Source: Thiothrix unzii (GTDB taxonomy: Bacteria; Pseudomonadota; Gammaproteobacteria; Thiotrichales; Thiotrichaceae). Taken from it: DNA of 64,000 nucleotides. Location: NCBI RefSeq assembly GCF_017901175.1, contig NZ_CP072793.1:2790001-2854000 (forward strand), given 5' to 3'. Both the position numbers and the translations under genes were made by a program. The notes below the pieces were generated by a model. It did not search any database. It was not told the origin of the DNA and was given only the letters and a program-made list of their open reading frames with translations. Of the stretch, positions 1 to 64,000 are shown in pieces. Positions within the stretch are counted from its first letter, which is position 1; each line of letters opens with the position of its first letter.

Positions 1-9
1 AAATAGTAT

Positions 10-978
10 ATGAAGAAGCTTAACCGAAAATTTACCGTAGCCCCAATGTTGGACTGGACTGACCGGCATTGCCGTTTTTTTCATAGATTGCTTACAAAAG
101 AAGCGATTTTATACACAGAAATGGTGACAACTGGCGCGATTTTATACGGCGATCCTGCGCGGCAATTGCGCTTTAATTCGCAAGAACACCCCGTCGCATT
201 ACAACTCGGTGGCAGTGAACCGCAGGAATTAGCCCAGTGCGCCCGTATTGCACAAGATTACGGCTACGATGAAATCAATCTGAATGTCGGCTGCCCCAGC
301 GAGCGCGTGCAAAAAGGTGCATTCGGCGCGTGTTTAATGGCTGAACCACAACTCATTGCGGAATGCGTGAGTGCAATGCAAGCCGCTGTTGCTATTCCCA
401 TCACAGTAAAAAACCGCATTGGCATTGACGACCAAGAAGATTACACCGATTTACACCACTTCATTGACACGGTGTCACAAGCAGGCTGCCAGACATTTAT
501 TATCCACGCCCGTAAAGCATGGCTGAAAGGTTTAAGCCCCAAAGAAAACCGCGAAATTCCACCGCTGCGTTACGATCTGGTGTACCAAATCAAGCAAGCC
601 TTCCCCACGCTCGAAATCATTATTAACGGTGGCATTACCACGCTGGAACAATGCCAGCAGCATTTACAGCACGTCGATGGTGTCATGGTCGGGCGTGAGG
701 CTTACCATAATCCTTGGCTGCTGGCGCAGGTTGACCCGCTGCTTTACGGCACACCTGCCCCGCTGGAATCGCGTCAGGCGGCGTTACTGGCAATGTTACC
801 CTATGTGCAGGCGCAACTTGATGCGGGCGTACCACTGGGGCATATCAGCCGCCACTTGCTAGGATTATTTCAAGGAATGCCGGGGGCGCGTGCGTTTCGG
901 CGGCTCATCAGCGAGAACGCACACAAGCCGGATGCTGGTGTGAAATTATTACGCGATGCTTTAGCAAAAATTACTTGA
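10..978 (+). CDS. dusA: tRNA-dihydrouridine(20/20a) synthase DusA
   Basis: Reduces uridine to dihydrouridine at positions 20/20a of the tRNA D-loop, using FMN and NADPH in the cytoplasm. The 322-aa product starts with the family signature APMLDWTDRHCR and has the FMN-barrel stretch NLNVGCPS, whose Cys is the expected catalytic acid. It also has the phosphate-binding segment INGGI followed by DGVMVGREAY. The length is normal for DusA, and the DusA rather than DusB/DusC assignment rests on the DWTDRHCR start. It lies just upstream of, and in the same direction as, the tRNA-Asn gene that serves as the element's integration site. Assignment is from motif recognition. Confidence 0.93.
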   Translation: MKKLNRKFTVAPMLDWTDRHCRFFHRLLTKEAILYTEMVTTGAILYGDPARQLRFNSQEHPVALQLGGSEPQELAQCARIAQDYGYDEINLNVGCPSERVQKGAFGACLMAEPQLIAECVSAMQAAVAIPITVKNRIGIDDQEDYTDLHHFIDTVSQAGCQTFIIHARKAWLKGLSPKENREIPPLRYDLVYQIKQAFPTLEIIINGGITTLEQCQQHLQHVDGVMVGREAYHNPWLLAQVDPLLYGTPAPLESRQAALLAMLPYVQAQLDAGVPLGHISRHLLGLFQGMPGARAFRRLISENAHKPDAGVKLLRDALAKIT

Positions 979-1023
979 CGTAATCTCAACTCTTAAATAA
1001 TATACGCGCCTCAAACCGACAGT

Positions 1024-1099
1024 TCCTCGATAGCTCAGTCGGTAGAGCAACGGACTGTTAATCCGTGGGTCACTGGTTCGAGTCCAGTTCGAGGAGCCA
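1024..1099 (+). tRNA. tRNA-Asn (GTT)
   Basis: A full cloverleaf can be folded by eye. The acceptor stem pairs TCCTCGA (1024-1030) with TCGAGGA (1089-1095), followed by G and an encoded CCA (1097-1099). The anticodon stem ACGGA/TCCGT encloses the loop CTGTTAA, giving anticodon GTT. The TTCGA T-loop is present. The 3' 47 bases are the left attachment core of the integrated element, so the gene stays intact because the element supplies an identical 3' end. Confidence 0.97.
1053..1099 (+). repeat. attL: left attachment core in tRNA-Asn
   Basis: This 47-bp segment covers the anticodon loop through CCA of tRNA-Asn and is identical to 35684-35730. Position 1052 (G) differs from 35683 (A), and 1100 (A) differs from 35731 (C), so the repeat edges are sharp. 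Confidence 0.95.
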
Positions 1100-1107
1100 A
1101 CAAATAC

Positions 1108-1142
1108 AAAGGGTTGCAACATTTAAGCTGCAACCCTTTTTT
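1108..1142 (+). terminator. Rho-independent terminator after tRNA-Asn (element-derived)
   Basis: AAAGGGTTGCA pairs with TGCAACCCTTT around a loop of about 10 nt and is followed by a T run. It lies inside the element, just after the tRNA. The presumed original host terminator of the tRNA is now at 35741-35774 beyond the right attachment site, so the element appears to have replaced it. Confidence 0.85.
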
Positions 1143-1154
1143 GTTTCTGCACCG

Positions 1155-1182
1155 TTTACGGTGTACTTCACGGTGTACTTTT
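1155..1182. promoter_or_regulatory. Candidate integrase arm-type sites, left end
   Basis: Two tandem copies of ACGGTGTACTT lie 14 bp apart (1158-1168 and 1170-1180). The same motif, once complete and once shortened, occurs at 35544-35566 immediately upstream of the integrase start, close to the other attachment site. A short motif repeated beside both attachment cores is what arm-type binding sites of a tyrosine integrase look like. No binding data exist; this is inference from position and repetition. Confidence 0.5.
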
Positions 1183-1289
1183 ACCGTTTTTTATCGTTCA
1201 AAACCCCGCTTTTTAGCCTGCCGATGTGACCGCCAACACTCACCAAAGCCAAGAGCAAGCAGGCATAATTCGACGCATTTACCCTAAAC

Positions 1290-1394
1290 TTCCTACACGA
1301 AAAAAATCACTCGTAACTATTTGATTTTAACTATTCAACTTGTTGATTCTATTCATGTAGGAAAGCGTTCCTACAAATTCCTACATTTCCTACA
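1290..1394. repeat. TGTAGGAA iteron cluster, left end
   Basis: Five copies of the octamer TGTAGGAA or its complement TTCCTACA lie at 1290-1297, 1356-1363, 1368-1375, 1378-1385 and 1387-1394. The block 1356-1394, read on the minus strand, matches 34223-34262 at nearly every position, with one inserted base and two substitutions. The element therefore has an inverted pair of iteron blocks. By analogy with the repeated octamers in P4 ori and crr they could be replication origin elements; recombination accessory sites are the alternative. The rest of 1143-1451 has no gene that I can support. Confidence 0.7.
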
Positions 1395-1451
1395 CAAACT
1401 CAGCAAGACCCACATAGCCGATAAAGACGGAATGAAATGCTTTATCGGGAC

Positions 1452-1799
1452 TTATGGAACCGTCACCCGATTAGCCAGCTTCGCTGGCCTCCCCCCGCGT
1501 TGCTTGGCTGCGTGTATATTCCAGTTGCCGCGCAAATGGTTTTCCCATGCAGGCCATTTCCCCAGAACCGAAGCAAGTGCCCGACAGGTGCGCCAGTAAT
1601 CATAACGGCTGGCATGGGACATCCCCGCCGTTTGTACTTCCAAAAACCAACGCAGATGTTTGGCTTGCCATTGGTGGGGGGTACTGATTTGGTAACGTTG
1701 TTGAATAGCGGTGGCTATCCTTTCCCCCCGTTGGACGTGGTTATGAATAGTGGATTTTGAGCCGGGGATTGCGGCTGCGATGAGCAAGGTAATATTCAT
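1452..1799 (-). CDS. Conserved small protein coupled to recombinase-like gene
   Basis: Unknown function, 115 aa, basic and rich in Trp and Arg. The N-terminal part (IAAAIPGSKSTIHNHVQRGERIATAIQQRY) looks like a short helical DNA-binding segment. The C-terminus ends in a run like HAAKQRGGRPAKLA, typical of a nucleic-acid-binding tail. Its ATG overlaps the stop of the upstream recombinase-like gene by four bases (ATGA), so the two are probably translated together. I did not recognise a named domain. It reads outward towards the left attachment site. Confidence 0.6.
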   Translation of the reverse strand: MNITLLIAAAIPGSKSTIHNHVQRGERIATAIQQRYQISTPHQWQAKHLRWFLEVQTAGMSHASRYDYWRTCRALASVLGKWPAWENHLRGNWNIHAAKQRGGRPAKLANRVTVP

Positions 1800-2752
1800 T
1801 TGCGTCCACCAATGTAGGAAGCCACCACGTCTACCCGCCCGTGCCCTAGCTCTTGGGTGAGTGTTTCACGCGCAGCTAGGTCGGTTTCCCGATCAGCCGT
1901 CATGATGCCCTCGGTTAACACGGGTGCTGCGTGTCCAGTGAGTTGTTCATAACGCTCACAGGCATAAGCGGCGCGTAAATCATGGTATTTCGCGATACCG
2001 GCTTCTTTGATGTGTTCGCGTGCGCTGTTCAGTTCGCCGCGCACAAAGCTGATATAGGATTCGTGGCTGGTCAGTAGGTTGTTGGAATCGGAAGGGCTGG
2101 CATTCCATGCTGTCTGTAGTGCGTCCCTTCCTGCCGGTGTGACGGCAACCCAGCGGTCGACTTCGTGTCCGCGTCCACCTTTTGTGCCTTCAGTGATATT
2201 AATTGCGCCGTGTTTTCTGGCTTCGCTGATCCAGCGTCCTAAATTGCCTAGCGTGGCTTCACGTTCCCGCATTCCAAACTCACGTGCCAGTTCACTGACA
2301 GCAGCAGCACGCTCTAGCCCTGCTTGCTTCATGCTGGTGGTAGCAGCTTGTAATGCTGCCCGATCAATGCCGCCGGGTATGTCAGTGCGTACATGGGAGC
2401 GTTCGCCCACTAATGCCGCAGGGCTAACACTAATCGCATTGTCGCCGCGCATCGCTGACAAGGTGACATTGGCGGTGGATAGCAGGTTTTGTGCATAAGA
2501 CACACTCATGTCACCGGCTTGCACCTGTTCGGCTAAGGTTTGCCCGTAACTTTCCAGTGTTTGTTGGCTAATATCCTGTGCATCACGGATGCCTAGGCTT
2601 TTAGTGTAGTCAGCAAATTGCGCAAAGCGTGAGGTATGCGCTGCTGTTGTGCCGAAATGTCCACCACCGTAACGTGCGGTGAGGGCTTGTTTACCCGCAT
2701 AGGCCAGCGATTTACCAAAGCCAAAGTTACGGGTTGATGCGTATTTCCCCAT
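1796..2752 (-). CDS. Integrase-domain protein (tyrosine recombinase-like)
   Basis: About 318 aa starting at MGKYASTRNFGFGK; an in-frame ATG at 2773 would add seven residues. The N-terminal half resembles the SAM-like core-binding domain of a family of mobile-element integrases (PF12834 type). The C-terminal half resembles its catalytic domain (PF12835 type). Visible catalytic-like residues are HDLR in YHDLRAAYACERYEQLTG and, near the C-terminus, ELGHGRVDVVASYIGG, with a candidate nucleophilic Tyr. It is distinct from the P4-type integrase at the other end of the element. It may act on a different site or support resolution of the element. The domain assignment comes from recalled family patterns. 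Confidence 0.7.
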   Translation of the reverse strand: MGKYASTRNFGFGKSLAYAGKQALTARYGGGHFGTTAAHTSRFAQFADYTKSLGIRDAQDISQQTLESYGQTLAEQVQAGDMSVSYAQNLLSTANVTLSAMRGDNAISVSPAALVGERSHVRTDIPGGIDRAALQAATTSMKQAGLERAAAVSELAREFGMREREATLGNLGRWISEARKHGAINITEGTKGGRGHEVDRWVAVTPAGRDALQTAWNASPSDSNNLLTSHESYISFVRGELNSAREHIKEAGIAKYHDLRAAYACERYEQLTGHAAPVLTEGIMTADRETDLAARETLTQELGHGRVDVVASYIGGRK

Positions 2753-2773
2753 TGTTGTTATCCATCTGTTCAA

Positions 2774-3441
2774 GATTGGTCATTAAGTAAACCACTACCA
2801 CTACCCTTTTGGTTGTTGAGTGAAAAAGAGGATTAAGCACCTCCCATGCCGTGGTTTGCTCGTTGAGCCGGTTTTTACATGCTTCTTGGTCTGGCGGCAT
2901 GTTGCCAGTGCTGTTGTCAGGGTCGGTATCCTCCCCATCGCGTTTCCGGTTTTCCGGCGGTAGTGGATGGTTGCCAGCGTTGCTACTGGCAGAGTGTCCC
3001 GCTAAAACCCGTGGTAGCTGCCCAGTGCATGGCAGGTTGCTAAGCTGCGGATTGATCAAAGATCAGTCGCCCTAGCAGCATCCCAAGGGTTTTAGTGCAG
3101 GTTTATGCGCTGCGCCATGAACCTTATTGCTGTTACAAAACAAACGGTTGCGGCAGGAATCCCGCGCCTGTCTCTTTTGGTAAAGAGACAGGCGCAAAGA
3201 CGTTGCCGCAATTTTCGGTAGGCTGTGAGCTGTGCCAATACTTCGTTTGTATGCCGCACTCCCGTTGGTCGCGTGTACCTGTAGGCGCAACTTGGCGGCG
3301 GTAGATGTGGTTGGATGGTTTTTTGTTGCAGCTTCCGGGCTGCGTGCGTACCACCTTGAATAGTGGCTTCTCGTTGGTCAGTCGGGCTGTGCCAGTGGAT
3401 GGCTTCTCGATTTTAGGGATTCGGAACCACGAAATAAGTCG
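2774..3441. other. Gene-poor stretch with a long hairpin
   Basis: No convincing gene. Open frames exist on both strands but start at TTG or lack a ribosome-binding site, and several overlap a palindrome. A perfect 14-bp inverted repeat with a 4-nt loop lies at 3164-3177/3182-3195. An outer pairing (TTGCGGCA near 3148-3155 with TGCCGCAA near 3204-3211) extends it. There is no T run, so it is not an obvious terminator. Confidence 0.55.
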
Positions 3442-3687
3442 CTACTCTAGCAGGTGTTTAGGTAGCCGAAAAGTGGGTTCAGCCTTCAAAATTTCACCAT
3501 ACAGATAATTGGATTTTGCACCGGTAATTTTCAACATCGCAGTCAGATCCGCACATTCTTGCTTGAGTTTATCAATCTGCACTTTACGTCGCTCAGCCAC
3601 TTTAGTGGCATTGATTCGCCATTGTGTCTCTTGTTTGAGGCGAGTTTGCAGTTTGTTTAACGTTTCCAATTCTTCAGTCATTGTCAC
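3442..3687 (-). CDS. Small coiled-coil protein
   Basis: 81 aa of unknown function. Residues 4-50 are charged and heptad-like (EELETLNKLQTRLKQE, then KVQIDKLKQECADL), suggesting a coiled coil. The start is supported by AAAGAGGTGACA directly before ATG on the minus strand. It lies between the left-end recombinase-like region and the WYL regulator and reads the same way as the regulator, 71 bp downstream of it. No known domain was recognised. Confidence 0.65.
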   Translation of the reverse strand: MTMTEELETLNKLQTRLKQETQWRINATKVAERRKVQIDKLKQECADLTAMLKITGAKSNYLYGEILKAEPTFRLPKHLLE

Positions 3688-3758
3688 CTCTTTGTTGTGT
3701 TTCTTGAAACACCAAGATTTTCGTAAAATTGATGACCAGTTGCAATATTTTGGCGGTT

Positions 3759-4574
3759 TTATTCACTAGGTGAGTGATTCTGTACGGGAAACCATAGTGG
3801 AATCTTATGCTGCCAATCCAGCCGTTCCATTTCACGTAAAACGTAAGCTTGCAATGCCTTGCGCACAGTAATAGTGTAAATATTTTGCTCTAAGTGGAAG
3901 TCAACCAACAAGGTATTGCGTAGTTGCTCAGGTAAATCGGAGTTGGGTTTAAAGTGCAAATCCACATACGTATTCCACTCATTATCTTCCGCCGACGACA
4001 CCCAATCGTCTTCTTCAGACACACTAGCTTCAAGAATGCGTGACAATACCAAGTCAATGAACTTATTGGCTTCGTAATGGTAAGCACGGATATGGTAACG
4101 ACGGCTGGCATAGACCAGTTGGTTAGGGGCAATGGTTAAATAATGGGTTTGCCGTTTGGCGTGATAATACAAGTGCAAGACTTGTTGTTTCTGGATAGCA
4201 CTCACCACGGTACGGGTAATATCGGTGTGCAGATGTGGGCGAAATAAGGTATCGACATCGTGAATCGAGAGTTCACTCCAGTCTTCATCTTTCCAGAAAC
4301 GGCTGGTGAGGTAGTTGCCACGTAAATAATTCAAATACAGTTCAGGTTTATCACTGATGTAATGCGGCTCGAAAGTTGTGCTGGCTTCGTGACGCTTCAG
4401 TGAGGGATTGTAATGCATATTACTGGGGTGTAATTCGCGGTAAGCACTGATGCTGGCTTGCGCATTCTGGCGGGCAATTTCAAACGTTTCGCCCAGTTTT
4501 TTGGCGGTAATACCGGCTCCCCAGTATAAGCAGGTTTCAATGTAGACGAAACGTCTGTATGTGTCGCGATTCAT
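3759..4574 (-). CDS. WYL-domain transcriptional regulator of the cas operon
   Basis: 271 aa. Residues 1-50 look like a winged helix-turn-helix (DTYRRFVYIETCLYWGAGITAKKLGETFEIARQNAQASISAYREL). A WYL-type domain follows at about 125-190 (VVSAIQKQQVLHLYYHAKRQ, then IAPNQLVYASRRYHIRAYHY), with a C-terminal cap. WYL proteins bind ligands, often nucleic acids or nucleotides, and commonly repress or activate defence operons. This gene is divergent from cas6 with only 76 bp between them, so control of the cas operon is the natural inference. The layout (wHTH-WYL-C-terminal domain) resembles defence regulators of the BrxR/CapW kind. Confidence 0.85.
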   Translation of the reverse strand: MNRDTYRRFVYIETCLYWGAGITAKKLGETFEIARQNAQASISAYRELHPSNMHYNPSLKRHEASTTFEPHYISDKPELYLNYLRGNYLTSRFWKDEDWSELSIHDVDTLFRPHLHTDITRTVVSAIQKQQVLHLYYHAKRQTHYLTIAPNQLVYASRRYHIRAYHYEANKFIDLVLSRILEASVSEEDDWVSSAEDNEWNTYVDLHFKPNSDLPEQLRNTLLVDFHLEQNIYTITVRKALQAYVLREMERLDWQHKIPLWFPVQNHSPSE

Positions 4575-4650
4575 GACTTATTCAAGTTTGCTATGGTCGT
4601 AAAAATGGTGTGATAATGATTGTACAAAATCATAGCGTCAGGACAAAGCA
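4575..4650. promoter_or_regulatory. Divergent WYL/cas promoter region with palindrome
   Basis: This 76-bp spacer must hold both promoters. A palindrome ATGATT-N6-AATCAT spans 4616-4633, and an outer inverted pair GCTATG (4590-4595)/CATAGC (4631-4636) brackets most of the spacer. They are candidate operators for the WYL regulator. An AGGACA sequence ahead of the cas6 ATG is the probable ribosome-binding site. No promoter hexamers are clear enough to assign. Confidence 0.5.
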
Positions 4651-5391
4651 ATGTTACGAATCCGACTACAAATTCCCAAGGGCGAACCTGTACAGGTCTA
4701 TTCTCATCAAGACTTAATCCATGATGCGTTGGTTAATGCTTGGGTAGAAGCCGGTGCAAACAGCAGCGACATCATTGGGCATCAAGCCAAACCGTGGAAT
4801 TTCGCTGCCCTTGGCTGGCATCGTGGACATCAGGGTTTTGCTCACAGTTTGGTTGTTTCCACCCCTGATCCAGCACTCGCACGAATTTTATCACGCCTCA
4901 AACCCGAACATATCACCAAACGACGTTGGGATGCAGAGTTTGTCAATTTTGCGGCGGCGCGGGTGCAGATAGAACCTGACCCGATCTTACCGCAGCAAAC
5001 ACAATTAGGGTGTATTTGCTATTCACCTTTGGTGCTTAGCGATGAAGCGCATCAAGGCAAAGGCAAGCGTTGGCATGACCGCTTGGATGCGCCGACACTG
5101 GGCTTGAGTGCCACGATTAACCGTAAATTGTCGTTTCTTGCTGGGCGTGAAGTGAACTTGGAACTGCACCCTGACTCGCTGTATTTACGAGCTACCCCTA
5201 AGCATTCTGTGCTGGTTAATCTAAAAATTTTTCAGGATAGACGTAAGAGTTTTGTGATTGGGATGCAAGCCCCGTTACTGCTGCAAGGCAGTGAAGACGA
5301 TCTACGACTGGCATGGTATGCGGGAATTGGGGAAAAGACCCGTAGCGGGTTTGGGTGTTTGGGCTTGTTGGAAGAAGGAGTGGGACGATGA
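4651..5391 (+). CDS. cas6: CRISPR repeat endoribonuclease Cas6
   Basis: 246-aa Cas6-type RAMP protein that should cut the array transcript within each repeat to release crRNAs. The C-terminal glycine-rich loop is visible as GIGEKTRSGFGCLGLL, matching the G-rich G-phi-G-x(5)-G-F-G-like pattern of the family. The N-terminal segment MLRIRLQIPKGEPV and the following HDALVNAW fit a RAMP/RRM fold. It is first in the cas operon, and its stop overlaps the cas10d start (ATGA). The repeat it would process has a short CCCC/GGGG stem. Confidence 0.88.
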   Translation: MLRIRLQIPKGEPVQVYSHQDLIHDALVNAWVEAGANSSDIIGHQAKPWNFAALGWHRGHQGFAHSLVVSTPDPALARILSRLKPEHITKRRWDAEFVNFAAARVQIEPDPILPQQTQLGCICYSPLVLSDEAHQGKGKRWHDRLDAPTLGLSATINRKLSFLAGREVNLELHPDSLYLRATPKHSVLVNLKIFQDRRKSFVIGMQAPLLLQGSEDDLRLAWYAGIGEKTRSGFGCLGLLEEGVGR

Positions 5392-8300
5392 GTACTGCAA
5401 TGCAACGAGCCAATGCGCTGGCGGGTGAGATTTACAGCCGTTTCATGCAGGACATTTTAGAAAAGCATGTGCTGAAGGAACGCGCCGGAGCACCTTTGGG
5501 TGAAGAGCTAAAGAAAGCCATTCACGCTGAAAAGTCTATCGACCCACGTGTCATCTACCTGATGAGCATTAGCGGTAAAGGTGGTTGGGATGATGACGCA
5601 AGCAAACGCGAGCGTTACCTGAAAAATCAGAATATTACGCTGCTGGATCACCTGTTATCGGTGGTGCGCGGGGCATTAATGCTGGCAGCCTTGGATTGGT
5701 TGTTAGAAAACCCGGAGATGGATGAACGCGAGTTGCGTCAACGTTTAACCGTATTGGCGACCATCGCATTCCTGCACGATCTCGACAAGATGTTGCAACT
5801 GTCACGTGATGCAGAATTGACGGTGGAACACGTTGAAATGGCGGTCAAGCGTTACGGTATCACTGAATTTTTAGCAAGTGAGGAGGTTGTACTTACGCCT
5901 GATCAAATTCGCTTTTTGATTGAACAGGCGGAAGATTCCCAGCGTTATCGACATCCTGCGGTGGTTTCTCCTCCACGTCATTACAAACATGCAGTCGAAC
6001 GCTACGTCAAATTAGCCGATAAGTTGGATGGCTTGTGGCAAGAGCATGGGGCGCAAGGTGGCTTAGAAGCCATTATTCAACGTTTACAACAAGAGCAAAG
6101 TTTTAGTTCCGTCCTGTTGTCGCAGTGGGAAACGCTGGATGTGTTTGACCCGCACCACCCGTTTTTACTGGATGAATTGCAACGCCGTTTATCCTTTGCT
6201 TGTCAACGGATTGCGGGCATTCCTCCTTTGTTAGAAGTACATCAGGATGGGCGTTTGTTCATGCTGCTGCCCAAAGCACAAGCCGAGAAGATTAAGGCAG
6301 ATGGACTGAAACGTTTGATCAGTCATTTACCTTTCAAACTGGAAATCAGCATTTCTAACCGTGGTTTGCCTGAGCTATTAAATGGCAAACCCGATCATGC
6401 AGGATTGCAGGCGTTTCTGGAAAAAGAACCACGCCGCACCATCGGGCAACTGTTTCGTATCAGTAACAGTTTGATTGAATCCATTAAACAGCCGCTGGAT
6501 GACTGCCTGAAGATTATTGGTTTAGCACCCCGCTGGCCTAAAGTAAGCGGACAAACCAGTACACCTTATCCAGATCCTGATGTTTTGGAATTTTCAGCGC
6601 AACAGTACTTGTTGAAAGCGGCGCATCTTACCTTGTTGATTAACTTGAAATTGCCCGTCAGCAAGAAAAATGGCTTACCGGATTATGCGGAACGTGAACG
6701 CCAGTTATTGGAGCTTGTTGATACAACGCTACCGGAATGGCTGCAAAACATGGGTGACAAACAATCACGTTATGTATTAGTTGCATTGTGGGTTACAGCA
6801 GTGAGTGAGGTTGAAACAACGTTAAATCAACGCATTTGGGGTGATACCGGCTTGTTGCAACAATGGTTGGAAGGTACGGAAGAAGCCGTCGGGTTTAGCC
6901 AATTCTTTGAGGGCGAAGGTGTTGCTGTCCAACAAGCGGTCGAGCGGCATTTTGGACAGTTACTAGCAAAACAACGCGCTTTTCCCAATGATGAAGGGGT
7001 TATCGGTCGCTGTTTGTTTACGGATGAACCCGCCAGTACCTTAATAGCCAGTAATCTTGGTTTGTACGAAGTCAAGGTTTCCGCTTTTAGCGGGCGTGAC
7101 GGAAAACCCGATTCCATTACTGCTCCCGCAAACGGACAAGTACCCATTGGGCATGTATCACTGGCAGAACACAAATTGAGAAGCGATGTGTATAGCATTC
7201 AAGGTGGCAAGCCTTCTGGTGTCCCCAGCATGTTATCTTCGCCTGTCACGACGGGTTTGTTTGGTGCTTTGATTCTGAATAATGAGCAGACTTTCGCTGC
7301 TTTGTCGGTATATGACTTAAGCCGTCAAAAAGTTGAACCGGGTAAAGCACATTACAAAGGCTTGGAAGTCTATCGGCAGCGTTACCGTATGGCACGCTTG
7401 GAGCGCATTCCAGAAAAAACTGAAGATCAGATTAATATGTTGCGCTTGCTACTCTCGGCTTGTTTGCGTATTGGTCGCCCGATTCATGTATTTCGTGGTT
7501 TACCGACAGCCCAAAAAGCTTTTTTCTATTTTGATGCCATGCCACCTGTGTTAAAGGCATTAATTGGCTATCAAGCATTGCGCTTGGAGCAAATCCCCGA
7601 TGCTATTGCCACCTTGAACATGGCACAAACACTGATTTCCACACCGGGTTTAGGTTACGACGTACTCGGTCTTTATGCCTTCCCGCGTACTCGCTTTAGT
7701 GCCATTTGTTTGGCGTGGTGTCATGCCCACGATGCGCTAAAGCAACATCAAAATGCAAAAACGGCTGCAATGAAGCCATTGGCTGCACGCCTTTTCAAAG
7801 AGTTTCAGCAATTAGAGGAGCAACATGCTATGTCAGATTCCGATGGGGCATTAGTACGGCTAGGGCAAGCCGCTACCCGTATTCAACGTCGCCCAATAGG
7901 GCAAGTATCTACCAATGTAGAAATGCGCGTGTTTAAAATTTGTCTCGACAGTGCGTTAGCGTTGCGCAGTGCTGGGCAATCTGATCCGGCTTCATTGATT
8001 CACGGGATAGCCGGTGAATTGGAAACCAATTTGGTACGTAAGGATGAAGCCGCTGCCAAGAAGCACCGTGAGGAACAATCCCTAGAAGCGGCGTGTATGG
8101 ACTTTGCCCACCAATTTGTTCACGAGGTTTGGCTGGGCGTGTTGCATGGCAAACCACCCGCTCAGAAAACCCGTCGCTTATTGGGCAGTGTTTATCGCAT
8201 GGCTTTTTTACAAGCATTCCGTAGTACCGCCATTAACGAAACCACCCCACTGATTGAAGACACTACCAACCTCGAACCGACACAAGGAGATTTGTTATGA
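5388..8300 (+). CDS. cas10d: Type I-D large subunit Cas10d (Csc3) with HD nuclease
   Basis: 970 aa from the ATG at 5388, which overlaps the cas6 stop and follows GAAGGAG. An upstream in-frame start would sit inside cas6 and is less likely. It is the large subunit of type I-D Cascade. In this subtype the HD nuclease is fused to Cas10d rather than Cas3; here H130-D131 lie in IAFLHDLDK, with a preceding LLDHLLSVVRGALML helix. The central segment (GRCLFTDEPAS, then GLYEVKVSAFSGRDGKPDSI) is a recognisable Csc3 signature. I see no GGDD cyclase motif, consistent with a type I-D role in interference and not cyclic oligoadenylate signalling. Its own stop overlaps the csc2 ATG. Confidence 0.93.
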   Translation: MSTAMQRANALAGEIYSRFMQDILEKHVLKERAGAPLGEELKKAIHAEKSIDPRVIYLMSISGKGGWDDDASKRERYLKNQNITLLDHLLSVVRGALMLAALDWLLENPEMDERELRQRLTVLATIAFLHDLDKMLQLSRDAELTVEHVEMAVKRYGITEFLASEEVVLTPDQIRFLIEQAEDSQRYRHPAVVSPPRHYKHAVERYVKLADKLDGLWQEHGAQGGLEAIIQRLQQEQSFSSVLLSQWETLDVFDPHHPFLLDELQRRLSFACQRIAGIPPLLEVHQDGRLFMLLPKAQAEKIKADGLKRLISHLPFKLEISISNRGLPELLNGKPDHAGLQAFLEKEPRRTIGQLFRISNSLIESIKQPLDDCLKIIGLAPRWPKVSGQTSTPYPDPDVLEFSAQQYLLKAAHLTLLINLKLPVSKKNGLPDYAERERQLLELVDTTLPEWLQNMGDKQSRYVLVALWVTAVSEVETTLNQRIWGDTGLLQQWLEGTEEAVGFSQFFEGEGVAVQQAVERHFGQLLAKQRAFPNDEGVIGRCLFTDEPASTLIASNLGLYEVKVSAFSGRDGKPDSITAPANGQVPIGHVSLAEHKLRSDVYSIQGGKPSGVPSMLSSPVTTGLFGALILNNEQTFAALSVYDLSRQKVEPGKAHYKGLEVYRQRYRMARLERIPEKTEDQINMLRLLLSACLRIGRPIHVFRGLPTAQKAFFYFDAMPPVLKALIGYQALRLEQIPDAIATLNMAQTLISTPGLGYDVLGLYAFPRTRFSAICLAWCHAHDALKQHQNAKTAAMKPLAARLFKEFQQLEEQHAMSDSDGALVRLGQAATRIQRRPIGQVSTNVEMRVFKICLDSALALRSAGQSDPASLIHGIAGELETNLVRKDEAAAKKHREEQSLEAACMDFAHQFVHEVWLGVLHGKPPAQKTRRLLGSVYRMAFLQAFRSTAINETTPLIEDTTNLEPTQGDLL

Positions 8301-9280
8301 AAGCACTCGCCCCGTATTTAGCAAACATCAGTGCATTAACCACCAAAAGCCCGATTGACGACAAGAAAACCTATATTCACCCTAAGCTAAAAAATCTGGG
8401 GTCGATCAGTTTAGTCCTCATCCGCGAAGCGGTCGCGCCTGTGGTATTCCGTAATGCGGAGCAGGAAATTACCGATATTGAATGGCTAGATGATTTGTAC
8501 GTTCGTGCTGTGCCCAATAAATTTAAATACATTGAGCGCAACCGTGGGTTGCAAATTCTGCGAGCACTGGGTATCGGTGGGCGTTTGCCGCAAAACAAAA
8601 CCGTCTTGTACAAGGGGCAAAATCCATCCGCTGCGTTTGATCTGAATACGCTGGTATTTGGTGACTCTGCCAACTACGACAATCGCGTGTTGCCAGTACG
8701 TGCCGCTGTCAATTATTCCGATGCATTGAGTTTGTTGCCTAAAGATAAGTGCGTGGATGAAACCTTTCATAATCGCGCTATGGAAGATGGCACACTGTTT
8801 GATGCGGAAAGTAAAAAGAACAGTGACAACCTGTTTACCCGCCATTTTATTAAACCGGGAACGCTCATGGTGCAGGTATTAAGTACCCGTGGTCAGGTAT
8901 TGCCAGAAATCGGCTTAAAACACTTGTTATTGAGTGTCGGGATGGCGGGTAGTTATGGCGGGCAAACTTCCGTTACGGGCATCAATATCCGTACTCATGT
9001 CGTAGGTCTGTATGGTGGTAAGTTTGAACAGGCAATCACCTCGCCTTACGAGCTATTGCGTGGACTGCAAGGTCGTGACGGTAATGATGTGCTTGCAGCG
9101 AAAGCCAGCCTGCATGAGTTGTTGCAAGCTGCCCATGAGCTGGTCATTCAAGGTGATGAAGTGGCAGCATGGCAGACTGATTTGATCGCCGCGTTTAATC
9201 AAAGTGGTAGTGCGTTGGAGCAAGAGTACCGGCAGGCACAACCTCACGTCGCAGAGCTGTTTGATCAATGGTTTCAATAG
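8297..9280 (+). CDS. csc2: Type I-D backbone protein Csc2 (Cas7d)
   Basis: 327-aa Cas7-family RAMP that polymerises along the crRNA to form the Cascade backbone. Family-like features are the start IHPKLKNLGSISLVLIREAVAPVVFRN and the central SANYDNRVLPVRAAVNYSDALSL. The later glycine-rich LLSVGMAGSYGGQTSVTGINIRTHVVGLYGG is also typical. Its ATG overlaps the cas10d stop by four bases, implying coupled translation. The length is usual for Csc2. Confidence 0.93.
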   Translation: MKALAPYLANISALTTKSPIDDKKTYIHPKLKNLGSISLVLIREAVAPVVFRNAEQEITDIEWLDDLYVRAVPNKFKYIERNRGLQILRALGIGGRLPQNKTVLYKGQNPSAAFDLNTLVFGDSANYDNRVLPVRAAVNYSDALSLLPKDKCVDETFHNRAMEDGTLFDAESKKNSDNLFTRHFIKPGTLMVQVLSTRGQVLPEIGLKHLLLSVGMAGSYGGQTSVTGINIRTHVVGLYGGKFEQAITSPYELLRGLQGRDGNDVLAAKASLHELLQAAHELVIQGDEVAAWQTDLIAAFNQSGSALEQEYRQAQPHVAELFDQWFQ

Positions 9281-9289
9281 GAGCTTGCC

Positions 9290-9919
9290 ATGAAAGCCAT
9301 TATCACCGGCATTCAGGCGGAAACCCTGACTCCCTTTGCTTACCACTCGCTGATGGTACAAGGCGGTACGGCGACATTGCCGGAATTGGTGAGCGATCAG
9401 GCACTAATGTTTGGATTAGCCGCAACACTGGGCATGATGCGCTCCAGTGTGTGCTTGCCAACGAAAGATTACCGCCGTGACATGGAGGCAATGCCTTGGC
9501 GAGCCTCTGTTCTTATGACTGAACAACCCCGTTTGCTATCGCCTGTGGTTCGTCGGCTGAATCTCACCGAAGAGGCGGGTTATAAACGTCGGATTCAGGA
9601 TGTGGTGAAAAAAGGGAACCTGAAAGATTTTTTCACTACCCAAGAAGTACCACCTAGCGTGGTATTTACCGGGGCATTGTTTGGCTTTGATCCGTTCGCG
9701 TATAGCGGTCAGGATGAGCTGGTGATCCGCATTGGTTTGCATCGCAATGGCATGTTGCGTTTACGTCCGGTCAAAGTAGAACAAGTGCGCTTGAATGCTG
9801 CCACGGCTGCGTTATTTGGGCATGAGTTATCTGTCGAGCGTTACTTACTGTACGGATTGCAACTGACTGAACGAATGCCGGTTAAAGATGCACTTCAGGC
9901 GGTACAACAATGGAACTAA
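9290..9919 (+). CDS. csc1: Type I-D Cas5-like protein Csc1
   Basis: 209-aa Cas5-group RAMP expected to bind the 5' handle of the crRNA. Support comes from its place between csc2 and cas3 and from its N-terminal RAMP-like strand (MKAIITGIQAETLTPFAYHSLMVQGG). The size also fits Csc1. The start has AGGAG seven bases upstream (9279-9283). Its stop overlaps the cas3 start by ten bases. Sequence identity in this family is low, so subtype context carries much of the call. Confidence 0.88.
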   Translation: MKAIITGIQAETLTPFAYHSLMVQGGTATLPELVSDQALMFGLAATLGMMRSSVCLPTKDYRRDMEAMPWRASVLMTEQPRLLSPVVRRLNLTEEAGYKRRIQDVVKKGNLKDFFTTQEVPPSVVFTGALFGFDPFAYSGQDELVIRIGLHRNGMLRLRPVKVEQVRLNAATAALFGHELSVERYLLYGLQLTERMPVKDALQAVQQWN

Positions 9920-11922
9920 CCATCACGCGCCATTGTGTTGCACAACTGGACAATGGCTTGTCGCCGTTGCAGCAAGCCTTGCTGCATGAACCGAGACGGG
10001 TGCGGATTGTGGATGCACCCACAGGCGCGGGGAAGACTTACGCTTTCCAAAAAGCATTGTTACAGCAGCAACGTATTTTGTTTATTGTGCCAACCCGTCG
10101 CTTGGCGCAGAACATTGCTGCCAGCTTGATTGACGATTTGGTGAAAACCGCGCATTGGCAAGTAGCGGTTGCCGAGAAAAAGGTACAGGTTTGGAGTTCA
10201 GACCAAACAGCGGTATTGCGTGAACAAGGTATCGACAATATCCGTGGTTATCGAATCAGGCAGATGCAGGCATTGGACACTACCCGTTCCGGTGGAGAAA
10301 TGATTATTGCCGTGCCTGAAGTGGTCAGCCAGCTTTTACATCGTTACAGGCTGGACAAAGGGCAAGCGGGTACAAGCGTATTCGATGTGTTAGACGATTT
10401 TGATCACATTGTCTTCGATGAATTTCACACCATTGAAGCGCGAGGGTTTGGATTGGCAGCTTTGTTCGCCAAACTTGCCAGCGTACCCACGGAGCATGGC
10501 ACAACCGGGTATGGCGGGGCTAAAGTCAGTTTACTGTCTGCTACGCCATTGGATATTAAACCGACCTTGTTGAAATTGGGTGTGCCTGACACGGAAATAG
10601 CGGAATTACACGAGGTGATTACGACTAACGGGCGGGCATTGCATGGCGATGTGTGTTTGCGTTTGGCGGCATTATCGGATATGCCAGCGGTACTGGAACA
10701 ACAACTTGCTTTGGTGAAGGAAGAGGTAACGCATAATCGTCAGGTGGTGCTGATTTACAATGCACTGGCTGCATTGAAGCGGGATATGCCCACGTTAGTA
10801 CGTTTACTGAAAAGTGCGGGTATTGCGGCTGATAAGGTGCTGGTCATTAATAGTATTGACGATAGCGGGGAAAATAGCCGGTCAGGTTACGGCTTCCATA
10901 CCGGGAGGCGGCAAAATCCTGATGATTTCAATGTCCTGATTGCTACCGCCAGTGTGGAAATGGGCGTGACCTTCCGTGCTGCCAATGTGATGTTAATGGA
11001 GCCGGGGTTTGCGCCGATGAATTTCCTGCAACGCTATGGGCGAGCAGCGCGACGCGGGGAAGATGGAACCGTGGTAGTACGCACGGATACGGCTTTGGAG
11101 GATCGCAACCCGTGGTTACGGGAACTGAATCGCTGGATAAGCACCCACCAAAACCAACACGTTTCCATCCGAGAATTGACCGAAGTATTGAGTCGAGAAG
11201 CCCAACAGTCATTCAATGGCGACAGCACTGAAATGGGTAAAACCAGCGAAACGTTGTATTTTGGTTCATTGCCGCAGCAGGCGATTTATACGAGTGGTTT
11301 GTATTGGCAAGTCCTGTTGAGTCATAAAAGCAGCCATAAACATCGGCGGGCGCATTTGTTACAGCACCAACCGTCAAGCAGTAAGCACCTTTATGCTTTG
11401 CTGAAACAGTTTGCTGCGTTGGAAACCGATGATTATTACCGTGAAGCCGCTGTGCAATGGCGGGAACGCTTGTTTGCCCAAGCCCTGAACTTACGCGATA
11501 TTGGCACACGGGTATTGGTTATCGAAGGTGATGGACGGCGTTTACAGGTGGATAGGGTTTGGTTAGAGCGTGAAACCGACATTATGACGCGCATTACTGG
11601 GCAATACGGCGTTAACGATGCTTTGTATTTCCAACTGCATTTTGAGCTGGAACATTACTTGTTGGATGAGAAGAATCGCGCCAGTCGCCGCCTAACGGTG
11701 TATGTCCCCTATACCAAACGCACCGTGGAATTGGAGGCGGGCACAGGATTGCTACGTGAATGGGTACGCCATTTGCAAAACCAGCGCGATATGGACGCAG
11801 AAGCGGCGTGGGATGATCACCCTGAAGCCATGAAAGCCGCTGAATTACTGGTGAGTCTAACCGGATTAATACCGGGCAATGATGCGGATTTATCAGCTTC
11901 CACCACCAGCCTACTGATTTGA
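9910..11922 (+). CDS. cas3: Type I-D helicase Cas3 (Cas3', no HD domain)
   Basis: 670-aa superfamily 2 helicase recruited to the R-loop to unwind target DNA. Walker A is DAPTGAGKT (residues 35-43) and motif II is DEFH (170-173). A motif III-like SATP segment lies in LLSATPLDI, and motif VI is QRYGRAARRG (about 374-383). No HD domain precedes or follows the helicase core, as expected for I-D where Cas10d carries the nuclease. It overlaps csc1 and is followed by cas4 after 10 bases. Confidence 0.92.
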   Translation: MELTITRHCVAQLDNGLSPLQQALLHEPRRVRIVDAPTGAGKTYAFQKALLQQQRILFIVPTRRLAQNIAASLIDDLVKTAHWQVAVAEKKVQVWSSDQTAVLREQGIDNIRGYRIRQMQALDTTRSGGEMIIAVPEVVSQLLHRYRLDKGQAGTSVFDVLDDFDHIVFDEFHTIEARGFGLAALFAKLASVPTEHGTTGYGGAKVSLLSATPLDIKPTLLKLGVPDTEIAELHEVITTNGRALHGDVCLRLAALSDMPAVLEQQLALVKEEVTHNRQVVLIYNALAALKRDMPTLVRLLKSAGIAADKVLVINSIDDSGENSRSGYGFHTGRRQNPDDFNVLIATASVEMGVTFRAANVMLMEPGFAPMNFLQRYGRAARRGEDGTVVVRTDTALEDRNPWLRELNRWISTHQNQHVSIRELTEVLSREAQQSFNGDSTEMGKTSETLYFGSLPQQAIYTSGLYWQVLLSHKSSHKHRRAHLLQHQPSSSKHLYALLKQFAALETDDYYREAAVQWRERLFAQALNLRDIGTRVLVIEGDGRRLQVDRVWLERETDIMTRITGQYGVNDALYFQLHFELEHYLLDEKNRASRRLTVYVPYTKRTVELEAGTGLLREWVRHLQNQRDMDAEAAWDDHPEAMKAAELLVSLTGLIPGNDADLSASTTSLLI

Positions 11923-11932
11923 GTCGTAGGTA

Positions 11933-12481
11933 ATGCCTGAAACCTTCATCTGGGAACATGCTCCTGCTTTTCTCGCACGAGTCGACAACCTCAACTTGCA
12001 CGGTTTGCACTTCCAGCATGTGGAATTGTGCGAACGGCGGGCGTGGATGTATTTGCATAAGGTGAATTTTGCGCAATGGTACACGCGGGTACAAACGGGA
12101 GCGGCGTTACACGATGCCAGTTATCAGCGTGATCATTCGGTACGTGGTTTGTTTGGATTAGCACCGGATCGGATTGAATGGGATGAATGCATTGTGTACG
12201 AAAATAAGGGAACGGGCGGTGCGGTCGAGGCTTCCAGCAATCAAACGGCATTTTATGCGTTGATGTTGTCGATCAGTACGGGCAAACAGTGGCGGGCGTT
12301 TACGCATGTGCTGAGTTCACGGCGGCGGCGCGAAGTGGTGTTGGATGCCGCACGTTTACAAACATTGTGGGATGCATCGGTGCGTTTGGCGCAATTGGGG
12401 GAGCAAGACGCAGTGCCTGCTGCGAAAAAAATCGGCTTGTGTAGCAGTTGTTCGTTGGCTGCTTTCTGTGGTTTTGACTGA
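11933..12481 (+). CDS. cas4: CRISPR adaptation exonuclease Cas4
   Basis: 182 aa. Cas4 trims prespacers and selects the PAM during spacer acquisition. The iron-sulfur cysteines are visible: one near the N-terminus (LCERRAW) and three at the C-terminus (CSSCSLAAFC). The RecB-family QxxxY motif appears as NQTAFY, and an early GAALHDASY gives the conserved His. GTAGGTA lies before the ATG. Its place just before cas1 and cas2 makes an adaptation module. Confidence 0.9.
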   Translation: MPETFIWEHAPAFLARVDNLNLHGLHFQHVELCERRAWMYLHKVNFAQWYTRVQTGAALHDASYQRDHSVRGLFGLAPDRIEWDECIVYENKGTGGAVEASSNQTAFYALMLSISTGKQWRAFTHVLSSRRRREVVLDAARLQTLWDASVRLAQLGEQDAVPAAKKIGLCSSCSLAAFCGFD

Positions 12482-12488
12482 GTACGTT

Positions 12489-13457
12489 ATGGAAACCTTG
12501 TTTATCTCGCGGGAAGCACAGCTTAGGCAGCATGAAAATACGCTGCAAATTAAAGTCGGCGATCAAGTCCGCTCGTTGCCGATTGAAAAATTGTCGCATG
12601 TGGTGTTGTTAGCGGAAAGTCGCCTCAATTCACGTTTGTTGGGTTTGTGTGGCAAGCATGGGGTGCGCTTGTCGGTGTTTGATTACTACGGTTATTTCAA
12701 GGGGGCATTCGAGCCTTACGATCACAATCCAGCAGGTAAGGTGAAACTCAAGCAAGCAGAATTGTTGCTCAACACGGAGCGGCGAATGAGTGTGGCGCGT
12801 GAGGTGGTACGAGGAGCCGCGCATAATATGCTGGCAAATTTGCGTTATCACCAGTATCGGGGCAATGAGGCGGTAAAGCAGCCCATTGCCGATATGCAAA
12901 AGCTGGTGACGACGCTGCCCAAAGCCTTGGATACGAATACTTTGATGGGGATTGAGGGGCAGTTACACCAGTATTATTACGCGGCATGGCCTGCTATTCA
13001 TGCGGAACTGGATTTTGGTAAGCGGGTACGTCGTCCGCCGAATAATCCGATCAATTGCTTATTGTCCTTCCTCAATCAGTTGGTTTACACCGTGGTGCGT
13101 CATGAAATCAGTAAAACGCATTTGGAAGAGACATTTAGCGTGTTGCATTCGCCGGGTTATGGGCGTGCCTCATTGAGTCTTGATCTAGCGGAACCGTTCA
13201 AGCCGGTGTTAACGGATATGTTGATTTTCCGCATGGTGCAACGGCGGATGTTGGATGACAGTTGGTTCGAGCAACATGATGCGGTGTGTTTACTAACAGA
13301 AACGGGGCGGCGCAATGTCGCTGAACAGTTTTCCTTGCGTTTGGAAGAGCATTATCAAGGGCACAGTTTCCGGCAATGGATCTACCGTGAGGCACTGGGG
13401 TTGGAACGAGAGGTATTGGGCGTAGCAGAATACGAAGCGTTTAAGCGGAGGGTGTGA
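12489..13457 (+). CDS. cas1: CRISPR integrase Cas1
   Basis: 322 aa from the ATG at 12489. An open frame continues upstream but overlaps cas4 out of frame and shows no Cas1 similarity. Cas1 with Cas2 inserts new spacers at the leader end. Catalytic candidates are E156 in GIEGQLHQYY, H220 in VLHSPGYGR, and D232/E235 in LDLAEPFKP. The family opening METLFISREAQLRQHENTLQIK is clear. The stop is followed at once by the cas2 start. Confidence 0.95.
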   Translation: METLFISREAQLRQHENTLQIKVGDQVRSLPIEKLSHVVLLAESRLNSRLLGLCGKHGVRLSVFDYYGYFKGAFEPYDHNPAGKVKLKQAELLLNTERRMSVAREVVRGAAHNMLANLRYHQYRGNEAVKQPIADMQKLVTTLPKALDTNTLMGIEGQLHQYYYAAWPAIHAELDFGKRVRRPPNNPINCLLSFLNQLVYTVVRHEISKTHLEETFSVLHSPGYGRASLSLDLAEPFKPVLTDMLIFRMVQRRMLDDSWFEQHDAVCLLTETGRRNVAEQFSLRLEEHYQGHSFRQWIYREALGLEREVLGVAEYEAFKRRV

Positions 13458-13760
13458 ATGTTCATGTTGATGACTTACGATGTCGAAGCCAAGCGTACCG
13501 AAAAATTCAAGAAGTTGTTGCGGCGTTATTTGAATCACGATCAATATTCGGTGTTCACCGGCGATATTACCGATGCGCAGGCAATCAAATTACGGCGTGA
13601 ATTGAGCCAATTGATGATCCCCGGCGACCGCGTGACACAAATCAGTGCTGCCAATCGCCAAAATATCGAGGTGAATCATTTGTCCAAAAGCAGCTCTGGC
13701 AAAGGCGAGCTAAAACAGACACCGATAGATGACCACCGCCGTGACTTCTCAGTTTTGTAG
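13458..13760 (+). CDS. cas2: CRISPR adaptation protein Cas2
   Basis: 100-aa ferredoxin-like protein that scaffolds the Cas1-Cas2 integrase complex. The family start MLMTYDVEAKR has the conserved Asp after the first strand. The SVFTGDITDAQAIKLRREL region matches the second half of the fold. M1 directly abuts the cas1 TGA; M3 is an alternative start. The C-terminal 25 residues are longer and more charged than in minimal Cas2 proteins. It is last in the operon, 121 bp before the first repeat. Confidence 0.93.
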   Translation: MFMLMTYDVEAKRTEKFKKLLRRYLNHDQYSVFTGDITDAQAIKLRRELSQLMIPGDRVTQISAANRQNIEVNHLSKSSSGKGELKQTPIDDHRRDFSVL

Positions 13761-13881
13761 CAACTTCACTCGCTACTGAAGCAAAAATCCCTGATGTTTG
13801 ATGAACTCCCACCACATTTTCATGCTATGTTTAGGTCGTCTGTTTCAAGCAAAAGCACCCAAAATCCGCTTGAAATCAGGC
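13761..13881 (+). promoter_or_regulatory. CRISPR leader
   Basis: 121-bp AT-rich stretch between the cas2 stop and the first repeat. It should hold the array promoter and the Cas1-Cas2 docking signals. An inverted repeat TTTCAAGC (13843-13850)/GCTTGAAA (13868-13875) ends 7 bp before repeat 1. The worn repeats at the other end of the array (27374-27457) agree with the leader being here. Confidence 0.85.
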
Positions 13882-16800
13882 GTTACGAATCCCCATGCGG
13901 GGTTATGAGTGTAAACGGTTTAATGCAATCTCCTAATTATGTTTAGTTACGAATCCCCATGCGGGGTTATGAGTATTGATTCACTACCTGTTGGCGGTTC
14001 TGATTCTGGTTACGAATCCCCATGCGGGGTTATGAGGTTGTTTTCTGTCTGCTGGTTGTTTTTGTTTATGGGTTACGAATCCCCATGCGGGGTTATGAGC
14101 TGTGATACTTCCCCCAGCAGGAGATGCAAGGAACGGGTTACGAATCCCCATGCGGGGTTATGAGCTGACGATCTCGTGACGGAAAAGCTGAAAAGCTCAG
14201 CGTTACGAATCCCCATGCGGGGTTATGAGGCGTAAAAGTGGTACTGTTTCGCGTAAAAGTGGTAGTTACGAATCCCCATGCGGGGTTATGAGAATTAACG
14301 ACCGACGAAACCGCGCAACTGGCGCGGAGTTACGAATCCCCATGCGGGGTTATGAGCAGCGACAATTGCATCTTGGCGTTATCGCCATGCAGGTTACGAA
14401 TCCCCATGCGGGGTTATGAGGACTAGCATTGATACGACCGCGCTTAGTTCGTACATGTTACGAATCCCCATGCGGGGTTATGAGAGTGCAAAACAATAGC
14501 GATTTGTCCGATAAAATTGGGTTACGAATCCCCATGCGGGGTTATGAGATTTCCGCGATTACTTACATAGTAGGATATTCAACCGGTTACGAATCCCCAT
14601 GCGGGGTTATGAGAGTTTTTAAGGGACATTGGAGCCGACAAGGACGAAAGTTACGAATCCCCATGCGGGGTTATGAGGCACCGATGCGGGCAGCTTTGGG
14701 CGCAAACCAACAGGTTACGAATCCCCATGCGGGGTTATGAGCGTCAAGCGTGACCGGCTAACACTCGACAACCTGAAGTTACGAATCCCCATGCGGGGTT
14801 ATGAGACGTCGCGGCTGAAATCATTGATGACTTCCACCTGGTTACGAATCCCCATGCGGGGTTATGAGTTTCCGCTGGCATTCTTTATCTCGATAGTTTG
14901 CCCGGGTTACGAATCCCCATGCGGGGTTATGAGCGGCGGTATTCCCGGAAGGTCAAGCGGTGCAGTTGGGTTACGAATCCCCATGCGGGGTTATGAGGCG
15001 AACTGGTTCAGCCACATGACGGCTGGAAGCACTGTTACGAATCCCCATGCGGGGTTATGAGGCAATTGCGCGGGTGCTACTTCCCTATTTCCGTTTGGTT
15101 ACGAATCCCCATGCGGGGTTATGAGGATCCTGCGGTCGCTGAAATGTTGCGAGTGCCTCCCGTTACGAATCCCCATGCGGGGTTATGAGTGCGGTTTCCT
15201 CCTCGTTGGTAACAATCGTGCCTTTGTTACGAATCCCCATGCGGGGTTATGAGCTCTGGGACAATAACGCCGCTGCGGATGTAGTGACCGTTACGAATCC
15301 CCATGCGGGGTTATGAGGCTGACGTATTAGCGGACACGATGGCGTTGGGGCATGTTACGAATCCCCATGCGGGGTTATGAGGCAATAAAGCGGCATGATG
15401 TAACCGGGCATGGTTATGTTACGAATCCCCATGCGGGGTTATGAGGCGCCGGTGAAGTGTTGGCTGACCGCAAGGTTAAGAGTTACGAATCCCCATGCGG
15501 GGTTATGAGATATATTCAGCACCGGCAGGATCAACCAAAGCATCTGTTACGAATCCCCATGCGGGGTTATGAGTCTTATCAACTATATCAATGGCTTCCA
15601 TCAATTTAAGTTACGAATCCCCATGCGGGGTTATGAGCCGCCAAACAGGTTGCTCAGTAATTCTGCTTGATCGGTTACGAATCCCCATGCGGGGTTATGA
15701 GATTGGCTGTTGCAAACCCGGCACGGCTTGCACCGGGTTACGAATCCCCATGCGGGGTTATGAGCCGATACGGGCGTTCGGGGTGTCTTAAAAGTGGTTG
15801 GTTACGAATCCCCATGCGGGGTTATGAGATCATGGGGGACGGGTCTTGGTGGATGTGCCAAAACGTTACGAATCCCCATGCGGGGTTATGAGAGCTCCAA
15901 GCCGACATCGGCAAAGGCGTGCAAATCCGTTACGAATCCCCATGCGGGGTTATGAGGCATTAAAGGCACAAGAGGAGCCATTGAGCTGGCTCGTTACGAA
16001 TCCCCATGCGGGGTTATGAGAGCTCCAAGCCGACATCGGCAAAGGCGTGCAAATCCGTTACGAATCCCCATGCGGGGTTATGAGATGACCCAACTCGGCG
16101 ACACCATTTTGCCGATGATTGTTACGAATCCCCATGCGGGGTTATGAGTTGGCTATCGGGGGCGTAACTATCGCCCCTGGTGGGTTACGAATCCCCATGC
16201 GGGGTTATGAGCTCATATAGCTTGCGTGGGCAGTCTAATGCTGCACGGGTTACGAATCCCCATGCGGGGTTATGAGAGTCTGGACAGAAATTGCTGGATG
16301 CAATGAGCATTGGTTACGAATCCCCATGCGGGGTTATGAGCCGAAAACATCAAGCTGGCGGGCTATCCGTTTACGAGTTACGAATCCCCATGCGGGGTTA
16401 TGAGCTCGTATAGCTTGCGCGGGCAGGTTAATGCTGCACGGTTACGAATCCCCATGCGGGGTTATGAGCCGTACTTGTGGCTGGAAATATCAGGCGAGGC
16501 GACGGTTACGAATCCCCATGCGGGGTTATGAGCTGAACTGCACCCCACCCACTCTGACTCGCCGCTCAGTTACGAATCCCCATGCGGGGTTATGAGTAAA
16601 CAGTGCAATCCCCGGAAAACGCTGGTTACGCGTTACGAATCCCCATGCGGGGTTATGAGAACGAATCACAGGAGTAGAAAATGAATATTGAACTCGTTAC
16701 GAATCCCCATGCGGGGTTATGAGACGTTGCGCGGCATGGGGAAATATTCAAAATTGGCGGTTACGAATCCCCATGCGGGGTTATGAGAGTGGAGCAACCC

Positions 16801-19737
16801 AAACAAGAGCCGTTAGCATAAACAGTTACGAATCCCCATGCGGGGTTATGAGTCTGGAATCCATGATCTCTGATCGGGCGCGGCGCGGGTTACGAATCCC
16901 CATGCGGGGTTATGAGCATTACAGCATTATCAATATCGCCACTATCGCCCCCGTTACGAATCCCCATGCGGGGTTATGAGACGAGTATTGCCTAGATTTA
17001 GTGTTTCCATTAGCCTGTTACGAATCCCCATGCGGGGTTATGAGACGACGGCGGCATTGTCGCTTTTATCTCCATTTTCCGTTACGAATCCCCATGCGGG
17101 GTTATGAGCTTGGCGAATGAAGGTTATCGACGCTCTGTTTTTCTGTTACGAATCCCCATGCGGGGTTATGAGTGTAATCTATGACCTGATTGCTGTTTGC
17201 CCGGAAGGGTTACGAATCCCCATGCGGGGTTATGAGAGTTCCGCAAGCCCCGTGAGGCCAGCGGCTTTGCATGTTACGAATCCCCATGCGGGGTTATGAG
17301 AGCAGAAAGCCCGTTAGTGCAGAAAGCATCATCACGGTTACGAATCCCCATGCGGGGTTATGAGAATAATTAACGGCGTGCTGCTTCTCGCAGCCTCCGC
17401 GTTACGAATCCCCATGCGGGGTTATGAGAAAAAGATTGCGGATGAAAAGGCGCAACTGCAAGCGGTTACGAATCCCCATGCGGGGTTATGAGGCGCATTA
17501 TTGTAATATCGCCACATTTTTTCCTGAGTTACGAATCCCCATGCGGGGTTATGAGCTATTATGTTCGCGTTGCTGCTTATGACTATTGGGGAGTTACGAA
17601 TCCCCATGCGGGGTTATGAGTATGCTCACGGTTTGAGTAATTCAGGCCGCGAAACTGGTTACGAATCCCCATGCGGGGTTATGAGACGAACAAAAGATTA
17701 TTAACTCTATTGGGTTTCTGGGTTACGAATCCCCATGCGGGGTTATGAGTGTTTTTAGGCTCACTCCCTGCTGTGCGTCAAGCACTGTTACGAATCCCCA
17801 TGCGGGGTTATGAGATTTTCAAAAGGAGTCCAATCAACAGCCCCCAGCAAGTTACGAATCCCCATGCGGGGTTATGAGACCGGAAACACCATGCCGAACT
17901 AACCATTTACGCATGTTACGAATCCCCATGCGGGGTTATGAGTCCTAAAGTTAACTTTTTAGAGCTTTGTCTTGATGAGTTACGAATCCCCATGCGGGGT
18001 TATGAGACGAACAGGCAAGACACTTTATGTTGTCCATGTCCTGTTACGAATCCCCATGCGGGGTTATGAGACATACTGTCAACATCCCGGCAAATGAGAC
18101 TAACGCGTTACGAATCCCCATGCGGGGTTATGAGTTCGGGTAGGTTGCCTACAATGTATTGATTTGTATCGTTACGAATCCCCATGCGGGGTTATGAGGT
18201 TTTCTGGCTTACTCCTGATTTTGTGGCAAGCGCGGTTACGAATCCCCATGCGGGGTTATGAGTCTTTTGGTAAAGCTTCTTTAAAAGCATTAAAACACGT
18301 TACGAATCCCCATGCGGGGTTATGAGGAATTGGAAGATTCGCGGAAGTTGCGCGGCGATTATGTTACGAATCCCCATGCGGGGTTATGAGTTTTAAATAC
18401 ATTGTTGATTGTGCTGTAATCCATAAGTTACGAATCCCCATGCGGGGTTATGAGATTCTCAATTTGCCAATTCTTTCCCAGCCGATTTAAGTTACGAATC
18501 CCCATGCGGGGTTATGAGTCTTTATTTTGCTCTTTAAGGCTGTGATTTGTCTGAGTTACGAATCCCCATGCGGGGTTATGAGGAAGCCAGCCAACAAGCC
18601 CAAAACCACGAAGCCAAAAGTTACGAATCCCCATGCGGGGTTATGAGTTGTTTAATTGCTGCGGTTCCTCCTTCCAATCCTCGTTACGAATCCCCATGCG
18701 GGGTTATGAGCTTATCCTTGCATGATTGGTGAGGCGGAAGACCCTGGTTACGAATCCCCATGCGGGGTTATGAGGCGTCAGGAACGTTTGTGGTTCCGGC
18801 TGGCGTAACAAGTTACGAATCCCCATGCGGGGTTATGAGACCCGCGTTCGTGGAAACGCTCTCATGGCAATCAATGTTACGAATCCCCATGCGGGGTTAT
18901 GAGTCTTTGCCGTCGATAGTGTCGTATGCCATTGGGTAAGTTACGAATCCCCATGCGGGGTTATGAGGCGTCAGGAACGTTTGTGGTTCCGGCTGGCGTA
19001 ACAAGTTACGAATCCCCATGCGGGGTTATGAGCATCCGCCCGCAGCTTTTCGCGAAAAATCACATCAAGTTACGAATCCCCATGCGGGGTTATGAGAGCA
19101 AATGAACGAAACGTGGGAACACCAATTCCACGCGTTACGAATCCCCATGCGGGGTTATGAGGAGTTTTTCGGCGAGGTCGTGCAAGTCTTCGCTGGCGTT
19201 ACGAATCCCCATGCGGGGTTATGAGTTTTTTCCACATTAAAAACTCTGGGAATTGTTTTCCGTTACGAATCCCCATGCGGGGTTATGAGCACCGCCCACG
19301 CTGGAATAGGGCGCGGTGTTCGTAAGTTACGAATCCCCATGCGGGGTTATGAGTGTTCCCCGCGTTTTGTGGGGATTAATCATCAATCTGTTACGAATCC
19401 CCATGCGGGGTTATGAGCGGTAATTCTCCGCAACGTGGCAAAATAAAAGAATTGTTACGAATCCCCATGCGGGGTTATGAGATTATCAAAAGGAGTCCAA
19501 TCAACAGCCCCCAGCAAGTTACGAATCCCCATGCGGGGTTATGAGAATCCGGCTGGCTGTAGTTATCCTCCTGCTGGTGATGTTACGAATCCCCATGCGG
19601 GGTTATGAGCAGCGTTTCACGGTAGATCCGCTCAACCCATCCAAGTTACGAATCCCCATGCGGGGTTATGAGACTTTGCCAACACTGGCAATATGATTGA
19701 CCTCAGCCGGTTACGAATCCCCATGCGGGGTTATGAG
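13882..19737 (+). CRISPR. Type I-D CRISPR array, leader-proximal part, 92 repeats
   Basis: By hand count there are 92 copies of one 28-nt repeat, starting at 13882, 13946, 14009 and so on to 19710. Spacers are 35-37 nt and the period is 63-65 nt. The repeat begins GTTACG, contains the core AATCCCCATGCGGGGTT with a CCCC/GGGG stem, and ends ATGAG. I saw no variant in this block. Spacer pairs 15893-15928/16021-16056 and 18775-18811/18968-19004 are identical. 17815-17850/19482-19517 differ at one base, and 16212-16248/16405-16440 are diverged relatives. Spacer 92 (19738 onward) is split by an IS21 insertion. Confidence 0.99.
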
Positions 19738-19754
19738 GATTTAGCAGTAGCGCG

Positions 19755-19798
19755 GACGGTTATGCCGCGTCAATTACTTTGTCCGGTCGGCGACAACT
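19755..19798. repeat. IS21 left terminal repeat with target duplication
   Basis: GACGGT (19755-19760) is the target duplication. The terminal repeat starts with TATGCCGCGTCAATTA and continues with TTGTCCGGTCGGCGACAA. It pairs with the inverted copy ending at 22185. Confidence 0.85.
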
Positions 19799-19831
19799 AT
19801 CTTGTCCGGTTAGTTGTCGTGTGAAAGTGGA

Positions 19832-20584
19832 TTAGTTTTGCCTCCTGTTCATGGCAGATTGTCGGCGGTAACTCTCCCCTTGGCATTCCAAAATGGTGGC
19901 ATGGTGGACGAGCCGATCAATGGCGGCGACGGTCATCATGTTGTCCTCAAATATCTGCCCCCATTCGCTGAAGGGATGATTGGAGGTGATGATGAGTGAG
20001 CCAGTTTCATAGCGGTGGGCAATCAGTTCAAACAGCACTTGGGTTTCTTGGTTGCTCTTTTTGACATAGCCGATGTCATCCAGCAGTAACACTTCGTAAC
20101 GGTCAAGGCGCAACAACATCTCTGCCAGCAACAGTTTTTCCTTGGCCTGCTGCAATTGCTGGACGAGAGCGGTGGCACTGAAGAATTTGGCGCGGAAGCC
20201 CTTTTCCAGCAAGCCTGCGGCGATGCCGCACGCCAGATGGGTTTTGCCGATGCCACTGGGGCCGAACAGCAGCAGGTTATGCGCCTGTTTGACCCATTGG
20301 GGTTGCTCGACCAATGCCTTGACTTGGTTGGCCTTGATGCCGTGGACTGCGCTAAAGTCAAAGTGTGACAGGCGTTTGCCTGCGGGTAACTGGGCTTCGT
20401 GCAAGTAACGTTTCAGGCGTTGTTGGTAGCGTTCATTGACTTCTTCCTCACACAATGCGGCAAGGTATTGTTGTGGCAACCATTGCCCGTCCAACGCCTG
20501 TTGCGCGAGTGCTTCCCAACACTTGCCGATGGTGGACAAGCGCAGTTCCTTCAACAAGATGGGCAGTGCTTCCAAGCTAGCCAT
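19832..20584 (-). CDS. istB: IS21 transposition ATPase IstB
   Basis: About 250 aa from MASLEALPILLKEL. The ATG at 20584 overlaps the istA stop by eight bases, the usual coupled arrangement; an upstream in-frame start would lie deeper in istA. AAA+ ATPase that regulates target choice and activates IstA. Walker A is GPSGIGKT (108-115), Walker B is VLLLDDIGY, and a sensor-like Asn-containing segment follows (LIITSNHPFSEW). The frame looks intact. Confidence 0.93.
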   Translation of the reverse strand: MASLEALPILLKELRLSTIGKCWEALAQQALDGQWLPQQYLAALCEEEVNERYQQRLKRYLHEAQLPAGKRLSHFDFSAVHGIKANQVKALVEQPQWVKQAHNLLLFGPSGIGKTHLACGIAAGLLEKGFRAKFFSATALVQQLQQAKEKLLLAEMLLRLDRYEVLLLDDIGYVKKSNQETQVLFELIAHRYETGSLIITSNHPFSEWGQIFEDNMMTVAAIDRLVHHATILECQGESYRRQSAMNRRQN

Positions 20585-22094
20585 GGGCAACCCCTGTAAC
20601 ACCCAAGAGGGCATCGTAAGCTGCCAATGGCACAGTATGCGACTGGATCAGCGGGACACCGCTGGGGGTTTCCGGGGCGAACCGCTCACGGCACTGCGCA
20701 ATGCTGGGCAACGCGGAGCTGTGCAGGTGTTGCATGACAAACTGCCCGATGGCCAACTCTTGACCTGACTGGGCAGCCAAATACAGCAGCTTGACTAGGT
20801 AACGGCTGGCCTCTGTGGGTGGCAAAGTGGCATCCACCTGCGCCCAGATGGCCTTGTAGTCGGCGTTAGGCAATAGGTCATCGCGGATTTGTGAACAGCG
20901 GAACGCTTGAGGCTTACGCACCAACGAATCAATCACATGGCGGTAATTGACGCAACGCCCATTGCCGCCTTTGGGTGCATACAAGCGCGGCAGTGTCAGC
21001 AAATGGACGGTGCTGTGGTACAACTCCAGCCGTTCGTCATAGGCCAGCAACAACAATGGCGTACCCACCCACTGGGAAGGGACGGTGTAAGTGATGCGTT
21101 TGAAGCGGATGGTACTGCTGCTGGAAACCATAACCGGGTGTTCTGCATAGTCATTGGTGCGTTGCCGGGGTAACGGGCGCAAATGCGGCTTCTCCTCCTC
21201 AAAGCGTGTCCGACACGCCTTGTTGATGACCAACACCACCTGATCCACAAACGCTTGGTAATCCGCCAGTGCGTCAAAATCGGCGGAACCCCGCAACAGT
21301 AATGCTTGTGCCACCCGGCGTTTAAAATGCCCGTGGGCAGCTTCCACTGCCCCGTTTTCATGGGCAACGCCCTTGTTGTTGCGGCTGGCCTTGACGTGGT
21401 AATGGCGGCACAACGCCGCGTAACGTCGGGTCAGGGTCTGTTCTTCAACCAAATTGTTGTAGGCCGCACTCAGGCTGTCGGTACGGTGCTCGCGGGGTGT
21501 GCCGCCGCTGCGCCACCATGCATCCTGCAAGCCGGTCGCCAATGCCTCATAGCTCTCGCCACCACAAATGACCTTCACGTGGCACCAGCCGCTGTAGACC
21601 AGCCGGTAATGGTAAAAGCGGTGGGCAAACGCTTCCCCCTTGAGCGTGATCCCGTTGGGCTTGAGTTGGGTAAAGTCAGAAATACCTTGCTGCCCCGGTT
21701 CATGGTGCTGCAAAAACATCACCTCCAGCGGTTTGCCGTGTTGCAGCTTCCACGCCTTGATGCGGCGTTGTAAGGTGCGTTCCACCTTGCTGTCATACTG
21801 GTCGGGGTAACGCTGGCACACGTATTCCCACAAGGTCTTGGGCAACAGTTCAGGGTTGTCTTGCAGTAAGGGAACCAGCTCACTTTCCCAAACACCCGCC
21901 AGTGGGTCAGTACGGGTACGCCAGCTTCGTGGGGCTGGCTGTCCGCCGGGTGGGACATGGCTGGGTTGTTCAAGACGGCGGCCTGTCCGTTCGGAAAGGC
22001 CAGCCTTAACGGCGGCACTCACTTGCGTGAGTCCTGCTTCTCGGAGTTTCATATAGAGCCTGTATTGTTGAGTATTGGTCGGGAATCCAGGCAT
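20577..22094 (-). CDS. istA: IS21 transposase IstA
   Basis: 505-aa DDE transposase. An N-terminal helix-turn-helix (LREAGLTQVSAAVKAGLSERTGRRL) precedes an rve-type core. Likely acidic residues are D140 in GISDFTQL, D206 in EHRTDSLSAAYN and E251 in HENGAVEAAHGHFKRR. The length is normal for the family and no frameshift is visible, so the element may still be active. It is transcribed against the CRISPR array. Confidence 0.94.
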   Translation of the reverse strand: MPGFPTNTQQYRLYMKLREAGLTQVSAAVKAGLSERTGRRLEQPSHVPPGGQPAPRSWRTRTDPLAGVWESELVPLLQDNPELLPKTLWEYVCQRYPDQYDSKVERTLQRRIKAWKLQHGKPLEVMFLQHHEPGQQGISDFTQLKPNGITLKGEAFAHRFYHYRLVYSGWCHVKVICGGESYEALATGLQDAWWRSGGTPREHRTDSLSAAYNNLVEEQTLTRRYAALCRHYHVKASRNNKGVAHENGAVEAAHGHFKRRVAQALLLRGSADFDALADYQAFVDQVVLVINKACRTRFEEEKPHLRPLPRQRTNDYAEHPVMVSSSSTIRFKRITYTVPSQWVGTPLLLLAYDERLELYHSTVHLLTLPRLYAPKGGNGRCVNYRHVIDSLVRKPQAFRCSQIRDDLLPNADYKAIWAQVDATLPPTEASRYLVKLLYLAAQSGQELAIGQFVMQHLHSSALPSIAQCRERFAPETPSGVPLIQSHTVPLAAYDALLGVTGVAHG

Positions 22095-22146
22095 CGGTTT
22101 CTCCTTAGAGAAATACGCCTGAGTCTACCAACTCAACCGGCCACCG

Positions 22147-22191
22147 TAATTGTCGCCGACCGGACAAGATAATTGTCGCGGAATAGACGGT
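22147..22191. repeat. IS21 right terminal repeat with target duplication
   Basis: Read on the minus strand from 22185 it begins TATTCCGCGACAATTA and continues TTGTCCGGTCGGCGACAA, matching the left end with a few changes. GACGGT (22186-22191) is the second copy of the target duplication. Confidence 0.85.
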
Positions 22192-22204
22192 GGTGGTGAT
22201 ACCA

Positions 22205-25200
22205 GTTACGAATCCCCATGCGGGGTTATGAGGTTGCTCTTTGGATAGAAAGATGTCATCAGCTCCAGTTACGAATCCCCATGCGGGGTTATGAGGCAAA
22301 TGAAGCTCATGCGTCACGCCGGATGAAGATGGTTACGAATCCCCATGCGGGGTTATGAGGAGTGCGCCATTGCGCTGAACATCCCACGTGACCGGGTTAC
22401 GAATCCCCATGCGGGGTTATGAGACTTGCTGGAGAAAAGCTGATGAATTACGCCGAGCGGTTACGAATCCCCATGCGGGGTTATGAGGTTTGAAGAAACG
22501 CACCTGTACGCCGAATCTATCCAGGTTACGAATCCCCATGCGGGGTTATGAGGTGTAACTGATAGCGCGTGACTCGGTGTTTTTCGGCGTTACGAATCCC
22601 CATGCGGGGTTATGAGATGTATGCCTGCCCGCAACGGATGCGCGTCACCACTGTTACGAATCCCCATGCGGGGTTATGAGCCACGCTTGACCCCTTGCGC
22701 CTTTTGCACCGTAATGGTTACGAATCCCCATGCGGGGTTATGAGGGGCAAAAGCCGCGTATCCTGATTGCCCCGGAATACGTTACGAATCCCCATGCGGG
22801 GTTATGAGGATAGACCAGAAAAGAACCGCCGACCCGAACATATAGTTACGAATCCCCATGCGGGGTTATGAGACTAATAACCAAGGGGATTGCTACGCGC
22901 CCAACCGAGTTACGAATCCCCATGCGGGGTTATGAGAATGCTCTCCCTCATCTCCGTTTCGCGTCCACATACGTTACGAATCCCCATGCGGGGTTATGAG
23001 CTGAATAGTAGTTAGGGTTTGTTCGTCTTCATCCAGGTTACGAATCCCCATGCGGGGTTATGAGAGTAGGCAGCATCGTGATCGCATCTGTCGAAATGGA
23101 GTTACGAATCCCCATGCGAGGTTATGAGACCCCAGAAATGGTTGCCGATGCCCCATCGTTGACCGGTTACGAATCCCCATGCGGGGTTATGAGACGGGCA
23201 ACAATCAAGACAAATCCTGCAACCCTTCAGTTACGAATCCCCATGCGGGGTTATGAGCTCAAACCGCCCGGCGAGTCGCCACTCTTGCAAGGCGTTACGA
23301 ATCCCCATGCGGGGTTATGAGGGCACAGCAACACCGCATCTTCGGCGTGCCTATCGAGTTACGAATCCCCATGCGGGGTTATGAGCTTATCTGATTGGAA
23401 CCGGAAAGGGCGGGGTAATCATGTTACGAATCCCCATGCGGGGTTATGAGTAGATAAAAACTACCTTGACCCGGAAGCAGTGCAGAGTTACGAATCCCCA
23501 TGCGGGGTTATGAGCATGGCCTGCCACTATCAACATAGACGGATTAACATGTTACGAATCCCCATGCGGGGTTATGAGCTATGGATGGCACATTAACGAC
23601 TCTCGGTGACACCGGGTTACGAATCCCCATGCGGGGTTATGAGGGTGTCGGGACTAATACCCAGATCAAACCCAAAAACGTTACGAATCCCCATGCGGGG
23701 TTATGAGGATGGAGCTTTGCCGCCTTTACGCGGTTTACTGGCCGTTACGAATCCCCATGCGGGGTTATGAGCGTTGCATCAGCAATCGTACAACCGACGA
23801 TGGACTCGTTACGAATCCCCATGCGGGGTTATGAGTCCATATCGGCATCAATCGGGCAGAAAGAAGGGTGGGTTACGAATCCCCATGCGGGGTTATGAGC
23901 AATACGCCCAAGGGCAAGCGCGGAACCGACACCGAGTTACGAATCCCCATGCGGGGTTATGAGAACCACCCCTGTGGGCTGTCCCCTTCACGATGAGGGG
24001 TTACGAATCCCCATGCGGGGTTATGAGTGCAAGAAAGCTATTTAGCAACCGCCATTAACCGCAGTTACGAATCCCCATGCGGGGTTATGAGACGCCGGGC
24101 CACTAAAACCAAACCCGGTGCGGCAACGTTACGAATCCCCATGCGGGGTTATGAGACTTTGTATTGCTTATTGCCTTCCTTGTCCAAAATGGTTACGAAT
24201 CCCCATGCGGGGTTATGAGACCGCAGCATCCGTTATGGGAAGCTACAGCTATATGGTTACGAATCCCCATGCGGGGTTATGAGATCGCAATCTTGGAACT
24301 GATGCGGGACATCACCTTAGTTACGAATCCCCATGCGGGGTTATGAGGTGATTGAGGGTGGCAAAGTCACCGAAGAGAATCTTGTTACGAATCCCCATGC
24401 GGGGTTATGAGAGCGTACCGGGTTAGTGATGGAGCTTTTCGCCATTGGTTACGAATCCCCATGCGGGGTTATGAGATTCGGCACTGGCACGAGTGGGAAA
24501 AAGCACGATGGGTTACGAATCCCCATGCGGGGTTATGAGTGATTCAGCAGAGGAGCATTTTTAATGTTCAAAGTAGTTACGAATCCCCATGCGGGGTTAT
24601 GAGTTGGTGGATTGATCGCGGAAACGCTGCAACTGTGCAGGTTACGAATCCCCATGCGGGGTTATGAGCCGACCAAGCCGCCAACTACTTCCAATTCGCC
24701 TTTTGTTACGAATCCCCATGCGGGGTTATGAGACCAGATCACCCCTACGGATTTTCGGTGACATTTCGGTTACGAATCCCCATGCGGGGTTATGAGAGTG
24801 CAGAAGGAATGTCAGAAATAAGCTAAACGTCAGTTACGAATCCCCATGCGGGGTTATGAGCAACAAGAAAAACTACTGGCAGCGATGGCGGAAGCCGTTA
24901 CGAATCCCCATGCGGGGTTATGAGGCTGCGAGTGCGGGTGCGGCTTGCTCTTGACGTACCGTTACGAATCCCCATGCGGGGTTATGAGCCGCAGCTTTTG
25001 ACCGGCAACGGTGACGACAATGAAGTTACGAATCCCCATGCGGGGTTATGAGAGTTCCGCGCGAATGCCCCATGCGTCCAGCACGTCGGTTACGAATCCC
25101 CATGCGGGGTTATGAGAGTTCTGCCCGGCGTTCAAGCGAGCGGCGATGAGGTGTTACGAATCCCCATGCGGGGTTATGAGATCACCAAGCCCCCGAACCC

Positions 25201-25243
25201 CCAGCGCGAGGCCATGTTACGAATCCCCATGCGGGGTTATGAG
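22205..25243 (+). CRISPR. Type I-D CRISPR array, leader-distal part, 48 repeats
   Basis: Continuation of the array after the IS21 copy: 48 repeats by hand count, from 22205 to the one starting at 25216, with the same 28-nt sequence and 63-65 nt period. One repeat (23101-23128) has a single change in the 3' arm of the stem (GCGAGG instead of GCGGGG). Together with the first part this makes 140 repeats and 139 spacers. The last full repeat is followed at once by non-array coding sequence and not by a worn terminal repeat. Confidence 0.99.
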
Positions 25244-25426
25244 GGTGTTCCTGATGCGTTTTTGCCGCATTCGTTGGCAGTAGTGCAACGGCTACCAAAT
25301 ACGCGGGTGGTGGTATTTTACGACAAGGAACAAGCGCACCGACTGGCGCGGCTGACAGAGCGGTTTCCGTTGGTGACACTGGCATTCCCGATTGCGGAAG
25401 ATGCACTGGAGCAAGCATTACGCTAG
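25244..25426 (+). pseudogene. 3' fragment of an unidentified gene fused to the array
   Basis: Immediately after the repeat ending at 25243 an open frame encodes about 60 residues (GVPDAFLPHSLAVVQRLPN, later VVVFYDKEQAHRLARL), then a stop at 25424-25426. It has normal protein-like composition but no start; the frame runs back into CRISPR repeats. It looks like the tail of a gene cut by the event that joined foreign DNA to the array. I do not recognise the family. Its stop shares the CTAG at 25423-25426 with the stop of the convergent DUF1772 gene. Confidence 0.55.
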
Positions 25427-25947
25427 TTTTGCTGGCGCATCACATAACGCGGTTGCGCCGCTAGTTGTTCACGCAGCACCAACAGCGTTAATGCCCCGAT
25501 GAAACACACCGCTTCAGCGATCGTGCGCACCCAGTTACCCGTCGTCCATGTGTCACGTAATGTTTGCCAATCCGCAGGCGGCGCGGCGGGATTCCACGCC
25601 AAGATGTCTTGATGCAAGGGAATGTTGGTGGCGATGCTCACCCAATACACCCCAACAAAATGCAGCAGCGCGACCAATAGCCAGTACATCGCCATACGGC
25701 GGCGGCTTTGCCATGCCGCCATCCCCGCCGTCAGGAACGGGAACAACATCGCACCGAAAAACAGCAGCGCGAACCCAAGGTTGCTAACCGTTTGGTTGAA
25801 TTGCTGCTGCGTCTGGATGTACGTCGCCGCATCCAGCCGTTGCAACGCGGGCGAAACATCCAGCGCGAAAGCGAGGAAGACACCGCACAATAAACCCGTC
25901 AGTACGACCGCGCCGAGTTGGAAAATAAAGAGCAATTTTGCTTTCAT
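25423..25947 (-). CDS. DUF1772-family (anthrone oxygenase-like) membrane protein
   Basis: About 174 aa from MKAKLLFIFQLGAVV; an ATG 48 bases upstream (25995) is possible but gives a non-hydrophobic leader. Four hydrophobic segments are visible: LLFIFQLGAVVLTGLLCGVF, LGFALLFFGAMLFPFLTAG, MYWLLVALLHFVGVYWV and TIAEAVCFIGALTLLVL. The pattern FLAFALDVSPALQRLDAATYIQTQQQFNQTVSNLGF matches DUF1772. The function of this family is mostly unknown. It lies in the non-CRISPR segment between the main array and its worn end. Confidence 0.75.
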   Translation of the reverse strand: MKAKLLFIFQLGAVVLTGLLCGVFLAFALDVSPALQRLDAATYIQTQQQFNQTVSNLGFALLFFGAMLFPFLTAGMAAWQSRRRMAMYWLLVALLHFVGVYWVSIATNIPLHQDILAWNPAAPPADWQTLRDTWTTGNWVRTIAEAVCFIGALTLLVLREQLAAQPRYVMRQQN

Positions 25948-26045
25948 GGGTACGTCAAGGTAAGAAAGTTGACGCAGTGTACTGTTTTCTTTCATGCGCC
26001 CAAAGGTTAAATTGCTTCCACATTTACACGACAGGAATCACACCG

Positions 26046-26537
26046 ATGGCTTTACCGTACCAAAAACATTGGGCAAACTTGTTGTTTGCCTTGGCTCTTG
26101 CGGGTTGTGCAACAACGGCTACCCAAGCACCCGCACCTCAAACGGCTGTTTCACAGAAAGCAACGGCGCAATACGCTATACCCAAAACCGATTGCGAAGT
26201 GAGAAATTGGTATAACTATCAAGTTATTGCAATCCCCGTCATCAACAAACGCTGGGTACAAGACGGGTTGAGTGCCGAAGAACGCGCCAAACGCGCCTAC
26301 GACATCCGTCACGAAGCACGGGTCAACGCCCGTTTTATGATGCCAAACCAAGCAGAAGTCAAAACCTTGCGTGAGCGGGACAACCAAAAATACGGCAATC
26401 CAGATGGGCCAACTTTTGATTATTTGGTGGCCAAAGAACGCTCCAAAGGTCTCAAAGATAACCAGATTTACGAGGATATTGTTGAGAGTTCGAGCCGCAC
26501 TGACACGGGGTATAATGCGGTATGTCAGAAAAGCTGA
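26046..26537 (+). CDS. Putative lipoprotein
   Basis: 163 aa from MALPYQKHWANLLFALALAGC. A short signal peptide ends in the lipobox LAGC, so the mature protein should begin at Cys and be lipid-anchored in the envelope. The following Ala/Thr/Pro/Gln-rich linker (ATTATQAPAPQTAVSQK) is typical of lipoproteins. The folded part contains Cys residues near both ends (KTDCEVRNWY and the C-terminal VCQKS) that could pair. No known domain. An upstream in-frame start exists, but only this ATG gives a proper signal peptide. Confidence 0.75.
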   Translation: MALPYQKHWANLLFALALAGCATTATQAPAPQTAVSQKATAQYAIPKTDCEVRNWYNYQVIAIPVINKRWVQDGLSAEERAKRAYDIRHEARVNARFMMPNQAEVKTLRERDNQKYGNPDGPTFDYLVAKERSKGLKDNQIYEDIVESSSRTDTGYNAVCQKS

Positions 26538-26627
26538 ACACTGTCTTTCCCATCGGTGATGAGGCGTTCAAAACAACACAAGAACAGCGTGCATGACTGT
26601 CATTCATCCACGTAACAGGTCATACAC

Positions 26628-27086
26628 ATGAAACACTCCGATTTTCAGATTGGCACAGAATTTTTCACCGCATCCGGCAAGTGGCGTTGCACTGATGTTG
26701 GTACTCATGTGATTGTGGCGATTTCGTTAGAACCAAGGGAAATGGTGCGTCAGTGGACTGATGCGAAGGGGGTACAGGTGTAAGAAACCTTCATCAGCGA
26801 TGACCCTCGTGACCTTATCGGGCCGCCGTATAGCGTGGCGGAGTCGGTGTTTGACGAATACGATCTGGATGGGTGTTCTACTTGTGCTGATGATTTTGTT
26901 GACGAAGAAATTGAAGCTGACGTACTGGTGGCTAAAGCCCGTTTTCAAGAAAGGGCTGAACATGGACATGGCAAGACTGAGCCGTGGGCTGGAATTGCTG
27001 CGCAAGGCGATGGGAACAAGCTGAGAATAGGGTATTCATCCAATGGATACGGAAAACTACCGGATAGTGGTGAAGCACGTCATTGA
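26628..27086 (+). pseudogene. Conserved hypothetical gene broken by an in-frame stop
   Basis: The frame starts MKHSDFQIGTEFFTASGKWR and runs 51 codons to a TAA at 26781-26783. The same frame then continues with clearly related protein sequence (ETFISDDPRDLIGPPYS, then VFDEYDLDGCSTC). I recall intact bacterial homologues in which these halves form one short protein. A single nonsense change is the simplest explanation. The frame's end overlaps the start of the xisI-like gene. A late start at GTG 26835 is possible but unlikely. Confidence 0.65.
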
Positions 27087-27363
27087 AACTTACGCCAGAT
27101 TTCGTCCTTCTCACCGTAACATTCGGCTGGATACTGTGCTTGATAAAACTCACGACCGTTACGCACTCATGCAAGCGAGAGGTAGACGAGTACGCGGCAA
27201 CCTGATCTACATCACCCTTCAGGATGGCAAAGTGGTGCTCGAATACGATGGCATCGAACACGGCATCACCGATGACTTGATCCGCCAAGGGGTGGAGGAA
27301 AAAGACATCGTGCTGGCATTATTGGAAGAGCCGGAAATCGCCGCAACACCCCGAGCCCACTAA
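27043..27363 (+). CDS. xisI: XisI-family protein (fdxN element excision-controlling factor-like)
   Basis: 106 aa. The pattern HVIETYARFRP, then TVLDKTHDRYALMQ, DGKVVLEYDGIEHGITDDLI and KDIVLALLEEPE matches the XisI family. XisI is needed with XisH and XisF for fdxN element excision in heterocystous cyanobacteria, but most homologues lie outside such elements and their role is unclear. The usual partner XisH is not present next to it. The gene ends 10 bp before the worn CRISPR repeat at 27374. Confidence 0.8.
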   Translation: MDTENYRIVVKHVIETYARFRPSHRNIRLDTVLDKTHDRYALMQARGRRVRGNLIYITLQDGKVVLEYDGIEHGITDDLIRQGVEEKDIVLALLEEPEIAATPRAH

Positions 27364-27373
27364 GAGACACTAA

Positions 27374-27457
27374 GTTACGAATCCCCATGAGGGGTTATGA
27401 GATCGCCCTGAACTTCGCTTTAGCGAAGACGGTCAGGTTACGAATCCCCATGCGGGG
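27374..27457 (+). CRISPR. Worn leader-distal end of the CRISPR array
   Basis: One full 28-nt repeat with a single substitution in the loop/stem (27374-27401, ATGAGGGG for ATGCGGGG) is followed by a 35-nt spacer (27402-27436). A repeat cut after 21 nt (27437-27457) follows. The spacer itself contains a perfect hairpin, CTTCGCT/AGCGAAG. Mutation and truncation of the last repeats is typical of the trailer end. This block is therefore probably the original end of the main array, now 2.1 kb away from it. Confidence 0.9.
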
Positions 27458-27484
27458 ACAAGCAGCAGCAGGCATGATGCCTTT

Positions 27485-27922
27485 TCATGCTTGCCCGTAG
27501 GCTACACCCAGAAATAACAGGCTATCATGGGGTGTGAGGATTGGGATACCGTGATAGGGATGCAAGTCCAGCAAATCCTTATCACCCGTCACTAGCAAAT
27601 TAACATCGCCAGCTACGGCTAACTCCAGAAACTGATTATCTTTTGTATCTCGGCAATCAGTTATCATTAGGTTAACGGGGACAATTTCCCCAACTTGCGC
27701 TAGTAGCTGCACCAACTCTTGTCCTTCCTCTTCGGAAAAATAAGCCCGAAATTTTGCTTTGCTGTATTTGTCGGTTATTTCTTGCAGCGTGCTAGTTGAG
27801 AGTAATAACTGATGCTGCTGGAGAACGTGCGTGACGACAATTCCCGGCTTAGATGTCCGTTTCATCAAGAAACTGAGCAGAATGTTGGTATCTACCACAA
27901 CCCGTAGCGGATGGTTAGGCAC
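27485..27922 (-). CDS. PIN-domain toxin (COG1569-type)
   Basis: 145-aa putative ribonuclease toxin. The first acidic motif is VVVDTNILLSFL, the middle contains DNQFLELAVAG, and the C-terminal acidic motif is LVTGDKDLLDL. Together these give the PIN active-site acids. The start overlaps the end of the upstream small gene by eight bases, the classic toxin-antitoxin layout. It lies just beyond the worn array end on the opposite strand. Confidence 0.88.
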   Translation of the reverse strand: MPNHPLRVVVDTNILLSFLMKRTSKPGIVVTHVLQQHQLLLSTSTLQEITDKYSKAKFRAYFSEEEGQELVQLLAQVGEIVPVNLMITDCRDTKDNQFLELAVAGDVNLLVTGDKDLLDLHPYHGIPILTPHDSLLFLGVAYGQA

Positions 27923-28118
27923 GCAGTAAATCTTCTAATTGTTGATCTGTCATGCTTTGGTTGCGGGTACTGACCCGTTCACTGAGTTTGAGTAATTGCG
28001 CCAGAGCTTTGCGCCGTTGCCACTCACGCTGGATAGCTTCAACCAGAAAATTCTGCTGGTCGGGTAAGTTACGCACCAATTTTATGATGTCATCCGGCAA
28101 GTCAACTGCTAGATTCAT
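27915..28118 (-). CDS. Antitoxin partner of PIN toxin
   Basis: 67 aa, acidic and helical (LAVDLPDDIIKLVRNLPDQQNFLVEAIQREWQRR), with a C-terminal tail MTDQQLEDLLRA likely to occupy the toxin. Upstream of the ATG the minus strand has AGGAGG-like AGGAAAG. It is placed directly before, and overlaps, the PIN gene. Named as antitoxin from size and arrangement; no DNA-binding domain is certain. Confidence 0.8.
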   Translation of the reverse strand: MNLAVDLPDDIIKLVRNLPDQQNFLVEAIQREWQRRKALAQLLKLSERVSTRNQSMTDQQLEDLLRA

Positions 28119-28205
28119 GTGCCTTTCCTCCTGTATTGCCGATAGTCAAAGTGTAGCAGATGTTCCCTTTTGCCCTTTGAAGCCCTTTGGGGTAAGCCCC
28201 TTCCC

Positions 28206-28853
28206 TTATTTCCCTTTGCCTTTAGCCCTTTCCTCTTTGGGCAACTCATCATTAGGAATAGTGATACCTGCTTTAGCCAGTTCTTCACGTACAATTTGGC
28301 GCATCAACGACTCAGCCTCTTTTGCTGTAGACTCATCATTATGATCATTTTTTTCCGTTTGAAACTTTGTCTTGAGGTAGATTTTAAACTTAGAAGAGCC
28401 ATATTTGTACTCTTGAAAATTGTTCACGTCAGAAAAAGGATAGAAAGGCTGGGGTATCGGATCTTTATCTTGGTGTTTTTTAGCTGCCGCCATTAATCGT
28501 TCATCAAGAACTTGACCCACAGTCATCTTTCGAGCCATTGCTGTGCTAGATAAATCCTCAAGAAACAAACCGGCTATATTCTCGTCGAAACGTTGTTGTA
28601 ATTGGTAGGACAGCGCCTCTTCAAATGTAGTGCCCCATGTAGATGCCTCCAACTCCAAAATGGAACATACTGCGGGGTCAATAATTTTTCTCCAGTCTAA
28701 TCTTGATGGACTAAGGGATGTCTCAAGTCTCATCAATATTTCTGCATGTAGTGATCTCCCACCCATTTGGGCGGCATCTTCTAGCCGTCTGCGCATCTCG
28801 ATAGGAAGGCGCACTGAATAAGTTGCTGGAATTTGATGGGTATCTTTGCTCAT
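28206..28853 (-). CDS. Arc-family ribbon-helix-helix regulator with C-terminal extension
   Basis: 215 aa. Residues 8-50 (QIPATYSVRLPIEMRRRLEDAAQMGGRSLHAEILMRLETSL, shown here in part as YSVRLPIEMRRRL and RSLHAEILMRLE) form an Arc/MetJ-type ribbon-helix-helix. The remaining 160 residues are charged and helical, contain no domain I recognise, and end in a Lys-rich tail. It is divergent from a second, 51-residue ribbon-helix-helix gene at 28967, and both could bind the 113-bp region between them. The 3' end and downstream DNA are rich in repeated CCCTTT units. Confidence 0.75.
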   Translation of the reverse strand: MSKDTHQIPATYSVRLPIEMRRRLEDAAQMGGRSLHAEILMRLETSLSPSRLDWRKIIDPAVCSILELEASTWGTTFEEALSYQLQQRFDENIAGLFLEDLSSTAMARKMTVGQVLDERLMAAAKKHQDKDPIPQPFYPFSDVNNFQEYKYGSSKFKIYLKTKFQTEKNDHNDESTAKEAESLMRQIVREELAKAGITIPNDELPKEERAKGKGK

Positions 28854-28966
28854 GGCGCAATTATGCGAATCAACATGAAGACATGCAAAGTAATTTTTTG
28901 TAACCTTGTTGATTACAATTGGAGTATGGTGCTAACATTGTGTTCAAATGTAATTAAGGAGAGCAC

Positions 28967-29122
28967 ATGAAAGAGAAGAAATCATCTAGGTCAATTCGCC
29001 TTGAACCTGAAGTAGAAAGTTGGCTGAAAACTAAAGCAAAAGCTGAGGATAGATCGTTAAGCGCAGAGATTAACCGTTTGTTGAGGCAAGCAAAGGAGGC
29101 GGAGCAGAAAGAAGCAGCATAG
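28967..29122 (+). CDS. Minimal Arc-like ribbon-helix-helix protein
   Basis: 51 aa: a strand SRSIRLEPEVESWL, a helix TKAKAEDRS and a second helix LSAEINRLLRQAKE, which is essentially one Arc DNA-binding domain. TAAGGAGAGCAC precedes the ATG, a good ribosome-binding site. It is divergent from the longer ribbon-helix-helix gene at 28853 and leads into the membrane-protein module. Probably a local repressor. Confidence 0.75.
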   Translation: MKEKKSSRSIRLEPEVESWLKTKAKAEDRSLSAEINRLLRQAKEAEQKEAA

Positions 29123-29195
29123 AGAATTCGCCCCGCCCCAGAGCTTCGACCTTCTGCGGCAGGACTTCACAACCCAATTTCACAGGAATTGAATC

Positions 29196-29342
29196 ATGCA
29201 ACGTCAAAGAATACACGATGCACGTATATTTGTGCGCCCAAATTTTAGCTACCAACTTACCCAAACCGACCACTTTGCCGGTATCACCCAACTTATGTCG
29301 TGCGATTTGCGTAAAGCCGTGGGGGGGGTTACTCATGGTTAA
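29196..29342 (+). CDS. Small protein of the element's membrane module
   Basis: 48 aa (MQRQRIHDARIFVRPNFSYQ through AVGGVTHG). AGGAATTG precedes the ATG. The stop overlaps the ATG of the next gene (29335) by eight bases, the same coupling seen elsewhere in this element. It is Arg-rich at the N-terminus with no transmembrane segment. Function unknown; size alone makes the call uncertain. Confidence 0.5.
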   Translation: MQRQRIHDARIFVRPNFSYQLTQTDHFAGITQLMSCDLRKAVGGVTHG

Positions 29343-29592
29343 CGTGCCCCACCAAACCACCCTAACAAAGCAACGCGCATACAACCTGTTGACGCTGGGT
29401 GTTATCGCCGTATGTGGATTAGCTCATCTTTTCAACACTATCAGCAGCACGTCATTGTTCACCGCAGTCATGCCCGTGTTCGGGTTCGTGGCGTGTATCG
29501 CCTATGCCCTGCTTTGCTACGCATCCCGCAGCGGTAGTTTGCTCAAACTGCTGTTTGTGGTCGGTGCATTTTCAACATTCTGGATACAGTGA
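29335..29592 (+). CDS. Small three-helix membrane protein
   Basis: 85 aa from MVNVPHQTTLTKQRAYNLL. Three hydrophobic stretches (LLTLGVIAVCGLAHLF, LFTAVMPVFGFVACIAYALL, LLKLLFVVGAFSTFWI) suggest an inner-membrane protein. A longer upstream frame exists, but this start overlaps the preceding small gene and precedes the hydrophobic part. It ends 10 bp before the next gene. No family recognised. Confidence 0.6.
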   Translation: MVNVPHQTTLTKQRAYNLLTLGVIAVCGLAHLFNTISSTSLFTAVMPVFGFVACIAYALLCYASRSGSLLKLLFVVGAFSTFWIQ

Positions 29593-29602
29593 GGGGTAAG
29601 CC

Positions 29603-31180
29603 ATGTCTGACAAAATGACAAACGCCTTTGCCCTGCATTCAGAAATGACGGATTCGCAGCGCACTCTAGCAGACGAACGCCAAGCCCTTAAGGTAAACCA
29701 ATGGGCGCAACAGTTCTTTACCGTTGCGACATGGATTATTTATCTGATGTTTGCGGCGGCGATGTACGGCGCACCGCTTTGGGTGTTGCAATCCTTCTTC
29801 GGTGCAAATGCTGGTAATTACATTGCCATCATCGTTATCGGCTTTTTTATTGTGGTGTTGCCCACCGCATTAGCAATGGGTAAGCATTCCGGTTACAAGG
29901 CGTTAAGCAAGCGCGGTATAGATCCGCGTTGGATGGGCGCAATTATCGCGTTTTTTATTGTGAGTGGCATCTATCTTGAAATCACCTCTGCATCCTCGCA
30001 GCAGCAGGAAAAAGCCCACCAAGCGGTAGAAAACTCGAACGCTGGCAAAGCGATCATGGGGACAACAGTTAGCTCCGGCACAAGCACTTATGCCTCCCTT
30101 ATCGCTGATGCAGAGTTCAAGCTGGTAGCGTGCCAACGCAAACTGGCAGAGGGCAAGCTCAAAGACTGTAACAACTCCCTAGCACGGGTAAACAGCCTTA
30201 AAGAGCAAGCCGCAGCCGACCGGCAAGCCGCGATCACTGCCAATGCTGAAGCGATTACCGCCAAACAATCTGCACTGGATAAAGAACGTGAAAGCCATGC
30301 CCTTCCCATTGCTAAATCGTTTGCTGAACTGTTCGGTTCAACCACTGCCACAGGTGCAGTCATCGCCGCGCTTATCGCCGCCTTGATCTTTGAAATTAGT
30401 CACTCACTCACGATTTACAACGAGTGGCGACTGAAGCAAGAGATTGACCGGCTAGAAGCGGAATTCAAGCAACTAAAGATCAATTATTTTCACCACACCG
30501 GCAAACAGTTTGAAGCTACTGATTTTAAGGAAAGTGAAATTATCGACCTGATGGAAATGCGCGAAACCGGCAAAATTGAGCACTTCAAAGACCGCTTGCA
30601 AGATGCGGTATCAGATCAGCAGGACGACGCGTTTCAGCGTTCGGGTATTGGCTTTACTGCACCCTTGAAAACCGCACCGGCTGGGTTTGCTGGGTTCGTG
30701 GATACCGACAAGCGCAGCGGCAAGCCGGATACAACCGTATCCACTTCAAACCTACCGGGCCACACTTACCGCGAGGAATTGCGCACCGGTTCCAGCGATT
30801 ACCGCGATATGCCTCTTGATGCAATCACTACCCTACCGGCTGAAAAACCACTTCAGGAAACCACGCTAAAACCGTTAGCTAACGGTACAGAGGGTACAAA
30901 ACCGGAAACCGGTTTAAGACCGTTAGCTAACGGTTCAGACAGCCTTTACCCGGTATGGGTGCAAGCGGTACGGATAGGGGAGTGCAAACCCTCTGTTAAA
31001 CCTACATGGCATTGGATACAGAAACGAATTGCACCAGCAATGACAGGGAGCAAGACCAATGACCCGGAGCGGATAACCATCATGCAAAAAGCCTTTTTCA
31101 GCCGTGCAATACGGGACGGGCTAATGGAGCTTAACCCCGCCTACCGTAACGGCGGCAAAAAATACATCTGGATTGGATAA
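29603..31180 (+). CDS. Large membrane protein with coiled coil and C-terminal helical domain
   Basis: 525 aa, unknown. Three transmembrane segments lie near residues 37-60 (TWIIYLMFAAAMYGAPLWVL), 73-92 (IAIIVIGFFIVVLPTALAM) and 110-126 (MGAIIAFFIVSGIYLEI). A long charged, Ala-rich coiled-coil loop with two Cys (VACQRKLAEGKLKDC) follows. A fourth segment lies near 250-268 (GAVIAALIAALIFEISHSL) and is followed by a second coiled coil. The C-terminal 75 residues look like a compact winged-helix-like domain. Two diverged copies of a KPLANG-type motif precede it. The gene heads a run with 31194 and the AlpA gene. Confidence 0.75.
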   Translation: MSDKMTNAFALHSEMTDSQRTLADERQALKVNQWAQQFFTVATWIIYLMFAAAMYGAPLWVLQSFFGANAGNYIAIIVIGFFIVVLPTALAMGKHSGYKALSKRGIDPRWMGAIIAFFIVSGIYLEITSASSQQQEKAHQAVENSNAGKAIMGTTVSSGTSTYASLIADAEFKLVACQRKLAEGKLKDCNNSLARVNSLKEQAAADRQAAITANAEAITAKQSALDKERESHALPIAKSFAELFGSTTATGAVIAALIAALIFEISHSLTIYNEWRLKQEIDRLEAEFKQLKINYFHHTGKQFEATDFKESEIIDLMEMRETGKIEHFKDRLQDAVSDQQDDAFQRSGIGFTAPLKTAPAGFAGFVDTDKRSGKPDTTVSTSNLPGHTYREELRTGSSDYRDMPLDAITTLPAEKPLQETTLKPLANGTEGTKPETGLRPLANGSDSLYPVWVQAVRIGECKPSVKPTWHWIQKRIAPAMTGSKTNDPERITIMQKAFFSRAIRDGLMELNPAYRNGGKKYIWIG

Positions 31181-31193
31181 GAGGAATTCACAC

Positions 31194-31433
31194 ATGACAG
31201 CAGAAAACACACCGAATCCCCTGAAGCCCGTTTACTACTGGCTTGACGGGTACTGGATAACCGACAAGGAAGAAGCCGACTTAATGGACGAAATCAACGC
31301 TTTTGGCAGCACGCACGGCACAGCATTTTTTCCGGCTGATGCTGATCCGGCATTCATCGACGGGGAAATTGCGGCATTACTAATTAACCAAAATCTTTTA
31401 ACGATTCAACAACAAACAGGAGTAGCAACATGA
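31194..31433 (+). CDS. Small acidic protein upstream of AlpA
   Basis: 79 aa from MTAENTPNPLKPVYYWLDG. AAGAGGAATTCACAC precedes the ATG, so this start is preferred over an in-frame TTG at 31173. Acidic, with a WLDGYWITDKEEADLMDEINAF segment; no known domain. The last codons overlap the AlpA start (ATGA). Confidence 0.65.
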   Translation: MTAENTPNPLKPVYYWLDGYWITDKEEADLMDEINAFGSTHGTAFFPADADPAFIDGEIAALLINQNLLTIQQQTGVAT

Positions 31434-31654
31434 TCCAAACAACCGAACGCGCTCTAAAACTCCCCGAAGTCGTGACAATGACGGGGCTATCACGGGCTAC
31501 CGTTTACCGGCTGGAAGCCAAAGGCGCATTTCCCAAGCGCAAACGATTTGGGGAGAACTCCGTCAGATGGCTGCTATCTGACGTGATGACATTCATCAAC
31601 ACCCGCGAAAACGGGGATACAACCTCCCCATCCAGCGATGCCAACACCCCATGA
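31430..31654 (+). CDS. AlpA-family transcriptional regulator
   Basis: 74-aa MerR-like helix-turn-helix of the AlpA type: LKLPEVVTMTGLSRATVYRLEAKGAFPKRKRFGENSVRWLLSDV in outline, with the family hallmark of a short HTH then a Trp in the wing (VRWLLSDV). AlpA proteins control integrase or excision genes in P4-like elements. It overlaps both neighbours by four bases and so sits in one translation-coupled unit with the TOPRIM gene. Confidence 0.88.
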   Translation: MIQTTERALKLPEVVTMTGLSRATVYRLEAKGAFPKRKRFGENSVRWLLSDVMTFINTRENGDTTSPSSDANTP

Positions 31655-32619
31655 ACCTGCAAAACCACATGACCCACACGGTCGGACTGGCAATCACAAA
31701 CCCGGTGATTGATGGGCAATGGCATTCGGGCAGGCGGTGCGATGGCAAAGGTGCGGACAAAATCAGTTACGTTGGGCATTACCTCCCCAAGGGGTTGTTG
31801 GTGCGTTACCGCCACCACAAGCAGCCCGATACTTGCCATGTCTGGAAGGAGTGGGAGGGTGAAGATCATGCCAATATTGATGCCGCCGAATATCGACGCA
31901 AAAAGGAGCAAGCGGAAACACTGGCACAGCAAGCCGCGACACAAGCAGCGCGGGAAAAAGCACGACTGAGGGCAATGCTGCAACAGATCATTGCCGACTC
32001 AATACCTGCTGCCCATGAGCATCCCTACGTGGCAAAAAAGCGGATATTGGCGATTGGCGGCAGGCAAACCCGCCAGCGTTATGCGGTGATACCGGAGACA
32101 GCGGCAACGCCAGCGCAATACCTTAGCCCATCGGATTTGCTGATCCCGATATACGACCACACTGGCTATTTGCAGGGTATCCAGCAAATCACCGTCCAAG
32201 GACGAAAATTTGTCCGTGGCAGCATCAAGGATGGACTGTGCTGGGTTGGCGGTGGGCTGACAACAGGTGAAACCGCAAACCGCCTGTACATCGCCGAAGG
32301 TTGGGCAACGGCGGTATCTATCCATATCCGCACTCGTAACCCCGTTATTGTCGCCTTTAGCACCAGTAACCTGCTGGGAGCTGGCTATTGGGCTAGGGGA
32401 TGCTATCCCGATACTGAACTGGTTTATGCCGTGGATAACGACATAGGGAGCTTTATCATCATAGCGGGAAAAAAGATCGAAAATCCGGGCAAGTATTATG
32501 CGGAACAGGCAGCAATAGCAGTTAATGCCGCAGTGATTAAACCGCCAATGAGTGAGGGGAAAAGTGACTGGAATGATTGGCATATTAGCCAAATCCTAAA
32601 TACGAGAAAGCCCGATTAG
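31651..32619 (+). CDS. TOPRIM-domain primase-like protein
   Basis: 322 aa. After a charged helical stretch (residues 75-110), the C-terminal half reads as a TOPRIM domain: RLYIAEGWATAVSIHI supplies the conserved Glu, VYAVDNDIG the first acidic pair, and KSDWNDWH the final Asp/Asn cluster. An alternative start MTHTVGLAI lies seven codons in. Such proteins act as primases or accessory replication factors in phage satellites, so this one likely serves replication of the excised element together with the DUF3987 protein. The stop is embedded in a terminator hairpin. Confidence 0.85.
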   Translation: MNLQNHMTHTVGLAITNPVIDGQWHSGRRCDGKGADKISYVGHYLPKGLLVRYRHHKQPDTCHVWKEWEGEDHANIDAAEYRRKKEQAETLAQQAATQAAREKARLRAMLQQIIADSIPAAHEHPYVAKKRILAIGGRQTRQRYAVIPETAATPAQYLSPSDLLIPIYDHTGYLQGIQQITVQGRKFVRGSIKDGLCWVGGGLTTGETANRLYIAEGWATAVSIHIRTRNPVIVAFSTSNLLGAGYWARGCYPDTELVYAVDNDIGSFIIIAGKKIENPGKYYAEQAAIAVNAAVIKPPMSEGKSDWNDWHISQILNTRKPD

Positions 32620-32640
32620 TTACCAGCTAACCGGGCTTTT
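32607..32640 (+). terminator. Rho-independent terminator after TOPRIM gene
   Basis: AAAGCCCGATTAG pairs with CTAACCGGGCTTT across a short loop and ends in a T run. The gene's TAG stop lies inside the left arm. It separates the AlpA-TOPRIM unit from the DUF3987 gene. Confidence 0.85.
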
Positions 32641-32670
32641 GAGATCAACTTTAGCAAGCGAGATTATAGC

Positions 32671-34128
32671 ATGGAAAATCAGAAAAATACCCAGAAATCC
32701 GTGGGTTTAGGCGGAGCAGTGTTTGAATTTCCTCAAGGTAAGAAACGTCCTGAACCTGTTGCCGATACAGAAACAGAGAACCACAAACCCCACCATTTAA
32801 ACCTGCTGGCACACTTGCCCGATGGGGACTTTAAGCGGTACGTTGGTGATGTGGCGAAGATGTGTAACATCTACCCCAGCACCAGCCTCTTGGTTGCTTT
32901 AGGTGTTGTCTCATCAGTAGCGTGCCGTTTGTTTGGTGTGGCGTATCAAAACGGCGATGTCTTGCCCGCTGGGGAATATGTCATTTGTGGTGGACTTCCA
33001 GGCGATGCAAAAAGCCGGATGCTGAAATCCTTCCAACGCCCGATCTTTGATGCCCAAAAAGCAGCTTACAAGGCATGGAAACAACGCAAACAAACCCATG
33101 AAGAATCAGAAGAAGAGGGAAAAAAACCATTTAAAGAGCCACCACCCGCACGGATTTTTATCACCGACTCGACCGTGGAGGCACTTGAACCGCTGTTAGT
33201 GGAATCCAATGGCTATTTCTCCCTAGCCAGTGCCGAGCAAGCTGTGGTGAATACGCTGGTTGGTGCTGTCTACGGTGGTGATGGTCGGAAGAACAACAAT
33301 GACCTACCATTGAAAGGCTTCAATGCTGAATACCATGCTTCCAGCCGCGCCACCCGTAACGGCTATACAGGTGTAGTGGTTGGAGCTATTACCTGTTTTG
33401 CCCAACCCGCTGCCATTGAAACGATGTTGAGTGAATCCAAAGGCTCTGGCATGGCGGAACGCTTCCTGTTGGCGCAAGAGCCAACTCAACAGGGTAGCCG
33501 CGACCACACCAAGCAACATTATCCAACGGAATACAGCCAAAACGTTTATAACCGGATCGTTACCGGCATGGCGGATAAGGTATTGGAACTCACCCAAGAC
33601 TTTGGTGAGTTGCAAGCTTACCGGATCAGCAAGGAGGATTGGAAAGCCATCTACCAGTTCAGGAACACGATTGAGCCACACCTAGCAGATGGTGGCAAAT
33701 ACAGCACCGCAACCATGCGCGGTGTCGCCTCCAAAGTCGATATGCACGTCATGAAAATTGCCGCATTGCTGGCCTACCTCTATGACCACCCCATTGGTGA
33801 GATACCTAGCCAATTTATCCACGCTGCAATGGCTATCATGCAAGACATGATAGAAAACACCCTTAACCTCTTGTTCAAAGTTGGGGTCATTGGGTTCGAT
33901 TCTGAGGAAGGTTGCATTATCGAATACCTCGGCGAGAAAAAAAGCGCGACCCGCAGGCAAATACAGCAAGCCAAAGCCAAGGTGAAACCCTTCAAGGAAT
34001 CGCAAAAGCCCAACGAAGCCATCAGAAATACCATTGACCGCCTGATTACTAAGGGAGTCATTGCAGAACGGGAGGAATTTGACGTATTGGGCAACAGCAA
34101 AGGCAACCTGTTACGGCTCATAGCCTGA
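32671..34128 (+). CDS. DUF3987-family replication-associated protein
   Basis: 485 aa. A P-loop-like segment GGLPGDAKSRML lies near residue 107 and an acidic Walker B-like region further on; the overall pattern (YPSTSLLVALGVVSSVACRL, SLASAEQAVVNTLVG, SKGSGMAERFLLA, KVDMHVMKIAALLAYL) matches DUF3987. These proteins accompany TOPRIM primases in satellites and islands and are thought to work as helicase-like initiators. The last 70 residues (TRRQIQQAKAKVKPF and after) resemble a winged helix suited to binding origin repeats. It lies 95 bp before the right iteron cluster and has its own terminator. Confidence 0.82.
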   Translation: MENQKNTQKSVGLGGAVFEFPQGKKRPEPVADTETENHKPHHLNLLAHLPDGDFKRYVGDVAKMCNIYPSTSLLVALGVVSSVACRLFGVAYQNGDVLPAGEYVICGGLPGDAKSRMLKSFQRPIFDAQKAAYKAWKQRKQTHEESEEEGKKPFKEPPPARIFITDSTVEALEPLLVESNGYFSLASAEQAVVNTLVGAVYGGDGRKNNNDLPLKGFNAEYHASSRATRNGYTGVVVGAITCFAQPAAIETMLSESKGSGMAERFLLAQEPTQQGSRDHTKQHYPTEYSQNVYNRIVTGMADKVLELTQDFGELQAYRISKEDWKAIYQFRNTIEPHLADGGKYSTATMRGVASKVDMHVMKIAALLAYLYDHPIGEIPSQFIHAAMAIMQDMIENTLNLLFKVGVIGFDSEEGCIIEYLGEKKSATRRQIQQAKAKVKPFKESQKPNEAIRNTIDRLITKGVIAEREEFDVLGNSKGNLLRLIA

Positions 34129-34148
34129 AATCTCACACATCAACCCAG

Positions 34149-34172
34149 AGCCGCACACGTTGCGGCTTTTTT
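34149..34172 (+). terminator. Rho-independent terminator after DUF3987 gene
   Basis: AGCCGCA and TGCGGCT pair around a 5-nt loop (CACGT), followed by a T run. Confidence 0.88.
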
Positions 34173-34222
34173 GTCCCTGCCGTTTAGCCATTGGGCAAAA
34201 TACTGCCTAAAACAGCCAAATC

Positions 34223-34325
34223 CGTAGGAAATGTAGGAAGTTTGTAGGAACGATTTCCTACATCAAGGAATGAGGTCACATAAGGGCTAGAGGCGTATAT
34301 TTATCTATTTGTAGGAATGTAGGAA
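34223..34325. repeat. TGTAGGAA iteron cluster, right end
   Basis: Copies of TGTAGGAA (one as CGTAGGAA) at 34223-34230, 34232-34239, 34243-34250, 34310-34317 and 34318-34325, plus one inverted (TTCCTACA, 34255-34262). The block 34223-34262 is nearly the reverse complement of the left-end block 1356-1394. The last two copies fall in the 3' end of the integrase gene. On a circularised element the two clusters would lie about 1.7 kb apart across the attachment site. Confidence 0.7.
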
Positions 34326-35539
34326 AGATTTTCACTTGTTGTTTCACAAACGATGATTTGGGTAAGCCGTTGTGCCCATGCCTCTAACGCTTGTCTCTTT
34401 TCTTTTCCATAGGCGTATTGGTCATAAATAGCCCCAATGCTGTTGTCCACATGGTTAGCCACGAGGTTTTGGTCAAAACGGCTAACCCCCAATGCCCCAA
34501 GCCCGGTCATACAGGTTCTGCGCAAATCGTGTGGGGTTGGCTTATCATCTGTGCCCCAATTGTGACGACTCATACTTCTATCAAGTACATTTACCAACAT
34601 TACACCGTCTTTACTATTGGGAAACACAATGCCATTCCTACTGTGAAGCGATGCCTCTTGTATAATTCCCAATGCCATTGGGGTAAGTGGGACAATATGT
34701 GCACGCCCATTCTTGGTTTCCGGCATTTTCCATAAATCACCGTATATTTGGCTATGCCGCATCTGGCATACCTCCCCCGGTCTTTGTCCAGTGACGAGCA
34801 CAAGACGCAGGGCAAGGCGCGTACACGGGGCTAACCCACCCGTTTCGCTGGTACGCTCCCAAAACATCTGTATTTCGTCATCGTTCAATACTCTTGACCG
34901 TGCTTTGATTGCTATTTTTTTGATGCCCTGCATGGGGTTCGCGCCTATGATACTGCGATCATCAACCGCGAAATTGAACAACTTGTTTAGCAGAGCAATC
35001 AAATGATTACGCAATGTCAGAACCCCTAAATCCTGTTTTTTGTCGAGCAAACTGATAAGGTGCTTACGCTCTATTTTATTGAGTGGCATATCCCCCAACA
35101 CCGGCAAAATATCAACATCCAACATCCGCCGATCCTCTTTCCAACTCTTTTTATTGGGTTTGGCATGACGCTCTATGTAAGTGTCAGCAAACTCCGTCAA
35201 TGTTGGCATGGTTTGGATGTGATGAGCTTTCAAATCACGCTCTATCGCAGGATCATTCCCCGCTTTAATATCTAACCGTTGTTTAGCGTGAATAGCTCTT
35301 GCCTCCATAAGTGCCAAACTTATATCTGATTCGCTGCTACGCTGGTTCAAGACAATGCAGGGAAGAGTGAAGACAAGACGCTTACCCTTGATTTTGTAAC
35401 GATGAACAAATACTTTCAGTCCCGTGCTGTATACACGTAAATACAAGCCGGTAGTGTTCGTGTCCTTGTATTCCTTGTGACCACTTTCTGGTGGTTTTGC
35501 GGCTTTAATGCCTTTATGGTTGGTGTAAGTCAGTGCCAT
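34301..35539 (-). CDS. int: P4-type tyrosine integrase
   Basis: 412 aa with an N-terminal DUF4102-like arm-binding domain (NHKGIKAAKPPESGHKEYKDTNTTGLYLRV region). The core-binding domain covers about 112-195, and the catalytic domain carries R253 (VTGQRPGEVCQ), H337/R340 (PHDLRRTC), H363 (ANHVDNS) and the likely nucleophile Y372 (AIYDQYAYGKEKR). It should carry out integration into, and excision from, the 3' end of tRNA-Asn. The gene starts 145 bp inside the right attachment core and reads into the element. The family, target and position agree well. Confidence 0.96.
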   Translation of the reverse strand: MALTYTNHKGIKAAKPPESGHKEYKDTNTTGLYLRVYSTGLKVFVHRYKIKGKRLVFTLPCIVLNQRSSESDISLALMEARAIHAKQRLDIKAGNDPAIERDLKAHHIQTMPTLTEFADTYIERHAKPNKKSWKEDRRMLDVDILPVLGDMPLNKIERKHLISLLDKKQDLGVLTLRNHLIALLNKLFNFAVDDRSIIGANPMQGIKKIAIKARSRVLNDDEIQMFWERTSETGGLAPCTRLALRLVLVTGQRPGEVCQMRHSQIYGDLWKMPETKNGRAHIVPLTPMALGIIQEASLHSRNGIVFPNSKDGVMLVNVLDRSMSRHNWGTDDKPTPHDLRRTCMTGLGALGVSRFDQNLVANHVDNSIGAIYDQYAYGKEKRQALEAWAQRLTQIIVCETTSENLSYIPTNR

Positions 35540-35540
35540 A

Positions 35541-35568
35541 TTTACGGTGTCCCTTACGGTGTACTTTT
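35541..35568. promoter_or_regulatory. Candidate integrase arm-type sites, right end
   Basis: TTTACGGTGT (35541-35550) and TTACGGTGTACTTTT (35554-35568) are tandem, just upstream of the integrase start. They match the pair at 1155-1182 near the left attachment site. They may also overlap the integrase promoter, which would give self-regulation; this is inference. Confidence 0.5.
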
Positions 35569-35683
35569 GATGTGGGAAACCATGCTACAAGGCGATACAG
35601 AAAAAGACAATAAAATGATTAAAATCAAACAAATAAATGCATAAGTGAGATGCGGTGATACTGCATAAAACGGGGATAGAATA

Positions 35684-35730
35684 GACTGTTAATCCGTGGG
35701 TCACTGGTTCGAGTCCAGTTCGAGGAGCCA
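35684..35730 (+). repeat. attR: right attachment core
   Basis: 47 bp identical to the 3' part of tRNA-Asn at 1053-1099, including the encoded CCA. It has no tRNA 5' half and cannot fold as a tRNA, so it is an attachment site and not a second gene. Confidence 0.95.
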
Positions 35731-35740
35731 CTATTCAAAA

Positions 35741-35774
35741 AAAGCCCAAGTTTCAGTGACTTGGGCTTTTTTTT
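35741..35774 (+). terminator. Rho-independent terminator, presumed original tRNA-Asn terminator
   Basis: AAAGCCCAAG and CTTGGGCTTT form a strong stem around a short loop and end in eight or more T. It lies 10 bp after the right attachment core, where the terminator of the uninterrupted tRNA gene would be. Confidence 0.88.
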
Positions 35775-35976
35775 ATGCCTGCAATTTCCGCATGACAAAT
35801 ACAAGCTAAGTAAAGTTGAGTAGCGATCCAAAGTCTTACCATGCTCAACACAATTGCGGCGTGTGACAGCACGTTTTGTCCAGTTTTTGGCGCATTTTAG
35901 GCGAGAGAATACGCTTTGCCAGCCTCCTCACACCTACTATACTGCTGGCATCCACCCAGCGACGGACAGCGACATC

Positions 35977-37674
35977 ATGTTCCCGAAAATCCCTTACGGC
36001 GAAAGCAATTTTAAGAAAGTGATAACCGAAGGTTATATCTATATCGACAAGACCGACTACATCCCCAAACTGGAAGCGGCGGGTAGCCACCTGTTCCTGC
36101 TACGCCCACGCCGTTTCGGGAAAAGCCTGTTCTTGTCAATGCTGGAACATTATTACGATGTAGCGCGTAGAGATGACTTTGATGCATTGTTTGGCGGGCT
36201 TTACATCGGTAAAAATCCAACCCAATCATGTAATAGCTACCCGGTGTTGTTCATGGATTTCAGCGGGATTGATACTGATGGAGGGCATGATACGATTTAC
36301 CATGCTTTCGACCGTAAGATAGCCAATGCCTTATTGGGCTTTTTACAGCGTTACCATTACCCGCCAGAAACCCACACACTCATTAACACTGAAACTAGCC
36401 CACAAAGCCGGATGGAAACCTTTTTACGCATCTTGGGCGACCAAAAAATCTTGCTGCTCATTGACGAATACGACCACTTTGCCAATAGCATCCTCGCCGA
36501 CGATTTGAAGCTGTTCCAGAAAATCATGGGCAAGGGCGGCTTTGTGCGCAGTTTTTACGAAGTACTGAAAACCGCCACCCAGCGCGGCACGCTGGATCGC
36601 CTATTTATTACGGGCGTAACGCCGTTAATGCTCGACAGCATGACCAGTGGTTTCAATATCGGTAAAAATCTGTCCTTGCACGAAGATTTTAACGAAGCCA
36701 TTGGCTTTACCGAGGCGGAAGTCATTACCTTGTTGCAACCACTGGCAGACCACTGTGCGCTGGGATTGGAAAAACTGCTGGAGGACACTCGCCTGTGGTA
36801 CAACGGCTACCGCTTCAATCTCAAAGCCGACACCAGCGTGTATAACGCGAACATGCTGCTGTACTTCGTGGACAGTTTCGACCGTAAACGCTACGAATAT
36901 CCTAAACCGATGCTGGACGAAAACATTGCCTCTGACTACGGCAAGATTATGAAAATGTTCAGTATCGGCAATCGTGATGTTAACTTTTCGGTGCTGGAAT
37001 TGCTGATTAACACCGGGGAGGCGCAAGCGGCACAACGCCGCAAGTTTGAATTCGACAAGGGGTTTGAGTGTGATGATTTCATCAGCCTGTTGGCTTACAT
37101 GGGCTTTATCACGTTGAGTCGGGAAACCTTTGCCGGTGAAATCTTTGTTATTCCTAACTACGCCATCCGTGAATTTTACTTCCATTATTTCAAGGTAGAA
37201 TTGGAACGGCGTAATCAGTTTAGCATCCCCAATCATGATTTACGTTTGGCGGTAGAACAACTGGCGGTGAATGCCGATTTTCAGCCACTCATCACGCAAC
37301 TGGAGCGGGTGATGCAACTGCTTTCCAACCGTGACGCGCTGAAAATGGATGAAAAGCACCTGAAAGTGATTTTGCTCACGCTGCTATACCAAACTCAGAT
37401 TTATTTCATCCACAGTGAACGTGAAATGGGGAATAAGTACCCCGATATTTTGCTGCTAGAGCGTAATCCGCTGAAAGTACCATTTCAGCATTTGGTGGAA
37501 CTGAAGTACTGTAAAAAGGGTGACAAACCCGCCGGGTGGGAAGCCAAAAAGCAGGAGGGCATCACCCAAGTTCAGGGTTATCTGCAATTGCCGGAGGTAG
37601 CTCGATTGCGGGATTTGGCTGCATGGGTGCTTGTGACGGATGGGGAGATCGTTGAGGTGCTGCGGGTGCAGTGA
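35977..37674 (+). CDS. AAA-ATPase-like / PD-(D/E)XK nuclease-like protein
   Basis: 565 aa from MFPKIPYGESNFKKVITEG. The N-terminal two thirds match the AAA-ATPase-like family (PF09820 type): YIDKTDYIPKLE, then the P-loop LLRPRRFGKSLFLSML and the Walker B-like ILLLIDEYDHF. The C-terminal part (YPDILLLERN, then LVELKYCK) matches the DUF1703-type PD-(D/E)XK nuclease fold, with acidic and ELK residues visible. These proteins are common, multicopy and often found near mobile DNA; their role is unknown. An upstream in-frame extension lacks similarity. It is the first gene after the element. Confidence 0.88.
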   Translation: MFPKIPYGESNFKKVITEGYIYIDKTDYIPKLEAAGSHLFLLRPRRFGKSLFLSMLEHYYDVARRDDFDALFGGLYIGKNPTQSCNSYPVLFMDFSGIDTDGGHDTIYHAFDRKIANALLGFLQRYHYPPETHTLINTETSPQSRMETFLRILGDQKILLLIDEYDHFANSILADDLKLFQKIMGKGGFVRSFYEVLKTATQRGTLDRLFITGVTPLMLDSMTSGFNIGKNLSLHEDFNEAIGFTEAEVITLLQPLADHCALGLEKLLEDTRLWYNGYRFNLKADTSVYNANMLLYFVDSFDRKRYEYPKPMLDENIASDYGKIMKMFSIGNRDVNFSVLELLINTGEAQAAQRRKFEFDKGFECDDFISLLAYMGFITLSRETFAGEIFVIPNYAIREFYFHYFKVELERRNQFSIPNHDLRLAVEQLAVNADFQPLITQLERVMQLLSNRDALKMDEKHLKVILLTLLYQTQIYFIHSEREMGNKYPDILLLERNPLKVPFQHLVELKYCKKGDKPAGWEAKKQEGITQVQGYLQLPEVARLRDLAAWVLVTDGEIVEVLRVQ

Positions 37675-38090
37675 ACCGTAAATTCCCCCGCCCTTCGACA
37701 ATGCTCAGGAACGGGGGGATATTACTGACTGTATGATTAAAACCGCATTGCCAGAGACTGTAAAGAAATCTGTGTAACTGCGTTTTGCTCATAAATCAAA
37801 CAAAGTCTTTGAGCCTGTCTTCAAACAGGAGCATAAAGCGAGTGAGCGATACAACCCGAACCACCTTGGCGAAAGAGTTTATCAGGCATTCCGATGGTGG
37901 GGTATCGGAACTGAACGTATGCGGACACGTATAAATGAACAGTGGTTAAGGATAACTAGCGATTCATTCCGGCGGATTTTTGCTACCCCAAAGCATCAAC
38001 ATAACGTTTATCTGTAACCGCTTTACAACCCGACACCACCGCCCTATCCTCCTGCGCTATAGAAAACCCATAAAAACAAGGCACTTTCGT
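37675..38090. other. Intergenic region with decayed coding trace
   Basis: 416 bp without an intact gene. Near 37690 there is a fragment CTTCGACAATGCTCAGGAAC resembling widespread short palindromic repeats. From about 37800 to 37975 one frame is open (FEPVFKQEHKASERYN, then AFRWWGIGTERMRTRINEQW) but has no start codon and ends near the next gene. It may be the remains of a gene; I cannot name it. Confidence 0.4.
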
Positions 38091-39680
38091 ATGTCCCAAG
38101 CAGAAGCGTTGTTTGACATTGTTGTCACTGGTCATAACACCAACAAAAATATCAGCGTCATCGTTAACGAGGTTCAAGCTCTCCTCAAAGACAACAGCCC
38201 GCAGTTGGAATTCAAGCTGTCTGATGCCTTATTGTTCGAGGGAAGAGCTAACGCGATCCGGGAAAACTTGAATCTCGAAGACGCGAAGGCGTTGGCACAA
38301 CAGTTACACAATCTGGGAATTCTTGGGCAAATTCGTCCAGCGTTACAAATTGTCGCTAAAGCACCGCAAACCGCCACGGTCAGCAGCGAGATTTACACCT
38401 GTCCTGCTTGTGGGCACAAACAGCCAAAGCAAACCCAAAACCACGAAGGACGACTCGAAAGCTGTGAAAAATGCGGGATCGTAGGTGAACGTTATCAGCG
38501 CAAAGCCCGCCTCAATCAAGCCATAGAAGAACAACAGCAAAAGCACAATCTCAGCCGCGACAAACAACTGGGTGAAGCTTTACGCCTCGCCAAAATCAAA
38601 GAAGATGCCATGCTGCAAGACGAAGCCAAACGTCGCTTAGGCTTGCTGGATGATGGTAAAACTCACCTTGGCATCAAAATCGCGGCAGCGGTTGCAGCCA
38701 TCAGCATTGGGATTGGCACGCTCTATTACCTCAATCAACCCACAGCGGAGGAGCTGGCAACCCAACAAGAAGCCGGGCAACTCCCTCAAGCCAATGGGTT
38801 AAGCAAAGCCATCAAAAACATCATTGCGCAAATCAAATCCGCCGCCGGAGCATCCAGCCCTGATGGCAATGGCGAAGGTATCGACGTAACAGCATTAACA
38901 GGCGATAGCACCACCGAGCCACTAGCGGAAACTGGGAAGACCGTACCAAAACAAGCCCCACTAGCACCAGAAGCGGTCAATGCAGTCATCAATAACGAAG
39001 AATGGAAAGATTTGCTTCCTGCTCGCTTCCACATGCCCGCAGCAGAATATCAGCAACAGGTGCAACGTTTACACGAACACCTCACTGCCAATCAAACCGA
39101 CCAAGCGGATACACTGATTACGCAAACCCCTGAAGCATATCCCCGTGTGTTACTGCTGCTGGAGATGACCGAATGGCACATGCAAAAGAAGCAACGCGAT
39201 ATGGCTTCGTTGAACCTCGTATTTATCCAAGCGGAATTGAGCAAAGCCGAAGATATTCCAACCCAAGCCCTGATTGCAGGCGTACTCAGTAAAGCGCACG
39301 CCTTGCTTGAGGAGCGCGAAGACAGTGAACACTTCCAACAGCAATCCGTTACTGTTGCTAAAACTTTGCCAGAAGCGGCAGAACAAGCAACGTTATTTAG
39401 CCGTTTAGCCAACGAACAAGCCTTATTCGCCAGCCCACTGGCTGCCCAGAATTTGCTAACGACAGCGCAAGAAATCGCAGAAACCTTACCCAATAACTCC
39501 GAAGCTCAATCCAATGCATTCGCGCAAATTGCGACCAGTCACGTTTTGCTTGCGGCTTATCCTAATGCCAATCGCTTGTTGAGTAAGGTACAAGATCAAG
39601 AAAAACGCCAAAAACTGGCAAAATTCATTGCCAGCCAACAAAGCCCCACCACGAAAGTCGTTGCAACTAACGCCCCTTAA
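38091..39680 (+). CDS. Membrane protein with zinc ribbon and helical repeats
   Basis: 529 aa from MSQAEALFDIVVTGHN; an upstream frame of 37 codons is unlike protein. Residues 1-95 look like a small alpha/beta domain, possibly with ribosomal L7/L12-like relation (EDAKALAQQLHNLG). A C4 zinc ribbon follows, CPACGHKQ...CEKCGIVG (about 100-130), then a transmembrane segment near 200 (IAAAVAAISIGIGTLYYL). A Gln/Ala-rich linker leads to a helical C-terminus with a tetratricopeptide-like look (EMTEWHMQKKQRDMASLNLV and after). No function can be assigned. Confidence 0.75.
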   Translation: MSQAEALFDIVVTGHNTNKNISVIVNEVQALLKDNSPQLEFKLSDALLFEGRANAIRENLNLEDAKALAQQLHNLGILGQIRPALQIVAKAPQTATVSSEIYTCPACGHKQPKQTQNHEGRLESCEKCGIVGERYQRKARLNQAIEEQQQKHNLSRDKQLGEALRLAKIKEDAMLQDEAKRRLGLLDDGKTHLGIKIAAAVAAISIGIGTLYYLNQPTAEELATQQEAGQLPQANGLSKAIKNIIAQIKSAAGASSPDGNGEGIDVTALTGDSTTEPLAETGKTVPKQAPLAPEAVNAVINNEEWKDLLPARFHMPAAEYQQQVQRLHEHLTANQTDQADTLITQTPEAYPRVLLLLEMTEWHMQKKQRDMASLNLVFIQAELSKAEDIPTQALIAGVLSKAHALLEEREDSEHFQQQSVTVAKTLPEAAEQATLFSRLANEQALFASPLAAQNLLTTAQEIAETLPNNSEAQSNAFAQIATSHVLLAAYPNANRLLSKVQDQEKRQKLAKFIASQQSPTTKVVATNAP

Positions 39681-39698
39681 CCAAGCGGGCGTGGCATC

Positions 39699-40757
39699 TT
39701 AAACACACGACACCATCAAATCTTCCAGCTCGTGTACTTCGGTGCGGATGCGGCGCATCACTGGCAACAGCCCTAAAAACACCTCAAATAATGTCGGATC
39801 AAGGTGCGAACCCGCCATGCTTGCCATCAGCGCAATCGCGTCTTTTTCCGACATGGCTTTTTTGTAAACCCGCTCATGCACCAGCGCGTCGTAAATATCC
39901 ACAATCGAGGTAATCCGTGCGGCAATGGGAATTTCCTCACCTTTGATTTCACGCGGATAGCCTGTGCCATTCCATTTTTCGTGGTGACACAACGCAATCT
40001 CCGCCGCCATATCGAGCGCGGGAATATTGGAATCGTTGAGCATTTTCGCACCGATTTCGGTATGACGTTTCATAATCGAAAATTCCGCATCGGTGAGTTT
40101 GCCCTTTTTAAGCAAGATGCGGTCGGGAATGCCAATTTTGCCCAAATCGTGCATGGGTGCGGCAATCCGAATGTCGTCAATTTGTTGCGCAGGCCAATTC
40201 AGGGCTTTTGCCATTGCCGCAGCGTAAAGCCCGATACGACGCACATGCGCTCCGGTTTCTTCATCGCGGTAACTGGTTAAACTCACCAGCTTGATAGCGA
40301 TTTCTTCCTCACGCTGCTTGATTTTGAGGGTGCGCTTCTGCACTTCGTTTTCGAGCTTTTCCTGCGTTAGTAAACCGTTACGCACTTGCTGTAAACGGCT
40401 GACTTCTTGGCGGTATTTTTCGCCTAAATTTTGCAGTAGCAATACCGCTTGATTATCCACCCACAAGGCTGTGGCTTCGAGTGCGAGTTCATTGCCCAGT
40501 GCGTCGGTTTCAATCCATGAACCGGAGGTCAGCGGAAAGGCTTGTTTCGCATCCCAGTGTTGTTGCGCATCATCCATAAAGCACGTTAGGTACGGGAAAA
40601 CATCCGGTAACGCACAAGTCTGCGGACAGGATGACTTACCGAGGAAAAATACCAGCCAATCCGGTGCTGCTGCGTGCAAGGTGAAATCGCTGTCGCGTTC
40701 ATGCACGAACACCACGATATTGAGCGAATCGTAAATGGCAGATAGCAAATTAGTCAT
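39699..40757 (-). CDS. HD-GYP cyclic-di-GMP phosphodiesterase
   Basis: 352 aa. The N-terminal 110 residues look like a PAS-type sensor (SLNIVVFVHERDSDFTLHAA and on), followed by a coiled coil (about 112-155) and an HD-GYP domain. Metal ligands and signature are visible: H203-D204 in MHDLGKIGIPD and HHEKWNGTGYP (258-268). It should hydrolyse cyclic di-GMP, linking its operon to surface behaviour. Its ATG overlaps the stop of the GTPase gene by eight bases, so the two are translated together. Confidence 0.92.
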   Translation of the reverse strand: MTNLLSAIYDSLNIVVFVHERDSDFTLHAAAPDWLVFFLGKSSCPQTCALPDVFPYLTCFMDDAQQHWDAKQAFPLTSGSWIETDALGNELALEATALWVDNQAVLLLQNLGEKYRQEVSRLQQVRNGLLTQEKLENEVQKRTLKIKQREEEIAIKLVSLTSYRDEETGAHVRRIGLYAAAMAKALNWPAQQIDDIRIAAPMHDLGKIGIPDRILLKKGKLTDAEFSIMKRHTEIGAKMLNDSNIPALDMAAEIALCHHEKWNGTGYPREIKGEEIPIAARITSIVDIYDALVHERVYKKAMSEKDAIALMASMAGSHLDPTLFEVFLGLLPVMRRIRTEVHELEDLMVSCV

Positions 40758-41253
40758 GGCTAATTCCCCATTGTTGCGCTAATTGGGTGAAAACCTCGTC
40801 CACGCCTAAACCGAGTTTGGCACTGGTTTCTAACACGGGGTAGCCGGTTTGTTCGAGGGCACGAATCTGTTGCGCTTCCACTTGCCACTGCGCTTTGAGG
40901 TCAGCTTTATTCAGCGCGAATACCATCGGTAACTCGCCCACATTCGCTTTGACCATCGTATTGATCGACAACGCCACTTCCCACGAATTTTGGCGCGTAC
41001 CGTCAATCACAATAATGTAACCCGCCATCCCACGCAGGTAAGCGGTGCGGATATTGGTGAAATCGTCTTCGCCCGCAATATCCCAAATCACCAGCGAAAA
41101 ATCTTTACCGTTTAAAGTGAGTTGCTTCTTGTCGATTTTAACCCCGACGGTGGTGAGGTAACGATCACTGAACAAGCTATTCACGTAACGGCTAATCAGA
41201 CTGGTCTTGCCGACAGAAAACGAGCCAAGCAGACAGATTTTTTTTTGAATCAT
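40750..41253 (-). CDS. Ras-like small GTPase
   Basis: 167 aa, a nearly minimal Ras/Rab-type GTPase. G1 is GSFSVGKT (10-17), the switch I region contains T35, G3 is DIAGE (58-62), G4 is NKAD (115-118) and G5 is TSAK (143-146). Such stand-alone small GTPases are uncommon in bacteria; MglA in polarity control is the known comparison, though this protein looks closer to Rab-like bacterial GTPases. It lies between an OmpA-domain membrane protein and an HD-GYP protein in one operon. Confidence 0.92.
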   Translation of the reverse strand: MIQKKICLLGSFSVGKTSLISRYVNSLFSDRYLTTVGVKIDKKQLTLNGKDFSLVIWDIAGEDDFTNIRTAYLRGMAGYIIVIDGTRQNSWEVALSINTMVKANVGELPMVFALNKADLKAQWQVEAQQIRALEQTGYPVLETSAKLGLGVDEVFTQLAQQWGISHD

Positions 41254-41262
41254 GGTAAACCC

Positions 41263-42759
41263 CTAAAATAGCCCCACGCGGTAGCGGGTGCTGCGTTCGT
41301 TTTTCTGTAAAGTCGCGGGCTGCCCTGCTTGCGCCGCGCTATAAGCCACCACCGCGAATGCCGGAACGCCATTGCGTACCAGTGCATCACGTAAATTCTC
41401 GGCACGTTGTTGTGCTAATTTCTGGTTAATGGTTTCGTTGCCGGTTTGATCCGCATTGCCCACAATCATTACTTGAGGAATTTTACCGACACGCTGCGCT
41501 GTGCTCACCAAGCTTTGAATTGACTTACCGAGTTTAACCAAACTGATTTCGTCTAACGCCACGTCTGCTTTACCCAAAGCGAAAGGGTAATTGCTGGCTT
41601 CGATTTCGCGCGTCAAACCCGCAAGCGTGCGTTCATCGTCGCTGCGTTGCTGGGTTTTTTGCTCAATCTCTTGACGACGCTGGGTATTTTGTTGCCGCTG
41701 TTCGTCAGACAAAGTACGCAGGGACTGTTGCAAATCACTGGTATTAGCTTGTAATTGCTGTAAACGCTCATCCAAGGTTTGCATCGCTTGTTGCTGCGCC
41801 TGTCGCGCTTGTTCGGCCTGCTGTTGCTGTGCCTGCCCCGCCTGATACGCCGTATACAGCCAGAAAACCACACCAGCTAACACCGTTGCCAGCAATAGCC
41901 ACGCCAACCAAGGTGAACCTTGTGATTTACGCTGCTGTTGGGACTTCAGGCAATCGCTCAATAAGTTATTGGCATTGGCAAACAAGCGGGTGTCACCGTC
42001 ATACGCTTTAAACGCAGCGGCGTATTGGCGGTGAATCGCCGCAGACGTTTCCAGTAACAAGGCGTGTAATTCACCCGGCACAGTGCCGCGCACCACCATT
42101 GCCAGCACTGCTTGCGGGCCGTGTTCAATCACCACAGTTAACCCACCTAAACTCAGGGTGCGCAAGGTATCGGCCTGATTGACCGCGAACGAGTCGGCAA
42201 TAAAATCCTGAATTGCGGTCAACATTCCCGATACCATTTCCGGGTCTTTGCTGATGGCTTGCGGGGACTCAACGTGTTGCAGCAGTAAACCGCTTTCACG
42301 GTGGATCAAAAACACCTGTTCCACCTGATACACCAACGTGTGTAACAGTGCGACTTTGGCGTAACTTTGCCCGGTACGCCATGCATCAAACCGCCATTTC
42401 CACGAACGCAGCGACAGACTGTTTTCCAGCACCTGATTGAGGTTTTCTAAAGCTTCGCTCAAGGCTTGGTTAATGGACTTGCGAATCGCAGGCCCCATCA
42501 CCGGGTACAGCATGTCGGCAATGCGTCTGGGGTTATTGCTGATGGAACTGGTTAACGCCAGCTCCACCGTCGGAGCTAATGCCTCCGACAGTGAATCGTC
42601 TTGACTGCCACGCAACGCCAACGCCTCGGAAATAATCCCGGCGACACTGGCACTGTACTTGTCGGAATGCTCAAACTGTTCCTTGAGTGCCAGCAGTGCG
42701 TCGTAATCCTTACCGAAAAGTAAGCGGCGTAACTGCTCAACGTCGGGTGTCCCCGTCAT
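41263..42759 (-). CDS. Membrane protein with OmpA-type peptidoglycan-binding domain
   Basis: 498 aa. The cytoplasmic N-terminal 280 residues are followed by a single transmembrane helix (PWLAWLLLATVLAGVVFWLYTAY), a Gln-rich coiled coil (about 310-390) and a C-terminal OmpA-like domain (LGKSIQSLVSTAQRVGKIPQV, then GNADQTGNETINQKLAQQRAENLR). The segment VEQVFLIHRESGLLLQHVES followed by LSLGGLTVVIEHGP could be a roadblock/longin-like fold that contacts the GTPase; this is inference from pattern. The layout would join a cytoplasmic switch to the cell wall. Confidence 0.85.
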   Translation of the reverse strand: MTGTPDVEQLRRLLFGKDYDALLALKEQFEHSDKYSASVAGIISEALALRGSQDDSLSEALAPTVELALTSSISNNPRRIADMLYPVMGPAIRKSINQALSEALENLNQVLENSLSLRSWKWRFDAWRTGQSYAKVALLHTLVYQVEQVFLIHRESGLLLQHVESPQAISKDPEMVSGMLTAIQDFIADSFAVNQADTLRTLSLGGLTVVIEHGPQAVLAMVVRGTVPGELHALLLETSAAIHRQYAAAFKAYDGDTRLFANANNLLSDCLKSQQQRKSQGSPWLAWLLLATVLAGVVFWLYTAYQAGQAQQQQAEQARQAQQQAMQTLDERLQQLQANTSDLQQSLRTLSDEQRQQNTQRRQEIEQKTQQRSDDERTLAGLTREIEASNYPFALGKADVALDEISLVKLGKSIQSLVSTAQRVGKIPQVMIVGNADQTGNETINQKLAQQRAENLRDALVRNGVPAFAVVAYSAAQAGQPATLQKNERSTRYRVGLF

Positions 42760-42762
42760 GAT

Positions 42763-43248
42763 TTACACCGGATCAATCGACAGTTGACGGCTAACATTAT
42801 CCAGCAAGGTCGCGAGGGCTTTGCGGTCAATCTTATCCTGACGTAACTGTTCGGCGGCTTGTTTCAGTTCATTGAGCAAATCTTCGCGCTGCTGTTCCAG
42901 ACGTTGCGAGAACGCATCTTGGGTATGCTGCAATTGCCGGAATAAGCTTTCGATGCTTTTGCCAGTTTGCTCGTAATTTTTACGTGACACGCCCGCATCC
43001 GCAATCCGCGCCCGCGACTCTTCGGCTAACAGATCGTGAACAAGGTGTAATTCGTGGTTTAAGCTGTCGTGACTTTTACGAATATCATCACGCACGGAAT
43101 TGGTCCAAACCTTAACGAAACGCTCCAAATTCGCCAAACGCCGCTCACTGTCACGCGCCTGCTCACCGAATAGAATGTTGCGCACCATATCGAGGTTCTT
43201 GTCTTGTACTGGGGGGGTGAACTCCAGTTCTTCTGCTACTGTCATCAT
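42763..43248 (-). CDS. Coiled-coil protein of the GTPase operon
   Basis: 161 aa, highly charged. Residues 30-60 and 100-150 are strongly heptad-like (SERRLANLERFVKVW; FRQLQHTQDAFSQRLEQQREDLLNELKQAAEQLRQ in outline). First gene of the operon coiled coil - OmpA domain - GTPase - HD-GYP, with the next start only 3 bp after its stop. M2 is an alternative start. Probably an adaptor or scaffold; no known domain. Confidence 0.75.
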   Translation of the reverse strand: MMTVAEELEFTPPVQDKNLDMVRNILFGEQARDSERRLANLERFVKVWTNSVRDDIRKSHDSLNHELHLVHDLLAEESRARIADAGVSRKNYEQTGKSIESLFRQLQHTQDAFSQRLEQQREDLLNELKQAAEQLRQDKIDRKALATLLDNVSRQLSIDPV

Positions 43249-43406
43249 TATTATTGTCTTATGTTGTTATGGGGTAGGACTAAATTAGCACGAGGGCGAT
43301 GCACGCTCTACTTTTTCGGATATTTGGTGGGTGAGCAAAGCATTACCCTTACCATTCACCCTACTGTTATCATCGCGCTTTCAGCCAACCCTGCTAGGAG
43401 CTTGAA

Positions 43407-44225
43407 GTGGAGAATACCGCTCGCATTCACGACCCGTCGTCATACACCATCGCAGCCCAACCGTATTATTTACCCGTTGGCAATGAAGTGACTTTGTTTG
43501 AGGCCGCTTACACCAGCCATTTGCCGGTATTGCTCAAAGGCCCGACCGGGTGCGGCAAAACCCGCTTCATGGAATACATGGCTTGGAAACTGCAACGCCC
43601 GATGATTACCGTGTCGTGCCACGACGATTTGACCACTTCCGACCTCGTGGGGCGTTATCTGGTGAAAGGCGGCGAAACCGTGTGGGTCGATGGGCCATTG
43701 ACCCGTGCGGTGCGTTCCGGCGGCATTTGTTACCTCGATGAAATTGTCGAAGCACGTAAAGACACGATGGTGGTCATTCACCCATTGGCGGATGACCGGC
43801 GCATTATGCCGATTGAAAAGCTGGGGCAATTGCTGGAAGCACCGGACAGTTTCTGCCTTGCGATTTCTTATAACCCCGGTTATCAAAGCGTTTTAAAGGA
43901 ACTCAAACAATCGACGCGGCAACGCTTTGTGGCGATTGAATTCACTTACCCCAATCACGAATTAGAACGCCAAATCATTATTCACGAAACCGGACTAGAC
44001 ACCGCTACCGCCGATAAATTGCTGAAACTGGCGGACATGACCCGCAATCTCAAAGGGAACGGTTTGGAAGAAGGCGCGTCTACCCGCTTGCTAGTCCATG
44101 CCGGTAAATTAATGGCGAAAGGTATTGATCCGCGCCCTGCTTGCCAAGGTGCGGTGGCACTGGCGTTGACTGATGACAGCGACATGATTGCGGCCATTAA
44201 CGAACTCATCGGGGCGTTGTTTTAA
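43407..44225 (+). CDS. cbbQ: RuBisCO activase-type AAA+ ATPase CbbQ
   Basis: 272-aa MoxR-group AAA+ protein of the CbbQ/NirQ/NorQ family, which with CbbO remodels inhibited RuBisCO. Walker A is GPTGCGKT (45-52), Walker B is ICYLDEI (about 110), and the family-typical [20 protein letters not shown] lies between. The start is GTG preceded by TAGGAG. The stop/start junction with cbbO is one shared base (TAATG). In other bacteria the same pair activates nitric oxide reductase (NorQD). The assignment to Cbb rests on recalled sequence and the likely chemoautotroph host; no RuBisCO gene is in view. Confidence 0.85.
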
Positions 44226-46378
44226 TGAAAATGAGTAACCGCCCTTACAGCCACGACGTTTTACTTACCCGCCTTGAGGAACTTTACGAAGTCGAGTTTA
44301 CATGGCTGAAAGTCGAGCATTTGGTGGAAGGGCTGGTTAATCTCGACCGCACTACCCAGGATTTTATTATCGGCTGGGCGGAACGGCTGCTGACCACTAA
44401 CGTTTACATTAGCCACGAATTCATTATTCGGGTGGTGGATGCCATCGACAAAATGGAACGGCGCGTGATTGAAGCTTGGGCAGTCCACGCCGCAGACGTG
44501 TTTGACCGTGAAGGCTTGCGCCCTGCCCTTGAGGTCATTCAAAAAGTTGACAGTTTTGTGGGCAGTGCACTCGCGTTGGCTGAAGGCGTAATGTTTGAGG
44601 AAGTCGAGCCGATTCTTTCCACCTTCGTGTGCGGGCTTGCAGGGCGGCGACTGAAACTTGCGCAAGGCGAAACGGTTTACACCGATAGCGAAACCTTGCA
44701 TTTACCCAATATCACCGCACGTCTGGAAAAAGCCAAAGACAATTTTTTACTGTGTAAAGCGCAAGTTGCCTTTATGTGGGCGCAAACCCGTTTCGGTAGC
44801 TTTCGGGTAGATTTCGCCAGTGCCTTTGATGCTTACCCCAATAAAGCGCGGGCAATCGCGGTGTTCCACGCACTGGACACTTTGCGTATTGAAGCGTGTT
44901 TGAGGCGTGAATTACCCGGTTTATGGCGCGATATGCAGCAATTAGACGAAGGTACTTCTTCGCTCCCTTCACCCCTTGCGGGGGAAGGGCTGGGGATGGA
45001 CGGTCTTCTCACCCTGCAAGCACCCAATGCGACTGTGAACGACGTACTGGCGTTGCTCCCCCACGCGCTTGAACTCGAATTACCCACTCGCAGTTATTAC
45101 CCCGCGTTAAATCCTGAAGCGGTGCGTGCTTGTATGCTGGCACGGATGGAACGTGAAAAAATGTTGCTGCGGGTGAAGTTGGCGGAATTGGCGAAGGAGT
45201 TGGGGGAAACCCCTCCCCCCCCAGCCCCCTCTCCCGCAAGGGGCGAGGGGGAGGAAGAGAAAGAGGCGGATGTGCCGGAATTTGAGGTGCGTGAAACCCA
45301 AGAAGGCAGCATGGAATTGGTGCTGGATGATAAACCGATTGCGCCGCCGGACGATGTGAAGCAATTGCTGACTTCGATCATGCTGGATTGGGGTGAGATT
45401 CCACCGGAATTTCTGGTTCCTGCGGGCGATGGCGAATACGACCCATCACTGTATGAGGAAAAGGAAAACGACAGCGATCCTTGGAAAGGCACTTACCACG
45501 AAGACGGTGCGTTCCTTTACGACGAATGGGATCATGCACGGCAACATTACCGCAAAAACTGGTGCGTCTTGCGCGAAATCGACATTAGCCCCGCCGACCC
45601 TAGTTACGTCGAACACGTATTACACAAACATCAGGGCATAGTGAAACACTTGCGCCGCACTTTTGAGGCAATGCGCGATGAAAACCGCTTATTAAAACGT
45701 CAGGTGCAAGGCGATGATGTCGACATTGACGCGCTGGTGGAAGCCCTCGCCGATAGCCGTGACGGGCGTGAAATGAGTGATAAATTATTCATGCACCAGC
45801 ACCGCGCCGACCGTAATTTAGCGGTGATGTTCATGGTCGATATGAGCGGCAGCACCAAAGGCTGGATCAACGATGCCGAACGCGAATCGCTAGTCATGCT
45901 GTGCGAAGTGCTGGAAACGCTGGGTGACCGTTACGCGATTTACGGCTTTTCCGGGATCGGGCGCAAACGCTGCGAAATCTTCCGCGTCAAAAGCTTCGAC
46001 GACCCGTATAACGCCACTACCAAAGCCCGCATTGCAGGCATTACCCCAAAAGATTACACCCGCTTAGGCGTAGCAATCCGCCATTTAAGCCAAAAACTCA
46101 ACGAAATCGAGGCCAAAAGCCGTCTGCTGATCACCCTTTCCGATGGCAAACCAGAAGACTATTTCGACATTTACAACACCCAATACGGCATTGAAGACAC
46201 CCGCCAAGCCTTGTTTGAAGCGCGACGCACCGGGATTCACCCGTTTTGCATTACCATCGACAGGCACGGTAAAGACTATTTACCGCACATGTACGGGCAC
46301 GCAAATTGGGTGGAAATCGACGACGTGAAACAATTACCGTTGAAAGTCGCCGATATTTACCGGCGGTTGACGACGTAA
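44225..46378 (+). CDS. cbbO: von Willebrand factor A-type activase subunit CbbO
   Basis: 717 aa. The C-terminal VWA domain has the MIDAS motif DMSGST (about 540-545) and a later TLSDGKPEDYFD. The N-terminal 250 residues are helical and should dock on CbbQ. CbbO recruits the CbbQ ring to inhibited RuBisCO. The usual length is somewhat greater in linkers. Here the linker contains two in-frame insertions encoded by GC-rich palindromic repeats (PSPLAGEGLG near residue 250 and PAPSPARGEG near residue 335). Intact frame throughout. Confidence 0.85.
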   Translation: MKMSNRPYSHDVLLTRLEELYEVEFTWLKVEHLVEGLVNLDRTTQDFIIGWAERLLTTNVYISHEFIIRVVDAIDKMERRVIEAWAVHAADVFDREGLRPALEVIQKVDSFVGSALALAEGVMFEEVEPILSTFVCGLAGRRLKLAQGETVYTDSETLHLPNITARLEKAKDNFLLCKAQVAFMWAQTRFGSFRVDFASAFDAYPNKARAIAVFHALDTLRIEACLRRELPGLWRDMQQLDEGTSSLPSPLAGEGLGMDGLLTLQAPNATVNDVLALLPHALELELPTRSYYPALNPEAVRACMLARMEREKMLLRVKLAELAKELGETPPPPAPSPARGEGEEEKEADVPEFEVRETQEGSMELVLDDKPIAPPDDVKQLLTSIMLDWGEIPPEFLVPAGDGEYDPSLYEEKENDSDPWKGTYHEDGAFLYDEWDHARQHYRKNWCVLREIDISPADPSYVEHVLHKHQGIVKHLRRTFEAMRDENRLLKRQVQGDDVDIDALVEALADSRDGREMSDKLFMHQHRADRNLAVMFMVDMSGSTKGWINDAERESLVMLCEVLETLGDRYAIYGFSGIGRKRCEIFRVKSFDDPYNATTKARIAGITPKDYTRLGVAIRHLSQKLNEIEAKSRLLITLSDGKPEDYFDIYNTQYGIEDTRQALFEARRTGIHPFCITIDRHGKDYLPHMYGHANWVEIDDVKQLPLKVADIYRRLTT
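44961..45000. repeat. GC-rich palindromic mini-repeat in cbbO, copy 1
   Basis: CCCTTCACCCCTTGCGGGGG then AAGGGCTGGGG: a CCCC-TTGC-GGGG hairpin with purine flanks, read in frame as SPLAGEGLG. Related copies lie at 45204-45255, 61785-61832 and 62331-62394. Confidence 0.75.
45204..45255. repeat. GC-rich palindromic mini-repeat in cbbO, copy 2
   Basis: CCCCCTCTCCCGCAAGGGG and flanking C-rich and G-rich runs, the reverse orientation of copy 1. It is translated as PPPPAPSPARGEGEEEK, unlike the rest of the protein. Confidence 0.75.
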
Positions 46379-46383
46379 ACGGT

Positions 46384-46911
46384 TTATTGAGATTTATTGA
46401 CCTGCTGTAAATGCGCCAATGCAGCCAACGGCAACCACAATACCAACGGTTGATCAGGTAATGCTTCAAACTCGTAACGCGCATAAAACGCTTTGGCTTT
46501 GTCGTGTTTGGCATCCAACACCACAGCGAAAATGCCGGTTTCCTCAGCAATGCGTAAGCAACGCAATAGTGCATCGACGAGCAAATCCTCCCCCAAACCC
46601 TGCCCTTGCAAGCTTTGATCAACCGCCAATCGTGCCAGACGTGCTACAGGTATCGGAAAATGAGGCAGTCGTTTCACCACCTGATCAGGAAAATTAGCCT
46701 TGGCAAGTTGCCCAACCGTTAACGAGTAATAACCCACAATCCGATTTGGCTGCTGCGGATCAACCGCAACAAACGTTCTTGCTATGCCACTTTCGTGGTT
46801 TTGACGCGCAAAACGGGCAAGATAATCATCCAAAGCCGCCTCTCCGCATCGGAAATTTTTACGATCATGGTGCTTGGCAAGTGGCACAATTTCCCACTGT
46901 AACGTCATCAA
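46384..46911 (-). CDS. GNAT acetyltransferase toxin (TacT-like)
   Basis: 175 aa. TacT-type toxins acetylate aminoacyl-tRNA and stop translation. Family features are the CoA-binding ARLAVDQSLQGQGLGEDLLVDAL, in which QGQGLG is the Q/RxxGxG loop, and the C-terminal KAFYARYEFEALPDQPLVLWLPL. The start overlaps the stop of the upstream DUF1778-like antitoxin by four bases. The pairing with that antitoxin makes a toxin role much likelier than a general acetyltransferase. Confidence 0.9.
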   Translation of the reverse strand: MMTLQWEIVPLAKHHDRKNFRCGEAALDDYLARFARQNHESGIARTFVAVDPQQPNRIVGYYSLTVGQLAKANFPDQVVKRLPHFPIPVARLARLAVDQSLQGQGLGEDLLVDALLRCLRIAEETGIFAVVLDAKHDKAKAFYARYEFEALPDQPLVLWLPLAALAHLQQVNKSQ

Positions 46912-47192
46912 TCACCTCGCCGCGCATGATAACGCTGCATCGCTGCAACCAAACGCGGACGTGGCTTATCAGTTTCATCCAAGGCATTCACAAATGCATT
47001 CCAATCATTCGTCGTCAGCATCAATGACTCTTGTTCAGCCACCAAACGTTTAGCCTGCTCTGCGGCACTGGCGACTAAAAAGCTGGATACGGACACGCCT
47101 GAGTACGCCGCTGCACGAGTCAACAGGGCTTTTATGTCAGCAGAAAGGCGCAAATCAATGCGTTCATCACGTGGTACAGCTAAGCTCGGCAT
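46908..47192 (-). CDS. DUF1778-family antitoxin (TacA-like)
   Basis: 94 aa. An N-terminal ribbon-helix-helix (DERIDLRLSADIKALLTRAAAYSGVSVSSFLVASAAEQA in outline) should bind the operon promoter. The C-terminal helix (NDWNAFVNALDETDKPRPRL) should block the toxin. It precedes and overlaps the GNAT toxin gene, a standard type II arrangement with autoregulation. Confidence 0.9.
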   Translation of the reverse strand: MPSLAVPRDERIDLRLSADIKALLTRAAAYSGVSVSSFLVASAAEQAKRLVAEQESLMLTTNDWNAFVNALDETDKPRPRLVAAMQRYHARRGD

Positions 47193-47239
47193 GGGTTACT
47201 CCCCTAATGTTTCGCTCATTATGTACGGAATAAGTACGG

Positions 47240-48604
47240 TTAGCAAGCCGCATCTGCCACTTCCACCTTCCCTGTCAGGAAAAATTGCTTAGGTGCGTCT
47301 AGGTCAAAGCGTAATTTCCCGATGGAGCAGGTGTCTTGCAAAATCTCTGTCGCCAAGCGGGTGTTTTTGATGATCTGATTCACCTGTTTATCGTCGAGTA
47401 CAAACTGAGCTTTCATGTATTGAAGCACCGCGCCACCGTCTTGCAAATCACGATTCAGCCGCTGTAATCGCTCAAAGGTATCCGCGCTGAAATGGCGTAA
47501 CTTTTGCAACATTCCGGTCTTTTTGGCGAAATTGACGTATTCCACGCGCCCGCCCGCGTCGTTGTCGTTCAAGAAAGTGCGCTGCAATAATACCGGGGAG
47601 AAGCCCGCCAATTCTGCTGGCACTTTGATCTTGCTCATGTCACGGCGCGACAGTTTGCTATCGGCATCTTGCGATTCGACTTTGCCGTCATCCAGCCAAT
47701 ACCATTTCCACTGAAAATCAATGTTACCGATGCGGTCTTGCTGACTAAAAATATAATCGAGCAACACCACCTCAGTGAGTTCCTTCATCCAATACATCAT
47801 TTGAAAAGCGGACGCATCCACGGTATCTTTTTTCACTTTTGCATCACGAAACGCCAGCCGTTTGCCTTCATCAATCGCTTGCAGCAACGGTAAATCCAGA
47901 CCCAATGCAGTGTACGGCGCAGTGCGCTGGAACTCCTCATTTTGCACCGTCCCCCAACTGGAGCGCACCCCGTTGATTTCCGCGCCGTAACGCTCACCCT
48001 TACCTTTGAGCATACAGCCGAAAACTTTACTGCGATCAGAGGTAAACAAACTCGCGGCTGCGCCGAAGTGAGCCGGATCAGCTTCCGCCGTTGCGAGGTG
48101 CTTCCAGCCAGCGGCAATCATCCCGGAACTGGTTAACGCATCGCCACGTTTGGTAACGCGCTGGTAATGCTGCTTACGATCCATTTCACGATAAACTGCC
48201 ACCGGCACAGCCACCGATGTGTCGAAATAGCGGGCAAAATGGTAATACAACAACGCTGCCATCGAGAACGTCCCGCTGGTGTTGTTTTGGTTCATGCTTT
48301 GCTTATAAACCGCCAGTTTTTTCACCGTTGACGGTACATCTTTACCCTTGCACACCCGCTCGTAATCCGCCTGCGACTGTCCGGTAGCGGCAATGTCACG
48401 CACCATTGTGCCGGGGCTGGTACTCCAAGTTTTCGGGCATAACCCAATGCGCGGGTCGTAAAAGTCGATGGCGAGAAAGTCTTCCTCTTTAGCCTTATCC
48501 TTGCGGGTATAAACGCCACCAGGAATATCTGGCAACGCCACGCAACGTTCGCGCACCCCTTGCGGTGACTGGAATTCGGCGATAGTACCTTGAGTATCGG
48601 GCAT
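47240..48604 (-). CDS. Protein of unknown function with kinase-like motif
   Basis: 454 aa, no signal peptide. The segment LLDYIFSQQDRIGNIDF followed, after a Trp-rich strand, by DADSKLS resembles the catalytic Asp loop (DxxxxNxDRxxxN) and metal-binding Asp of the HipA/Fam20-like atypical kinases. I could not identify a clear ATP-binding lysine, so this is a suggestion only. The upstream minus-strand sequence has AAAGGAGAAACC before ATG, supporting the start. It is the downstream partner of the haem lipoprotein gene, 49 bp away. Confidence 0.6.
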   Translation of the reverse strand: MPDTQGTIAEFQSPQGVRERCVALPDIPGGVYTRKDKAKEEDFLAIDFYDPRIGLCPKTWSTSPGTMVRDIAATGQSQADYERVCKGKDVPSTVKKLAVYKQSMNQNNTSGTFSMAALLYYHFARYFDTSVAVPVAVYREMDRKQHYQRVTKRGDALTSSGMIAAGWKHLATAEADPAHFGAAASLFTSDRSKVFGCMLKGKGERYGAEINGVRSSWGTVQNEEFQRTAPYTALGLDLPLLQAIDEGKRLAFRDAKVKKDTVDASAFQMMYWMKELTEVVLLDYIFSQQDRIGNIDFQWKWYWLDDGKVESQDADSKLSRRDMSKIKVPAELAGFSPVLLQRTFLNDNDAGGRVEYVNFAKKTGMLQKLRHFSADTFERLQRLNRDLQDGGAVLQYMKAQFVLDDKQVNQIIKNTRLATEILQDTCSIGKLRFDLDAPKQFFLTGKVEVADAAC

Positions 48605-48653
48605 AGCGGTTTCTCCTTTGTAGTGCTTAAAATCAAGCCCTTTTTATTGATGA

Positions 48654-50447
48654 TTACGGTGTAGTGGTCGGTGGTGCGTATTCGCTGATTTTACCCGCGA
48701 CACCCCACAAGAAATGGGTTTTAACCCGCCCGCTGAATAACGGCTCATCCCCGGTCAACAAGCCATAATCAGGGTATTTCCCCTGAGTATCCGCAGGTAA
48801 CTTACCGTAAGTATTGTCCGGGTAAGCCGCCGCCAAATGGCAAGTAATGCAGTTGGTTTTCAAGCCATTGCCGGTACGGGTGTAAGGGTTAATGGGTTTA
48901 CCCGCATTATCGCGAATGAATACCTCAACAGAGGCTAAACGGTCATTGCCTTCCTCGTCTTTAGGTGTGCCATAAACAGCTTCCAGTGCTTCACGTAATC
49001 CGAACGGCCCTTCTAAGTACGGGTTGGAACAGATCACATCTTTACCGGCGGAGGTTGTGTAGCTATAACCAACCCCCGCTTTGAAATACGCCAAAGGTTT
49101 CCACATATCCTGCTCGAATAACGCACGAATATCTGCCGGAACCCCGGTATCCTCAGCCACAGAACCATCCGCTTTAGGCTGCCACCAGAAGGTTTGCCAT
49201 GTCCAATCATCCACTTCGCGGGTAGCAATGTGCATGGATGTCAAAATAGCGTAATCCCCCGCCTCAATATTACTGACATTTGGCCCCATCAATTCCTTGA
49301 GAATCCCACCGCGCAATTCTTCCGCTTGTGCTTCTGTCAGTTTGAAATGGTGGAAATCGTTAACGCTCACAACCGGCAGTTTTGCGCCATCACGCCCGTA
49401 AACGGGAATTTTTGGCATGTCAAAATCCGGTGGCACCACGACCGCTTCCTGCGTCCAGGTGCGTTCACCCGCCACCCGTGTATTAGCATTCAACGGCGCG
49501 GTCAACGTATCTGCATCAGTGGGATTAGTGGTACTTAAATCTTCTTCCCAACGCGCAATAACGGTCGTGCCATTACCTTTCACAATGGTGTAAGCGGGCT
49601 TTAACATGATCCCGGAAGTATCGGTAAAGTCCAACGCAGCCGTGCCCTGCTTTTGCAGTTCTGCCAACTTATAATCTTTGACGACCTTTTTACCGTTTTG
49701 GGTTTCTGTAACCATCAATTGATCTTGGATAAACTTAACAATCCCGTCGCTGTATTTCACATCGCTGACAACCGCCGCCGTCAATAAGCTTTGGGCTGGC
49801 GTACTGGGCTTGTTAGGGTCGACGACCTGACTCGTCATACCACCGTGATGGCTGATTTGATTAGGGACATCCACTTGGCGCAAGGTGTTTTTTGCTGATA
49901 ACACCTTACTACTGGTTACGCTTGGGGTATTGGCACTCGCGGCGGTAGCTTGGCTAAAATCGACCACTTCGCCGCCTTTTTCCGGCAAGGCTTCATCAAT
50001 CGAATGCCAAGTATCGTACACCCGCACCACGGCATTACGGTCTAATGGGCTGTAATTTTCATCACGATACACCGGGCGCATAATACCCGCGAATAAACGC
50101 CAAGCGTGTTCCTGCATTGCCGCGCGGTTATCACTGGCTTTCCACGCCTCAATATCTGTGGCGGGCACTAAGGTGGGTTTACCCGCTGTAACATCCAATA
50201 ACGGTGCAACTGATAACACTTTGGGCAATTCTGGTAATTGATCGGCCTTCGTCACAGCAACTGGCGGCGAGGTCGTCGTATTAGCGACGGGTTCAGCCGT
50301 TGGTTTTTGGTATTGTTGCTGCTGTTGTTGCGCGTTATCTGTCCCTTGATCTTGGCAAGCAACTAAGGTCGGAAACAATGACAACGCGCAGAACAACGAA
50401 ATTAAAGACGAGCCTAACGTTGTGGGCCGAACTGATTGGCACTTCAT
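48654..50447 (-). CDS. Lipoprotein with a single haem c site
   Basis: 597 aa from MKCQSVRPTTLGSSLISL; a TTG 18 bases upstream is less likely because GAGGGAATG lies between. The signal peptide ends in a lipobox (LVAC), so the protein is envelope-anchored. A Gln-rich linker follows. One CxxCH haem-binding motif (NCITCH) lies near the C-terminus, followed by a plausible distal ligand region. The rest (FHHFKLTEAQAEELRGGILKEL; TWQTFWWQPKAD) is a large domain I cannot name. Probably a c-type cytochrome-like protein working in the periplasm. Confidence 0.72.
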   Translation of the reverse strand: MKCQSVRPTTLGSSLISLFCALSLFPTLVACQDQGTDNAQQQQQQYQKPTAEPVANTTTSPPVAVTKADQLPELPKVLSVAPLLDVTAGKPTLVPATDIEAWKASDNRAAMQEHAWRLFAGIMRPVYRDENYSPLDRNAVVRVYDTWHSIDEALPEKGGEVVDFSQATAASANTPSVTSSKVLSAKNTLRQVDVPNQISHHGGMTSQVVDPNKPSTPAQSLLTAAVVSDVKYSDGIVKFIQDQLMVTETQNGKKVVKDYKLAELQKQGTAALDFTDTSGIMLKPAYTIVKGNGTTVIARWEEDLSTTNPTDADTLTAPLNANTRVAGERTWTQEAVVVPPDFDMPKIPVYGRDGAKLPVVSVNDFHHFKLTEAQAEELRGGILKELMGPNVSNIEAGDYAILTSMHIATREVDDWTWQTFWWQPKADGSVAEDTGVPADIRALFEQDMWKPLAYFKAGVGYSYTTSAGKDVICSNPYLEGPFGLREALEAVYGTPKDEEGNDRLASVEVFIRDNAGKPINPYTRTGNGLKTNCITCHLAAAYPDNTYGKLPADTQGKYPDYGLLTGDEPLFSGRVKTHFLWGVAGKISEYAPPTTTP

Positions 50448-50599
50448 GAAAGCATTCCCTCGCAATGGTTTTTTATCACTAACGTTCGAGGTGCGTTTTA
50501 GTTGTCGTTGTTAACGCGGCACTTCTTAATCATGATGTTTAGTTCGCAAAAAACGCTTATGCAAGGAAGGCGCATAACAAAAGGCAATAACCCTACCCT

Positions 50600-52102
50600 T
50601 TACCCAATTTTACCGATAAACGGTAGGTCACGTTTTGGACAGTCAATGGCTTGCAGCGCAAGTTTCACCGTCGGATACGTGAACACAAAACCACTACCTT
50701 GCAGTGCTGCCGGAATCACGCGTTGCCCTTCCAATAAAATATCGGCTTGTTCACCTAACAATAAACGCACGGGCTTTGCAGGTGTAGCGAATACGGTTGG
50801 ACGCTTCAACACCTGCCCTGCGGTTGCAATAAACTCGGACTGAGTGACGGTTTCCGGTGCGGTAAAATTGTAAGCTTGGAAATCAGCGTGCTGAGCAGCC
50901 TGAATTTGCCACACATGAGCCAAACCACGTAGCACATCCTGAACATGAATCCACGCCAGCCATTGCTTACCCGTCCCCATTCGCCCACCCAACCCAAGAT
51001 ACACCGGCATCAGCATCATAGGTAATGCGCCGCCTTGCCCTAACACCATACCGAAACGCATACAGGCCACATTGACACCGTATTGTGTCGCTTGTTTAGC
51101 CGCATCCTCCCAGTCTTGGCAAAGTTGCGACATGAAAATCGCTGACGGCGGGCTAGTCTCAGACAATGGAGTGTTATCGCCTTGTACTTGCACACCATAA
51201 TAACCTACAGCGGAAGCAGATAAGAGGATGTGCGGTTTCGTTTCAGCATGAGCAATCCAATCAATCACACCCTGCGTGAGTTTAATACGGCTATTACGCA
51301 GCACTTGTTTTTGCCGATCTGTCCAACGCTGACCTAAAATGCGTGCGCCTGCCAAATTAATCACAGCATCAAACCGAGCAGATTGAGATAATGCCTGCAT
51401 AGAGGCAATACAACGCACCTGACCATCAAAATTCCATGCAGTACTTTTAGGATTTCGCGTTAACAACGTCACTTCATGCCCATCTTGAATTAGGGCTTTT
51501 ACTAATAACTGCCCAATAAAACCTGTACCGCCCGTCACCAAAACGCGTTGTGGCGTATCCGCAAAATGAACAGGAGATTCAGATTTCATATATTTCAAAG
51601 CCCTGGAAGCAAATGCATCACGTATTCCCGACAGCGTGACACCAATACCACATAAAACTAAAAACACACTGAGCCAACCCTGAAATGACCAATAAAAACC
51701 TATTGGCTGCATTGCCCAATTCGGTGTATTTATTGCCAAAACGCCCGTAAAAATCCCGCCATTCACTGCCAATATAGTGTGGGTAACACGTTCGGTAGCG
51801 GGTAGTAAACGGGTTTTATCCTCCTCCACAAAATCAATCAGGGTAAATACAATTTCCACTAAAAAGATTCCCAATAAAACCCATGCCAAAAGTCCATGCC
51901 ATTCCCACAAAGCCAAACCAATAAACAAGCCACCATAGGTTATCGAGCGTATTGCATGAATTTTCAACTCACGTTGAGCCGTAACACGTTGTGGCAACGC
52001 TTGGGTAAGCTCATGGTGATAAATTGTATCAAATGCACCAAGACACCCCTGCAAAGCCATTAGCCATAATGCCAAAATATGCAAATCCATAGCCATCTCC
52101 AT
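50600..52102 (-). CDS. TIGR01777-type epimerase fused to membrane domain
   Basis: 500 aa. The first 165 residues hold about five hydrophobic helices (for example SITYGGLFIGLALWEWHGLLAWVLLGIFLV in part). The rest is an NAD(P)-binding SDR of the YfcH type: VLVTGGTGFIGQLLV gives the dinucleotide loop, SASAVGYYG the family signature, WLAWIHVQDV the later motif, and a DUF1731-like C-terminus (LLGEQADILLEGQRVIP). The M1 start overlaps the DUF4166 stop (TAATG); M5 at 52090 has a better-placed GGAG. It forms an operon with DUF4166. The substrate is unknown. Confidence 0.85.
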   Translation of the reverse strand: MEMAMDLHILALWLMALQGCLGAFDTIYHHELTQALPQRVTAQRELKIHAIRSITYGGLFIGLALWEWHGLLAWVLLGIFLVEIVFTLIDFVEEDKTRLLPATERVTHTILAVNGGIFTGVLAINTPNWAMQPIGFYWSFQGWLSVFLVLCGIGVTLSGIRDAFASRALKYMKSESPVHFADTPQRVLVTGGTGFIGQLLVKALIQDGHEVTLLTRNPKSTAWNFDGQVRCIASMQALSQSARFDAVINLAGARILGQRWTDRQKQVLRNSRIKLTQGVIDWIAHAETKPHILLSASAVGYYGVQVQGDNTPLSETSPPSAIFMSQLCQDWEDAAKQATQYGVNVACMRFGMVLGQGGALPMMLMPVYLGLGGRMGTGKQWLAWIHVQDVLRGLAHVWQIQAAQHADFQAYNFTAPETVTQSEFIATAGQVLKRPTVFATPAKPVRLLLGEQADILLEGQRVIPAALQGSGFVFTYPTVKLALQAIDCPKRDLPFIGKIG

Positions 52103-52758
52103 TACGAAAAATTAAAAGATTTATCTGTTGAGTGAAACCGTCCTTCTTGAAGAAAAGTTCGTCCAAACCAACGATGTGTAATCACAATTTTAATGGCAAA
52201 TTCTTGTGCTGATACATTATGATGAATTAGCCAAGTCGCACCCGGTGTTAAAATATTTGGCAGTGGAATCTTCACGCCAAAAATTTCCCAAAAATAACCA
52301 CAACTATGAAAATGTAAATCCCCTTCGACAACAGAAAGCTTTAAACCCATTCCAAACCCTGCGCCAACATATTCCAGCAAGACATTATCTTTACCCAAGG
52401 CCATGTGAGACGTAAAAATAATCGGGGAGCTTTTTGCCAAATGATACCAACGACGCTTGTAAATTCGCTTATCATCGGGCTTAGAAAACACCACAATATC
52501 GACAGGAACGTGCTGTTGACACGCCGGAATTAAAACCCCGCCTAACAGTGGTGATGTGAAGCGTGCTAACCACATTCCAGTGGTTGAACACCATAAATTA
52601 TCCAGTGTGCCTCGGTAGTATAACTGCTCGGTGGCGGTGGGATTGTGGTCAAAACGACGCTGAATATTGGGGTGTAACGCCCCCCAACTTGCCCCCAGTG
52701 CTGTTTTAATCAATTCGCCTTCCGACACCGGCAAGTAAGTCGTAGAAAGTGCCTGCAT
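52102..52758 (-). CDS. DUF4166-family protein
   Basis: 218 aa from MQALSTTYLPVSEGEL, with GGAGG seven bases upstream; the ATG at 52785 has no such site. The pattern LGASWGALHPNIQRRFDHNP near the start and the Trp/Phe-rich beta pattern after it match DUF4166. That domain is often fused or adjacent to TIGR01777 epimerases, as here. No biochemical role is known to me. Confidence 0.82.
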   Translation of the reverse strand: MQALSTTYLPVSEGELIKTALGASWGALHPNIQRRFDHNPTATEQLYYRGTLDNLWCSTTGMWLARFTSPLLGGVLIPACQQHVPVDIVVFSKPDDKRIYKRRWYHLAKSSPIIFTSHMALGKDNVLLEYVGAGFGMGLKLSVVEGDLHFHSCGYFWEIFGVKIPLPNILTPGATWLIHHNVSAQEFAIKIVITHRWFGRTFLQEGRFHSTDKSFNFS

Positions 52759-52892
52759 AAATACCTCCAAATAGTCACCATGCAACTACTGTAGCAAGCC
52801 ACTCTCCACCAATACCTCCTTATTGATAAAACAGGAGCAAGAATTTGGGGAAATTTTGCAGCAGGGAACACCACCCGTTACGCAAATTAACG

Positions 52893-53690
52893 CTACTGGC
52901 TCGGCAACAAATTCCCGCGTTGCACTTCCGGCAACACATAACGAATTCCCGCCATTTTATTCCCCAACAATAACTCGCCCTGCGTGGTCAGCAACACCAA
53001 AGTCAGCTCACTAGCATTATCCAGCTTCAAGGTAATCATGCCATGCCCTGCGTCTTTGCCATCCCAAGCCTCCACCCGCACCGCATCGGCTGATTGCCAA
53101 TTTTGCAAAGTGGTCGGTTGCGAAGCGTACCCTTGTGGCAAGCTCACGCTTTGCAAGCTGCGCCCCGGCGGAACCAATTTATTCGCAAACCAATCTTCCA
53201 ACGTCCCGGTCATTAGCCCGAATACCGTTTCCGAAACCAGCTTAATCGCCCCATCGTGCAACACATAGCGGTTATGCGACACCGGATTTTCCGCACCAAA
53301 TATCAATCGCTGATCATTAAACATGACCGCCACAGTACCCGGTTCTAAACCGTAAGCTTTAAGGTCTTTACCCGCAGCCGGATAACTCGCCGCTACCGCT
53401 TCATCCAACAAGGTAAATAGCTGTGAAATGCGCGTCGGGTTCAGCGCGAAAGCTTTAGGCTCGAGCATCTGCCAATGATCACCCTGCTTTTCCAAACGTA
53501 TGACGCTAAGTTTATCGCTGCCGAGTTCGCGGGTAATCGCAATCCGGGTAATGGCTTCGCGCTCCAGCGTCAACAAGGTGGCAGCTTGCGCCTCAACAGT
53601 ATGCGCTTGCCACCACACCCATGCTCCCAAACCCGCCACCACCAGCAATAACGCCAAGTTGAGCGCGAAACGCCGTGCTTGTGTTCCCAT
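52893..53690 (-). CDS. DUF4340-domain protein of Gld-like ABC module
   Basis: 265 aa from MGTQARRFALNLALLL, with AGGAGG ten bases upstream. The ATG overlaps the stop of the gldG-like gene by one base (TAATG). One N-terminal membrane anchor (LNLALLLVVAGLGAWVWWQA) precedes an extracytoplasmic beta-rich region (DKLSVIRLEKQGDHWQML; LDEAVAASYPAAGKDLKAYGLEP) typical of DUF4340. Probably a periplasmic accessory of the exporter. Confidence 0.85.
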   Translation of the reverse strand: MGTQARRFALNLALLLVVAGLGAWVWWQAHTVEAQAATLLTLEREAITRIAITRELGSDKLSVIRLEKQGDHWQMLEPKAFALNPTRISQLFTLLDEAVAASYPAAGKDLKAYGLEPGTVAVMFNDQRLIFGAENPVSHNRYVLHDGAIKLVSETVFGLMTGTLEDWFANKLVPPGRSLQSVSLPQGYASQPTTLQNWQSADAVRVEAWDGKDAGHGMITLKLDNASELTLVLLTTQGELLLGNKMAGIRYVLPEVQRGNLLPSQ

Positions 53691-55129
53691 TAGCGTTTCC
53701 TCCTGCGCCACCAAATCCACGTACCACTGGCAATCAAGCCCACTGGCAACACCACTAAAAAGAACAGCCCGATCACATACCCTGCGGTTTCACTCAAATC
53801 CAATTGGGTATCGCTGGCACGCATAACCGGCACATCCAGCAATTTATCGTCGCTGCTTAACCAGTTAAATACCTGCGTTGCCAGATCAAGATTTGCACCA
53901 TGCCCGACAAAACTATTGAGCATGAAATCGCTGTCACCGATAACGACGACGCGCTGTTCACTTCGGCTGCGCTCAGTGACCGAGGCAGGCTTCCCGTCTT
54001 GCTGGCTGAGCGTAGCCGAAGCCTCCAGTTCCCGCACTAAACTTACCCCAATCGGTAACGGCCCCGGCTGATCATTACTGGCTTCATCAAAGACCACATT
54101 GCCTTCGAGGATGCCGCTGGTTTCCAGCCAACTGGTCGGCAAAGTGTTTAAAAACTCATCCACTTTCCACACCAATGCGCCGCTTTTCTCACCGGCTTGC
54201 GAGTCACGCGCCACCATTGTTGCAAACGGGAATAGCGTTTGCACATTGCCGAGCTTTTGTACGATAGGCGATTTACCGTAATCCACCACCGGAATCACAG
54301 CCGGGTGATTAATCCCCAACAACGCTTGCAACGCCTCATTCGCATCAATCACCGTGCCGTCGTGAATCTGTAAACCCAACAACGCCTCCAACGCATCCAA
54401 CCCATGTAAACCACCGGGGTCTTGCAGCCACAAAAGATTGCCGCCCTGCTCTAGGTATTGCTTAAGTACTGCGACTTCACCGGGCAACCAATCCTGTTGC
54501 GGGGCAGCGATAACCGCGAAACTGGCATTTTGTGGAATCGCTTGAGTGCGCACCAAATTGTGCGGCTGAATCTGGAAACCGTGGCGTTGCAAAGTTTCCA
54601 CCAACTTCGACATCCCCGTGGATTCACTCGCTAACGGCTGACGCTCGCCGTGACCTTCAAGAAACACCACCAAACGTTCACCGCCGCGACTCATGCGTTG
54701 CAGTGCGTGCAAAATGGTTTGTTCTGCGGTCGATTCCACTACTTCGCTGCGTTCACCTAAATGAATCGCCAACTGCCCCGCGTACTGAATCCCGTCTTGT
54801 TTAGCGCGTGCCGGATCAAGATCGGGGTTAACGAACTCCATTGTGGTATCCGCTTTCACCCGCTGATATTTCGTCACCAGTTTATTCAATTGTAATTGCA
54901 AGGCCGGATCATCAGGAATATAGGCAATAAACTTCAGCGGTTTATCCAAGCCTTTAAGCAAAGTTTGCGTCGGGGTGGAAAGACTATTACGGCTGCCTTG
55001 CGTCCAATCCGCCTGCCAATAAAAGCGTTGCCCCACAAAACCCAACAGCACCACTACCGCAATAAATAACACGTAGAAAATGCTATTTTGCAACCCAATC
55101 CAGCGATGGGTATTTTTACTCATTTTCAT
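53690..55129 (-). CDS. GldG-like ABC transporter auxiliary protein
   Basis: 479 aa. An N-terminal helix (FYVLFIAVVVLLGFVGQRFYW) and a C-terminal helix (YVIGLFFLVVLPVGLIASGTW) flank a large periplasmic domain of the GldG/IFT52 kind, with ERLVVFLEGHGERQP and RVVVIGDSDFMLNSF as typical strands. GldG with GldA and GldF forms an ABC system linked to gliding in Bacteroidetes; homologues here may serve export or envelope work. The C-terminal third contains an in-frame palindromic repeat (residues DGKPASVTERSRSEQ). Confidence 0.87.
   Translation of the reverse strand: MKMSKNTHRWIGLQNSIFYVLFIAVVVLLGFVGQRFYWQADWTQGSRNSLSTPTQTLLKGLDKPLKFIAYIPDDPALQLQLNKLVTKYQRVKADTTMEFVNPDLDPARAKQDGIQYAGQLAIHLGERSEVVESTAEQTILHALQRMSRGGERLVVFLEGHGERQPLASESTGMSKLVETLQRHGFQIQPHNLVRTQAIPQNASFAVIAAPQQDWLPGEVAVLKQYLEQGGNLLWLQDPGGLHGLDALEALLGLQIHDGTVIDANEALQALLGINHPAVIPVVDYGKSPIVQKLGNVQTLFPFATMVARDSQAGEKSGALVWKVDEFLNTLPTSWLETSGILEGNVVFDEASNDQPGPLPIGVSLVRELEASATLSQQDGKPASVTERSRSEQRVVVIGDSDFMLNSFVGHGANLDLATQVFNWLSSDDKLLDVPVMRASDTQLDLSETAGYVIGLFFLVVLPVGLIASGTWIWWRRRKR
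53962..54020. repeat. Palindromic repeat inserted in gldG-like gene
   Basis: TTCGGCTGCGCTCAG (53962-53976) and CTGAGCGTAGCCGAA (54006-54020) are inverted copies with one mismatch, separated by 29 bp. The unit encodes SVTERSRSEQ, a peptide that breaks the normal protein pattern. A related fragment lies near 37690. Confidence 0.75.
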
Positions 55130-55135
55130 CTGGCA

Positions 55136-55894
55136 TCAACCTTGTAAACGCTCATCATCCAGTTTACGGATGGTTAAAATCAAAAAGCCACCAATGAATA
55201 GCGCGTAATACACCACATCGCGGGTATCAAACAGCCCTTCCATAAACGCTAAGAAATGCCCGAAATGCGACAAATATACCAGAACTTCACTACCCGTACC
55301 TTGGGAGTTTCCCGAAATATATAGCACCACCAAAAACAGCAAAAACCCAAATGTCAGCACCGCCGCAATGACTGGCTGACGGGTTAATGCCGATAAAAAC
55401 AAACCCGCTGCTGCAAAAGAAGCTAACAACAACACCAAACCCAACACTGCTGCCGCTAATTTACCCCAATCCAACCCCGTACCAATACTCAGTGATAATG
55501 GCATTAAAGTCAGCATCGCCACCATTAACAATACAAAGGCTAATACCCCAAAGTATTTACCCAACACAATTTGCGTATTAGAAATCGGTGCAGAGGTGAG
55601 CAATAACAAAGTTTGATTCATGCGCTCTTCCGCAAATTGACGCATGGTAATCAATGGCATGACCGCCAACATAATAATCCCCGCCCATAAATACAACGCG
55701 GAAACCACTAAATCACTAATCCCCGGCGGATCTTCCATCCCTGCAAATTGCGGTTGCAAACTAATGTATTCACTCAAACCCAGCAAAAACACCCACGCCA
55801 GAATAAACTGCACCACCGCCAATAAACTCCATGCTAGTGGTGAAACAAACATCCGGCGTAATTCCATCCCCGCTAATACTAAAATGGCTTTCAT
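55136..55894 (-). CDS. ABC transporter permease (GldF-like)
   Basis: 252 aa with six hydrophobic segments, for example SLLAVVQFILAWVFLLGL, LYLWAGIIMLAVMPLITM, YFGVLAFVLLMVAMLTLMPL, LGLVLLLASFAAAGLFLSAL and VLTFGFLLFLVVLYIS. The short RQFAEERMNQTLLLLTSAPIS loop is a typical ABC-2 permease coupling region. Its ATG overlaps the stop of the ATPase gene by four bases, and it precedes the gldG-like gene by six bases. Confidence 0.88.
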   Translation of the reverse strand: MKAILVLAGMELRRMFVSPLAWSLLAVVQFILAWVFLLGLSEYISLQPQFAGMEDPPGISDLVVSALYLWAGIIMLAVMPLITMRQFAEERMNQTLLLLTSAPISNTQIVLGKYFGVLAFVLLMVAMLTLMPLSLSIGTGLDWGKLAAAVLGLVLLLASFAAAGLFLSALTRQPVIAAVLTFGFLLFLVVLYISGNSQGTGSEVLVYLSHFGHFLAFMEGLFDTRDVVYYALFIGGFLILTIRKLDDERLQG

Positions 55895-56637
55895 GCTGCC
55901 TCCCCAATGATTTCCGCTTCCCGGAAAATCAAATCAAAAAACACTTTTTCCAAAGACGCAACACCTTCAAGGGTATCGTTAAACACAGTTTTACCACGAT
56001 TGAGGATTTGCACCCGGTCACACACCGCCTGCACTTCCGGCAAAATGTGCGTGGATAAAATAATGCCGTGCTCCTTGCCCAATTCACGGATTAACTCGCG
56101 GATTTCACGAATTTGAATCGGGTCTAAACCCACCGTTGGCTCATCCAGAATCACCACTGGCGGGTTATGCAAAATCGCTTGCGCAATCCCCACCCGTTGC
56201 CGATAGCCTTTGGATAAATTACCAATTAAGCGACGACTCACCTGCTCCAAACCGCAGCGCGTGCTGGCTCGGTTGACTGCATCCGCGCACGCTTTCGCGG
56301 GTATATTGCGCAACCGCGCACAAAAATGCAGGTATTCACTCACAGTTAAATCCCGATAAACGGGCGGTTGTTCCGGCAAATAACCAATCTGCTGTTTGGC
56401 CTTGCGCGGTTCATCCAGCAAATCAATACCGCTTATAAGAATTTCCCCTGCCGTGGGCGCAAGGTTTCCGGTCAACATCTGCATGGTGGTGGACTTACCC
56501 GCACCGTTAGGGCCGAGTAAACCGAGCACTTCGCCCTTGTGCAAATGCACGTCGAGTGAGTCTACAGCGCAATGATCACTGTAATAACGCGACAACCCCG
56601 ACGCGGCTACGAGTGTTTCTGGAGTGTGATTTGCCAT
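55891..56637 (-). CDS. ABC transporter ATP-binding protein (GldA-like)
   Basis: 248 aa from MANHTPETLVAASGL, with AAGGCTT upstream; a longer frame to 56781 has no similarity. Walker A is GPNGAGKST, the signature is LSKGYRQRVGIAQA, Walker B is VVILDEPTVGLDP and the H-loop is ILSTHIL. It powers the downstream permease and GldG-like protein. First gene of the four-gene unit. Confidence 0.94.
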   Translation of the reverse strand: MANHTPETLVAASGLSRYYSDHCAVDSLDVHLHKGEVLGLLGPNGAGKSTTMQMLTGNLAPTAGEILISGIDLLDEPRKAKQQIGYLPEQPPVYRDLTVSEYLHFCARLRNIPAKACADAVNRASTRCGLEQVSRRLIGNLSKGYRQRVGIAQAILHNPPVVILDEPTVGLDPIQIREIRELIRELGKEHGIILSTHILPEVQAVCDRVQILNRGKTVFNDTLEGVASLEKVFFDLIFREAEIIGEAA

Positions 56638-56845
56638 GATTGCAAGCCTTGGTGTTATGACTTTTGATTGTACCTGATGGGAGAGTATACGATTTTTGCT
56701 AATTTGACGGCAAACCCATAAACAGCTAGGCTTAATCCTAGGGAAGTCAGCGTTAAGGTAAAACGAGGAATGAGATGACATCAGGTAGGAGGGACTACCG
56801 TCATCGCGTTCATGCTGATAAAGAATACAGAGTGAAAAGCAAACA

Positions 56846-57370
56846 ATGGTAACAACGCAACGCAGTTGGTATTTACTGACAAGCAGACCTCGGCAAGATG
56901 CTCTTGCAGAGGAACAATTATTAAAGCAAGAATACGAGGTGTACCGCCCTTTAGCGCAATGCCTGCGGGCACGGCGCGGTAAAATGCTCAGCGTGGTTGA
57001 GTCGCTTTTCCCGCGTTATATGTTCATTCATTTGGATGACGGCGTGGAAGATAACTGGGGACCTATCCGTAGTACACGGGGAGTGGTTGGCTTCGTGCGT
57101 TTTGGCATACGCAACTTACCCCCGCCAATCCCTGAAAAATTCATCCTTGCGTTAAAAGCAGCGGAAAGTCAGCTTGCAGAACGTGCGATTGATCTTGACC
57201 GCTTCCACAATGGTGATGTGGTAGTCATTGACAACGATGGCCCCTTTAAAGGCTTACCAGCTATTTTCCAGCATTACGATGGTGAACAACGCAGTGTCGT
57301 CATGTTGGAAATCTTGCACAAGATGACCAGACTGGCGATTTCACCCGCTGATTTACGCGCTGCGGCTTAG
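56846..57370 (+). CDS. rfaH: Transcription antitermination factor RfaH
   Basis: 174-aa NusG paralogue that joins RNA polymerase at ops sites and prevents early termination in long operons, often for surface polysaccharides. The family start SWYLLTSRPRQDALAEEQLLKQEYEVYRP and SLFPRYMFIHLDD are clear; the C-terminal KOW-like part follows. Divergent from the ABC unit and convergent with the pteridine reductase gene. No ops-bearing operon is in view. Confidence 0.9.
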   Translation: MVTTQRSWYLLTSRPRQDALAEEQLLKQEYEVYRPLAQCLRARRGKMLSVVESLFPRYMFIHLDDGVEDNWGPIRSTRGVVGFVRFGIRNLPPPIPEKFILALKAAESQLAERAIDLDRFHNGDVVVIDNDGPFKGLPAIFQHYDGEQRSVVMLEILHKMTRLAISPADLRAAA

Positions 57371-58110
57371 TGGTTTAACACCCGACCGCCATCCACCGGA
57401 ATGACTTGCCCCGTGATGTAATCCGCATCACGCACCAAAAACAATACGGTACGGGCAATGTCTTCCGGGCTACCTTCGCGTTTCAGCGCGGTTTTGGCGA
57501 GTAAATCTTGGTGCATCGCGTGATTTTCAGCCATTTCTGGCCATAAAATCGCACCGGGTGCAACGCCATTTACCCGCACTTCCGGCCCCAGTTCACGCGC
57601 CAGTGATTGCGTCAGCATCAGCAAACCCGCTTTCGCCGCACAATACGCCGGATAACCTTTCAGCGGACGAAATCCGTGAATATCGACGATATTGATAATA
57701 CAACCGTGATTAGCCCGCAATTGTGACGCAGCAGCTTGCGCTAGAAACAACGGTGCTTTGAGATTCGTGCCGATTAAATCGTCAAACTGGGTTTCGGTAA
57801 GCGTACCAATCGGTGTGGGGTAAAATGACGATGCATTGTTTACCAGCACATCCAAACGCCCGGTCAGTGCCAGCGTTTCAGCAATCAACGACGGTAATTG
57901 TGCAACCGCTAATAAATCACCCTGCACCAGAAAACACGAAGCCGCGCGCTGTGTATTTAACGCCGTTTGTAATTGTTGCGCATCAGCGGCGGAGTGGCGG
58001 TAATGAATTACTACGGTCGCGCCTGCCGCGTGCAAGGTGCGGGCGATAACCGCGCCGATACGTCGTGCCGCACCTGTTAACAGCACTACTTTGCCTTCTA
58101 ATGTCGCCAT
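57367..58110 (-). CDS. Pteridine reductase / short-chain dehydrogenase
   Basis: 247-aa SDR. The NADPH loop reads TGAARRIG, where the Arg pair marks the pteridine reductase/FolM group and not ordinary ketoacyl reductases. NNASSFYPTPIG is the NAG-type motif. The catalytic Tyr and Lys are in YPAYCAAKAG. The C-terminal YITGQVIPVDGG closes the family pattern. It probably reduces dihydropterins. Convergent with rfaH with a four-base overlap. Confidence 0.88.
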   Translation of the reverse strand: MATLEGKVVLLTGAARRIGAVIARTLHAAGATVVIHYRHSAADAQQLQTALNTQRAASCFLVQGDLLAVAQLPSLIAETLALTGRLDVLVNNASSFYPTPIGTLTETQFDDLIGTNLKAPLFLAQAAASQLRANHGCIINIVDIHGFRPLKGYPAYCAAKAGLLMLTQSLARELGPEVRVNGVAPGAILWPEMAENHAMHQDLLAKTALKREGSPEDIARTVLFLVRDADYITGQVIPVDGGRVLNH

Positions 58111-58161
58111 ACCCTACCTTTCCGTTATAAGCTGTGGATTTGCTGGCAATCATAACCCGAC

Positions 58162-59280
58162 ATGCGCTTCACTGACACATTACCCACACCCCCAGCCGAG
58201 GCATTGGCGCACAGTGCCGAACTTGCCGCCCGGATTCGTGCTGCCATTACCGGCAACGGTGGCAGTATCCGTTTCCACGATTTTATGCAAATGGCGTTAT
58301 ACGAACCGGGCTTGGGCTATTACGTGGCAGGCTTGCGTAAAATCGGTGCAGACGGTGATTTCGTTACCGCGCCGGAAGTTTCCCCGCTGTTTTCGCAATG
58401 CCTCGCCAATCAATGTGCGCAAATCCTCAATGAACTCGGTGGCGACGAAATTCTCGAACTGGGTGCGGGCAGCGGTAAAATGGCAGCGGATATGCTTAAA
58501 CATTTGGAAAGCATCGGTTGCTTACCCACCCGTTACCGAATTTTGGATCTCAGCCCCGAATTGCGCCAACGCCAACACCAGACCTTGAACCAATACGTGC
58601 CGCATTTGCTGGAACGGGTGGAATGGCTGGATAGCTTACCTGCGCAACCCATCCGTGGGGTCATTGTCGGCAATGAGGTGCTGGATGCGATGCCGGTGGA
58701 AGTGTTTCAGATGGCTGAAGGGGAGCGGGTCATTCAAACAGTGATAGTGCAAGGTGACGAATTTCACTGGGGGAATACTACTGATGCCTACACCTCCGAA
58801 TTCAACCCTGCCCTCCCTGCTTGGATGCAAAGCATGGCGGATACGCTGGAAGCTGGCGCATTAGTGCTGATTGATTACGGTTACGAGGCGGCGGATTACT
58901 ACCGTCCTGAACGTAACACGGGCACGCTGATTTGCCATTACCAGCATCGAGTACATGATAATCCGCTGATTTATCCGGGTTTGCAGGACATTACCGCGAG
59001 CGTGGATTTTACCGCAGCGGCTAATGCAGGGCTGGATGCGGGGTTAAACCTTGGCGGATACACCACGCAAGCGGCTTTTCTTGCCAACAGTGGGTTGGAG
59101 ACATTATTTATACAAGCGTTGGAAGCCAATCCCGCCAGTCAGTATCACCTCGCGCAGCAAGTACGCACCTTAAGTTTACCCTCGGAAATGGGGGAACGCT
59201 TTAAAGTCATGGCTTTTACGAAAGGGTTTACGCCAGCATTAGCGGGCTTTAGACTTGCCGACCAGCGACATCGCCTATAA
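58162..59280 (+). CDS. MidA/NDUFAF7-family SAM methyltransferase
   Basis: 372 aa. The pattern IRFHDFMQMALYEPGLGYYV near residue 40, GDFVTAPEVSPLFSQCLA, and the SAM site ILELGAGSGKMAADML match the family. Later motifs are IVGNEVLDAMPVEVF and LIDYGYEAADYYRPERNTGTL. The human homologue dimethylates an arginine of complex I; the bacterial role is less clear. Divergent from pteridine reductase with 51 bp between. Confidence 0.92.
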   Translation: MRFTDTLPTPPAEALAHSAELAARIRAAITGNGGSIRFHDFMQMALYEPGLGYYVAGLRKIGADGDFVTAPEVSPLFSQCLANQCAQILNELGGDEILELGAGSGKMAADMLKHLESIGCLPTRYRILDLSPELRQRQHQTLNQYVPHLLERVEWLDSLPAQPIRGVIVGNEVLDAMPVEVFQMAEGERVIQTVIVQGDEFHWGNTTDAYTSEFNPALPAWMQSMADTLEAGALVLIDYGYEAADYYRPERNTGTLICHYQHRVHDNPLIYPGLQDITASVDFTAAANAGLDAGLNLGGYTTQAAFLANSGLETLFIQALEANPASQYHLAQQVRTLSLPSEMGERFKVMAFTKGFTPALAGFRLADQRHRL

Positions 59281-59311
59281 TACTCTCACAAAATCATTTT
59301 AAAGGATCGTC

Positions 59312-60139
59312 ATGGATTTTCTTTTGCTTATCAAAGCGGCTGTCATGGGTCTCGTGGAAGGCGCGACCGAGTTTTTACCCGTCTCCAGCACCGGACACTT
59401 GATTCTGGCTGGCGATTTAATGAACTTCATGGATCACGATAAACGCGGCGTGTTTGAAGTGGCGATTCAGTTAGGCGCGATTCTGGCGGTGGTGTGGGAA
59501 TACCGTACCCGTTTCGTCAGCACTTTCGCGGGCTTAGGGCGTGATCCGATTGCCAATCGTTTGATCATTAATCTGGCGATTGCCTTTTTACCACTGGCAA
59601 TTTTAGGCTTGTTGTTTGGCGATGTAATTAAAGAAAACCTGTTTAAACCCGTGCCGGTAGCGATTGCGTTCATTTTGGGTGCGTTCGTCATTCTATGGGC
59701 GGAAAAACGCCAACACACCATAACCATTCCGACGGTGGATGATATTAAACCACTGGACGCGCTGAAATTAGGGTTGGCGCAAGCCGTGGCATTGATTCCG
59801 GGTACGTCACGTTCGGGTGCAACCATTATCGGTGGTTTATTTTTTGGTTTATCGCGGCAGGCAGCGGCGGAATTTTCGTTTTTCCTTGCCGTGCCGACGT
59901 TGGGCATTGCGTCGATTTACTCGATGTACAAGGCTCGCGATTTACTGAGTTTTGACGATATTGGCGCGTGGATTGTCGGTTTCGTGTTCTCTTTCATCAG
60001 CGCGATGATTGCGGTACGCGCACTGATCCGCTACGTCAGCCACCACGATTTTACCGTGTTCGCGTGGTATCGCATTGCCTTTGGGGTAATCGTGTTAATC
60101 ACCGCCTACACAGGTTTGGTGGAGTGGACTGTTCACTAA
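59312..60139 (+). CDS. uppP: Undecaprenyl-diphosphatase UppP (BacA)
   Basis: 275-aa integral membrane protein that recycles the lipid carrier of cell-wall synthesis. The two signature motifs are present: [15 protein letters not shown] (16-30) and PGTSRSGAT (about 169-177). Several transmembrane segments follow the usual pattern and the length is normal. TAAAGGATCGTC precedes the ATG. Convergent with the acyltransferase gene, overlapping by four bases. Confidence 0.96.
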
Positions 60140-61191
60140 ACCTCACGCTGCGGCTTGGTGGTTAACCACTCCAAGCCGCGCCGCGCTTGTTTACCCAGCG
60201 GAATTTCCAGATAACGGTGGGTAAAATGCGAATAAATCACCACAATCAGCAACGTTAAACCCAACACCACGGGTTTATCCCAAGCGTTTTGCTTGGCAAA
60301 ATGCCGCACCAGCATCAACACCACCAAATGGTTGAGGTATACCGAGTAAGAAATTTCGCCCAAATACGCCAGTTTACGCAAACCACGCGACAACCAACCT
60401 TGCTCAAACGCGAAAATAGCCACCATCAGTAACGCCAAATACGGCACGAACACATCCATGCCCATTGATCGCCCAGTACGGCTCCAGATAATCCCTAACA
60501 CCAGTGCCAAACACGTTAACTCTAACCACGCGGCACATTGCCCAACGCGCGGATCATCACGGTAAAACAAATACACGCGGTAAGCTAAAATGCCCAGTAC
60601 AAACGACGACATCCCGCGCAATAAGCCAGAATTGAGGAAACCGAAATAGTTTTCAACGTGGGTATTCAAATGCCCATGCTGCATAAAAAGCACGACCACA
60701 CCCAAGGTTCCTGCCAAAAATAACACGCCGCTGCGGGTATTGCGGGTAATCACGAAGATAAACAGCACATTGACCCAAAACTCCACCGAAATCGACCAAC
60801 TGGGGTAATTCCACGTCAAGCCCTGCGGATTCAAACCAATGCTATGTGTCATCGTCAGGTTTTGCACAAACGTAAACAATGCACCATCAGGGAAATCCGG
60901 CATCACCGCATAAAGCCACCAATGCACCGCCACAAACATCAGCAAGGTGTATAAATGTAACGGGTAAAGCCGCGCAATCCGGTGATTAATAAACTCCAGC
61001 GGTGTGCTGGATTTAGCCCCGTACAAATAGCGATGTGCGAGAATAAACCCGCTCAACACCAAAAAGAAATCCACCGCCAAATAACCCAAACCGCCGTAAA
61101 TGTGGAAATACACCACCCACAACGCCGCTATTCCGCGCAATGCATCCAAAGCGAGGAAACGCTGCCCGCCTGTTGAAACCTTTTCCACCAC
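60136..61191 (-). CDS. Membrane acyltransferase (acyltransferase 3 family)
   Basis: 351 aa, about nine hydrophobic helices. The N-terminal [20 protein letters not shown] contains the family's R/H region, and [19 protein letters not shown] is the classic FFxxSGF-type motif. Such proteins add acyl groups to extracellular polysaccharides or lipids. The start is GTG, overlapping the tmcA stop by one base (TAGTG). The substrate is unknown. Confidence 0.88.
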
Positions 61192-62723
61192 TACAACCCT
61201 TTAAACAAGCCCACTGCGCGAACACTCAACGCTTTCACTTGCACCACCGAACGACTACCGCTCGCGGCATCTTGACGAAACCCGATACGCGCCACCACAA
61301 AGCCCGCACGTTCCCAAAAACGCAGCAATTCCGGGGTCATGGCATAACTCACCCCCAGATAATCCGCCCCCTGTTGGGCAGCGAATCCTAGCAGATGTTC
61401 CAATAAATGCGCACCTAATCCTTGATTTTGCAACAAAGGATGCACCGCAATGCGCATCACCCTCTCACAAACCAGCTCTGCCGCACCCGCCAGTTGCGCA
61501 TGAAACGTCAAGGTTTGCGGCACAGGATGACCGTGTGGGCGGCGCGTTCCGGCATGAATCGCCGCCGTGAGTTGCGCATCCAAACCACCTTCACGCGATA
61601 ACAACGCCACTGCCACCAGCGTGCCTTGCTGTTCCAATACGTGAATGGAAATATCCGGCGCGTCCAGCAATTGACGTAAATCCGACGGGCGGGTTTGGTA
61701 GTGGGCGGTAATGAGTAAGCCGAAGAGTTGGCGTAGCAAGGGTTCGTTTTGTGCGAGTTCATCGCGGTTTAGTTGACGATACTCTGCCCCCCCATCCCCA
61801 ACCCTTCCCCCGCAAGGGGTGAAGGGAGCAAGATCTGCATCCAACAATAATGCCTGATTGATGAAACATTCCAGCGGATCGTTTTCCGCCCAGCGCATTG
61901 GCTGTTGCAAGCGCACCGCCTGCCAACCAGGAGCCAGCGTTTCCAGTGCTTTTTGGAAACGCAGCGCAAATCCTCGCCCACTACCCTCGTAGCCGTGTAG
62001 CGTCGTGGAAAAAACACAGCGCGGATAGTGTTCCAGCATTTTCAATAACAACGGCACAGGAATCGCCGCAGCCTCATCCACCAGCAATACATCACCTTCC
62101 GGTAAAGTTTGCAGCAAATCATCAGGGGCAAAAAACGACGGTGGCAATTCCGCGTGCTTAAAGACACTCTCCACCGTAGCACGCGACGGCGCGGTCAATA
62201 GCACCCGCTTGCCAGCAACCTGCAACTGACTGGCTGCCATCCCCAACGCCGCCGATTTACCGCGCCCGCGATCGGCCGTCAGCACCACCGGCGCATTGGC
62301 TTCAAGAATGGTTACAACTGCATCTTGTTGTACCCTCCCCCCAACACCTTGCTCCCCCTCTACCTCTGGGAGAGGGGGCTGGGGGGTGAGGGTCTGTAAC
62401 ATCCCCACAAATCGCCCCAAAAACCGCCCCCACACCTCATGCGGCTGATAAGGATAAGGGATAAACCGCCGGTAATCCGGGTCAGGAAAATCTGCCCATT
62501 CATCCAACGGCGGAGTCAGCAAATACAACGTGCCACCACCGCGCAATGTGCCGCTCACCGCCGCAAACGCATTCACGTCAAAGCCGCTGTGTGCATCAAA
62601 CATGATAATGTCGGTATCTTGCCCCAGCAAAGTGTGGGCTTTTTTGGCAGGCAACGCCCCGGCAATACCGGGGGCTGTGGTAATCCAAAACACGCGCCGC
62701 GTTTCAAGCAACGCTTCAGGCAA
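61191..62723 (-). CDS. tmcA: tRNA(Met) cytidine acetyltransferase TmcA, short form
   Basis: 510 aa from a TTG; acetylates C34 of elongator tRNA-Met using acetyl-CoA and ATP. The helicase part has RGRGKSAALG as P-loop, LLVDEAAAIPVPLL as Walker B and GYEGSGRGFALRF downstream. The GNAT part has MRIAVHPLLQNQGLGAHLL. Compared with Escherichia coli TmcA it lacks the C-terminal region after the GNAT domain. In-frame sequence upstream of the TTG (RQLEVISGAQGECLQRVLAL) still looks like the TmcA N-terminus but has no ordinary start codon. Two palindromic mini-repeats interrupt the gene in frame. Confidence 0.88.
   Translation of the reverse strand: MPEALLETRRVFWITTAPGIAGALPAKKAHTLLGQDTDIIMFDAHSGFDVNAFAAVSGTLRGGGTLYLLTPPLDEWADFPDPDYRRFIPYPYQPHEVWGRFLGRFVGMLQTLTPQPPLPEVEGEQGVGGRVQQDAVVTILEANAPVVLTADRGRGKSAALGMAASQLQVAGKRVLLTAPSRATVESVFKHAELPPSFFAPDDLLQTLPEGDVLLVDEAAAIPVPLLLKMLEHYPRCVFSTTLHGYEGSGRGFALRFQKALETLAPGWQAVRLQQPMRWAENDPLECFINQALLLDADLAPFTPCGGRVGDGGAEYRQLNRDELAQNEPLLRQLFGLLITAHYQTRPSDLRQLLDAPDISIHVLEQQGTLVAVALLSREGGLDAQLTAAIHAGTRRPHGHPVPQTLTFHAQLAGAAELVCERVMRIAVHPLLQNQGLGAHLLEHLLGFAAQQGADYLGVSYAMTPELLRFWERAGFVVARIGFRQDAASGSRSVVQVKALSVRAVGLFKGL
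61785..61832. repeat. GC-rich palindromic mini-repeat in tmcA, copy 1
   Basis: CCTTCCCCCGCAAGGGGTGA with C-rich left and G-rich right flanks; same unit as in cbbO. On the coding strand it adds residues reading PFTPCGGRVGDGG. Confidence 0.72.
62331..62394. repeat. GC-rich palindromic mini-repeat in tmcA, copy 2
   Basis: A longer member: CTCCCCCTCTACCTCTGGGA then GAGGGGGCTGGGG, encoding TPQPPLPEVEGEQGVGGR between the N-terminal and helicase domains of TmcA. Confidence 0.72.
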
Positions 62724-62794
62724 CAGCGCAAGTACCCGTTGCAGGCACTCACCCTGCGCCCCGGAAATGACTTCCAGTTGGCGCGGAAGGTTAT

Positions 62795-64000
<1,206 letters not shown>

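Follow-up and report, generated by a model that had tools for sequence, protein, structure and literature searches.

On the basis of genomes, Wuichet and Sogaard-Andersen (PMC4316618) described Group 1 Rup systems in 2014 as a small GTPase without the Gln of the G3 motif, accompanied by a coiled coil, an OmpA-domain membrane protein, one domain of which was called unknown, and an output protein with an invariant N-terminal Gln; their text names diguanylate cyclase/phosphodiesterase fusions and histidine kinases as the typical outputs, and they found no MglB linked to any Rup. These GTPases have been called the prokaryotic group closest to eukaryotic Rab/Ras/Rho (PMC4316618, PMC4915359), and experimental work on the systems was not found in the literature searched. 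Further systems share features with the locus considered here. In MglA/MglB (Myxococcus, Thermus), a small GTPase gene lies beside the gene of a Roadblock-fold protein with a conserved central helix. Actinobacterial conservons (CvnA–D) are four-gene operons with a GTPase, a roadblock protein, and a signalling enzyme, but their GTPase is of the MglA type, the roadblock protein CvnB is separate, and there is neither a peptidoglycan anchor nor a PAS adaptor with swapped outputs. Eukaryotic Rabs with longin-type GEFs (Mon1-Ccz1, TRAPP, Inturned-Fuzzy/Rab23) pair a Rab-like GTPase with a partner of the longin/roadblock fold.

The locus of Thiothrix unzii, a filamentous sulfur bacterium, is located in a window of 64,000 nucleotides (the whole stretch of DNA that was analyzed, to which all coordinates refer); it belongs to the Group 1 Rup GTPase signalling modules, and its output is of the HD-GYP type (Table 1). 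The assignment was based on GTPase size, absence of the G3 Gln, gene neighbourhood, and the Gln of the output protein. The GTPase is a single-domain member of the Ras superfamily (PF00071) and, at 167 aa, is below the 240 aa limit of the group; its G3 motif lacks the catalytic Gln; the coiled coil, the OmpA-type membrane protein, and the signalling output are its neighbours; and the output protein carries Gln123, which we assume to be the Gln of the published logo. On the minus strand the genes are transcribed in the order coiled coil, OmpA protein, GTPase, PAS/HD-GYP protein, with a 3-base gap, a 9-base gap, and an 8-base overlap of the last two genes, all exact to the base in an earlier, sequence-only reading of this DNA. 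The link between the genes is not a new one, as this gene set was published in 2014 as the neighbourhood of Group 1 Rup (PMC4316618). Hence, the gene arrangement is known already; the recurrence across phyla, the predicted Roadblock/longin domain, the LxxLRxLLFG motif common to two of the proteins, and the PAS adaptor with interchangeable outputs are added by the present analysis.

Table 1. Features of the Group 1 Rup locus of Thiothrix unzii (window coordinates).
Feature	Coordinates	Strand	Basis and remarks
Gene 1, coiled coil, 161 aa	42763..43248	-	ORF list; cytoplasmic, no Pfam family (Pfam search), no TM segment (hydropathy)
LxxxRxILFG motif, coiled-coil protein residues 19-28	43165..43194	-	hhalign; common to OmpA protein
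Gene 2, OmpA-domain protein, 498 aa	41263..42759	-	single-span membrane protein, cytoplasmic N part, periplasmic OmpA domain
LxxLRxLLFG motif, OmpA protein residues 7-16	42712..42741	-	hhalign
Roadblock/longin-like domain, predicted, residues ~112-262 (core strands/helices 142-245)	41974..42426	-	AlphaFold, Foldseek, profile comparison
Central helix of Roadblock-like domain, residues 173-191	42187..42243	-	M179, A182, F186, D189 invariant
Transmembrane segment, residues 285-303	41851..41907	-	hydropathy 2.04
OmpA-type peptidoglycan-binding domain, residues 417-488	41296..41511	-	PF00691, E 1e-7
Gene 3, Ras-superfamily GTPase (Group 1 Rup), 167 aa	40750..41253	-	PF00071, E 1e-33
G3 motif WDIAGEDD	41062..41085	-	Glu62 in place of catalytic Gln, then near-invariant Asp63
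Gene 4, PAS/HD-GYP protein, 352 aa	39699..40757	-	predicted c-di-GMP phosphodiesterase
N-terminal PAS-fold adaptor, residues 1-111	40425..40757	-	AlphaFold pLDDT 89; common to Group 1 Rup outputs
Gln123 codon, helix after PAS core	40389..40391	-	near-invariant, 62/64 sequences
HD-GYP catalytic domain, residues 162-323	39789..40274	-	PF13487 (HD_5), E 1.7e-40

As the best explanation of the module, with a probability of about 0.6, we propose that the GTPase is under the control of a Roadblock platform tethered to the wall, and that it gates the PAS output. A single TM helix would fix the OmpA protein in the inner membrane, with the protein also attached to peptidoglycan; the cytoplasmic Roadblock/longin-like domain of this protein, probably dimeric, would be the docking and regulatory platform for the GTPase (as a GEF, a GAP, or both), with the state of the wall or envelope as the putative input; binding of the GTPase, in one nucleotide state, to the PAS adaptor of the HD-GYP protein would switch the attached output, here hydrolysis of c-di-GMP. 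The near-invariant Gln in the exit helix of the adaptor may complete the active site of the GTPase, so that binding of the output would also end the signal; the idea of a Gln acting in trans originates with the 2014 authors (PMC4316618).

Among the 78 loci with enough upstream sequence, representing ten phyla, the gene set and its order are kept in 75, the coiled-coil orthologue being upstream of the OmpA gene in the same number (75/78). This recurrence is far beyond chance. GTPase, wall anchor, and output stay joined well outside close relatives, so that the lack of conservation named by the sequence-only reading as refuting its view is not what is seen. The most often retained partner of the GTPase is the PAS adaptor (76/78 loci), present also in the three loci that have neither the OmpA nor the coiled-coil gene. 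A long GTPase frame at one locus (L019), considered as a possible fusion, runs into the frame of the OmpA protein and seems to be due to a start-codon artefact.

The GTPase, single-copy in the genome, has G1 GSFSVGKTS, G3 WDIAGED, G4 NKAD, and G5 TSAK, in agreement with the sequence-only reading, which had noted both the GTPase and the HD-GYP signatures. The catalytic Gln of G3 is missing in 88 of the 94 homologues, while Asp63 is kept in 93 and Asp58 in all 94. In the MglA family, this conserved G3 aspartate is replaced by threonine (PMC3000849); hence, membership in the MglA family was rejected, as the Rup GTPase retains the Asp that MglA lacks and no PF03259 gene adjoins it. The genome has only two PF03259 matches, both distant from the locus, and a separate MglA-type/Roadblock locus is present in it. 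The closest solved structure found by phmmer is Rab23 (E 2.6e-25), and Fuzzy-Inturned is among the matches listed by Foldseek for the model of the OmpA protein, so that both searches point to Rab/longin systems. Unlike the eukaryotic Rab/longin-GEF pairs, the bacterial module has a wall anchor in place of membrane trafficking, and its GTPase has no C-terminus of the lipidation (prenylation) type.

In the fourth protein both HD-GYP motifs, HDLGK (203) and HHEKWNGTGYP (258), are intact and align with those of the solved HD-GYP phosphodiesterase 4mcw (E 4.5e-52), hence the predicted hydrolysis of c-di-GMP; it differs from such enzymes by a PAS adaptor at its N-terminus, a domain specific for Rup modules. 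The first 110 residues show no match to any Pfam PAS model, and the PAS profile had no significant match among the sequences of solved structures, though the AlphaFold model has a PAS fold, with LOV/PAS proteins as Foldseek matches. At least six types of output are attached to this adaptor: GGDEF-EAL and histidine kinase, and, beyond the outputs named in the text of PMC4316618, HD-GYP (here) and, in relatives, nucleotide cyclase, SpoIIE phosphatase, and sigma-54 activator, the last seen in Nitrospira. The output type, exchanged in other phyla, changes at least 12 times on the GTPase tree. Because of this swapping, the predicted c-di-GMP breakdown is the output of this lineage and not the general function of the module.

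The same exchange bears on the reading, in our opinion unlikely, of the GTPase as the final output, with the PAS/enzyme protein sensing a cue and setting the state of the GTPase via the Roadblock platform, and with an unlinked target, e.g., a polarity or envelope machine; such a role of the GTPase has been put forward for actinobacterial conservons. Sensing is frequent among PAS domains, and conservons pair a kinase-like sensor, a roadblock protein, and a GTPase without a response regulator (PMC4316618, PMC13343842); however, a catalytic domain that is repeatedly exchanged while the adaptor is retained suits an output better than an input, and some loci have two adaptor proteins. Still less probable is a polarity device, in which the wall-anchored Roadblock protein and the coiled coil would mark a site in the cell and the GTPase would place the HD-GYP protein there, creating locally low c-di-GMP, e.g., at the filament tip or holdfast. 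It has a precedent in MglA/MglB, and rosettes and gliding gonidia are described for Thiothrix nivea (PMC3368414), but many unrelated lineages carry the module with outputs, such as the Nitrospira activators, by which no local messenger is made. Gliding or attachment as the general function of the module was rejected, as both outputs and taxa vary. For the present locus, the control of attachment or gliding suggested by the sequence-only reading is conjectural, and the MglA-type/Roadblock locus of this genome is a separate one.

Covariation between the GTPase and its partners was analyzed by mutual information (113–135 pairs). Covariation of the GTPase with the PAS adaptor is only suggestive (p ~0.01–0.13, depending on the threshold) and confounded by ancestry; that with the Roadblock-like domain shows no enrichment at the switches after removal of one clade. 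Reciprocal loss of the G3 Gln and the adaptor Gln, which would support Gln in trans, was not found among the loci compared, since in Leucothrix the GTPases have the G3 Gln and the adaptor Gln is kept as well; two loci (L047 and L050) have neither.

The OmpA protein matches PF00691 with 32.6 bits (curated cut-off 27.2) and has one TM segment only, according to hydropathy; basic residues on the N side of this segment suggest the N-in orientation. Its cytoplasmic domain, unknown in PMC4316618, is predicted here to have the Roadblock/longin fold. All 50 PDB matches listed by Foldseek for the AlphaFold model of residues 1–285 belong to the roadblock/longin superfamily (MglB, TRAPP, Mon1-Ccz1, Ragulator, Fuzzy-Inturned, adaptor sigma chains), most being regulators of small GTPases, with E-values of only ~1e-4 to 1e-3; the AlphaFold model of the protein has mean pLDDT 76 and pTM 0.52, residues 88–115 being poor. 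The modelled topology (helix, two strands, helix, three strands, helix) is that of known members of the fold. Compared with Robl_LC7 proteins, the profile scores 24.2 (150 column shuffles, 11.5 ± 2.1, maximum 18.1), aligned in the register expected from the fold, with an hhalign probability of only 14%; the protein has no Pfam Roadblock (PF03259) match, and its profile retrieved nothing significant in the sequence search of solved structures. Helix 173–191, whose four conserved residues are identical in 62/62 sequences, corresponds in topology to helix 2 of MglB, the helix in contact with switches 1 and 2 of MglA (PMC6876712). Residues 130–240, singled out as important by the sequence-only reading, are well placed as to position, falling in this predicted domain. 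Unlike MglB, the Roadblock-like domain of the OmpA protein is fused to a TM segment and a wall anchor, its sequence has diverged beyond recognition by Pfam, and the locus has no PF03259 gene. A different alpha/beta fold for this domain, with co-transcription of the four genes but no complex of their products, is very improbable: the absent Pfam match, modest model confidence, and weak hhalign probability would agree with it, but the uniform Foldseek result, the shuffle test, and the gene order kept in ten phyla argue against it.

If the prediction is true, the Roadblock/longin-like domain is a candidate regulator of Group 1 Rup GTPases, the Rab–longin pairing extends to bacteria, and the GTP switch is a route by which the state of the wall or envelope is reported to c-di-GMP or other outputs. 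At slightly less than even odds, we consider that the bacterial GTPases closest to Rab/Ras/Rho have a Roadblock/longin partner, built into this wall-tied membrane protein, and that the two are a bacterial counterpart of the Rab/longin-GEF pair, forming a general envelope-to-cytoplasm relay with a PAS socket for unrelated outputs.

The N-terminal motif is shared by the OmpA protein and the coiled coil (hhalign E 2.4e-5, score 26.1; shuffled, 9.1 ± 1.7), with no convincing occurrence in the remaining gene families at these loci, and the coiled-coil protein probably assembles on the same platform as the OmpA protein.

The gene order and junctions of the operon proposed by the sequence-only reading hold to the base: all four genes are on the minus strand, separated in transcription order by 3 and then 9 bases, with the last two overlapping by 8. 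Pfam domains uphold its Ras, OmpA and HD-GYP assignments, and the G1–G5 motifs and the HD-GYP signature are complete. The HD-GYP motifs line up with those of 4mcw, a solved structure of this class, in an alignment of E 4.5e-52. The 3.72-Mb genome encodes single copies of the GTPase, of the OmpA protein, and of the adaptor at the N terminus of the HD-GYP protein.

Features of the operon, its neighbors and the MglA-type locus
Feature	Coordinates	Strand	Evidence or content
Coiled-coil gene	43248-42763	minus	ORF
OmpA-protein gene	42759-41263	minus	OmpA PF00691, E 1e-7
GTPase gene	41253-40750	minus	Ras PF00071, E 1e-33
PAS/HD-GYP gene	40757-39699	minus	HD_5 PF13487, E 1.7e-40
VWA-type protein gene	44225-46378	plus	
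Convergent gene	37980-39680	plus	566-aa protein
MglA-type locus (L113)	G000:C2, about 3165178-3168429		180-aa GTPase (G3 LYGTPGQERF), 215-aa protein, canonical Roadblock protein, PAS protein

In the published account of Group 1 Rup systems (PMC4316618), the rup GTPase is without the G3 glutamine and is accompanied by a protein predicted to form a coiled coil. A further partner has a conserved but unknown domain, in many cases with a TM helix and then an OmpA domain behind it, and the signaling output has an invariant Gln in its N-terminal region. Every feature of this description open to testing is present in the Thiothrix unzii operon, which is therefore of an already catalogued kind, in a version with an HD-GYP output. 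The authors of that survey stated that no Rup member had been characterized, and the later literature found cites the family without bench work. The module is real, widely conserved and already in the catalog, yet it seems never to have been the subject of experiments. New here are the Roadblock/longin domain predicted in the wall-anchored partner, a shared N-terminal motif, and a socket-like PAS adaptor carrying many outputs.

The genome scan yields 80 named relatives (40–81% identity) from ten phyla, as read from record titles: Pseudomonadota, Acidobacteriota, Verrucomicrobiota, Cyanobacteriota, Thermodesulfobacteriota, Planctomycetota, Myxococcota, Nitrospirota, Campylobacterota, and Calditrichota. 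Where 3.5 kb or more of upstream sequence is available (78 loci), the OmpA-type protein and the coiled coil are each present at 75, and the PAS adaptor at 76; at L026, L042, and L053 the GTPase and the adaptor protein are the only members nearby. Restriction of the set to close relatives, named beforehand as the outcome that would count against the module, is therefore not what is seen. The GTPase occurs in 30 of 63 genomes of the order of T. unzii and in 44 of 398 genomes sampled from the phylum. One operon-bearing contig (L018) is labeled as a Klebsiella pneumoniae MAG, probably through a binning error, since on the tree its operon falls among those of Acidobacteriota and other phyla.

Residues 1–111 of the HD-GYP protein have a predicted PAS fold (pLDDT 89) with Foldseek matches to LOV and PAS proteins, and the long helix after the PAS core bears Gln123, kept in 62 of 64 homologs. 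The attached catalytic parts vary: the 54 outputs classed include GGDEF (15; EAL, 14), HD-GYP (12), histidine-kinase ATPase (12), class III cyclase (6), sigma-54 activator (2), and SpoIIE phosphatase (2). Parsimony on the GTPase tree of 70 rows, many forks of which are weakly supported, gives at least 12 switches of output class. The conserved partner of the GTPase is the adaptor, not the enzyme, and breakdown of c-di-GMP is not the conserved function of the gene set, the catalytic part being exchanged among at least six classes. At four loci (L025, L040, L043, L049) a second adaptor protein follows directly on the first, and one of each pair is a short variant without the W-rich segment; at L040 (Nostocales) this variant is a stand-alone 132-aa protein.

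The AlphaFold model of residues 1–285 of the OmpA protein, built from 62 homologs of the operon, has mean pLDDT 76 and pTM 0.52, with residues 88–115 poor; from residue 133 it runs helix, two strands, helix, three strands, helix. A Foldseek search of the PDB gives 30 matches with E < 0.001, and among the 50 matches listed all are roadblock or longin proteins, including TRAPP subunits, MglB, Mon1–Ccz1, Ragulator, Rag C-terminal domains, GATOR1, Fuzzy–Inturned, adaptor sigma subunits, and an Asgard roadblock. In an independent comparison, the profile of residues 112–262 scores 24.2 against Robl_LC7 proteins of neighboring genomes, compared to 11.5 ± 2.1 (maximum 18.1) for 150 column shuffles and about 11–13 for reversed and unrelated control profiles. 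Single members have weak Pfam longin matches (Fuz_longin_1, E 0.014; Sybindin, E 0.02) that mean little taken alone. The cytoplasmic domain is thus predicted to have a Roadblock/longin fold. Its central-helix residues M179, A182, F186, and D189 are invariant (62/62); the counterpart in MglB, helix 2, touches switches 1 and 2 of MglA (PMC6876712). No Rup gene was coupled to MglB in the 2014 survey (PMC4316618), and such a coupling may have been missed there with a Roadblock-like partner too diverged for sequence models.

An LxxLRxLLFG-type motif starts both the coiled-coil and the OmpA proteins (alignment-versus-alignment E 2.4e-5, score 26.1; shuffles 9.1 ± 1.7), and a search of 2,600 ORFs of the loci gave no convincing match outside these two families; the motif may serve both proteins for docking or co-assembly. 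The periplasmic part is likewise modular, with a BON-like segment plus OmpA in many relatives and OmpA alone in T. unzii. As the Leucothrix and Granulosicoccaceae partners stop after the BON-like segment with no OmpA domain detected, the wall hook is usual, not essential.

Most likely, the wall-hooked Roadblock platform would set the nucleotide state of the GTPase, which in one state would engage the PAS adaptor and through it control the enzyme part, in T. unzii for hydrolysis of c-di-GMP. For the platform we lean to a GEF over a GAP, since the GTPase is Rab-like and longin GEFs are among the matches; the MglB precedent permits both (PMC11016934). Mutual information between GTPase and adaptor places 38–57% of top couplings in the switch regions (15% of columns; p 0.01–0.13 by window placement), only a hint given 47–85 effective sequences; with the Roadblock domain, at the same effective numbers, no switch enrichment is seen after removal of one clade. 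The proposed completion of the GTPase active site by the adaptor Gln (PMC4316618) fits the conservation of this residue but is unproven, since Leucothrix GTPases with a G3 Gln keep the adaptor Gln too. Leucothrix-like GTPases at L016, L028, L032, L105, L108, and L110 have the canonical catalytic G3 Gln (DLAGQD), which sets them apart within the family; at the three of these loci whose periplasmic end was read (L016, L028, and L032), a BON-like segment closes the partner protein and OmpA is absent.

Rosettes and gliding gonidia, described for Thiothrix nivea (PMC3368414), make c-di-GMP control of the rosette/gonidia switch plausible. The attachment or gliding reading is conjectural, and it is tempered by a second GTPase locus in the same genome, of MglA type and with its own canonical Roadblock protein; Roadblock genes of this kind occur in 59 of 63 genomes of the order.

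Convergent to the operon, the 566-aa protein combines a TM helix with a CxxC segment resembling a zinc ribbon, with no clear family in the Pfam search. Divergent from the operon lies a CbbQ/CbbO-like pair, an AAA+ gene followed by the VWA-type gene, whose product has in-frame low-complexity inserts, SLPSPLAGEGLGM and APSPARGEGEEE, that look like translated palindromic repeat elements.
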